36,992 nucleotides of DNA from Curvibacter sp. GTDB lineage: Bacteria > Pseudomonadota > Gammaproteobacteria > Burkholderiales > Burkholderiaceae_C. Each line of letters opens with the position of its first letter. Within the stretch, counting starts at the first letter, position 1. Position numbers and translations under genes: made by a program. The notes beneath the pieces are model-generated. The model was given only the letters and a program-made list of their open reading frames with translations, made no database searches and was not told the DNA's origin. The stretch lies in assembly GCA_019233055.1 (NCBI GenBank), contig JAFAMV010000071.1, positions 1-36,992 on the forward strand, read 5' to 3'. Shown one piece after another: positions 1-36,992 of the stretch.

Positions 1-457
1 CGATCGGCTTGGCGAAATTGGCGCCGTGGCAGGACACGCAAGCCCCCTTGGCCAGCAGGGGGGCCACCTGGGCATTGGGCTCGCGCGACAGTTGCTCGGG
101 CAGCGAGGCGCCCTCCACCTTGCCGAGCTGGCTGTAGTAGGCCGCCACATCGGCGATGTCCTGGTCGCTCAGCGAATCGGCGATGCCACGCATCGTCGGG
201 TGCTTGCGGTCGCCCTTGCGGTAGGCGGTCAGGGCCGAGACGATGTACTTCTCACCCTGTCCGGCGATGCGCGGCACCTTGTAGACCTCGGGGAAGCTGG
301 CCTGGTAGCCTTGGATGCCGTGGCAACCGATGCACATGGCAATCTTCTTCTCACCGGCCTGGGCGTCACCTTTGACCTCCTCGGCTCGGACGGTCGTGGA
401 AAAGGCCGTCACGGAAGCGACAGCAAGAGCAAATACCGTGGTCAACAACTTGTTCAT
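1..457 (-). CDS. Diheme cytochrome c, c4-like (3' part outside window)
   Basis: The first 152 residues are visible and the gene runs off the left edge. It begins with a signal peptide (MNKLLTTVFALAV..., likely cleaved after VRA at residue 25). Two haem-attachment motifs follow, CIGCH at residues 42-46 and CVSCH at 140-144. This is the two-domain layout of cytochrome c4/c553-type periplasmic electron carriers. The Met in KHPTMRG is a plausible axial ligand of the first haem. The start is the ATG at 457, which shares a 113-bp AT-rich gap with the divergent ATPase gene. Its redox partner cannot be told from this fragment. Confidence 0.88.
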   Translation of the reverse strand, partial: MNKLLTTVFALAVASVTAFSTTVRAEEVKGDAQAGEKKIAMCIGCHGIQGYQASFPEVYKVPRIAGQGEKYIVSALTAYRKGDRKHPTMRGIADSLSDQDIADVAAYYSQLGKVEGASLPEQLSREPNAQVAPLLAKGACVSCHGANFAKPI

Positions 458-498
458 TTTGCGCGCACAATCAATTGCGATGATCGACTTCGAGGGGA

Positions 499-526
499 TT
501 GAGAAAAATCAATGAACGATTATATA
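499..526 (+). promoter_or_regulatory. Sigma70-like promoter for the MoxR-ATPase group
   Basis: TTGAGA (499-504), a 16-base spacer and TATATA (521-526) lie in the 113-bp gap between divergent starts. The predicted transcript would start near 533, about 38 bases before the ATG at 571. On the other strand ATTATA at 519-524 reads TATAAT, so a leftward promoter for the cytochrome could overlap this one. Seen by eye only. Confidence 0.45.
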
Positions 527-570
527 GACGCCCCGCACCTGCCACACCTCTGATAAGCAATCGATTCAAA

Positions 571-1425
571 ATGAAATTCCAAGGCTCCGAAAACTACGTC
601 GCCACACAGGACCTGATGCTGGCCGTCAATGCATCCATCACCCTGAAACGCCCTTTGCTGGTCAAGGGCGAACCCGGCACCGGCAAGACCATGCTGGCCG
701 AGGAAGTGGCCCAGACCCTGGGCATGCCGCTGTTGCAATGGCACATCAAATCGACCACCAAGGCGCAGCAGGGCCTCTATGAATACGATGCGGTGAGCCG
801 GCTGCGCGACTCTCAGATGGCCGATGTCGATGGCGGCGAGCGCGTCAAGAACATCCACAACTACATCGTCAAGGGCGTGCTGTGGCAGGCCTTCACCTCC
901 GAGCAGCCGGTGGCCCTGCTGATCGACGAGATCGACAAGGCCGACATCGAATTCCCCAACGACCTGCTGCGCGAACTCGACCGCATGGAGTTCTACTGCT
1001 ACGAGACGCGCGAACTCATCAAGGCCCGCAACCGGCCCCTGGTCTTCATCACCTCGAACAACGAGAAGGAACTGCCCGACGCCTTCCTGCGCCGCTGCTT
1101 CTTCCACTACATCAAGTTCCCCGATGCCGACACGATGAAGAAGATCGTCGACGTGCATTTCCCGACGCTGAAGTCCGAGCTGCTCACGGCGGCGATGAAG
1201 ACCTTCTACGACGTGCGCAACCTGCCCGGCCTCAAGAAGAAGCCCAGCACCTCCGAGCTGCTCGACTGGCTCAAGCTGCTGGTGGCCGAGGACATCCCGC
1301 TCGAAGCCCTGCAGAGCGCCGACAACAAGGTCAGCGTGCCGCCCCTGGTCGGGGCCCTGCTCAAGAACGAGCAAGATGTCACCCTGTTTGAAAAGCTGGT
1401 CTTCATGAACCAGCGCAACCGCTGA
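571..1425 (+). CDS. MoxR-family AAA ATPase
   Basis: A 284-residue AAA+ ATPase of the MoxR branch. Walker A is GEPGTGKT (about residues 31-38) and Walker B is LLIDEIDKAD (about 114-123). The ITSNNEKELPDAFLRRC segment matches the sensor-1/arginine-finger region. MoxR ATPases act as chaperones that work with VWA-domain proteins to mature or insert cofactors into enzymes, and a VWA gene lies two genes downstream. I chose the ATG at 571 because MKFQGSENYV is the usual family N-terminus; the frame is open upstream to 499 but reads poorly there. The client of this MoxR/VWA pair is not evident in the window. Confidence 0.92.
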   Translation: MKFQGSENYVATQDLMLAVNASITLKRPLLVKGEPGTGKTMLAEEVAQTLGMPLLQWHIKSTTKAQQGLYEYDAVSRLRDSQMADVDGGERVKNIHNYIVKGVLWQAFTSEQPVALLIDEIDKADIEFPNDLLRELDRMEFYCYETRELIKARNRPLVFITSNNEKELPDAFLRRCFFHYIKFPDADTMKKIVDVHFPTLKSELLTAAMKTFYDVRNLPGLKKKPSTSELLDWLKLLVAEDIPLEALQSADNKVSVPPLVGALLKNEQDVTLFEKLVFMNQRNR

Positions 1426-1444
1426 TACCGAGGGAGCTGCCCCG

Positions 1445-2080
1445 ATGGCCTTTGTCGAACCCGTCACCCTGAACCGCAACGGCGTGCGCCTCGAACCCCT
1501 GGCACTCGAGCACGAAGCCGGGCTGCGCGCCGCGGCCGCCGATGGCGAACTCTGGAACATCCGCGTCACCTCGGTGCCCGAACCGCAGGACACGCGGTCC
1601 TACATCGAGACCGCGCTGAAGATGCGCGCCGACGGCAACCGCTTCGCCTTCGCCGTGGTCGAGGAAGCCAGCGGCCGGGTGCTCGGCAGCACCAGCTACC
1701 ACGACATCCTGCCCGCCGTCCACCGGGTCGAGATCGGCTACACCTGGTACGCCCAGAGCGTGCAGCGCAGCCATGTCAACACCACCTGCAAGCTCTTGAT
1801 GATGGGCCATGCCTTCGACACCCTGGGCTGCGCCGTGGTCGGCTGGCGCACCGACAACTACAACCACGCCTCCCAGCGCGCCATCGAACGCCTGGGCGCC
1901 CGCAAGGACGGGGTGTTGCGCCACCATGCGCTGCGCCGCGACGGCACCGTGCGCGACACCGTCATGTACAGCATGACCGCCGCCGAATGGCCCGAGGCCC
2001 GGGCCCAGCTGCTGTACCTGCTGAACCGCCGGCAGACGGCCCAGCTACAGACCGCCGCCAGCGCCCAGGCGGGCAAGTGA
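1445..2080 (+). CDS. GNAT-family N-acetyltransferase (RimJ/RimL type)
   Basis: A 211-residue protein of the GNAT fold, most like the RimJ/RimL-type N-acetyltransferases that use acetyl-CoA. Supporting segments are the N-terminal LNRNGVRLEPL, the core strand RVEIGYTWY, and GWRTDNYNHASQRAIERLGA. The last is the typical 'N..S...E.LG' segment near the end of the domain. The ATG at 1445 follows a purine-rich GAGGGAG. It lies 19 bases after the ATPase gene and 72 bases before the VWA gene, so the three are probably cotranscribed. The substrate cannot be inferred. Confidence 0.85.
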   Translation: MAFVEPVTLNRNGVRLEPLALEHEAGLRAAAADGELWNIRVTSVPEPQDTRSYIETALKMRADGNRFAFAVVEEASGRVLGSTSYHDILPAVHRVEIGYTWYAQSVQRSHVNTTCKLLMMGHAFDTLGCAVVGWRTDNYNHASQRAIERLGARKDGVLRHHALRRDGTVRDTVMYSMTAAEWPEARAQLLYLLNRRQTAQLQTAASAQAGK

Positions 2081-2152
2081 CGCCTCGGCTGCCGATGCGC
2101 GCACCCCGATGCCTGCCCCCCTGCCCGTCCGGGCCCCACACCAGGAGGCACC

Positions 2153-3343
2153 ATGCTGATTGATTTCTTCTACACCCTGCGCAGTGCCAAGCTGCCGGTC
2201 TCGGTGAAGGAATACCTCACCCTGCTGGAAGCCCTGCAGGCCAATGTGGTGGGCCCCAACTCCGACGATGCCTGGAAGATCGACGACTTCTACTACCTCT
2301 CGCGCACCGCCCTGGTCAAGGACGAGAAGCACTTCGACAAGTTCGACCGTGCCTTCGCCGCCTACTTCAAGGGGGTGGAGATGCTGGCCGACTTCACCAA
2401 GGACATTCCGCTCGAATGGCTGCGCAAGAACCTGGAACTCGAACTCAGCCCCGAGGACAAGGCCAAGATCGAGAAGATGGGCTGGGACGAGCTCATGGAG
2501 ACGCTGAAGAAGCGCTTCGAGGAGCAGAAGGAACGCCACGAGGGCGGCAGCAAATGGATAGGCACCGGCGGCACCAGCCCTTTCGGCGCCAACGGCTACA
2601 ACCCGCAAGGCATCCGCATCGGCCAGGAAAAGGGCCGCAACAAGAGCGCGGTCAAGGTCTGGGACCAGCGCGCCTACAAGGACTACGACGACACCCAGGA
2701 ACTGGGCACCCGCAACATCAAGGTCGCCCTGCGCCGCCTGCGCAAGTTTGCACGCGAGGGCTCGGCCGAGGAGCTCGACCTGCCCGACACCATCCGGTCG
2801 ACCGCCGCCAACGCGGGCTGGCTCGACATCAAGATGGTGCCCGAGCGCCACAACAACGTGAAGGTGCTGCTGCTGATGGACGTGGGCGGCACCATGGACG
2901 AGCACATCGCCCGCGTCGAGGAGATGTTCTCGGCGGCCAAGGCCGAGTTCAAGCACCTCGAGTTCTACTACTTCCACAACTGCGTCTATGACTTCATGTG
3001 GAAGAACAACCGACGCCGCTTCTCCGAGAAGTTCGCCACCTGGGACATCCTGCGCAAGTACAACAAGGACTACAAGCTGATCTTCATCGGCGACGCCACG
3101 ATGAGTCCCTACGAGATCCTGCAGCCCGGCGGCAGCGTCGAATACAACAACGAAGAGGCCGGCGCCGAATGGCTGCAGCGCCTCACCCACGCCTTCCCGA
3201 AGTTCGCCTGGATCAACCCCGAACCCCAGGGCGTCTGGCAATACCGCCAGAGCATCGCCGTCATCCAGCAGCTGATGAACCAGCGCATGTACCCGCTGAC
3301 CCTCAAGGGACTCGAAGACGCGATGCGCATGCTGTCAAAATAG
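2153..3343 (+). CDS. VWA domain protein, CoxE-like
   Basis: A 396-residue protein of the CoxE/VWA group that usually accompanies MoxR ATPases. The N-terminal half is charged and helical. The C-terminal half carries the von Willebrand A-like core, with a MIDAS-type loop reading LLLMDVGGTMDEH (a degenerate form of DxSxS) and the later strand LIFIGDATMSPYEI. AGGAGG lies just before the ATG at 2153. Established knowledge: MoxR/VWA pairs promote metal or cofactor insertion or complex assembly. The target here is unknown. The stop codon is 4 bases before the tamA ATG, so translation may be coupled. Confidence 0.88.
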   Translation: MLIDFFYTLRSAKLPVSVKEYLTLLEALQANVVGPNSDDAWKIDDFYYLSRTALVKDEKHFDKFDRAFAAYFKGVEMLADFTKDIPLEWLRKNLELELSPEDKAKIEKMGWDELMETLKKRFEEQKERHEGGSKWIGTGGTSPFGANGYNPQGIRIGQEKGRNKSAVKVWDQRAYKDYDDTQELGTRNIKVALRRLRKFAREGSAEELDLPDTIRSTAANAGWLDIKMVPERHNNVKVLLLMDVGGTMDEHIARVEEMFSAAKAEFKHLEFYYFHNCVYDFMWKNNRRRFSEKFATWDILRKYNKDYKLIFIGDATMSPYEILQPGGSVEYNNEEAGAEWLQRLTHAFPKFAWINPEPQGVWQYRQSIAVIQQLMNQRMYPLTLKGLEDAMRMLSK

Positions 3344-3347
3344 CCTG

Positions 3348-5240
3348 ATGTTCAGGTTCAGACAGGGCGGGCCGGCATTCTTGCCGGCTTTTTCATTGGG
3401 ATTGCTGATGTTGCTGCTCCTGGCCGGCCCCGTCCTGGCGGCCTCCGGCGAGGAAGCCACCGACGGCGAGACGTCCAGCGCATCAGGCGCCTCCGGCCGC
3501 AAGGAGAGCCTGGCCGCCTTCACGCTCGAGGTGTCGGCGCCCGAGGCCCTGCGCCAGCACCTGTTGCAACACCTTGACATCCTGCAATACCGCAGCCTGC
3601 AGGACCTGGACCGCGACGAACTCGAGCGCCTGATGCAGGCGGCCCAGACCAACGCCCAGGAACTGCTGGCCACCGAAGGGTATTTTTCGGCCCAGGTGCA
3701 GGTCAGCGCCCGCGACACCCCGGAGGGCCCGGCCCCCTGGGCGGTCGAGGTCCAGGTCGACGCCGGCGAGCCGGTGCGCATCAGCCGCTTTGCGATCCGC
3801 TACAGCGGCGCCATCACCCAGCCGGCCCGCGACCAGGCCGCCCAGGTGCAGGCCGAACAGAAAGCCATCGACGCCGCCTGGGCACTGCGCCCCGGTCAGA
3901 TCTTCACCCAGGCCGCCTGGGACAGCGCCAAGACCGAGGCCCTGCGCCGACTCACCGCCACCCGCTACCCCACCGGACACATCACCGCCAGCCAGGCGGC
4001 CATCCGGCCGGAGACCCACGAGGCCGAACTCACGCTGGAACTCGACTCCGGCCCCGACTACCGCTTCGGCCCGATCCAGGTCGAGGGCCTGCAGCACTAC
4101 CCGCCCGAACTGGTGCGGCGGCTGGCCCAGATCCCACCGGGCAGCCTCTACACCCAGGCCCGGCTGCTCGAGGCCCAGCAGCGGGTGGCCGACAGCGGCT
4201 ACTTCGATTCGGTGTTCATGTCGATCGACACCCAGGGCGATCCGCAGGCCGCCGTCATCCGTGTCCAGGTGCGCGAGGCCAAACGCAAGAAGCTCGTGCT
4301 GGGCCTCGGGGCCAGCACCGACAGCGGGGCCCGGCTGAGCTCCGAATACACCGATCTGCAACTGCCCGGCCTGGACTGGCGGGAGACCTCCAAGCTCTCC
4401 CTGGACCGCGAGACCAAGACCCTGGGCACCGAACTCAGCTCCCAGCCCGATGACGGCAACTGGCGCTGGGTCACCTCGGGCCAGGCCCAGCGCCAGTTGG
4501 GCGGCACCGCCCCCGTCAACAGCGTCACCCTGCGGGCCGGCCGCACCAAGACCGACGAACAGTACGACCGCAACGCCTACCTGCAATACGACCACGCGAT
4601 CACGCAGAGCAGCCCGCCCGAGAACGCCTCCTCCCTCTCGGCCAACTATGCCTGGACCCAGCGCAACTTCGACAACATCCCCTTCCCCACCCGGGGCTAC
4701 GGGCTGGCCGTCGAACTGGGCGCCGGCCTCACCCTGGGCAGCCAGCGCGACCCCTACCTCCGGACCCGGGCCCGCGCCCAGGGCTTCGTGCCCCTCGGCG
4801 GCGCAGGCCAGACCGGGGCCGCGACACCGCGCATCGGCTGGCGCGCCGAGGCCGGCGCGGTGATGGCCCGCAGCGACGCCGTGCTGCCCAGCACCCAGCT
4901 GTTCCTGACCGGCGGCGACACCACGGTGCGCGGCTACGGCTACCGCGACATCGGCGTGGTGCAGGCCGACGGCAGCCTGGCCGCCGGCCGCTACCTGGCC
5001 GTCACCAGCCTCGAGTGGCAGAAGCCCATCGTGCGCAACGGCCACACCACCGACTGGGAAGGCACGGTCTTCATGGACAGCGGCGCGGTGGCCGACCAGA
5101 TCGGCGCCCTGCGCGCCAAGGTCGGCGTCGGGGTCGGCGCCCGCTGGCGCAGCCCGGTCGGCCCGCTCGAGATGGACCTCGCCTGGGGCGTCGCCACCCG
5201 CCGACTGCGCCTGCACCTGAACGTGGGCTTCAGTTTCTGA
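3348..5240 (+). CDS. tamA: TamA-like Omp85 outer-membrane assembly protein
   Basis: A 630-residue outer-membrane protein of the Omp85/BamA superfamily. A signal peptide (MFRFRQGG then a hydrophobic run to VLAASG, about residue 33) precedes POTRA-type repeats (about 50-320) and a C-terminal beta-barrel (about 330-630). The barrel includes the Omp85 hallmarks FLTGGDTTVRGYGYRDIG, SPVGPLEMDLAWG and a terminal ...HLNVGFSF ending in Phe. With TamB, encoded 12 bases downstream, it forms the translocation and assembly module. The start at 3348 is the only one giving a basic signal-peptide n-region. A terminator-like hairpin lies inside this signal sequence (3371-3393). Confidence 0.93.
   Translation: MFRFRQGGPAFLPAFSLGLLMLLLLAGPVLAASGEEATDGETSSASGASGRKESLAAFTLEVSAPEALRQHLLQHLDILQYRSLQDLDRDELERLMQAAQTNAQELLATEGYFSAQVQVSARDTPEGPAPWAVEVQVDAGEPVRISRFAIRYSGAITQPARDQAAQVQAEQKAIDAAWALRPGQIFTQAAWDSAKTEALRRLTATRYPTGHITASQAAIRPETHEAELTLELDSGPDYRFGPIQVEGLQHYPPELVRRLAQIPPGSLYTQARLLEAQQRVADSGYFDSVFMSIDTQGDPQAAVIRVQVREAKRKKLVLGLGASTDSGARLSSEYTDLQLPGLDWRETSKLSLDRETKTLGTELSSQPDDGNWRWVTSGQAQRQLGGTAPVNSVTLRAGRTKTDEQYDRNAYLQYDHAITQSSPPENASSLSANYAWTQRNFDNIPFPTRGYGLAVELGAGLTLGSQRDPYLRTRARAQGFVPLGGAGQTGAATPRIGWRAEAGAVMARSDAVLPSTQLFLTGGDTTVRGYGYRDIGVVQADGSLAAGRYLAVTSLEWQKPIVRNGHTTDWEGTVFMDSGAVADQIGALRAKVGVGVGARWRSPVGPLEMDLAWGVATRRLRLHLNVGFSF
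3371..3393 (+). terminator. Intrinsic-terminator-like hairpin inside the tamA 5' end
   Basis: GCCGGC (3371-3376), loop ATTCTT, GCCGGC (3383-3388) and TTTTT (3389-3393) give a perfect 6-bp GC stem followed by a U-run, the textbook intrinsic terminator. It starts 20 bases after the tamA start codon and 27 bases after the VWA stop codon. It could end the upstream transcript, or act as a polarity control relieved by ribosomes translating tamA. Structure seen directly; function inferred. Confidence 0.6.
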
Positions 5241-5252
5241 TCGAAACCGGCC

Positions 5253-8200
5253 ATGACCGAGACGACCCACCCGCCCTCCTCCCAGGCCGCACCGCCCTCC
5301 GGCCGGCGCCGCTGGCGCTGGCCGCTGACGATCCTGGCCGCCCTGCTGGCACTGCCGCTGCTGCTGGCCTGCGCCCTCTGGGTCTGGGCCGGTCGCGAAG
5401 GTTCATTGCAGACCGTGCTCGACCAGGCCCCGCGCTGGCTGCCCTCCGGCTACACCCTGCAGACCCAGGAGGTCAGCGGCAGCCTGCGCCGCGGCGGCCG
5501 GATCGGCCGCCTGCAATGGACCCAGCCCGGCACCCAGCTCACGCTGAGCGGCCTAGACCTGCACTGGCAGGCCGAGGCACTGCTGCGGCATCGCCATCTG
5601 CACATCGACCGGATCGAGGCCGAACAACTCGAGGTCCGCCACCACGGGCAGGCCGATCCGAGCGCCCCGCCCGACTCCCTCGCCCTGCCGGTGACGGTGG
5701 AGGCCCGGCTCGCCTTGAAGCAGCTGCGCCTGCCCGACCAGGGCGGGCTGCAGGCCGAAGACCTCCAGGCCGACTACCGCTTCGACGGCCGACAGCACCA
5801 GCTGACGCTGCATCACCTGGCCCTGGCCGCCGGCCACTACCAGGGGCAGATCCAGCTGCAGGCCGCCGCCCCGATGGCCCTGCAGGCACGGCTCGGCGGC
5901 CAACTGCAGACCGGGCTGAAAGCCCCTGCCCCGGCCGCCCTGGAGGCCCAGGCCCGGCTCGAGGGTCCGCTGTCCGGCCGCTCGGCCGAACTGCACCTGG
6001 ACCTGACGCTGCAGCCACCGCCCGGAAGCCCTGCCGCCTCGATGCAGGCCCACGCCGAAGCCCGCCTGCAGCCCTGGGCCGACCAGCCCCTGCCCGAGGC
6101 CCTGGTCCGGCTGAGCCGGATCGACCTGCGCCTGCTGTGGCCCGGCGCCCCCCAGACCGCCCTCAGCGGCCGCCTCGACATCCGCCCCGCCACCGGAGGC
6201 CAGGCCGGCTGGACCGCCCAGGCCGACTTCGACAACCCCCTGGCCGGCCCCTGGGACCAGCAGCGCCTGCCGCTGAGCCAGCTCAGTGCCCGCATGCACC
6301 AGCAGGGCGCCGCCTGGATCGCCGACGCGGTGCAGGCCCGGGTGGGACAGGGCCGGCTCGACCTCAGCGGACGCTGGCAGGGCGACCTCAGCCCCGCCTG
6401 GCAGGCCCATGCCAGGCTGCAGGACGTCAACCCGGCCGACCTGTTCAGCCGCCTGCCGCCGGCGGCGCTGCGGGGCGAACTGCAGGCCCGCCCAGGCCGG
6501 GAGGCCGGTCTGGACTTCGATGCCGACCTCGACAGCCGCCCCCTGGCCGCGGCCGAACCGGCACGCCCCCGGGCCCCGACCACCCTGGCCAGCGGACGGG
6601 CCCGCCTCAACGGCCATTGGCAAGCCGACCAGTTGCGCCTGGACCGCCTGGAGCTGACGCTCTGGGATGCCCGCATCGAAGGCCAGCTCAGGCTCGCGCC
6701 CTCACAGGGCAGTGGACAGGGCACCCTGCGGCTGAGCGCGCCCGGCCTGCAGGCCGAATTGGAGGGCGATCTGGCCGCCGATCGAGGCCAGGGCCGCTGG
6801 CAGGCCCGCTGGGACGATGCCGGCCGCCTGGGCCGCTGGCTGAAGCAACTGCCCGGACTGCCGCCGCCTCCCATCGGCTGGCCGGAGCGTGGCAGCGGCC
6901 GCTTCGAGGGCCATTGGCAGGGCGGCTGGGGCCGCATGATGGCAGCCTGGAACGGCCATCCAGCGGGCACACGCCTGCCGCCACCGCTGCAACTGGACGC
7001 CCGGCTCGACATCCCTGCCCTGAACTGGCCGGCCCTGGCCGTGAAGGACCTCGAAGCCCGGCTGCAGGCCACGCTGCCCGGCCCGGTCCCGGCACAGCCT
7101 TCCGGTCCAGCCGCCGCCGCGCCCTTGCAGCTGAGCCTGCGCGGCCAGGTGCAACAGGGTGCCCAGACCCTGTCGGCCCGCCTCCGCGCCAGCGGCGGTG
7201 CCGGCCTGCTGGACGCATCAGGCAGTCGTTGGCAGGCCCGGCTGGACGAACTCTCGCTGCAGGCCAGCCAGACGCTGCCCGGCGGCGACTGGCGTCTGGA
7301 CCTCAGCCAGGCCGTGGGCCTGCAATTGCACCGCGAGGCCCGGACCGACCTCACCGAGCTGCGGCTCGAGGCCGGCGAGGCCCAATTGGGCAGCCCGGGC
7401 GGCCCGGCCCGGCTGCAATGGCAGGCCAGCCAATGGTCCACACAGAAGGGCCATGCCCGCTGGCAGACCAGCGGCGATCTGCGCGACCTGTCCCTGGCCT
7501 GGTTCCAGGCGCTGGCCGCCCAACGGCCGGACACCGCCAGACTCGGCGTGGCCGGCGACATGCGCTTCGACGCCCATTGGAGCGCCCAGGCCGACAGCAC
7601 GCTGCAGGCCCAGGCCAGCCTGAAACGCCAGGGCGGCGATCTGCGCCTGCAGCCGGACGACCTGCCCTCGGGCGTCCAGGCCAGTGAAGCGCAGCGCAGC
7701 GCAGGCGCCCGCCAGGCCGAGCTGAACCTGAAGCTCGACGACCGCCGGCTCAGCGCCGAGCTGCTGTGGGACAGCGAGCGTGCGGGCCGCCTGCAGGCCA
7801 GCCTCGGCACCCAGCTCGAACACCGCGACGGCGGCTGGGACTGGCCGCAGGAGGCGCCCCTGGACGGCCAGATCGAGGCCCGCCTGCCGCGGCTGGGGGT
7901 CTGGTCCGTGCTGGCACCGCCCGGCTGGCGCATGCGCGGCACACTGCAGGCCTCGGCCCGGCTCTCGGGCACGCGGGGCGCCCCCCAATGGCAGGGCAGC
8001 GTGCAGGCCAGCGATCTGGCCCTGCGCTCGGTGGTCGAAGGCATCGAACTGCGCGAAGGCCGGCTCGCCGCCCGCCTCAACGGCCCGCAGATGACGGTCG
8101 ACGAATTCAGTCTGCGCGGCGCCCCCGGGGCCGGCGGCGACGGGGGCAGCCTGCGCGCCACCGGGCAGGCGCACTGGAACGGCGAAGACCTGCAGATCGA

Positions 8201-9167
8201 CCTGCACGCCCATGCCGACCACCTGCGCGTCTCGGCCCGTGCCGACCGCCGCCTGGCGGTCTCAGGCGACATCGACACCCGCCTGGACGCCGGCCGCGTC
8301 CAGGTGCGCGGCCAGCTCAGGGCCGACCAGGCCCTGTTCATCCTGCCCGACGAGACCGCCCCCAGCCTCGGAGCCGACGTGCAGGTGATCCGGCCGCAGG
8401 CCGCCCCCACCGCAGCAGCAGCGAACACCCCGGACGCCCGCAAGACCCCCGGCCCCGACGTGCAGGTCAGCCTGGACCTCGGAAAGGATTTCCAGGTCCG
8501 GGGCCGGGGACTCGAGACCCGCCTTGCCGGCAGCCTGCAACTGCGCATCACCCCCGCCGACGGCCTGCCCGTGGTGCATGGCGAGCTGCACACCGACCAC
8601 GGCCACTACGCCGCCTACGGCCAGCAATTGACGATCGAACAGGGGGTGCTGCGCTTCGATGGCGCCTATGACAACCCCTCGCTCGACATCCTGGCGATCC
8701 GCCCCAACCTGTCCACCCGCGTCGGGGTCCAGATCAGCGGCACGGTGCTGTCGCCGCGCATCCGGCTCTACTCCGAACCCGAGATGGCCGATGCCGACAA
8801 GCTCGCCTGGCTGGTGCTGGGACGCGCCGCCGCCAACGGTGCGGCCGAATCGGCCCTGCTGCAGCAGGCGGCCCTGGCCCTGCTCGGCAAGGGCGGGCGC
8901 GGCCTGTCCGACGGCCTCGCCCATGCCCTGGGCCTGGACGAAATCTCGTTCAGCGGCGTCAGCAGCACCGACACCGGCGTGAGCAGCGCCGCCCTGAAAC
9001 TGGGCAAGCGGCTGTCCAAGGACTTCTACGTGTCCTATGAGCGCAGCCTCACCGGCACCCTGGGCACCTTCTACGTGTTCTACGACCTCACCCGCCGCTT
9101 CACCCTGCGCGCCCAGACCGGCGAGAAAAGCGCGATCGACCTGATCTTCACGGTGCGGTATGACTGA
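5253..9167 (+). CDS. tamB: TamB-like translocation and assembly module subunit
   Basis: A 1304-residue protein, close to the length of E. coli TamB. A short basic N-terminus (RRRWRWP) leads to one signal-anchor helix (about residues 24-46). Next comes a very long repetitive beta-rich region full of short LxLxx strands, as in AsmA/TamB bridge proteins. The C-terminal DUF490 domain is recognisable by RVGVQISGTVLSPRIRLYSE, MADADKLAWLVLGRAA and a final GEKSAIDLIFTVRYD. It spans the periplasm from inner membrane to TamA and is now linked to phospholipid transport as well as outer-membrane protein assembly. It is 12 bases after tamA and overlaps the next gene by 8 bases. Gln, Leu and Ala content is high. 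Confidence 0.93.
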   Translation: MTETTHPPSSQAAPPSGRRRWRWPLTILAALLALPLLLACALWVWAGREGSLQTVLDQAPRWLPSGYTLQTQEVSGSLRRGGRIGRLQWTQPGTQLTLSGLDLHWQAEALLRHRHLHIDRIEAEQLEVRHHGQADPSAPPDSLALPVTVEARLALKQLRLPDQGGLQAEDLQADYRFDGRQHQLTLHHLALAAGHYQGQIQLQAAAPMALQARLGGQLQTGLKAPAPAALEAQARLEGPLSGRSAELHLDLTLQPPPGSPAASMQAHAEARLQPWADQPLPEALVRLSRIDLRLLWPGAPQTALSGRLDIRPATGGQAGWTAQADFDNPLAGPWDQQRLPLSQLSARMHQQGAAWIADAVQARVGQGRLDLSGRWQGDLSPAWQAHARLQDVNPADLFSRLPPAALRGELQARPGREAGLDFDADLDSRPLAAAEPARPRAPTTLASGRARLNGHWQADQLRLDRLELTLWDARIEGQLRLAPSQGSGQGTLRLSAPGLQAELEGDLAADRGQGRWQARWDDAGRLGRWLKQLPGLPPPPIGWPERGSGRFEGHWQGGWGRMMAAWNGHPAGTRLPPPLQLDARLDIPALNWPALAVKDLEARLQATLPGPVPAQPSGPAAAAPLQLSLRGQVQQGAQTLSARLRASGGAGLLDASGSRWQARLDELSLQASQTLPGGDWRLDLSQAVGLQLHREARTDLTELRLEAGEAQLGSPGGPARLQWQASQWSTQKGHARWQTSGDLRDLSLAWFQALAAQRPDTARLGVAGDMRFDAHWSAQADSTLQAQASLKRQGGDLRLQPDDLPSGVQASEAQRSAGARQAELNLKLDDRRLSAELLWDSERAGRLQASLGTQLEHRDGGWDWPQEAPLDGQIEARLPRLGVWSVLAPPGWRMRGTLQASARLSGTRGAPQWQGSVQASDLALRSVVEGIELREGRLAARLNGPQMTVDEFSLRGAPGAGGDGGSLRATGQAHWNGEDLQIDLHAHADHLRVSARADRRLAVSGDIDTRLDAGRVQVRGQLRADQALFILPDETAPSLGADVQVIRPQAAPTAAAANTPDARKTPGPDVQVSLDLGKDFQVRGRGLETRLAGSLQLRITPADGLPVVHGELHTDHGHYAAYGQQLTIEQGVLRFDGAYDNPSLDILAIRPNLSTRVGVQISGTVLSPRIRLYSEPEMADADKLAWLVLGRAAANGAAESALLQQAALALLGKGGRGLSDGLAHALGLDEISFSGVSSTDTGVSSAALKLGKRLSKDFYVSYERSLTGTLGTFYVFYDLTRRFTLRAQTGEKSAIDLIFTVRYD

Positions 9168-9834
9168 GCCGGCCGATGCACCCGACTCAGGGCTACAGAC
9201 CGAAGACTTTCTGAGCAGCGTATTCAGCAACCCCATCAATGGCTTGCTCATGCAACGACTTTCACGGCTGGCCTTGCCCGATGGCCATCTGTGCGCAGGT
9301 TGCCTGTTCCAGGCCCACTGGAATCGACTGTCGGGTCGACCTGCCGACTGGGGAATCAAAGACTACGACGTGTTCTACTTTGATGATCAGGACCTCTCGT
9401 GGGAGGCCGAGGACTCGGTGATCCAGCAGGCCCAGGCGCTGGTGGCCGACCTGGGCGTCACTGTCGAGCTGCGCAACCAGGCGCGGGTGCACCTCTGGTA
9501 TCCGCAGCGCTTTCACCAGCCCTACCCCCGCCTGCGCAACGCACGGGATGGCATCGATCGCTACCTGATCCGTTGTACCTGCGTCGGCATCGAGATCCAC
9601 AGCGGTACGCTGTACGCCCCCGACGGCCTGGCGGAGCTCCACGCCGGGCGCCTGCGCATGAACCCGCTGCTGCCCAACCCTGAGCTGTTCCGACGCAAGG
9701 CGCAGAGTTACCAGATACGTTGGCCCTGGCTGCAGATTCTGGACGAAGGTGAAGGCCTCCCGGCCATGGCACTCAAGTCCGATCCGCCAGCCGCTGGCGG
9801 AAGCCTCTCGGCGACACCCCGAGGGCGCGCGTGA
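9160..9834 (+). CDS. Nucleotidyltransferase-like protein (DUF925 type)
   Basis: A 224-residue protein. The core WGIKDYDVFYFDDQDLSWEA contains the acidic D-x-D pair expected of a nucleotidyltransferase-fold active site, and the flanking RLALPDGHLCAGCLFQ and RYLIRCTCVGIE fit the DUF925 'nucleotidyltransferase family' group. No reaction is known for this family. The ATG overlaps the end of tamB by 8 bases, so translation is probably coupled to it. Its last 62 bases run tail-to-tail into the coding sequence of the leftward pobR gene, giving a low-complexity C-terminus that may be a recent extension. Confidence 0.75.
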   Translation: MTEPADAPDSGLQTEDFLSSVFSNPINGLLMQRLSRLALPDGHLCAGCLFQAHWNRLSGRPADWGIKDYDVFYFDDQDLSWEAEDSVIQQAQALVADLGVTVELRNQARVHLWYPQRFHQPYPRLRNARDGIDRYLIRCTCVGIEIHSGTLYAPDGLAELHAGRLRMNPLLPNPELFRRKAQSYQIRWPWLQILDEGEGLPAMALKSDPPAAGGSLSATPRGRA

Positions 9835-10636
9835 AGACCCGGCTGAAATGCGCCGGGTCGGCAAAGCCCAGGCCGTAGGCGATGGTGGCCACACGCAGAT
9901 GGGTGTAGGCCAGGCTGCGCCGGGCCTCGCGCATCAGCCGTGCCTCGATCAGGGCCGAGGCCGGCTCGCCCGTGGCGCTGCGCACGATGCGGCTCAGGTG
10001 GGTCGGTGAGACCGACAGCGCTCGGGCGTAGTCGGCCACGCCCCAGTGGGCACGGAAATGCTGTTCGAGCAGGGCTTCGAACTGGCTCAGCAGGGCCGGC
10101 TTGACCGCCTCGGCGCGCGCCAGCCCCAGGCGTGAGGCCGCCCGCGCCACCAGGCCCAGCAGGGTGGCGCAGAGGCCGCGCAACACCAGGGCCCGGGCAG
10201 CCCCCAGGCCATTGAATTCGGCCCAGACCTGGGGCATCAGCGCGGCGACGGCCCCGTCATCGCGGCCGACGAAGGACTGCCCCAGCAGCAGCCGCAACTC
10301 GCCGGCGCCGGCCAGCAGCAGCTCCATCATCTCGTCGGCCAGGGTCACCACAAAGCCCTGGGTGCCGGGCTCGAAGCGGAAGGCGTGCACGTCGCCCGGC
10401 GCCACATTGATCACCGACAGATCGCCAAGCGGCTGCGACTGCCCCTCGAGATGCGCCAGCCCCGCGCCGGACTGCAGCAACAGCACCTGGTGCAGGCGCC
10501 CATGCCGATGCGGCGCCAGCTCCCAGTCGTGCAACGATGAGCGCGCCGCGATGGTCTCGCAATGCACCACGTCGGGCAGCTGCCGGGACTCGCCGAACAA
10601 GCCCTGGGCTTGCAGGATCTGCGGAGAAGAAGACAT
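9773..10636 (-). CDS. pobR: AraC-family regulator, PobR-like
   Basis: A 287-residue AraC/XylS-type regulator. The N-terminal half is a cupin-like ligand-binding domain (WELAPHRHGRLHQVLLLQSG... NVAPGDVHAFRF). The C-terminal quarter holds the two helix-turn-helix motifs, including SVSPTHLSRIVRSATGE and IAYGLGFADPAHFSRVFTRALGVSPRGFR. It lies directly opposite pobA, the arrangement of AraC-type PobR activators that respond to 4-hydroxybenzoate. I take the ATG at 10636. A TTG at 10651 in the same frame has a weak GAGA upstream and is an alternative. Its 3' end overlaps the convergent nucleotidyltransferase gene. Confidence 0.85.
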   Translation of the reverse strand: MSSSPQILQAQGLFGESRQLPDVVHCETIAARSSLHDWELAPHRHGRLHQVLLLQSGAGLAHLEGQSQPLGDLSVINVAPGDVHAFRFEPGTQGFVVTLADEMMELLLAGAGELRLLLGQSFVGRDDGAVAALMPQVWAEFNGLGAARALVLRGLCATLLGLVARAASRLGLARAEAVKPALLSQFEALLEQHFRAHWGVADYARALSVSPTHLSRIVRSATGEPASALIEARLMREARRSLAYTHLRVATIAYGLGFADPAHFSRVFTRALGVSPRGFRQRLADRT

Positions 10637-10671
10637 GTTCGAATTGTGCAAGTTTTCTCAAAATCGAGACA

Positions 10672-11910
<1,239 letters not shown>

Positions 11911-11918
11911 GTTGGCAC

Positions 11919-12446
11919 TCAGCACTGGGGAGGCTGCATGGGGCTGGTACTGAACGTGATCGTGCAGGTCCCATTCGGTGAAATGGAAGGATTCCCCAGG
12001 CAGGATCCCCCCAGCGTGATGCCGTCACTGGCATCGTGCGACAGATTGAGGATCACCGTCGAAGCGACGCCGGAAGTGAACGTCAGGGGGCTGACGTCAT
12101 TGCACTTGTCGATCAGATAGGTATAGGGGCTGGTGACGAAGGTGTGGGGCGGGGTGGCGAGCGCATCCCGGTCTGCCATCAGGGCTGACGACGCCACGGC
12201 CATTCCCATGGCCCCCACCAACCAGCGGCCCATTCCACGGAAACGCAGGCTGGCCAACGCGGCCAGTCCCACACCCACCGCCAGGGCGGCCATGGACCAG
12301 GGGCTCAGCGGCACAGCCTGAGTCGTGGTGCCAGCGATCGTTGTCCAGGTGAAGGTCAAGGGGTTGCTCATGTCCGCCATCGCCGAACCACTGGCGGCCA
12401 TGAGCGCCAAGCCGCCCCACCGTCTCAAGCATGCTGTCTTTGTCAA
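11919..12446 (-). CDS. Midcut-by-XrtH-type protein (internal exosortase H signal)
   Basis: A 175-residue protein starting at a TTG (12446) with a strong GGAG six bases upstream; no ATG gives an intact signal peptide. Layout: signal peptide (MTKTACLRRWGG..., cut after AMA, residue 24); a short segment; VPLSPW (45-50), a variant of the IPTLxxWG sorting motif; a hydrophobic helix (51-66); a basic RFR (68-70); a second hydrophobic stretch (about 74-90); and a C-terminal domain with four cysteines (115, 149, 161, 175), the last being the final residue. The sorting signal sits mid-protein rather than at the C-terminus, as in the family called midcut-by-XrtH. Exosortase H itself is encoded at 27601. 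The codons here are less GC-rich than in neighbouring genes. Function after cleavage is unknown. Confidence 0.8.
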   Translation of the reverse strand: MTKTACLRRWGGLALMAASGSAMADMSNPLTFTWTTIAGTTTQAVPLSPWSMAALAVGVGLAALASLRFRGMGRWLVGAMGMAVASSALMADRDALATPPHTFVTSPYTYLIDKCNDVSPLTFTSGVASTVILNLSHDASDGITLGGSCLGNPSISPNGTCTITFSTSPMQPPQC

Positions 12447-12583
12447 ATCAATCTCCGAATCTCCGTCGAACACATGGGTGGCACCGGAGCGATCGACCTC
12501 CCCATTGCCCCGTACCGAGCGGACCCACCCTGGGCCGGAAGCCCGAGCAAAGCCCGCTTGCGGCAGCAAGTCTAGAAATGCAC

Positions 12584-12601
12584 CGTTAGAGAAGCGTTAG
12601 A
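12584..12601. repeat. Direct repeat CGTTAGA, 11-bp period
   Basis: CGTTAGA occurs at 12584-12590 and again at 12595-12601, separated by GAAG. An 11-bp period, one helical turn, is typical of tandem sites for response regulators. It lies about 140 bases upstream of the midcut-by-XrtH start and about 70 bases beyond the end of the aau operon. The repeat is exact; the regulatory role is a guess. Confidence 0.35.
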
Positions 12602-12671
12602 CAGATTTCTGGAGCACAAGGCAAAAAATACGCTAGGAAACGCCTGAAACGTGCCGTCCCAGGATGGGGGC

Positions 12672-13115
12672 TCACTCGATCGCATACCCCATCGCCCGCA
12701 GCCGCCGCACCACCTCGGCCCTGGCCTTGGGCACATCGGCCGGGCGATTCGCCCTCAGGGCCTTGACCTCGTCGGCGGTATAGGGCGGCGCGTCGGCGGG
12801 GCGGCTGGTGCCTGCCATGCCGGCCAGCAGCCAGTTCATGAGGTCGGCGACCTGACGGTCGTCCAGCGGGGTGTTCATGACCCCTGGCACCTGCACGATG
12901 AGGGCCCGGCCTTCAGGCAGGCGCAGGAAATGCCCCAGCACCCCCGCCATGTTCGGGATGCCTCGCTCGGGTTTGCCAGAGCCGTCCTCCAGATGACAGC
13001 CCATGCACTGCAGCATGTAGTTGCGCTGCGGGCCCTGGACCGCCTGGGCAGACTGGCTGAGCACCGCTCCCAGCAGCCAGACGGTCAGCCATTTCCATCG
13101 ATGCGGGACGGCCAT
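12672..13115 (-). CDS. Monoheme cytochrome c of the aau cluster (distal)
   Basis: A 147-residue periplasmic protein with a signal peptide (MAVPHRWKWLTVWLLGAVLSQSAQA) and one haem motif, CMGCH, at about residues 37-41. The Met of PGVMNTPLDD is a plausible sixth ligand. It is the last gene of the leftward aau operon, 6 bases after the other cytochrome. With that one it could carry electrons from the TTQ enzyme to the respiratory chain. No azurin or amicyanin gene is visible, so the cytochromes are the best acceptor candidates. That assignment is inferred from position only. Confidence 0.85.
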   Translation of the reverse strand: MAVPHRWKWLTVWLLGAVLSQSAQAVQGPQRNYMLQCMGCHLEDGSGKPERGIPNMAGVLGHFLRLPEGRALIVQVPGVMNTPLDDRQVADLMNWLLAGMAGTSRPADAPPYTADEVKALRANRPADVPKARAEVVRRLRAMGYAIE

Positions 13116-13121
13116 CGGCGC

Positions 13122-13592
13122 TCAACCTCCCAGCGCCGCTTCGCGCTGCGCCCGCAAGGCCTTGGGGCTCTGACGTGTGGCCCGGGCGGCCGAGATGTCC
13201 TCGGGCTTGAAGGGCGCGGCCTGGGCCTGCCCCCCCAGCCCCACGACCACATGGGTCAGCACGGCCGCCAGCTCGTCGTCAGACAACTGCGCCTGAGAGG
13301 GCATCACGCTGTTGTAGCTCTGCCCTTCGGAGACGATGGGCCCCTGCAGCCCCTGCACCACCACCTGGGCCATGTAGGCCCGCACCGCAGGTCGATCGGC
13401 ACGCCGCGACAGCTCGCCCACCAGGGACGGGGCCAGTCCCGGGGCCCCCACCGCGCCGGCCTGGTGGCAGGCCACGCAGATCTGCTGGTAGACGGCCGCG
13501 CCGTCGGTGCCGGCCGCGCAAGGCAGCGCTATCACCAGGCCGGCGGCCAGACCGGCAGCCAGGCCGCACAGCTTGAACAAGGATGGCCGCAT
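13122..13592 (-). CDS. Monoheme cytochrome c of the aau cluster (proximal)
   Basis: A 156-residue class I cytochrome c. A hydrophobic signal sequence precedes AAVYQQICVACHQAGAVG, with haem motif CVACH. The MPSQAQLSDDEL segment supplies the usual axial Met and the C-terminal helix. A Cys sits at the end of the signal peptide (ALPCAAG), but the preceding residues do not make a proper lipobox. The tail after residue 125 is a charged extension. The ATG at 13592 is 3 bases after the aauA stop. Probable electron carrier for the amine dehydrogenase. Confidence 0.87.
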   Translation of the reverse strand: MRPSLFKLCGLAAGLAAGLVIALPCAAGTDGAAVYQQICVACHQAGAVGAPGLAPSLVGELSRRADRPAVRAYMAQVVVQGLQGPIVSEGQSYNSVMPSQAQLSDDELAAVLTHVVVGLGGQAQAAPFKPEDISAARATRQSPKALRAQREAALGG

Positions 13593-13594
13593 GC

Positions 13595-14140
13595 TCAGTC
13601 GTCCTTCTCGGCCACGCCAACGATGACGGAGGTGGTGCAGTGAAACGAGGAACTGTCGTTGGCCATGCACCAGTTGATGTCGTTGTGCTTGCCCATGCGG
13701 TAGCCCGGGCGGTCGCCGACATTGGTGTTGCACAGGCAGCGCCCGCAACTGCCGCGCCCGCAACAATCGTTGTAGCTGATGAGGTAGTCCTTGCCGTCGG
13801 CCGGGTTGTGGCAGGTGCCCACCCAGGCCACCTTGGACGGGGTGGTGCCCGGCGGGCAACTGGTGGCGCTGCCGCCGCAGCAGGAGCACAGAAAGCCGTC
13901 GACGGCGCAGTAGCGCCAGTAGTCGCAGTCGGTCTCGGTCGGCTCGCTCTTGTGTCCGCCGCTGCCATGGCCGGCAGCCAGGGCCTGCGAACTGCGGTCG
14001 AAGGGCAGCACCGGCAAGGTGAAGGCGGTGGCCACCATGAGGCGCCCCACGCCGACCAGGGCGCTGCGCCGCGAGGTCTGGCTGGCCAGGCCGCGGCTGC
14101 GGCGCTCGGTGAAGGCGTCAAGCCATTGCAGCAGCTTCAT
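13595..14140 (-). CDS. aauA: Aromatic amine dehydrogenase light chain (TTQ subunit)
   Basis: A 181-residue small subunit of a TTQ-dependent amine dehydrogenase. A long twin-arginine leader (SRRSALVGVGRLM, residues 23-35) precedes the mature chain. Aligned on family knowledge, the TTQ tryptophans are W106 (KVAWVGTC) and W157 (NDINWCMAN), 51 apart as in methylamine dehydrogenase (57/108). D81 (AVDG) and D125 (NDCC) match the conserved biogenesis and catalytic aspartates, and FHCT (166-169) supplies the catalytic Thr. The mature chain has 14 Cys; the extra pair (CSCCGG and SCGRCLC) and Phe166 in place of Tyr point to the aromatic amine (aralkylamine) enzyme rather than methylamine dehydrogenase. 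The start overlaps mauD by 4 bases. Confidence 0.93.
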   Translation of the reverse strand: MKLLQWLDAFTERRSRGLASQTSRRSALVGVGRLMVATAFTLPVLPFDRSSQALAAGHGSGGHKSEPTETDCDYWRYCAVDGFLCSCCGGSATSCPPGTTPSKVAWVGTCHNPADGKDYLISYNDCCGRGSCGRCLCNTNVGDRPGYRMGKHNDINWCMANDSSSFHCTTSVIVGVAEKDD

Positions 14141-14745
14141 GCGGGCTCCTTGTTCAGCTGGGTCTGGTCGATGTAGTCCTGCACCGAGGCCACGCGCAGA
14201 TCGCTGGCGGTGAACAGGCTGTCGATCTGCTCGCGGCTGTTGACCAGGCCCTTGGCACGCAGCACGCCCTGGCCATCGATGAGCACCGCATAGGGCAGCT
14301 TGGCGATGCGGAAACTCATGCCCAGCTCCTGCGACAGCAGGTAGGGGTAGTGGCCCAGCCCGGCCTTCTGGCGGAAGACCTCGTGCTCGGGCTGTTCTCC
14401 GTCCGAGGCCAGCACCACCTGCAGCCATGGGGCTTCGTCGCGGCGGATGGCGTCGAGGATGGGCAGCAGCTTCTTGCAGACCGGGCAGGTCGGCGACAGG
14501 AAGAACAGCAGGGTGCTGCGTGCCGCCGGCGCACCGATGTGCAGCAGTTCGCCGTTGAGGGACCGCACATCGAGGCGCGGTGCGGCCGAGCCCACGGCGG
14601 GGCCGGCGTCCATCATCAGCGCCCCCATGGGCGCGATGCGTTCGTAGAGGATGCCGACCTGGCGCGACAGGGCCAGCACCGCCACCACCAGGGCGATGAC
14701 GGCACACCAGGCCAGGATGTTGGAGATGATCAGGGTTTCGGTCAT
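14137..14745 (-). CDS. mauD: MauD-like thioredoxin-fold protein for TTQ enzyme maturation
   Basis: A 202-residue membrane-anchored thioredoxin-like protein. One N-terminal helix (about residues 5-28, IISNILAWCAVIALVVAVLAL) is followed by a periplasmic thioredoxin fold with the CxxC motif SPTCPVCKK and the cis-Pro region IAKLPYAVLIDG. MauD and MauE are needed for disulfide formation and stability of the cysteine-rich small subunit. The ATG at 14745 overlaps the mauE stop (ATGA), and the stop overlaps the aauA start, so translation is tightly coupled. A longer upstream frame exists but lacks sense. Confidence 0.92.
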   Translation of the reverse strand: MTETLIISNILAWCAVIALVVAVLALSRQVGILYERIAPMGALMMDAGPAVGSAAPRLDVRSLNGELLHIGAPAARSTLLFFLSPTCPVCKKLLPILDAIRRDEAPWLQVVLASDGEQPEHEVFRQKAGLGHYPYLLSQELGMSFRIAKLPYAVLIDGQGVLRAKGLVNSREQIDSLFTASDLRVASVQDYIDQTQLNKEPA

Positions 14746-15293
14746 GGGGCGTTCCTCAGTTCTTGCAGACGGGGCTGGTTGGCCAGCAATTGGTTGACCA
14801 CGGCATACAGGCCCATGGAAAACAAGGTGACGGCGCAGGTGGCCAGGCCGTCCGGCCAGCCCACCGGGCGTGCAGACAGCGGCAGCAGGGTCAGCAGGGC
14901 GCAGGCCAGCAGCACCGCATTGCGCCACAGCAGTCCGGGTGACAGCCGCAGGCCGACACCGGCGCCACAGCCGCAGTCGATCCGGCGCCGCCCCTGCTGC
15001 CAGGCCATTGCGACGGCGGTGCTGGCCACGCTCAGCACCAGCAGGGCCAGCAGCGCCCCCACTGCACGTGTCGGCCACGGAAGCAGGCACAGGCCGGCAG
15101 CCAGCTCCAGCAGGCTCAGGGTCCAGGCCGCAGCCGGCACCCAGCGCGCAGGCAGCAGGCCGTACTGCTCCATGGCGGCCTGGAACAGGGCCGGATCGCG
15201 CAGCTTGTGCAGCGCCCCGGGCAGCAGGATCAGCGCCAGGCTGGCGGCCAGGCCATGGCCCAGCACCGGGTCGAGGGTCAGGGCGAAGCTCAT
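14742..15293 (-). CDS. mauE: MauE-like membrane protein for TTQ enzyme maturation
   Basis: A 183-residue integral membrane protein with four to five hydrophobic segments. It has the GALHKLRDPALFQAAMEQYGLLP motif of the MauE/DoxX-like family and a Cys pair in RRIDCGCGAGVG, likely redox-active with MauD. It supports periplasmic disulfide formation in the TTQ subunit. Its ATG (15293) overlaps the aauB stop codon as TGATG; a TTG one codon earlier is less likely. It overlaps mauD by 4 bases. Confidence 0.88.
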   Translation of the reverse strand: MSFALTLDPVLGHGLAASLALILLPGALHKLRDPALFQAAMEQYGLLPARWVPAAAWTLSLLELAAGLCLLPWPTRAVGALLALLVLSVASTAVAMAWQQGRRRIDCGCGAGVGLRLSPGLLWRNAVLLACALLTLLPLSARPVGWPDGLATCAVTLFSMGLYAVVNQLLANQPRLQELRNAP

Positions 15294-16453
15294 CAATGGG
15301 CCTCCAGGTAGACCGGCGTCTCGCCCACGCCGTCGAAACGGGCCAGGGGCTTGCCCTGCAGCGAGCGGGCGTCGAAGGCCACCAGGCCGTTCTTCTCGGC
15401 GTCCAGCAGGAACAGCCGGGGCTGTTCGCGGCCCGACAGCGTCATGGCGATGGCGTTCTGCCCGGGCCAGCGGGCCAGGCGCCGCTGGCCGTCGAGGTCG
15501 AGCACCCAGATCTGCTGCGCCGGCGTCTTGTGCGCGCCGTCGGCCGCATTGCGGTGCATGCCGACGAACAGGCGGTTCTGCACGGCATCGATGGCGAACA
15601 GCTCATAGCCGCCCGGGCGCCAGCCGGCCTTACGCTCGGCCTCCGTCAGCAGCGACCAGGTCGGCAGGGGCTGCACACCGGCCACAGCGGCCTGCAGCGG
15701 ACGGACCTCGCCTCCGTAGGTGATGAAGTACAGCGTGTCGCCGCGCCAGTCGTAGTGGATGAACACCGGATCGGCATCGGGGTCGAAGAAGCGCACCCCT
15801 GTTGTGCGCGGCAGGGCCTGGCCCTGGGCGTCGAGCTCGACGGTGACAAGGGTGCCGTCGCCGCAGACCGTCGAGAAACGGCTGGGCTGGTGCGGCCAGG
15901 GGATCACGCCCCAGCAACCGGGTGTGGGCACCTCGCTGGCCACGCGCCGGCCAGCCAGGTCGACCACGGTGACCGTGCTGGCCGGGGTGGCGTTCTGCAC
16001 CAGCAGCCAGCGCCCGTCGGCGCTCGGCTGCACGGTACCGCGGATGTTGAGGGCCTGGGCATGGCGCGGCGGGATCTCGATCTCATGGCGCAGCGCCAGG
16101 TCATCGGTGCCATAGACCTCGACCACATCGCTGCGCGTGCCCCGATGCAGCCGCGAGTAATAGGTGGTGGCCACATACAGTTCGCGCCGGTCCGGCGACA
16201 GGGCCCATTGCCCGGCGAAACCGGTGCTCATGGCGCTGAGGTAACGCATCTGCCGGCCATCGACGACGTGCAGGCGGCCGTCGATCAGGTGGCTCATGGC
16301 CGGATCGGCCAGGTACAGGCGGTAGCGGGTGTCGCCGTCCAGCCTGGCGACCGTCTGGCGTTCATTGGGCAGGTCGCCCGCCCAGCCGGCAGCGGCGGCC
16401 AGGCCGGCGAGCAGACAGGACAGGGTGCGTCGGGCCCATCGTGATCGGATCAT
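15293..16453 (-). CDS. aauB: Aromatic amine dehydrogenase heavy chain
   Basis: A 386-residue periplasmic beta-propeller subunit. The signal peptide (MIRSRWARRTLSCLLAGLAAAAGWA) is followed by WD-like blades such as GQWALSPDRRELYVATTYYSR, DVVEVYGTDDL and QQIWVLDLDGQRRLARWPGQ. The FIHYDWRGDTLYFITYGGEV and GWRPGGYELFAIDAVQNRLFVG segments are typical of amine dehydrogenase heavy chains. It assembles with AauA into an alpha2beta2 enzyme that oxidises aryl-ethylamines such as tyramine or phenethylamine to aldehydes, releasing ammonia. AAGGAAGG precedes the ATG at 16453. First gene of the operon aauB-mauE-mauD-aauA-cytC-cytC. Confidence 0.93.
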   Translation of the reverse strand: MIRSRWARRTLSCLLAGLAAAAGWAGDLPNERQTVARLDGDTRYRLYLADPAMSHLIDGRLHVVDGRQMRYLSAMSTGFAGQWALSPDRRELYVATTYYSRLHRGTRSDVVEVYGTDDLALRHEIEIPPRHAQALNIRGTVQPSADGRWLLVQNATPASTVTVVDLAGRRVASEVPTPGCWGVIPWPHQPSRFSTVCGDGTLVTVELDAQGQALPRTTGVRFFDPDADPVFIHYDWRGDTLYFITYGGEVRPLQAAVAGVQPLPTWSLLTEAERKAGWRPGGYELFAIDAVQNRLFVGMHRNAADGAHKTPAQQIWVLDLDGQRRLARWPGQNAIAMTLSGREQPRLFLLDAEKNGLVAFDARSLQGKPLARFDGVGETPVYLEAH

Positions 16454-16499
16454 GGGGAAACCTTCCTTCTTCAGATGGCCTGGGCGGCCATTGCGAGAA

Positions 16500-16543
16500 A
16501 GGTTAGCCCGCAGGGGGCCGGCCCGTTATCCGATTCCGGCAAA
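16500..16543 (-). promoter_or_regulatory. Shared 44-bp promoter element, copy A (aauB)
   Basis: Read leftward, it begins TTTGCCGGAATCGGATAA (16543-16526), then 19 GC-rich bases, then CTAACCT (16506-16500), 46 bases before the aauB ATG. A copy with 15 of 18 matching bases in the first part and CTAGCCT at the end lies upstream of the amidase gene (20208-20252). It is likely an activator site abutting a -10-like TAACCT. No good -35 hexamer is present, as is usual for activated promoters. The LuxR-type or AraC-type regulator encoded nearby is a candidate to bind it. Confidence 0.6.
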
Positions 16544-16560
16544 GGCGCGCCGGTACCTGT

Positions 16561-17427
16561 TCAATGGGCCGACGGCTGCACGTTGTCGTTGAGCCAATGC
16601 ACCAGCCGGGCCGTGCTGCGCACCCCCAGCTTGGCCCGGATGCTGCGCAGTTGGTGATCCACCGTGGCCGGCGAACGGTCCAGTTGCCGCGCGACCTCCT
16701 TGTAGCTGAGCCCGCGGGCCACCAGGCGTGCCACCTTCAATTCGGCGGCGGTCAGGCCGGCCAGGGAGGCCGGCGGCGCCAGGACGCCCTCGTCGATGTC
16801 GACCGTCGCCGGCACATCGGCCTGGCGGTCGGCGGCCAGCCGGCCGGCCGTGGCCAGCACCGGCCCCAGCACCTCCTGGGTCAGGCCCTGGAGCTGGTTG
16901 CAGACCTCGGCATTCCAGCGCGGCGTCTCGCGCCCCCAGTCGGCGCAGATCATGCCCACCGGTCGGCGTCCTTCGCGCACCGGCAGGGCCAGCTTGGCCG
17001 CCGTACCCACGGCGGCCAGGGTGTTGCGCACCCCCTCGGTCAGGCTGCGCGCCTGCGACACCTCGGCGATCGCCATCACGCCGGGCTGCCCCCAGACGGT
17101 GCGCAGCCCCGCATCGGTGGCGCTGAAACGCAGCCCCAGCACCGAACTCAGCACCGCCCCGGCGCGCTGGGCCTCGGCCATCACGACATAGTCGCAGGTC
17201 CGGCCGCCCGAGGCGACGAAACCGCCGAAGCCGCCATCCACGCGGTCGGCTCCGAGCAGTTCGAGCAGCCAGTCGGTGGTGAGGCGCCAGCAACCCAGCG
17301 GGTCATCGAGGTAGAGCAGCAGCTGGGCGGCCAGTTCGCGCCCCGGCCGCCAGCGCACCGCCTGCGGCCCCTCGAACAGGCGCGCACGCATGTCGCGCTG
17401 AACCCGGAGGATTTCGTCGTCGTGCAT
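16561..17427 (-). CDS. LuxR-type regulator with a GAF-like sensor domain
   Basis: A 288-residue regulator. The N-terminal 200 residues resemble a GAF-type sensory domain (VGTAAKLALPVREGRRPVGMICADW). The C-terminus is a LuxR helix-turn-helix: LTAAELKVARLVARGLSYKE then RSPATVDHQLRSIRAKLGV. It has no receiver domain with a phosphorylatable Asp. It lies 107 bases upstream of aauB in the same direction and divergent from the aldehyde dehydrogenase gene, so it probably controls amine oxidation; that is inference from position. The ATG at 17427 lacks a clear ribosome binding site. Confidence 0.85.
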   Translation of the reverse strand: MHDDEILRVQRDMRARLFEGPQAVRWRPGRELAAQLLLYLDDPLGCWRLTTDWLLELLGADRVDGGFGGFVASGGRTCDYVVMAEAQRAGAVLSSVLGLRFSATDAGLRTVWGQPGVMAIAEVSQARSLTEGVRNTLAAVGTAAKLALPVREGRRPVGMICADWGRETPRWNAEVCNQLQGLTQEVLGPVLATAGRLAADRQADVPATVDIDEGVLAPPASLAGLTAAELKVARLVARGLSYKEVARQLDRSPATVDHQLRSIRAKLGVRSTARLVHWLNDNVQPSAH

Positions 17428-17575
17428 GGTCGGTGGGGGGACGGGCAATGGGTTTTCATTATGGGGCGCCCATCGCCAGCACGGCAGGCGGCTTCGGGGC
17501 CGGGTTTTCCCTTGGCGAATCTTCGCGATGGCCTCCACCCACCCGCCTGGACACACTGCAGGCAAGGTCGGCAGC

Positions 17576-17611
17576 CCCGCCACTCCCGCCACTCCCGCCA
17601 TTCCCGCCATC
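17576..17611 (+). repeat. 9-bp tandem repeat (four copies) upstream of the ALDH gene
   Basis: Four units in a row: CCCGCCACT, CCCGCCACT, CCCGCCATT, CCCGCCATC, followed by a decayed fifth (CCCGGCGGG). The array ends 50 bases before the GTG start of the aldehyde dehydrogenase gene. Such arrays can change length by slippage. The GGCGGGG that follows can pair with the CCCGCC units, giving a leader hairpin. Confidence 0.6.
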
Positions 17612-17661
17612 CCCGGCGGGGCCCGCCGACCGATCCCACAGCCCCCCTGATTGGAGACCCC

Positions 17662-19101
17662 GTGCTGAAAACTTTCGACAACACCGTGAACGGCCAGGCC
17701 GTGCCTGCGCAGCGCAGCTTCGAATCCCGCAACCCCGCCACAGGCGAGGTGCTGGGCCTGGTGCCCCACTCCAGCGCCGACCAGGTGGCCCAGGCGGTGG
17801 CGGCGGCGCGCGCCGCCCAGCCGGCCTGGGCCGCCCGGCCCGACGCCGAGCGCCAGGCCTATCTGATGAAGGTCGCCGAAACGCTGCACGCGCAGGCCGA
17901 CTACCTGGCCGAATGGATCACCCGCGAGCAGGGCAAGCCGCTGGGCGGCGTGGGGCCGGGCCAGGTGCCGGGCTCGCGCTTCGAGGCCTGGGGCTGCGAG
18001 GTCTGGACCCAGGTGCCGGCCAGCCTGGAGCTGCCGCCCGAGGTGGTGTTCGAGGATGCCGGCCGCCGCGACGTGCTGCACCGCAGGCCCTTTGGCGTGG
18101 TGGCCGCGATCGCGCCCTGGAACTGGCCCCTGCTCATCGCCATCTGGCAGATCATCCCCTCGCTGCGCACCGGCAACACCGTGGTGCTCAAGCCCTCCGA
18201 ATACACCAGCATCTGCTCGCTCGAGATGGCCCGGCTGATCGCATCCGTGCTGCCGCCCGGCGTTCTCAACACGGTCAGCGGCCCGGGCGAGGTGGGCTCG
18301 CTGCTGGTCGAGAACCCCGGCGTGGACAAGATCATGTTCACCGGCTCCGGCGCCACCGGCGCCCGCATCACGGCCGCAGCGGCCAAGCACCTCACCCCGA
18401 CGACCCTGGAGCTGGGCGGCAACGATGCGGCCATCGTGCTGCCCGACGCCAACCCCAAGGCGATCGCCATGGACCTGTTCTGGGGCGCCTTCCTCAACAT
18501 GGGCCAGACCTGCGCCTGCGCCAAGCGCCTGTATGTCCACGAGGATCTGCACGACGCCCTGGTGGCCGAGCTGAAGGCCCTGGCCACCGCCATGCCCATG
18601 GGCAACGGCCTGCAGCCCGGCATCGCCATGGGGCCGATCCAGAACCGCATGCAGTACGACAAGGTGGTGTCGCTGGTCGAACAGGCCCGGGCAGCGGGGG
18701 CCACCATCGTCTGCGGCGGCCAGGCCCTCGAGGGGCCGGGCCATTTCTACCCCCTGACCCTGGTGACCGACATCGCCGACGGCGCCCCCCTGGTCGACCA
18801 GGAACAGTTCGGACCGGTGCTGCCGATCATCCGCTACCGCGACCTCGATCAGGCCATCGCCAGCGCCAACCGCCTCGATGTGGGCCTGGGGGCCTCGGTC
18901 TGGTCGCAGGACCTGGAGCAGGCACAGGCGGTGGCCCTGCGCCTGCAGGCCGGCACGGTGTGGATCAACCAGCACGGGGCCATCCACCCCATGGTGCCCT
19001 TCGGCGGCGTCAAGAGTTCGGGCTGGGGGGTGGAATTCGGGATGGACGGATTGAAAGCCATGACCCAAGCTCAGGTCGTCAGCCTGAAAAAACCCAGTTG
19101 A
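17662..19101 (+). CDS. NAD(P)-dependent aldehyde dehydrogenase
   Basis: A 479-residue aldehyde dehydrogenase of the large ALDH superfamily. Catalytic residues are visible: N154 in PWNWPLL, E250 in LELGGNDA and C284 in GQTCACA; the C-terminal PFGGVKSSGWG is also typical. The start is a GTG at 17662 with GGAG five bases upstream; the frame is open far to the left but there it only mirrors the opposite-strand regulator. By position it would oxidise the aldehyde made by the amine dehydrogenase (for example arylacetaldehyde to arylacetate). Substrate preference cannot be read from the sequence. Confidence 0.93.
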   Translation: MLKTFDNTVNGQAVPAQRSFESRNPATGEVLGLVPHSSADQVAQAVAAARAAQPAWAARPDAERQAYLMKVAETLHAQADYLAEWITREQGKPLGGVGPGQVPGSRFEAWGCEVWTQVPASLELPPEVVFEDAGRRDVLHRRPFGVVAAIAPWNWPLLIAIWQIIPSLRTGNTVVLKPSEYTSICSLEMARLIASVLPPGVLNTVSGPGEVGSLLVENPGVDKIMFTGSGATGARITAAAAKHLTPTTLELGGNDAAIVLPDANPKAIAMDLFWGAFLNMGQTCACAKRLYVHEDLHDALVAELKALATAMPMGNGLQPGIAMGPIQNRMQYDKVVSLVEQARAAGATIVCGGQALEGPGHFYPLTLVTDIADGAPLVDQEQFGPVLPIIRYRDLDQAIASANRLDVGLGASVWSQDLEQAQAVALRLQAGTVWINQHGAIHPMVPFGGVKSSGWGVEFGMDGLKAMTQAQVVSLKKPS

Positions 19102-19113
19102 AACTGCCACGCC

Positions 19114-19134
19114 GGGGGCGGCGCAAGCGCCCCC
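19114..19134 (+). other. GC-rich hairpin between the ALDH gene and the araC-type gene
   Basis: GGGGGCG (19114-19120), loop GCGCAAG, CGCCCCC (19128-19134): a 7-bp perfect stem in the 52-bp gap. There is no U-run after it, so it is a weak terminator candidate. It may instead lower read-through, or stabilise the mRNA, between the two genes. Confidence 0.35.
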
Positions 19135-19153
19135 TGGCCCTCAGCCCACCACC

Positions 19154-20149
19154 ATGAGCCCTGCCGACGACCACCCCGCCATCCTGGTGCGCAGCACCGA
19201 GTCCCATGACATCGACCTGCACACCCAGCAGCTGCAGAACTGGGACCTGCGCTACGAGCAGCTGGATTGCGGTCGCTTCGAGGGCGCCTTCTCCGAGGTG
19301 CGCTGGCCGGGCATGCAGATCTTCATCGAGCGCACCACCCGGCGCATCCGCCAGCGCGGCATGCTGCCGGCCGACGCCTGTGGCGCCGGCATCCTGCTCG
19401 AAGGCCAGGGCCCGGTGTGCCTCAACGGCCAGCAGTCGGACCGGGGGACCCTGATCGCCTGCGACGCGGCCGAACTCGACCTCTGCACGCCGGCCGACTG
19501 CACGCTGGCCGGCATGGTCATCGACGGCCCGCTGCTGCGCGAGGCCACCCGGCGCCTGTCCGACCTCGACGCCCTGCTGCAGCCCGGTGCCCTGCTCGCG
19601 ATGAAGCCGCCCGAAGCCAGCCTGGCGCCCTGGCGCACCCTGCTGACCCAGAGCGTGCAGACCGTCAGCCGCCAACCGGCCCTGATGGACGATGACGGAT
19701 TCCGCCAGCGCCTGCAGGACGACCTGCTCTACAGCCTGATCAGCGCCATGGAGGGCGCCCACCGCGCCCAGCGCATCTACCCCTGCGACCGCCGCAAGCG
19801 GATCGTCGACCGCGCCTGCGAGCTGATCCTGTCGCGCCCCGATGCGCCGCCCACCATGCTCGAGGTGTGCGACCAGGTCGGCGCTAGCCCGCGCAAGCTC
19901 GGCTACTGCTTCAACGAGGTGCTGGGCCTGAGCCCGGCGCGCTACATCAAGGCGGTCCGCCTCAATGCGGTGCGGCGCGAACTGAGCCACGGCGAAGCCG
20001 CCGGCTGCAGCGTCTACGACGTGGCCGCCCGCTGGGGCTTCTGGCATTTCGGGCATTTCTCGGCCGACTACAAGCGCCAGTTCGCCGAACTGCCGTCCGA
20101 GACCCTGCGCCGCGGACGCCTGCGGCAGACGCCCCCAGTCCGGCACTGA
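19154..20149 (+). CDS. AraC-family regulator, EutR-like
   Basis: A 331-residue AraC-type regulator. The N-terminal sensor domain (about 1-220) has no recognisable ligand motif. The C-terminal DNA-binding domain (about 225-325) includes TMLEVCDQVGASPRKLGYCFNEVLGLSPARYIKAVRLNAVRREL and the characteristic VAARWGFWHFGHFSADYKRQF followed by ELPSETL. The WGFWHxGHFxxDYK signature is that of the EutR subgroup, which activates ethanolamine use. Here it sits next to amine-oxidation genes, so it may sense an amine or aldehyde; this is inference. It is 52 bases after the ALDH gene, probably partly cotranscribed. Confidence 0.87.
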   Translation: MSPADDHPAILVRSTESHDIDLHTQQLQNWDLRYEQLDCGRFEGAFSEVRWPGMQIFIERTTRRIRQRGMLPADACGAGILLEGQGPVCLNGQQSDRGTLIACDAAELDLCTPADCTLAGMVIDGPLLREATRRLSDLDALLQPGALLAMKPPEASLAPWRTLLTQSVQTVSRQPALMDDDGFRQRLQDDLLYSLISAMEGAHRAQRIYPCDRRKRIVDRACELILSRPDAPPTMLEVCDQVGASPRKLGYCFNEVLGLSPARYIKAVRLNAVRRELSHGEAAGCSVYDVAARWGFWHFGHFSADYKRQFAELPSETLRRGRLRQTPPVRH

Positions 20150-20207
20150 GGTTGCGGGACAGGGTCTGATGGAGCTTTGCGACGGGCGAGCCAGATGCCG
20201 CCCCAGC

Positions 20208-20252
20208 TTTGCCGAATCCGGATAAGCGCCCGGAGGCCGCAGGGCCTAGCCT
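20208..20252 (+). promoter_or_regulatory. Shared 45-bp promoter element, copy B (amidase)
   Basis: TTTGCCGAATCCGGATAA (20208-20225), 20 GC-rich bases, CTAGCCT (20246-20252), then 42 bases to the amidase ATG. It matches copy A upstream of aauB in sequence, internal spacing (20 versus 19) and distance to the start codon (42 versus 46). Both leaders then contain CCCAGGCC. The likeness is direct observation; co-regulation is inferred. Confidence 0.6.
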
Positions 20253-20294
20253 CGGAACCTGTTCCCAGGCCTCCACTGCAGCGAAAGACACGCC

Positions 20295-21878
20295 ATGAGC
20301 ATTCACGACACCCCCACCCCGACCTCGTCCCCAGAGCAACCAGCCACCACCGACCGCCGACGTTTTCTCCAACTCGGCGCCGCCCTGGCCACCGCGTCAG
20401 CAGCGCGCCCGGGCAGCGCCGCCGCCCCGGCAGGGCTGCCCGGCGGCGCCCTGACCTCCTGGACCGCACTCGACCTGTCGCGCGCCATCCAGGCCCGCGA
20501 AGTGTCCTGCCGCGAGGTGATGACGGCCTACCTCGACCAGATCGATCGCTTCAACCCCCAGGTGAATGCCATCGTGTCGCTGCAGCCCCGCGACGCATTG
20601 CTGCAGCAGGCCGACGACAAGGATGCCCTGCTCGCCAAGGGCCAGTCCATGGGCTGGATGCACGGTCTGCCGCAGGCCCCCAAAGACCTCGCCAACACCG
20701 CCGGCATCACCACCACCCAGGGCTCGCCCATCCTGCGACACAACGTGCCCAAGACCGACGCGATCATCGTCGAGCGGGCGCGGCGGGCAGGCGCCATCCT
20801 CATCGGCAAGACCAACACCCCCGAATTCGGCCTCGGCTCGCACACCTACAACGCGGTGTTCGGCACCACGCTAAATGCCTTCGATCCCCGCAAGAGCGCC
20901 GGGGGCAGCAGCGGCGGGGCGGCGGTGGCGCTGGCGCTGCACATGCTGCCGGTGGCCGACGGCAGCGACATGATGGGCTCGCTGCGCAATCCGGCCGGCT
21001 GGAACAACGTCTTCGGCTTCCGCCCCTCCTTCGGCCGGGTGCCCTTCGGACCGACCAGCGAGGTCTTCGTGCAGCAGCTCGGCTACGAAGGCCCGATGGG
21101 CAGGACCATGGCCGACCTGGCCCAACTGCTGTCGGTGCAGGCCGGCTTCGATGCCCGCTGCCCCCTGTCCATCGACCAGCCTGCCTCGCAGTTTGCACGC
21201 CCGCTGGGACGCGACTTCAAGGGCGCGCGCATCGGCTGGCTGGGCGACTACCAGGGCTATCTGCCCACCGAGCCCGGTGTGCTGGCCACCTGCGAGAAGG
21301 CGCTGCGCCACTTCGAGGCGATGGGCTGCCGGGTCGAGGCGGTACAACCCGACTTCGCCATGGAACGGCTCTGGAAGACCTGGCTGACCTGGCGCGGCTT
21401 CCTGATCGCAGGCATTGCCGGCAGCCTCCATGCCAACCCCCAGTTGCGCGCGCAGATGAAGCCCGAGGCCGTCTGGGAGGTGGAAAACGGCCTGCGCCTG
21501 AGTGCCGCCGATGTCTACCGGGCCTCGGTCGACCGCAGCGCCTGGTACCAGGCGCTCAACACCCTGTACCAGTCCTACGACTTCCTGGTGCTGCCCACCG
21601 CCCAGGTCTTTCCCTTCGACGCCCAGCTGCATTGGCCCACCGAGATCGCCGGCAAGACGATGGACACCTACCACCGCTGGATGGAGGTGGTGGTCGGCGG
21701 CACGCTGGCCGGCCTGCCGACCCTGGCGGTGCCGGCGGGCTTCGGGCCCCAGGGGCAGCCCATGGGCCTGCAGATCATGGGCCGCGCCCAGGCCGATCTG
21801 TCGGTGCTGCAGCTAGGCCATGCCTATGAGCAGGCCAGCGGCTGCAGCCGCGTCAGCAGCCCGCTCCTGAGCGCCTGA
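20295..21878 (+). CDS. Tat-exported amidase (amidase-signature family)
   Basis: A 527-residue amidase-signature hydrolase. The N-terminus has a twin-arginine signal (DRRRFLQLGAALATASA, from residue 20), so it should fold in the cytoplasm and act in the periplasm. The Ser-cisSer-Lys triad is visible: K130 (QAPKDL), S206 (GGSSGG) and S229 (MMGSLRNPAG), with spacings of 76 and 23 that fit the family. The family hydrolyses amide bonds of small molecules; the natural substrate is unknown. It shares a promoter element with the aau operon, so it may release an aromatic amine or acid that feeds that pathway (inference). The ATG at 20295 has no strong ribosome binding site. Confidence 0.92.
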   Translation: MSIHDTPTPTSSPEQPATTDRRRFLQLGAALATASAARPGSAAAPAGLPGGALTSWTALDLSRAIQAREVSCREVMTAYLDQIDRFNPQVNAIVSLQPRDALLQQADDKDALLAKGQSMGWMHGLPQAPKDLANTAGITTTQGSPILRHNVPKTDAIIVERARRAGAILIGKTNTPEFGLGSHTYNAVFGTTLNAFDPRKSAGGSSGGAAVALALHMLPVADGSDMMGSLRNPAGWNNVFGFRPSFGRVPFGPTSEVFVQQLGYEGPMGRTMADLAQLLSVQAGFDARCPLSIDQPASQFARPLGRDFKGARIGWLGDYQGYLPTEPGVLATCEKALRHFEAMGCRVEAVQPDFAMERLWKTWLTWRGFLIAGIAGSLHANPQLRAQMKPEAVWEVENGLRLSAADVYRASVDRSAWYQALNTLYQSYDFLVLPTAQVFPFDAQLHWPTEIAGKTMDTYHRWMEVVVGGTLAGLPTLAVPAGFGPQGQPMGLQIMGRAQADLSVLQLGHAYEQASGCSRVSSPLLSA

Positions 21879-22094
21879 CGAGGCCGGATGAGGCTTCGCA
21901 GCGACATCCGCACCGGCATTTGAGCTCTCGCATGCCGCCAGGACAGGCAGAAATGGAATTTCATGCACGCTCTGGGTTAGCATGGTCGCCCAAAGTGGAG
22001 GGGGAGCGTGGCGGCTGCGGCAAGGTCCGCGCCAGGCCAGAAGACTGGTCACGCGCCCCAGCCGTGCCCACGACACACCATCTGAGCTTGCACC

Positions 22095-22553
22095 ATGAGA
22101 ATCGCCTTGACCATCCTGAGCGCCGGCCTGTGCCTGGCCGGCCAGGTCCCGGCCCATGCGGCCCTGGGGGGGGCGCCTGAGACCGGGCCCAGCGCCAGCG
22201 CCCGGTTCAACGCCAGACTGGCCCACCAGTCTGCGGCCGCCTACTCCCTCAACACCCTGAATGCCGCCGACGGCGGCGTCGTGCGTGAATACATCAGCCC
22301 ACAGGGCCTGGTGTTCGCCGTGGCCTGGCAGGGCCCCTGGCGCCCCGATCTGAACCAGTTGCTCGGCGCGGCACGCTACCAGGACTACGTGGCCCAGGCG
22401 CGGTCACAGACCCAGACCTCCGGTCGCCAGCCGGTGCGCCTGGTGCGCAGCGATCTGGTGATCCACAGCGAGGGGCATGCCGGCGCCTTCACCGGCCTGG
22501 CCTACCTGCCCGACCAGATCCCCGCCGGCGTCAGCCCGGCCGACCTCCACTGA
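22095..22553 (+). CDS. Secreted DUF2844 protein
   Basis: A 152-residue exported protein with a signal peptide (MRIALTILSAGLCLAGQVPAHA, cut before ALGG). The core GGVVREYISPQGLVFAVAWQ followed by GPWRPDLNQLLGA is diagnostic of DUF2844, a Burkholderiales-rich family of unknown function. It precedes the DUF3443 lipoprotein by 12 bases, a common pairing, so the two probably act together outside the inner membrane. The 216-base gap upstream holds no gene; I see no clear promoter there, though it must contain one or be read through from the amidase gene. Confidence 0.85.
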   Translation: MRIALTILSAGLCLAGQVPAHAALGGAPETGPSASARFNARLAHQSAAAYSLNTLNAADGGVVREYISPQGLVFAVAWQGPWRPDLNQLLGAARYQDYVAQARSQTQTSGRQPVRLVRSDLVIHSEGHAGAFTGLAYLPDQIPAGVSPADLH

Positions 22554-22565
22554 CCGGGAGCCCGC

Positions 22566-23858
22566 ATGTCCAAGACCCTTGCCAGGATCGCCCTGATCCG
22601 ACACCTTTTCGCCCTGGCCCTGCTCGCCTGCCTCAGCGCCTGCGGCGGCGGCGGTTCGCCGTCCTCCCTGGTCAATCCCCTGGCCAGCAACCAGACCCAG
22701 ATCCTGGTCGATGGCGGTCCTGCCTCGCTCAAGATCAATGGCTTCAACGGCGTACCCAATGCGCCCTATGTGACGCTGACGATCTGTGCGCCGGGCTCGA
22801 TCACCAACTGCCAGACCGTGGACCACATCATCATGGACACCGGCTCGGTGGGCCTGCGCATCCAGGCCCAGGCCCTGAATGCGTACATGCTCGCGGCGCT
22901 GCCTGTGCAGACCGATGCGTCATCGCGCAACATCGGCGAGTGCTACCAGTACGTCGAAGGCTATGTCTGGGGCTCGGTGCGCAGTGCCGACCTGACGATC
23001 GGCGGCGAGACCTCGGGGTCGATGCCGATGCAGGTCATCGGCGACAACCTCGCGCCGGTGCCCACGGCCTGCGCCAGTTCGGGCGGAACCTCCGACAACA
23101 GCATCGCCGCCTTCAATGCCAACGGCATCATCGGCATCGGAACCAACCCCACAGACTGCGGCACGCTCTGCAGCAATGGCACCATCGGATCCGCCGGCTA
23201 CCCCTATTACGCCTGCACCGGCACCGGCAGCAGCGCCACCTGCGTGCAGACGGCCCAAGGGGCCAGCACCGGCGCACCGAACCAGCAACTGCCCAACCCG
23301 GTATCGACTTTCGCGGTCGACAACAACGGCACCCTGATCTCCATGCCTTCGGTGCCCAGCGGCGGGCAGGCCAACCTCACCGGCACCCTGACCTTTGGCA
23401 TCGGCACCCGGACCAACAATGGACTGGGTTCGGCCAACATCGTGCCGGCCTCGATCTACACCGGCTACATCGTGACCCTGTTCGATGGCTACACCCTGGC
23501 CAACAGCTATGTGGACAGCGGCACCAGCGTCTACACCTTCAACGACGGCAAGGTGCCCTATTGCACCAGCGGCACCTACGCCGGCTTCTATTGCCCGCCG
23601 AGCCCCTTGACGCTCAGCGCCATCAATGTCGGCCAGAACGGGCTCTACAACAACGTGTCCTTCACCGTCAGCAACCCCTCCAGCATGAACCTCAGCTATT
23701 CGGTGCTGCCGCAGATGGCGGTGGTGGCCAGCGCCTTCGGCCAGGCCATCCCGACGGCCTTTGCCTGGGGCTTCCCCTTCTTCTATGGCCGCAACGTCTA
23801 CACCGCGATCGCGGGGGCGTCGACGCCCGGCGGGACCGGCCCCTACTTCGCCTACTGA
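22566..23858 (+). CDS. DUF3443 lipoprotein with pepsin-like active-site motifs
   Basis: A 430-residue lipoprotein: the lipobox LSAC puts the lipidated Cys at residue 26, followed by a Gly run. The body fits DUF3443. Two aspartic-protease-like motifs are visible: HIIMDTGSVGLRI (D91) and NSYVDSGTSVYTF (D317), each an acidic residue in a hydrophobic strand followed by TGS/SGTS. Between them GYVWGSVRSADLTIGG (132-147) resembles the pepsin flap (YGTGS...D...GG). Many Cys are present and are likely disulfide-bonded. By this pattern it could be a bilobal aspartic peptidase or a fold relative; no activity is known to me. It is followed by a strong terminator. Confidence 0.85.
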   Translation: MSKTLARIALIRHLFALALLACLSACGGGGSPSSLVNPLASNQTQILVDGGPASLKINGFNGVPNAPYVTLTICAPGSITNCQTVDHIIMDTGSVGLRIQAQALNAYMLAALPVQTDASSRNIGECYQYVEGYVWGSVRSADLTIGGETSGSMPMQVIGDNLAPVPTACASSGGTSDNSIAAFNANGIIGIGTNPTDCGTLCSNGTIGSAGYPYYACTGTGSSATCVQTAQGASTGAPNQQLPNPVSTFAVDNNGTLISMPSVPSGGQANLTGTLTFGIGTRTNNGLGSANIVPASIYTGYIVTLFDGYTLANSYVDSGTSVYTFNDGKVPYCTSGTYAGFYCPPSPLTLSAINVGQNGLYNNVSFTVSNPSSMNLSYSVLPQMAVVASAFGQAIPTAFAWGFPFFYGRNVYTAIAGASTPGGTGPYFAY

Positions 23859-23869
23859 GCCAACGCCAC

Positions 23870-23913
23870 CCACCCAAAGAAAAACCCGCCGAGGCGGGTT
23901 TTTCTTTGGGTGG
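23870..23913. terminator. Bidirectional intrinsic terminator between DUF3443 gene and purH
   Basis: A perfect 20-bp stem around the four-base loop CGAG: the GC core ACCCGC/GCGGGT is flanked by AAAA and TTTT and an outer CCACCCAAAG/CTTTGGGTGG. Because A-runs and T-runs lie on both arms, it can end transcription of the rightward DUF3443 gene (stop 23858) and the leftward purH gene (stop 23945). Confidence 0.93.
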
Positions 23914-23944
23914 AAAAGGGGGACGGCAGCCCCTTTTGCAAGCC

Positions 23945-25534
23945 TCAGTGGCGGAAGTGGCGCACGCCGCTGAACACCATGGCCACACCGCGTTCGTTGG
24001 CGGCATCGATCACCTCCTGGTCGCGCATCGAGCCACCGGGCTGGATGACGCAGGTGGCACCGGCGTCCACCACCACATCGAGGCCGTCGCGGAACGGGAA
24101 GAAGGCGTCGCTGGCCACGGCCGTGCCCTGCAGGCTCAGGCTGGCGTGGCCGGCCTTGATGCTGGCGATGCGGGCCGAATCGAGGCGGCTCATCTGGCCG
24201 GCACCCACCCCCATGGTCATGCCGCCCTTGCAGAAGACGATGGCATTGCTCTTGACGAACTTGGCCACCTTCCAGGCGAACAGCAGATCCTGCAGCTCTT
24301 CGGCGCTGGGTTGTTTGGTGGTGACCACCTTGAGGTCGGCCAGTTGCAGCTCATGGTTGTCGGCCGTCTGGATCAGCAGGCCGGAGCCGACGCGCTTCAC
24401 GTCCATCAGGTTCTGGCCCTTGTCCCAGGCGGTGGCACCGCCGCTGGGCAGGGCGATCTTCAGGATGCGCACATTGACCCTGGTCTTGAAGACCTCCAGG
24501 GCTTCGGCCGTGAAGTCGGGCGCCATCAGCACTTCGACGAACTGCTTGCTGACCTGCTGGGCGGCCGCCAGGTCGAGGGTCCGGTTGAAGGCGATGATGC
24601 CGCCGAAGGCCGAGGTGGGGTCGGTCTGGAAGGCCTTGCTGTAGGCCTCGAGCGGGCCGTTGCCCACGGCCACGCCGCAGGGGTTGGCGTGCTTGACGAT
24701 GACGCAGGCCGGCACGTCGAAGCTCTTGACGCATTCCCAGGCGGCGTCGGCGTCGGCGATGTTGTTGTAGCTGAGCTCCTTGCCCTGCAGTTGCTCGGCC
24801 GTGACCAGCGAGCCCGGGGCCGGGTACAGGTCGCGGTAGAAGGCGGCCTGCTGGTGCGGGTTCTCGCCGTAACGCAGATCCTGCAGCTTGATGAAGCGGC
24901 CATTGCTCTGGGCCGGGAACAACTGCTTGGAGGGGGTGTTGTTGCCTTCCTCGAAGTTCAGCGCCGACAGGTAGTCGCTGATGGCGCCGTCGTAATTGCT
25001 GATGCGGTTGAAGGCGGCCACCGACAGGCCGAAACGCGTCTTGTCGCTGAGCTTGTTGCCGTTGGCCTTGAGTTCGGCCACCACGCCGGCGTACTGCGAG
25101 GCGTCGGTCAGCACGCCCACGTCCTTCCAGTTCTTGGCAGCGCTGCGCACCATGGCTGGGCCGCCGATGTCGATGTTCTCGATCGCGTCTTCGAGGGTGC
25201 AGCCCGGCTTGGCCACGGTGGCTTCAAACGGGTAAAGGTTGACCACCAGCAGGTCGATGGTGTCGATGCCGTGCGCAGCCAGCGCAGCCATGTGCTCGGG
25301 CAGATCGCGGCGCGCCAGCAGGCCACCATGCACCTTGGGGTGCAGGGTCTTGACGCGGCCGTCCAGCATCTCGGGGAAGGCGGTGACCTCGGCCACCTCG
25401 GTGACCGGCAGGCCCTGCTCGGCCAGCAGCTTGGCGGTGCCGCCGGTGGAGATCAGTCGGATGCCGAGGGTGTGCAGCTCGCGGGCCAGTTCGACGATGC
25501 CGGTCTTGTCGGAGACGGAAAGAAGTGCGTTCAT
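23945..25534 (-). CDS. purH: Bifunctional AICAR transformylase / IMP cyclohydrolase
   Basis: A 529-residue enzyme catalysing the last two steps of purine synthesis: formylation of AICAR, then ring closure to IMP. The N-terminal MGS-like cyclohydrolase domain (about 1-150) reads [33 protein letters not shown] and [16 protein letters not shown]. The C-terminal transformylase domain has the Lys-His pair in [21 protein letters not shown]-like IIAFNRTLD, and near the end DAFFPFRDG and [18 protein letters not shown]. Length is typical. Last gene of dusB-fis-purH; the gap after fis is 55 bases. Confidence 0.98.
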
Positions 25535-25589
25535 GCGGTGTTTCAGTTGAGAAGTTGAAAGGGGGGCAGGGCCTGCGGACCCTGGGGTC

Positions 25590-25826
25590 TTACTTGAGAA
25601 GCTTGTGCTCCAGCAGTTTCTTGCGCAGGGTGTTGCGGTTCAGGCCCAGCCATTCGGCCGCGCGCGACTGGTTGTGGTCGGCCTGGGCCATCACCACCTC
25701 CAGCAGGGGTTTCTCGACCAGGCGCACCAGCATGTCGTACATGCCATGGGGCTCTTCGCCATGCAGGTCCCTGAAATAGTCCAAGAGATTGTCGCGGACA
25801 CAGTCTTCGATGTTCTTTTTGCTCAT
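25590..25826 (-). CDS. fis: Fis family nucleoid-associated regulator
   Basis: A 78-residue Fis homologue. The C-terminal helix-turn-helix [20 protein letters not shown] is the Fis/NtrC-type DNA-binding unit. The N-terminal half is shorter than in E. coli Fis (98 residues) and lacks the beta-hairpin arm, which is usual for betaproteobacteria. Fis bends DNA and modulates rRNA, recombination and growth-phase genes. The ATG overlaps the dusB stop by 4 bases (ATGA), the same dusB-fis coupling as in enterobacteria. Confidence 0.95.
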
Positions 25827-26875
25827 TCGGCGGTTTCCAGTTTTTCTTCGTCCTCATCCACCACCGGATCGACGGCCTGCACAGGCAGCCGCTCCATGTG
25901 GTGTCCCAATTCTTCGAAATAGGCGGCCACGGCATCCACCTGGCGCCGGCAATCCTCGATGCTGTTCATGTGCAGGCGGAAGGCTTCGCCGCCGGGCAGG
26001 CCCTTCACATACCAGCCGATGTGCTTGCGGGCACTGCGCACCCCGGTGAACTCGCCATAGAGGCTGTAGTGCTGCTCGAGGTGTTCGAGCAGCAGACGCC
26101 GCACCTCGACCACCAGGGGCGGCGCCAGCAGGCTGCCGGTCTCCAAGAAATGCGCGATCTCGCGGAAGATCCAGGGGCGTCCCTGGGCAGCTCGGCCGAT
26201 CATCAGCGCATCGGCCCCGGTGCGAGCCAGGACCTCCCGGGCCTTGTGCGGGCTGTCGATGTCGCCATTGGCCACCACCGGGATCCGCACGGCGGCCTTC
26301 ACCGCCGCGATGGTCTCGTATTCGGCACGGCCCTTGTAGCCCTGCTCGCGCGTGCGGCCATGAACCGTGAGCATCTGGATGCCCACCGCTTCGAAGGCCC
26401 GCGCCAGCGCCAGGGCGTTGCGATGGGCCTGGCACCAGCCGGTGCGCATCTTGAGCGTCACCGGCACACCCAGCGGCCGGCAGGCCTCGACCACTGCCTC
26501 GGCGATCGATACCGCGAGGGCCTCGTCCTGCATCAGGGCCGAACCGGCCCATTTGTTGCAGACCTTCTTGGCTGGGCAACCCATGTTGATGTCGATGATC
26601 TGGGCACCCCGATCGACGTTGTAACGTGCGGCATCGGCCATCATCTGCGGCTCGGTGCCGGCGATCTGCACCGCGATCGGCGCCACCTCGCCCTCATGGT
26701 TGGCCCGCCGCGAGGTCTTCAGCGTGTGCCAGAGGTCAGGCCGCGAAGTCACCATCTCGCTGACCGCATACCCGGCCCCGAGCGACTTGCACAATTGCCG
26801 GAAAGGCCGATCCGTCACCCCCGCCATGGGCGCAACAAACAGACGATTGGCAAGCGGCAGGTGACCTATCTGCAT
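25823..26875 (-). CDS. dusB: tRNA-dihydrouridine synthase B
   Basis: A 350-residue FMN enzyme that reduces uridines in the tRNA D-loop. Visible are the N-terminal APMAGVTDRPFR, the catalytic Cys in MGCPAKKVCNKWAGSAL, LTVHGRTREQGYKG, PVVANGDI and the GADALMIGRAAQGRPWIF phosphate-binding end of the TIM barrel, then the helical C-terminal domain. I start at the ATG at 26875 (MQIGHLPLANRL), which fits DusB N-termini; ATG-less extensions upstream look spurious. The C-terminal [11 protein letters not shown] tail is acidic. First gene of dusB-fis-purH. Confidence 0.97.
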   Translation of the reverse strand: MQIGHLPLANRLFVAPMAGVTDRPFRQLCKSLGAGYAVSEMVTSRPDLWHTLKTSRRANHEGEVAPIAVQIAGTEPQMMADAARYNVDRGAQIIDINMGCPAKKVCNKWAGSALMQDEALAVSIAEAVVEACRPLGVPVTLKMRTGWCQAHRNALALARAFEAVGIQMLTVHGRTREQGYKGRAEYETIAAVKAAVRIPVVANGDIDSPHKAREVLARTGADALMIGRAAQGRPWIFREIAHFLETGSLLAPPLVVEVRRLLLEHLEQHYSLYGEFTGVRSARKHIGWYVKGLPGGEAFRLHMNSIEDCRRQVDAVAAYFEELGHHMERLPVQAVDPVVDEDEEKLETAE

Positions 26876-26958
26876 CACTGGGGTAGGGAAAAGGAAAACG
26901 GACAACGCGGGCAGGTGCGCGCAGGCGACGGCCTGGGCATGCTGAAAAATGAGGCATG

Positions 26959-26992
26959 ATTGTAACTGCTTAAAATTTCAGCAATTGAAATT
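26959..26992 (-). promoter_or_regulatory. dusB-fis promoter region with a near-consensus Fis site
   Basis: On the leftward strand TACAAT (26964-26959) is a good -10 for dusB. Just upstream, 26968-26982 reads GCTTAAAATTTCAGC (rightward), which fits the 15-bp Fis core GNTYAAAWTTTRANC at all but one position. It also belongs to a perfect inverted repeat, AATTTCA-GCAAT-TGAAATT (26974-26992). The site would lie between -10 and -35, where Fis would repress, matching the autorepression known for E. coli dusB-fis. Seen by eye; binding is inferred. Confidence 0.55.
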
Positions 26993-27066
26993 CCGGCACC
27001 GCCACCGCGAAATTTCACGCCAGCCAAGCACCCCTTCGGGCGGGGGTTTCCTATACTTCGTGTCCC

Positions 27067-27537
27067 ATGCAAGCCTGGCTAGACACCCTGCTCCATTTCT
27101 TGGCGCTGCCCCAATATGGCCTGAGCAGCCTGTTCCTGGTGTCTTTCATCTCGGCCACCCTGCTGCCCCTGGGGTCGGAGCCCGCGCTGTTCGGGCTGCT
27201 CAAGCTCAACCCCGATCTGTTCTGGCCGGCCATCATGGTAGCCACGTTGGGCAACACCCTGGGCGGTGCCGTCGACTGGTGGATGGGCTGGGGCGCCCAC
27301 AGGGCGGCCGACCACTATCGCCATTCGGCCCATCACCTGCGCGTGCTGGGCTGGCTGGAGCGTCTGGGGCCCAAGGCCTGCCTGCTGAGTTGGCTGCCCA
27401 TCTTCGGCGACCCTCTGTGCGCCGTCGCGGGCTGGCTCCGGCTGCCGTTCTGGCCCTGTGTGGGCTGGATGCTGGTCGGCAAATTCCTGCGCTATGTCGC
27501 CATGAGCCTGACCCTGCTGCAGATATTTCCGGGCTAG
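27067..27537 (+). CDS. YqaA-family (VTT/DedA-like) inner-membrane protein
   Basis: A 156-residue membrane protein of the YqaA branch of the VTT/DedA-like group. It has an N-terminal hydrophobic segment with SATLLPLGSEP, then GNTLGGAVDWWMGWG, then SWLPIFGDPLCAVAGWLRLP and a last helix ending KFLRY. The SWLPxxGDPLxxxAGxLR segment is the family signature. DedA-like proteins are involved in lipid flipping and membrane homeostasis; YqaA itself is poorly studied. TATACT at 27052-27057 ends only 9 bases before the ATG and there is no ribosome binding site, so the mRNA may be leaderless. Confidence 0.87.
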   Translation: MQAWLDTLLHFLALPQYGLSSLFLVSFISATLLPLGSEPALFGLLKLNPDLFWPAIMVATLGNTLGGAVDWWMGWGAHRAADHYRHSAHHLRVLGWLERLGPKACLLSWLPIFGDPLCAVAGWLRLPFWPCVGWMLVGKFLRYVAMSLTLLQIFPG

Positions 27538-27600
27538 CCCCGACAGGGAACTGGGCTACAGTCGTCATTTTGTGTAAGTGCAAGGGAAAGAACAACATCC

Positions 27601-28125
27601 ATGGTGCGTTTCTTCATCATCTTCCTGGTCCTGCTGGTGGTGCTGTTCGTGGGCGAGCTGACCCCGCCGATCCAGCAATGGATCGTCGTGCCCTGGACCA
27701 CCCTGCTGGCCAGCGCCAGCGCCCATCTGGTGCAGACCTTCGACACTCATGTGATCTCGTACGGCAAGGTGCTGCAGAACGCCCGCACCGGGGTCGGCGT
27801 CTCGATCGAGGCGGGCTGCAACGGCATCGAGGCCTGCCTGATCCTGCTGGCCGCCCTGGCGGCCTACCCGGCCCGCTGGCAGGCCAAGCTGACGGGCATC
27901 GTGATCGGTTTCGTGGCCATCCAGTCGGTGAACCTGCTGCGCATCATCACCCTCTTCTACCTCGCCGGCTGGAGCGCCAGCGCCTTCGAATTCGCCCACC
28001 TCTACCTGTGGCAGGCACTGATCATGCTGGACGTGGTGGTGGTCTGGCTGGTCTGGATGCGCTGGGTGGCCCGCCAGGAATTCCGCCGCGCCCATCTGGA
28101 CGCCAGTGGCGGAGTTGCCGCATGA
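27601..28125 (+). CDS. xrtH: Exosortase H (IPTL-CTERM type)
   Basis: A 174-residue polytopic membrane transpeptidase-like protein of the exosortase/archaeosortase family. The catalytic triad is visible: C73 in IEAGCNGIEA, R114 in SVNLLRIITLF and H133 in FEFAHLYLWQ. The short length and these contexts match exosortase H, which processes proteins with IPTLxxWG-type sorting signals at the inner membrane. About five hydrophobic helices are present. It overlaps the next gene by 4 bases (ATGA). A likely substrate with an internal VPLSPW signal is encoded at 11919-12446; none lies next to it. Confidence 0.93.
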   Translation: MVRFFIIFLVLLVVLFVGELTPPIQQWIVVPWTTLLASASAHLVQTFDTHVISYGKVLQNARTGVGVSIEAGCNGIEACLILLAALAAYPARWQAKLTGIVIGFVAIQSVNLLRIITLFYLAGWSASAFEFAHLYLWQALIMLDVVVVWLVWMRWVARQEFRRAHLDASGGVAA

Positions 28126-28721
28126 GGCAGCCCTTCAGTGTCATCAGCGGCTTCTTCGTGCGGGCCCTGCTGTGGCTGATCCCGGCCCTGGCGCTGTGGT
28201 ACCTCGCACGCGCCTATGTCGCGGTGGCGCCTGCCTGGCTGGCCGAGGCCGTCATGAAGGCCCTGTTCCCCTTCTGGGTGCACGGGTCCGAATTGCATGG
28301 AACCACCCAGACCCTGATCACCGGCCTGACCGTGCCAGGGGCCGGCGGGCAGATCGGCGAACTGGCCCCTGAGGCCAATGTCCTGACCTATGCCTACGGC
28401 ATGCCGCTGCTGGCCGCCCTGTTCCTGGCCGTGCGCTCCAAAGGCCTGTGGTGGAAGATCCCGCTGGGCACCGTGGCGCTGCTGCCCTTCCAGGCCTGGG
28501 GCGTGTGCTTCACCTGGCTGCTGCAGATCGGGGTACGGGCCGCCGAGGCCACCCAGGCCCAGACCCGTTTCGACGCCTTCGACACCAACCTCATCGCCGC
28601 CGGCTACCAATTGGGCTTTCTGCTCCTGCCCACGCTGGCCCCCATCCTGATCTGGCTGGCACTGGACCATCGTCTGGTGCAGCAGGTGCTGGTGGAAGGC
28701 GCCATGAGCGCCGGCGAATGA
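28122..28721 (+). CDS. Exosortase H-associated membrane protein
   Basis: A 199-residue membrane protein translationally coupled to xrtH. Hydrophobic segments lie at about residues 10-30, 85-105, 112-135 and 160-182; the central loop (about 50-82, HGTTQTLITGLTVPGAGGQ...) is predicted periplasmic. Its place and size match the protein that regularly follows xrtH. It may help exosortase H bind or route substrates; its biochemical role is not known. It ends 40 bases before the end of the convergent flagellin-like gene. Confidence 0.85.
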   Translation: MRQPFSVISGFFVRALLWLIPALALWYLARAYVAVAPAWLAEAVMKALFPFWVHGSELHGTTQTLITGLTVPGAGGQIGELAPEANVLTYAYGMPLLAALFLAVRSKGLWWKIPLGTVALLPFQAWGVCFTWLLQIGVRAAEATQAQTRFDAFDTNLIAAGYQLGFLLLPTLAPILIWLALDHRLVQQVLVEGAMSAGE

Positions 28722-28761
28722 ATTCACGAAGGTGCCTGGCCCTCGCTGCCAGGAGACGACC

Positions 28762-29568
28762 TCAGGGCAGCAGGCCGAGCGACAACTGCTGGACCGACTG
28801 GTAGAGCGACATCACCTTCAGCGTCGCCTCCTGCTGCACCTGGAGCTGCGACATCTGGCTGCTGGCCTGGGCCATGTCAGTGTCACTGAGCTGGCTGTTG
28901 CTCTGCGCCAGTGCCACATTGCTGGCGCCCAGACTGGCCATGCCGGCACTGAGGCCGCCTTGCACCCCGGCAATCGACGACTGCTGCTCATTGACCTGTT
29001 GAAGCGCATTGCCGATGGCCGACAGGGCGCTCGCCTGCCCAGCCGAAGTGGTCACATCCAGCGATCCCAGCCCCAACGCCTGGGGCGAGGCGTTGCCCAG
29101 GGTCAGCGTCTGGGTCTGTCCGGCATCGGCTCCGGTCTGCAATGAAGCGCTGAAATTGCCGCTGAGCAGGCTCTGTCCGTTGTATTGGCTGCCGCCAGCG
29201 ATCTGACCGAGGCTCTGCGTGATCTGGTTGACCTGGTTCTGCAGGTCCTGCCGGTCGCTGGAAGACAGTGCCCCATCACCGGCCTCCACCGCCAGCGTGT
29301 TGAGCTGCTGCAGGCCCGAACTGATCTGCCCCAATGAGCCCGACGCCGCACTCAGCAGGTCATTGGCATCCTGCATATTGCTCAGGGCCTGGGCCTGCCC
29401 CGACAGCTGCACGCTCGAATCGGTGGATTGCGCCAGGGCGGCCGGGTCGGACTCGGCGTTGACCGAGGAGCCGGACGAAATCGCCTGCACCAGCGCCTGC
29501 AGGCGCAGATTGCTGGTGGCCAGCGAAGCCAGCCAGGTGTTGGGGGTTGCGGCGTTGATCGTGGTCAT
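28762..29568 (-). CDS. Isolated flagellin-like protein
   Basis: A 268-residue protein with flagellin-type N- and C-terminal coiled-coil (D0/D1) regions. The N-terminal half has LQALVQAISSGSSVNAESDPAAL (compare LSSGLRINSAKDDAA), LNTLAVEAGDG and NGQSLLSG. The C-terminal half has SALSAIGNALQQVNEQQSSI and QLSDTDMAQASSQMSQLQVQ. A short central region replaces the variable domain. It is unusual in having a single lysine, few arginines and much Ser/Gln/Ala. No other flagellar gene is in the window and I see no flagellar sigma promoter. It could be an accessory flagellin, a hook-associated relative, or a non-motility filament protein. Confidence 0.8.
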   Translation of the reverse strand: MTTINAATPNTWLASLATSNLRLQALVQAISSGSSVNAESDPAALAQSTDSSVQLSGQAQALSNMQDANDLLSAASGSLGQISSGLQQLNTLAVEAGDGALSSSDRQDLQNQVNQITQSLGQIAGGSQYNGQSLLSGNFSASLQTGADAGQTQTLTLGNASPQALGLGSLDVTTSAGQASALSAIGNALQQVNEQQSSIAGVQGGLSAGMASLGASNVALAQSNSQLSDTDMAQASSQMSQLQVQQEATLKVMSLYQSVQQLSLGLLP

Positions 29569-29744
29569 GTGCCCCTCGGGCCAAACCGTCCATCAGAGAC
29601 TGCTGATTCTGCCAGGGTCGATCAGGCAAAACAAATTCTCTGAGTAGCTTGGATTCCACCAAGGGAATTCAGGTACCTGTCCACGGGAAGTGAAACTGGG
29701 CGGAAGGAGTTTGCGCGCAGCCTCGAGGCCCTGTTGGCATTTTC

Positions 29745-29819
29745 TGGTCCCCTCGACAGGAATCGAACCTGTATCTAGCGCTTAGGAGGCACTCGTTCTA
29801 TCCATTGAACTACGAGGAG
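29745..29819 (-). tRNA. tRNA-Arg (anticodon CCU)
   Basis: Read leftward from 29819: acceptor CTCCTCG pairs with CGAGGGG, D-stem GTTC/GAAC, anticodon stem AGTGC/GCGCT around loop CTCCTAA (anticodon CCT), T-arm ACAGG-TTCGATT-CCTGT, discriminator A and an encoded CCA (29747-29745). The first pair is C1-G72 and the second a T-G wobble. TAGAAT at 29836-29831 is a plausible -10 placing the transcript start just before the tRNA. No terminator with a U-run is evident downstream. The tRNA decodes AGG codons. Confidence 0.93.
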
Positions 29820-29952
29820 CAGAACCGCGGATTCTAGCCGGATTGCCCATCGAGATCGGTGCGCACCGGAGACTCCGCCCCCCGCTGCTGGAAAAGGCCG
29901 TTGTGCCAACCCGCCCCACAACATCCGGGCCTGTGAAGCCCTGCCGTCTCCC

Positions 29953-29981
29953 GGCTTGACAGGGTCGCGTCAGGCTTGACA
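29953..29981 (+). repeat. Direct repeat GGCTTGACA, 20-bp period, upstream of the kinase gene
   Basis: GGCTTGACA occurs exactly at 29953-29961 and 29973-29981. Both contain TTGACA, the sigma70 -35 consensus, and the period is about two helical turns. They may be two overlapping promoters or a pair of operator half-sites for the histidine kinase gene, which starts 41 bases later. I see no good -10 for the second copy. Confidence 0.4.
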
Positions 29982-30022
29982 AATTTTCTTCTCCCGTTCG
30001 ACGGACAGCCGGTGCGCGCCCT

Positions 30023-31807
30023 ATGATGGGCGCATACGCACCGCCGGCTTCCATGACCGATCCGTCCCACAACGCCCCTGTCGCCAAGACCTCCCGCTGG
30101 GCTTTGTTTCTGTCCTCCGACCTCAGCTTGAGCTGGATGGTGGTTGCCTCGGTGCTGATCGTGCTGTCGATCGCCTGGGGCGCGGTGGCCGAGGTGCTGA
30201 ACCTCAAATGGCATGACGCCATCGAAGCCGAGGTCCAACAGAACACCAATCTCAGCAGCGCCCTGCAGGAACAGACCGTGCGCGTGCTGGCCACCGTGGA
30301 TCAGGCCACGCTGCGCATGCGCGATTCGCTGGTCTCCGGCGAATTCACGCCGGCGGATTTCAAACCCCTGGCCAACGAGACCGGCCTGGTGCCCAAGATC
30401 CTCACCCAGTTGTCGCTGATCGGGCCGGATGGCCGCTTCGTGGGCAGCAACCTGGACCCCAGCGGCGAGGCCACCGGCCATGTCGACCTTTCGGGGCGCG
30501 AACACTTCAAGGTCCATGTCCACCCCGACCAGGTGCCGGAAGCCGCGCGCCAGTTGCGCGACAACGGCCTGTTCATCGGCAAACCCGTGCTCGGCAAGGT
30601 ATCGGACAAATGGACGATCCAGCTGTCCCGCAAGATCGTCAAGCCCAATGGCGAGTTGCTGGGTGTGGTGGTGGCCTCGCTGAACCCGAACTATTTCGAG
30701 GACGTCTACAAAGGCGTGGACCTCGGCCCCCAGGGAGGGGTGATCCTGGTGGGTGAGGATCGCACGGTGCGCGCCCGCGTGATCGGCGGCAAGCCGTCGG
30801 GCATGGGCAGCAATCTTCCTGTCCTGCCCGAGGCAACCGAAGACAGCAGGATGGTCCAGGGGCATTTCATCCGCGTCAGCCGTCTGGACGGCGTCGAGCG
30901 CATCTTCGCGTTCCGGCGCATCGCCGCTTACCCCTTGCTGGTCTACGTGGCCACCAGCACCGAAGGGGCCTTGGCCGAATGGCGCAGCCTGCGCACGGTG
31001 ACGGTGACCCTGACGGCCCTGTTCAGCCTGGCCACCATCGTGGCGGCCACGATCCTGCTGACCAGCATCCGGCGCCTGCAGGCCAAGAACCGGGCCCTGC
31101 AGATCAGCGAGGCCCAGGCCCAGTCGGCCAGCCAGGCCAAGAGCGAATTCCTGGCGGCGATCTCGCATGAGCTGCGCACGCCGTTGACCAGCATCCGCGG
31201 CTTCGCCGAATTGATGGAGCTGCGCCTGGAGCAGCCCAAATTCAAGGAGCAGGCCAAGCTCATCCGCAAGGCGGCCGAGCACCTGAACGCTTTGCTGACC
31301 GAGATCCTGGACCTGGCCAAGGTCGAGGCCGGTGCCATGCCGGTCAATGCCGAGCCGCAGGATCTGCGCGACATCATCCAGTCCAGCGGCCATTTCTTCG
31401 GCGTGACCGCCGCCACCAAGGGGCTGAGCCTGGCCGTGAACGTGGCCGATGAGGTGCCCGCCACCCTGGTCTGCGACGGCCTGCGCCTCAAGCAGATCCT
31501 GAACAACCTGCTGTCCAATGCCATGAAGTTCACCCTGGAGGGCGGGGTGACGATCGAGGCCGACGCCGATGCCGACCATGTCCGCGTGCATGTGGTCGAC
31601 ACCGGCCCCGGCATTCCCGAACACCTGCACGAGACGATCTTCGAGAAGTTCCGGCAAGGCAACGACCGGGTCAGCTATGAGCATGGCGGAACCGGGCTGG
31701 GCCTGGCTCTGTCACGGGCGTTGGCCACCTTGATGGGCGGCACCCTGACCCTGGTCTCCAGCCCCGGACACGGCGCCCGCTTCACCCTGACACTGCCACG
31801 GACCTGA
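30023..31807 (+). CDS. Orphan membrane sensor histidine kinase (PDC/dCache-like sensor)
   Basis: A 594-residue sensor kinase. One helix (about residues 38-58), a long periplasmic PDC/dCache-like sensor (about 60-320; TQLSLIGPDGRFVGSNLDPS and LSRKIVKPNGELLGVVVASL are typical), a second helix (about 325-350), then the kinase core. The phosphoacceptor is H382 in AISHELRTPLTSIRGF; the N box is LNNLLSNAMKF, G1 is DTGPGIP and G2 is GTGLGLAL. No receiver or output gene is next to it, so its partner is elsewhere. The start may be the ATG at 30023 (taken here) or the one at 30053; neither has a clear ribosome binding site. Confidence 0.92.
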   Translation: MMGAYAPPASMTDPSHNAPVAKTSRWALFLSSDLSLSWMVVASVLIVLSIAWGAVAEVLNLKWHDAIEAEVQQNTNLSSALQEQTVRVLATVDQATLRMRDSLVSGEFTPADFKPLANETGLVPKILTQLSLIGPDGRFVGSNLDPSGEATGHVDLSGREHFKVHVHPDQVPEAARQLRDNGLFIGKPVLGKVSDKWTIQLSRKIVKPNGELLGVVVASLNPNYFEDVYKGVDLGPQGGVILVGEDRTVRARVIGGKPSGMGSNLPVLPEATEDSRMVQGHFIRVSRLDGVERIFAFRRIAAYPLLVYVATSTEGALAEWRSLRTVTVTLTALFSLATIVAATILLTSIRRLQAKNRALQISEAQAQSASQAKSEFLAAISHELRTPLTSIRGFAELMELRLEQPKFKEQAKLIRKAAEHLNALLTEILDLAKVEAGAMPVNAEPQDLRDIIQSSGHFFGVTAATKGLSLAVNVADEVPATLVCDGLRLKQILNNLLSNAMKFTLEGGVTIEADADADHVRVHVVDTGPGIPEHLHETIFEKFRQGNDRVSYEHGGTGLGLALSRALATLMGGTLTLVSSPGHGARFTLTLPRT

Positions 31808-31824
31808 GCGCCCGCCACGGCCGG

Positions 31825-32586
31825 TCACTCCCGTCGGGCGCCTTCGGCCAGGTCATCGACCGCGGCCTGCAGGCTGGCCGCCCAGGCCCGGCGCTCCTGC
31901 CCCTGCGGGGCCTGCAGTTCACCGTAGCAGACCAGGGCCACGATGGGCGGCGCGGTGAGCGTGCGCCACAGCGAGCCCAGCAGGCTGTCGTCCCCGATGT
32001 AGCAGGGCGCCAGGGAACGCTGGCCGCTGCGGGCATCCACGAACTTCAAGGCCACCGGCTGCACCGGCGCCGGGGCTGAAATGGCGGCCTGCAGCAGATT
32101 GGCATGGAAGGGCAGCAGTTCGCGCCCATCCCCCGTGGTCCCTTCGGGGAAGACCGCCACGATGTCGCCCGCGCGCAGGCTGGCGGCCATGTCATGGACC
32201 ACCCGCATCGCGTCACGCCGCCGACTGCGCTCGATGTAGAGCGTGCCGGCCGCCGTGGCCAGCCGACCGATCAGTGGCCAGCGCCGGATCTCCGACTTGG
32301 ACACGAAGCGGCAATGGCGCCCCGCATGCAGCACCAGGATGTCCAGCCACGAGATGTGGTTGCAGACCATCAACGCAGGCCCCTGGGCCACCGGGCGGCC
32401 CTGCACCTGCAGGGCGATGCCCAGCAGGTGAAGCATGGCACGGGCCCAGGCCTGCACCTGGTTTTCACGCTGCCCCGCAGACAGACGAGGAAAACGCCGC
32501 CACACGATCCACAGACCGGAAAGAATGTGCAGCAAGGCCCGCAACAGGCGCCAGCAGGCCAGCGGCGCCCGGGCGGCCGATCTCAT
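31825..32586 (-). CDS. plsC: 1-acyl-sn-glycerol-3-phosphate acyltransferase
   Basis: A 253-residue PlsC-type acyltransferase that adds the second acyl chain of phosphatidic acid at the inner membrane. The HX4D motif is in CNHISWLD (His at about 77) and the glycerol-phosphate binding motif is FPEGTT; YIERSRRRDA is the conserved middle block. A basic, hydrophobic N-terminus (ACWRLLRALLHILSGLW) anchors it. It is the last gene of the leftward yqgE-ruvX-pyrR-pyrB-pyrX run, 45 bases after pyrX. Confidence 0.93.
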   Translation of the reverse strand: MRSAARAPLACWRLLRALLHILSGLWIVWRRFPRLSAGQRENQVQAWARAMLHLLGIALQVQGRPVAQGPALMVCNHISWLDILVLHAGRHCRFVSKSEIRRWPLIGRLATAAGTLYIERSRRRDAMRVVHDMAASLRAGDIVAVFPEGTTGDGRELLPFHANLLQAAISAPAPVQPVALKFVDARSGQRSLAPCYIGDDSLLGSLWRTLTAPPIVALVCYGELQAPQGQERRAWAASLQAAVDDLAEGARRE

Positions 32587-32631
32587 GCGAGGACCGGACG
32601 CCGGGGACCACCGACCATGGCCAGGTCGGCC

Positions 32632-33939
32632 TCAGCCGCGTTCGAACGCAAGCTGCCCCCCCACCACGGTGAAGCGCACCTGCCCAGGCATCGCCGTGCC
32701 GGTCAGGTCGAAGGCGAAAGGCGTGTGCTTGCCCTGGCTGCGCAGCACCGACGGTTCGACCTGCCAGGTGCTCTGGGGGTCGAAGACGCACAGGTCGGCG
32801 ACCCCGCCCTCGATCAGTTGGCCGACGCTGGCCTGCAGGGTGCCCAGGGCCGATCCCAGCACCCGGGCCGGCGCCTGGGTCACCACCGCCAGGGCCTGCG
32901 ACAGACTGGCCCCGCTGTCCTGGCTCCATTTGAGCGCCAGGCTCAGCAGCAGTTCGAAACCGGTCGCGCCAGGTTCGCTCTCGGCAAACGGCAAGGCCTT
33001 GGCATCCTCGTCGACCGGGGTGTGGTCCGAGACCAGAGCATCGATGGTGCCGTCCAGCAGGCCCTGGCGCAGGGCGTCGCGGTCGCGTTGCTGGCGCAGT
33101 GGGGGGCTCAGGCGCGCCCGGCTGTCGAAGTAGCCGATGTCGGCGTCGACAAGGTGCAGTGAGTTGATGCTCACATCCGCGCTCACCGGCAGTCCTTCGG
33201 CCTTGGCCTGGCGCACCAGGGCCACGCCCGCCGCGCTGCTGATCCGGCACAGGTGCACCCGGGCCCCGGTGCTGCGCTGCAGCTCGAAGATCGTGTGCAG
33301 GGCGATGGTCTCGGCTGCCACCGGCACCCCGCTGAGGCCCATGCGGGTCGCCAGCGCGCCGCTGGCGGCCACGCCCTTGCCCAGATAGAGTTCCTGCGGG
33401 CGCAACCAGACCGTGTAGCCGAAGGTGCTGGCGTATTGCAGTGCACGCTGCAGCACCTGGGTGCTGACCAGGGGCACCTCAGCCTGGCCGAAGCCGACGC
33501 AGCCGGCCTCGGTGAGTTCGGCCATCTCGGTGAGCACCTCGCCCGCGAGGTTGCGGGTCAGGGCCCCGAGCGGGAACAGGCGGGACTGGTGCAGTTTTTC
33601 GGCCCGGAACTTGAGCATCTCCACCAGGCCGGGCTCGTCGAGCACCGGGTCGGTGTCGGGCAGGCAGACCACGCTGGTGACCCCCCCGGCCACTGCGGCT
33701 TCCATCTCGGACTCCAGCATGCCCTCATGCTCATGCCCCGGCTCGCGCAGCCGCGCCGCCAGATCCACCAGGCCCGGGGCCACCACCAGCCCGCCCGCAT
33801 CGATCACGCGATGCGGGGCGAACTCGCCACGCACCGGGCCGATGGAGACGATGCGGCCGGCCGCCACCGCCACGTCGGCCACCTCGTCGCGGCCCGAGGC
33901 CGGGTCCACCACGCGTCCGTTCTTGATCAGCAAATTCAT
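32632..33939 (-). CDS. pyrX: Dihydroorotase-like subunit, probably inactive (PyrX/PyrC')
   Basis: A 435-residue amidohydrolase-fold protein of the dihydroorotase family. The metal site is broken: the usual DxHxHxR is VDLAARLREPG, with A61 and R63 where the two histidines should be. The later His of the HxCH-type segment is also lost (VHLCRISSA). SDHTP near residue 290 keeps the Asp. This matches the non-catalytic PyrC'/PyrX of pseudomonads and relatives, which is needed to assemble aspartate transcarbamylase with PyrB, encoded 17 bases upstream. A true dihydroorotase must lie elsewhere. GGAGG precedes the ATG. Confidence 0.92.
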   Translation of the reverse strand: MNLLIKNGRVVDPASGRDEVADVAVAAGRIVSIGPVRGEFAPHRVIDAGGLVVAPGLVDLAARLREPGHEHEGMLESEMEAAVAGGVTSVVCLPDTDPVLDEPGLVEMLKFRAEKLHQSRLFPLGALTRNLAGEVLTEMAELTEAGCVGFGQAEVPLVSTQVLQRALQYASTFGYTVWLRPQELYLGKGVAASGALATRMGLSGVPVAAETIALHTIFELQRSTGARVHLCRISSAAGVALVRQAKAEGLPVSADVSINSLHLVDADIGYFDSRARLSPPLRQQRDRDALRQGLLDGTIDALVSDHTPVDEDAKALPFAESEPGATGFELLLSLALKWSQDSGASLSQALAVVTQAPARVLGSALGTLQASVGQLIEGGVADLCVFDPQSTWQVEPSVLRSQGKHTPFAFDLTGTAMPGQVRFTVVGGQLAFERG

Positions 33940-33956
33940 TTTGTGTGTCCTCCGTG

Positions 33957-34919
33957 TCAGGCCTCGTTGCCTGCGACGATGCTCATCACCGCCATGCGCA
34001 CGGCGATGCCGAAGGTGACCTGGGGCAGGATCACCGACTGCCTGCCGTCGACCACGGCCGAGTCGATTTCGACCCCCCGGTTGATCGGTCCCGGGTGCAT
34101 CACGATGGCATCGGGCTTGGCCAACCGGAGCTTCTCCTCGGTGAGGCCGAAGCTCTTGAAGAATTCCTGGCTCGAGGGCAGCAGCGCCCCGCTCATGCGT
34201 TCGTTCTGCAGGCGCAGCATGATCACCACATCGCAGTCCTTGATGCCTTCTTCGAGGGTGTGGAAGACCTTCACCCCCATCTGGGCCATGTCGGCGGGCA
34301 CCAGGGTCTTGGGGCCCACCACGCGGACCTCGGCGCAGCCCAGCGTGGTCAGGCCGTGGATGTCCGAGCGGGCCACGCGAGAGTGCAGCACATCGCCCAC
34401 GATGGCCACGGTGAGCTGGGAGAAGTCCTTCTTGTAGTGCCGGATGGTGTACATGTCCAGCAGCCCCTGGGTGGGGTGGGCATGGCGGCCATCGCCGGCA
34501 TTGATCACATGCACATGGGGCGCCACATGCTGTGCGATCAGGTAGGGCGCGCCCGATTCGCTGTGGCGCACCACGAACAGGTCGGCCGCCATCGCCGACA
34601 GGTTGGCGATGGTGTCGAGCAGCGACTCGCCCTTGGAGGCCGAGGAGCGCGCGATGTCGAGGTTGATCACATCGGCCGACAGGCGCTTGGCCGCGATCTC
34701 GAAGGTGGTGCGGGTGCGGGTGCTGTTCTCAAAGAACAGGTTGAAGACGCTCTTGCCGCGCAGCAGGGGCACCTTCTTGACCTCACGGTCGTTGACGCTG
34801 ACGAAGTTGGCTGCCGTGTCCAGGATGTGGGTGACGATGTCCCTGGGCAGGCCTTCGATGGAGAGCAGGTGGATCAGCTCGCCGTTCTTGTTGAGTTGTG
34901 GATTGCGTTTGTACAGCAT
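33957..34919 (-). CDS. pyrB: Aspartate carbamoyltransferase catalytic subunit
   Basis: A 320-residue enzyme of pyrimidine synthesis that makes carbamoyl-aspartate from carbamoyl phosphate and aspartate. Carbamoyl-phosphate motif [13 protein letters not shown], then [31 protein letters not shown] and the C-terminal [13 protein letters not shown] are all intact. The start is the ATG at 34919 with AAGGGGA upstream; a longer open frame above it is the pyrR tail in another phase. The gap to pyrR is 40 bases. It likely forms a dodecamer with PyrX. Confidence 0.97.
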
Positions 34920-34959
34920 GGCGTGTTTCCCCTTGGGGCAGGACGCGGCGGGGGCCGGA

Positions 34960-35472
34960 TCAGGCCGCCGCCTCGACGTGGAAGCTGAAGACCCCCGCGT
35001 CATCGCGGGCCAGGGCCAGGGTGCTCGCCGCCGGCAGGGCCACGCGGGCGGCCGCGTAGTCTGCCTGGATCGGCAGCTGGCGCCCTCCCCGATCGACGAG
35101 GACCGCCAGACGGACGCCGGCCGGCCGGCCGTAGTCGAACAGCTCATTGATCACGGCGCGCAGGGTGCGCCCGGTGTAGAGCACATCATCGAGCAGCAGG
35201 ATGTCAGCGCCGTTGACGTCGAAGGGCAGGCTGGTCTGGGCCGCCGAACTCAGGCCGCGCTGGGCGAAATCATCGCGGTGCATGGCCGACGAGATGACGC
35301 CGGGCTTGCCGGCCAGCCCCAGGTCCTGCTGCAGGCGTTCGACCAGCCAGGCCCCGCCCGAGGTGATGCCGACGAGGCGGGTTTCTGGGCCCATCAGGGA
35401 ACGGACACCGCGCAACAGCTCGCGGTAGAGTGCTTCGGCATCGAGCACCAGGCTTCCAGTCGGCGTACTCAC
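34960..35472 (-). CDS. pyrR: PyrR: uracil phosphoribosyltransferase / pyr regulator
   Basis: A 170-residue PRTase-fold protein. The PRPP-binding motif is [17 protein letters not shown] and the N-terminal block is [15 protein letters not shown]. In Bacillus PyrR attenuates pyr mRNA; in betaproteobacteria its regulatory role is unproven and I see no attenuator upstream. It starts with GTG at 35472, overlapping the ruvX stop (GTGA), with a strong GAGGAG six bases upstream. Confidence 0.93.
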
Positions 35473-35897
35473 GGCAGACTCCTCAAAAATTGTTCAAGAA
35501 TGATGCAGGCAGAGGCCGCATCGGCGTCACGCGCCCCCTCGGCATGGGCCTCGGTGGTGCTGTAGCGCTCATCGACCTCAAAGACTCGCAGGCCGAACCG
35601 GCCCTGCAGCTGACGTGCAAATCGACGCGCCTTGCGTGTGTTCTCGTGTTCGGCCCCGTCGGGGTGGAAAGGCACGCCGACCACCAGGGCATCGGGGGCC
35701 CATTCGGCAATGTGCCTGGCAATGGCCTCGAAACGCCGATCCCCCTCGGCCACCACCGTGGGCCGGGGCTGGGCCGTGCGCGTCAGGCGGTTGCCCACCG
35801 CGACGCCGGTGCGTTTGGCGCCGAAATCAAAGGCCAGAAATGACTGGAAATGGGCTGGGACCAGAGGGACTTCGGGGTGTTCGCCACCCGCGCTCAT
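35469..35897 (-). CDS. ruvX: YqgF/RuvX-family Holliday junction resolvase-like protein
   Basis: A 142-residue RNase H-fold protein. Acidic motifs are FLAFDFGAKRTGVAVG, ALVVGVPFHPDG and VDERYSTTEAHA. The family processes the 5' end of pre-16S rRNA and has been called a putative Holliday junction resolvase. The ATG at 35897 overlaps the yqgE stop (ATGA), and the stop overlaps the pyrR GTG. Confidence 0.94.
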   Translation of the reverse strand: MSAGGEHPEVPLVPAHFQSFLAFDFGAKRTGVAVGNRLTRTAQPRPTVVAEGDRRFEAIARHIAEWAPDALVVGVPFHPDGAEHENTRKARRFARQLQGRFGLRVFEVDERYSTTEAHAEGARDADAASACIILEQFLRSLP

Positions 35898-36505
35898 GCG
35901 TGCCCCACTTCAGGCGACAGCATCCAGCTCTGCAGGCCCAGCAGCGCCAATGCCTGATCGTAGCGTTCGGGCACCGGGGTTTCGAAAATCAGGCGCGCAT
36001 CGGCACCCACGGTCAACCAGGTGTTCTCGGCCAATTCGGATTCGAGCTGGCCGCCGCCCCAGGAGGCATAGCCCAGGGTGACGATCACCCGCCGGGGGCC
36101 GTTGCCGGTGGCCAGGGCCTCCAGGACGTCGCGGGAGGTGGTCATTTCGAGCCCGCCCGGAATCACCATGGTCGAGGCATAGACCGATTGGTCGGAGACA
36201 TCGCCCGCCTCGTCGCTGTGCGGCACCATGGCCTCATGCAGCACGAAGCCGCGCTCGGTCTGCACCGGACCGCCCTGCAGCACCTGGCAATCGCCAAGAT
36301 CGTCCCGTTGCAATGACAGGTCGACTTTCTCGAACAGGGCCCGCAGGCTGAGATCGCTGGGTTTGTTGATGATCAGGCCCAGCGCGCCGCGTTCGCTGTG
36401 CTCGCACAGGTAGACCACGCTGCGCGCAAAAGCCTCATCTTCCAGCCCTGGCATGGCGATCAGAAAATGATTCGTCAGGTTGATGGGTGCAGAATCGGAA
36501 GGCAT
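35894..36505 (-). CDS. yqgE: YqgE/AlgH family protein
   Basis: A 203-residue protein of the YqgE/AlgH (DUF179) family. It opens with LTNHFLIAMPGLEDEAFARSVVYLCEHSERGALGLIINKP, and later has LQGGPVQTERGFVLHE and the C-terminal YASWGGGQLESELAENTW, all family hallmarks. The molecular role is unclear. It starts the leftward operon through plsC. Its ATG is only 20 bases from the start of the divergent photolyase gene. Confidence 0.95.
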   Translation of the reverse strand: MPSDSAPINLTNHFLIAMPGLEDEAFARSVVYLCEHSERGALGLIINKPSDLSLRALFEKVDLSLQRDDLGDCQVLQGGPVQTERGFVLHEAMVPHSDEAGDVSDQSVYASTMVIPGGLEMTTSRDVLEALATGNGPRRVIVTLGYASWGGGQLESELAENTWLTVGADARLIFETPVPERYDQALALLGLQSWMLSPEVGHA

Positions 36506-36525
36506 CCACCGATTTTAGCGGGCCC

Positions 36526-36992
36526 ATGAGCAAGCCTTACCCATCCGGCCTTTTCTGGTTCCGGCGCGACCTGCGCCTGCAGGACAACCATGGGCTGTAC
36601 CAAGCCCTCTCGCAATGTGAGCAGCTGCATTGCGTGTTCATCTTCGACACCGACATCCTGGCTGGGCTGCCCCGGCAGGACCGCCGCGTCGAATTCATCC
36701 TGCGCAGCACCGAGGAACTGGACGAGGCACTTCGCCGGGCCTGCCCGAACCCTGGCGGCGGCCTGATCGTCCGCCATGGGCCGGCCGTCGATGAGGTGGC
36801 GGCCCTGGCGCTCGCACTGGGCGTGGCCGCAGTGTTCACCAACCACGACGACGAACCCGCCGCACAGCAGCGCGACGACCAGGTCCGCACGCAGCTGTCC
36901 CGCCAGGGCATCGCGTTGCACACCTTCAAGGACCAGGTGATCTTCGAGCGCCGCGAACTGCTGACCCAGGGCGGTTCGGTCTACGGTGTATT
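36526..36992 (+). CDS. phrB: Deoxyribodipyrimidine photolyase, N-terminal part (runs off window)
   Basis: The first 155 residues of a cryptochrome/photolyase-family protein. LFWFRRDLRLQDNHGL at residues 9-24 and FIFDTDILAGLPRQDRRVEFI are typical of the antenna-binding alpha/beta domain of class I CPD photolyases, which use light to split pyrimidine dimers. The FAD-binding domain lies beyond the right edge, so photolyase versus cryptochrome cannot be settled here. Confidence 0.93.
   Translation, partial: MSKPYPSGLFWFRRDLRLQDNHGLYQALSQCEQLHCVFIFDTDILAGLPRQDRRVEFILRSTEELDEALRRACPNPGGGLIVRHGPAVDEVAALALALGVAAVFTNHDDEPAAQQRDDQVRTQLSRQGIALHTFKDQVIFERRELLTQGGSVYGV

Follow-up and report, generated by a model that had tools for sequence, protein, structure and literature searches.

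EutR binds and activates the promoter upstream of eutS, according to the available text of two reports (PMC8565329; PMC4643982), and the accessible part of PMC11101070 refers to a putative site for EutR in the eut promoter of Klebsiella. For XylS and BenR, the passages available to us give the half-site as TGCA-N6-GGNTA (PMC4514859; PMC6449761), and excerpts of a review treat box A, box B and the two recognition helices of AraC/XylS proteins (PMC5481539). As far as its accessible text goes, the open-licence literature yielded no AraC-type regulator tied to an aromatic amine dehydrogenase operon. Here we describe a promoter element that lies upstream both of such an operon (aau) and of an amidase gene in the window, by which we mean the whole stretch of 36,992 nucleotides that was analyzed. 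Each copy of the element is very probably the core of an activator-dependent promoter to which the EutR-like AraC/XylS-family protein P0002, encoded between the two, would bind.

Results

Genes and operator copies in the window

The aau operon and the amidase gene are separated by genes for a LuxR-type regulator, an aldehyde dehydrogenase and P0002 (Table 1). The operon shows the aau gene order of large subunit, mauE-like, mauD-like and small subunit, which is also the order in a record annotated aauB; judged by gene order in relatives, its last two genes occupy the place that cytochromes hold in other aau operons. By homology, aromatic amines would be the substrate of the window's amine dehydrogenase. 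Long open frames run on both strands over 2.5 kb (16564-19101 on the plus strand, 16561-19110 on the minus strand), probably as an effect of high G+C, and frames of this kind can mislead the gene calling of the LuxR-type and aldehyde dehydrogenase genes. Several relatives (L043, L047, L049) have an uncommon LuxR-type protein close to aau or to its aldehyde dehydrogenase.

Table 1. Genes and promoter elements of the window, with two related boxes from another contig of the same genome
Feature	Position	Strand	Basis or remark
Remaining aau operon: aauE/mauE-like, aauD/mauD-like, aauA (small subunit) and two genes	12672-15296	-	PF07291, PF02975; TIGR02661, TIGR02659
aauB, amine dehydrogenase large subunit, first gene of the aau operon	15293-16453	-	PF06433 4.2e-43
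-10-like hexamer TAACCT	16500-16505	-	20 nt downstream of operator copy 1
Operator copy 1, TTTGCCGGAATCGGATAA	16526-16543	-	5′ of aauB; direct reading of the sequence
LuxR-type regulator gene	16561-17427	-	PF00196; ends 17 nt before operator copy 1
Aldehyde dehydrogenase gene	17662-19104	+	PF00171; just 5′ of the AraC gene
EutR-like AraC/XylS-family regulator gene (P0002)	19154-20149	+	Pfam HTH_18 7.9e-23; NCBIfam EutR 156 bits
His301 codon, residue proposed to read operator base 13	20054-20056	+	Sequence alignment, co-variation
Operator copy 2, TTTGCCGAATCCGGATAA	20208-20225	+	5′ of the amidase gene; direct reading of the sequence
-10-like hexamer TAGCCT	20247-20252	+	21 nt downstream of operator copy 2
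Amidase gene	20295-21878	+	PF01425 1.9e-81; NF005686 793.7 bits
Two further boxes TTGCGC...CGATAA	G000 contig C27 34681-34724, 44358-44400 (L172)		C at base 13

Gapless alignment of the two operator copies gives TTTGCCG-N4-CGGATAA, in which all 14 fixed bases are identical (15/18 overall). Either box is followed 20 or 21 nt on by TA[AG]CCT, a -10-like TAnnnT; measured to CTAACCT and CTAGCCT, the spacers are 19 and 20 nt, and another 46 and 42 nt lead to the ATG. Positions, identity, spacers and distances to the start codon are thus all as an earlier note on this DNA had given them. That note had also counted CCCAGGCC, found in both leaders, as part of the shared layout; the sequence occurs 30 times within the window and so carries no weight, and it was dropped as a part of the element.

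When the window was searched for the 18-mer with up to three mismatches, only these two places were found, against 0.01 expected per shuffled window, and their likeness is therefore not a matter of chance. A motif drawn from the two copies and scanned over the genome, as the earlier note had suggested, behaved in the same way: the pattern TTGCCNNANNNNGATAN{20,23}YANNNT matched the 4,967,727-base genome twice, both times at the window boxes, and the reversed control gave no match. Two-mismatch matches elsewhere in the genome (L003-L010) were judged to be chance; by eye, YAnnnT is absent 19-22 nt downstream of them.

Conservation upstream of aauB

At least 27 of the 399 genomes of the window's family hold aauB, the window's own counted and up to four candidates scored per genome, and the 400 nt upstream of the gene were taken from the 26 others. 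A consensus from the window copies alone, requiring at least 11 of 14 bases plus TAnnnT at 19-22 nt, matched 7 of these 26 regions; 200 dinucleotide shuffles of all 26 gave no match. A matrix was trained on 21 sites of the window's family, located 5′ of aauB or of a divergent gene next to it, and 5′ of two amidases. Applied leave-one-out, with the matrix rebuilt each time and four pairs of near-identical relatives removed jointly, it found sites in 22 of the 27 aauB regions (window included) that beat all 200 of their own mononucleotide shuffles. The score of the L054 region was matched by 1 of 200 such shuffles, and the aauB upstream regions of L046, L049, L050 and L064 yielded no site by the leave-one-out matrix. 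YAnnnT follows at 18-23 nt after 19 of the 23 aauB sites and is lacking for L051, L052, L055 and L058. Within the window, no further operator reached a score of 8 upstream of the aldehyde dehydrogenase or LuxR gene or between the two.

The strongest columns at the aauB sites are TTGCC and GATA, followed by YAnnnT 20-21 nt on, and no further conserved columns stand out upstream of the box. This profile bears on the idea that the element is a shared sigma-factor promoter core that needs no specific activator. The -10-like hexamer at an almost fixed distance is what such a core would have; the most conserved columns, however, are those of the box, and two places in 4.97 Mb are too few for a sigma-factor promoter, which makes this reading highly improbable. 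A sigma-70 scan of 16400-20400 returned 0 matches, which means little with 0.1 expected.

In a second aau group (L051-L063), whose aauB is 41-46% identical, the boxes mostly end in GTGATAG/T. Beside aauB in L042 (10643) and L043 (7409) a box also occurs in the opposite orientation, where it precedes a DUF1329 gene in L042 and, by eye, a similar-looking frame in L043.

A second set was made of the 80 best among 304 named aauB loci. Of these 80, 13 lie on contigs already used and 1 has too little upstream DNA, which left 66 loci new to the matrix, some of them close kin of training sites. A site scoring at least 15 is present in 46 of the 66 (mononucleotide shuffles expect 0.15), and at 30 of these sites YAnnnT follows after 19-22 nt. 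Six aauB records on plasmids or chromids were also compared. The box of Cupriavidus pinatubonensis p1 faces aauB, with a score of 18.7 and TATAGT 20 nt on; in three Burkholderia records it scores 17.0 and faces a divergent AraC gene, not aauB; and Pseudomonas aeruginosa RW109 and Chimaeribacter arupi have no box in the 400 nt upstream of aauB. The Burkholderia box (L181-L183, about 3770, minus strand) sits between aauB and the divergent AraC gene, as for autoregulation. Over the 399 family genomes the pattern gave 82 matches, versus 31 in the reversed control, and 13 of the 82 lie directly 5′ of aauB and face it. Because many of the other single matches must be chance, they were not used to name members of the regulon.

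Conservation upstream of the amidase gene

Amidase homologues (E 1e-80 or better) were sought in 51 genomes that have aauB or the AraC gene, the window's own left out; 25 of the 51 hold one, and 30 loci were read. A box lies just 5′ of three homologues (G507 contig 23, G776 and G582), all of them near an EutR-like AraC gene, and the other 27 have no box upstream. G776 and G582 are a congeneric pair with an identical amidase box, which had served to train the matrix, unlike the box of G507. Several box-less amidases are closer to the window's than are two of the three boxed ones. Since mononucleotide shuffles give 0.01 per 30 amidase regions at a score of 20, three boxed loci in 30 indicate that the link to the amidase is real, though not general.

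Conservation in orthologous upstream regions had been set beforehand as the test of shared control. The outcome is strong at aauB (46/66 among the best 80 of 304 named loci) and confined to fewer cases at the amidase (3/30). With this backing, a single regulator for the aauB and amidase promoters, as the earlier note had proposed, is the best-supported reading. A chance likeness of two unrelated promoters is what one might suspect from the presence of only two copies in the genome and from the many amidase homologues that have no box. Against the near-zero expectation in shuffled windows (0.01), the genome count of 2 versus 0 in the reversed control, and the conservation at aauB orthologues, the probability of such a coincidence is close to nil.

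The amidase begins with DRRRFLQLGAALATASAA, which by eye resembles a twin-arginine signal (window 20295-20420). RR motifs also occur near the N-terminus of the amidase homologues L097 and L098 and are absent in L122 and L123. Were the amidase exported, it could supply an amine dehydrogenase that is exported too.

Assignment of the regulator

P0002 has its HTH_18 match at residues 239-320 (7.9e-23), and hence the C-terminal double helix-turn-helix domain; its solved relatives by sequence are 3mn2 and 3oio. Among 30 loci fetched with this AraC protein, 17 have a box followed by YAnnnT (score at least 11.5, window included), 3 have a box only and 10 have no box. Some of these stretches contain aauB and most do not, and an EutR-like AraC gene can have a box next to it also where the stretch holds no aauB. 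By Pfam, the genes behind the box at EutR-like loci encode EutB (L175), amino-acid permeases (L176, L079), a class-I glutamine amidotransferase (L088), a histone-deacetylase-like protein (L171, beside aau), an aldehyde dehydrogenase (L174), a TctC-type receptor (L177) and DUF1329 proteins (L082, L042).

An EutR-like gene lies within the fetched stretch in 38 of the 66 new aauB loci (from the best 80 of 304), and a site scoring at least 12 is present at 37 of these 38 loci versus 16 of the 28 without the gene (p 5.8e-5). At a score of at least 15 the same loci give 31/38 versus 15/28, a weak difference (p 0.029); 15 of the 66 thus have a score-15 site in a fetched stretch that lacks an EutR-like gene.

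The earlier note had named two candidate regulators, the LuxR-type protein and the EutR-like AraC protein. The former was favored at first as the binder of both boxes: TTTGCCG-N4-CGGATAA is partly a dyad in both window copies (5/7 arm positions), and its center would lie near -41.5, as in lux boxes. Other points in its favor are the 17 nt that separate the end of the LuxR gene from operator copy 1 and the LuxR homologues near aau in some relatives. The dyad is lost, however, in orthologous sites such as TTTGCCGAATCGTGATAG, which do not have the symmetry of a LuxR-type operator. Nor does the presence of LuxR track the element. Homologues were found in 7 of the 26 aauB genomes, 5 of which have the box, as do 17 of the other 19 genomes (L052 and L054 taken as box-positive); G499 and G727 both have a homologue and no box. 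The boxes beside EutR-like AraC genes in aauB-free stretches likewise speak against LuxR. Given the missing symmetry and the untracked presence, LuxR was dropped, and we consider it very unlikely to bind both boxes. An AraC-type regulator, and among the two candidates the EutR-like protein, is favored instead on account of the AraC/XylS architecture of the element, the EutR-like neighborhood of boxes away from aauB, and the co-variation of recognition helix and operator described below.

Operator base 13 and the EutR-like paralogues

The second recognition helix of P0002 reads GFWHFGHF, and His301 aligns with XylS Arg296 (number confirmed on the sequence), which we take to contact DNA. The residue at this position seems to co-vary with operator base 13 in the EutR-like family. 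The first set was drawn from regulators that have, no more than 6 kb away, a box followed by YAnnnT; it gave 25 distinct pairs, column 13 being left unscored. Another 25 regulator matches with no such box in range stood outside it, several being repeats of one gene from a shorter stretch, and both EutR proteins were among the regulators outside the set. Of the 13 pairs with H/R, 11 have G and 2 have T, and all 12 pairs with Q/E have C/T (p 2e-5, kinship ignored). The two exceptions share the helix GFSSASH and come from the second aau group.

The new named loci (best 80 of 304), which had no part in making the rule, pair H/R with G in 24/24 and Q with T/C in 7/7 (p 3.8e-7, kinship ignored). Two of their 38 regulators, both H/R with G, were left uncounted for site scores below 12; five further helices fell outside the search expression, and by eye four of these have Q/S with C/T and the fifth is frame-broken. 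The rule also holds for EutR, which has Q where the eutS box has T, and for XylS, which has R and a G in each of its boxes. On a tree of 45 regulators the residue changes three times, and over random pairings the base changed alike in 2.9 of the 3. With about three independent switches a sign test cannot reach 0.05, so the co-variation is given no tree-based significance.

The genome from which the window comes holds three EutR-like AraC genes. When TTGCS is allowed in the pattern, there are five genome matches versus none in the control; two are the window boxes, four lie within 2.6 kb of one of the three EutR-like genes, and the fifth, on contig C79, may be chance. On contig C27, distances of 129 and 96 nt separate the boxes from two further EutR-like open frames, whose helices have Q or E. 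One of these boxes lies 125 nt before an aldehyde dehydrogenase-like frame that is followed by an aminotransferase-like frame (both by eye), and the other precedes a DUF1329 gene. Three paralogues with distinct boxes in one cell are the picture that insulated duplicates would give.

Being of the same family and having the same operator type, one of the C27 paralogues might be thought to bind the window boxes as well. In these paralogues C at base 13 is paired with Q or E in the helix, as opposed to G in the window boxes and H in P0002, and it is the P0002 gene that ends just 58 nt before the amidase box; we regard binding by either C27 paralogue as very unlikely.

Discussion

With P0002 as the activator, a single molecule would place its two helix-turn-helix motifs in neighboring major grooves of the 18-bp box, contacting TTGCC and GGATA, which begin 10-11 bp from each other, and His301 would read base 13. 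The box would stand in for the -35 element, and RNA polymerase would take TAnnnT about 20 nt downstream as the -10 element, as in class II activation. The aau operon and the amidase would then be switched on together by an inducing amine or amide, plausibly an aromatic amine. The predicted operator shape fits a bipartite AraC/XylS site with boxes one helical turn apart, and the element reads as a putative AraC/XylS-type half-site, TGCC-N6-GGATA, at the -35 position. A class II activator at that position is the natural reading, given the XylS-like half-site, the sites predicted upstream of eutS (below) and the reported activation by EutR upstream of eutS; we infer activation rather than repression.

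More broadly, EutR-like activators across beta- and gamma-proteobacteria may share one operator design for amine catabolism, with a one-residue, one-base switch that insulates duplicates, a proposal to which we give an even chance of being right. If it is, H/R at the XylS Arg296 position selects G at base 13, and Q/E/S selects C/T. In the window's own genome the paralogue with H would then serve the aau and amidase boxes and those with Q and E the C27 boxes, the three being mutually insulated.

The analysis proposes a candidate regulator and operator for the aau operon, for which we found none described in the accessible text of the open-licence literature, and it ties an amidase to that operon. 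It also predicts an EutR site 5′ of E. coli eutS and, for a widespread subfamily of AraC proteins, suggests a rule that links residue and base.

Among known systems, FeaR of E. coli is similar in being an AraC-family activator that adjoins an amine oxidase and a phenylacetaldehyde dehydrogenase gene. The FeaR system differs in that the E. coli enzyme is a copper oxidase, and the FeaR NCBIfam model gives P0002 40.7 bits (cutoff 199). The feaR-feaB and tynA upstream regions had no matrix match at a score of 9.

EutR (NF007522) is the best NCBIfam model for P0002. The match reaches 156.2 bits, short of the equivalog cutoff of 319, the two proteins are 29% identical, and EutR is encoded with ethanolamine ammonia-lyase genes, whereas the neighbors of P0002 are the aldehyde dehydrogenase, the amidase and aau. 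On these scores P0002 is related to EutR but is not EutR. The matrix, made solely from sites of the window's family, nonetheless places its best site in the upstream region of eutS 55 nt before that gene in E. coli K-12 (CTTGCCGAATTTTGTTAT; L187 11862, minus strand) and 54 nt before it in K. pneumoniae (CTTGCCGAAATTTGTTAT; L188 16085, minus strand). Either score was matched by 1 of 2000 mononucleotide shuffles. The predicted eutS site may be the same as one drawn before, since PMC11101070 mentions a putative site in the Klebsiella promoter.

XylS responds to benzoates and has two tandem boxes, 21 bp apart; the window element has one box only, and a second XylS-like box 18-24 nt upstream of the window copies matches at most 4 of 8 positions. 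On the 24-kb pWW0 sequence the distal XylS box shares the top matrix score with a site that lies within another gene; the proximal box reaches only 9.0. The half-site itself agrees closely, TGCC-N6-GGATA in both window copies matching 7 of the 8 fixed positions of the XylS/BenR half-site. At Pm, as read on pWW0, the nearer XylS box lies 21 nt from TAGGCT, much like the 20-21 nt that separate the window boxes from TAnnnT. From its sequence, the element is best called an operator of the AraC/XylS kind.
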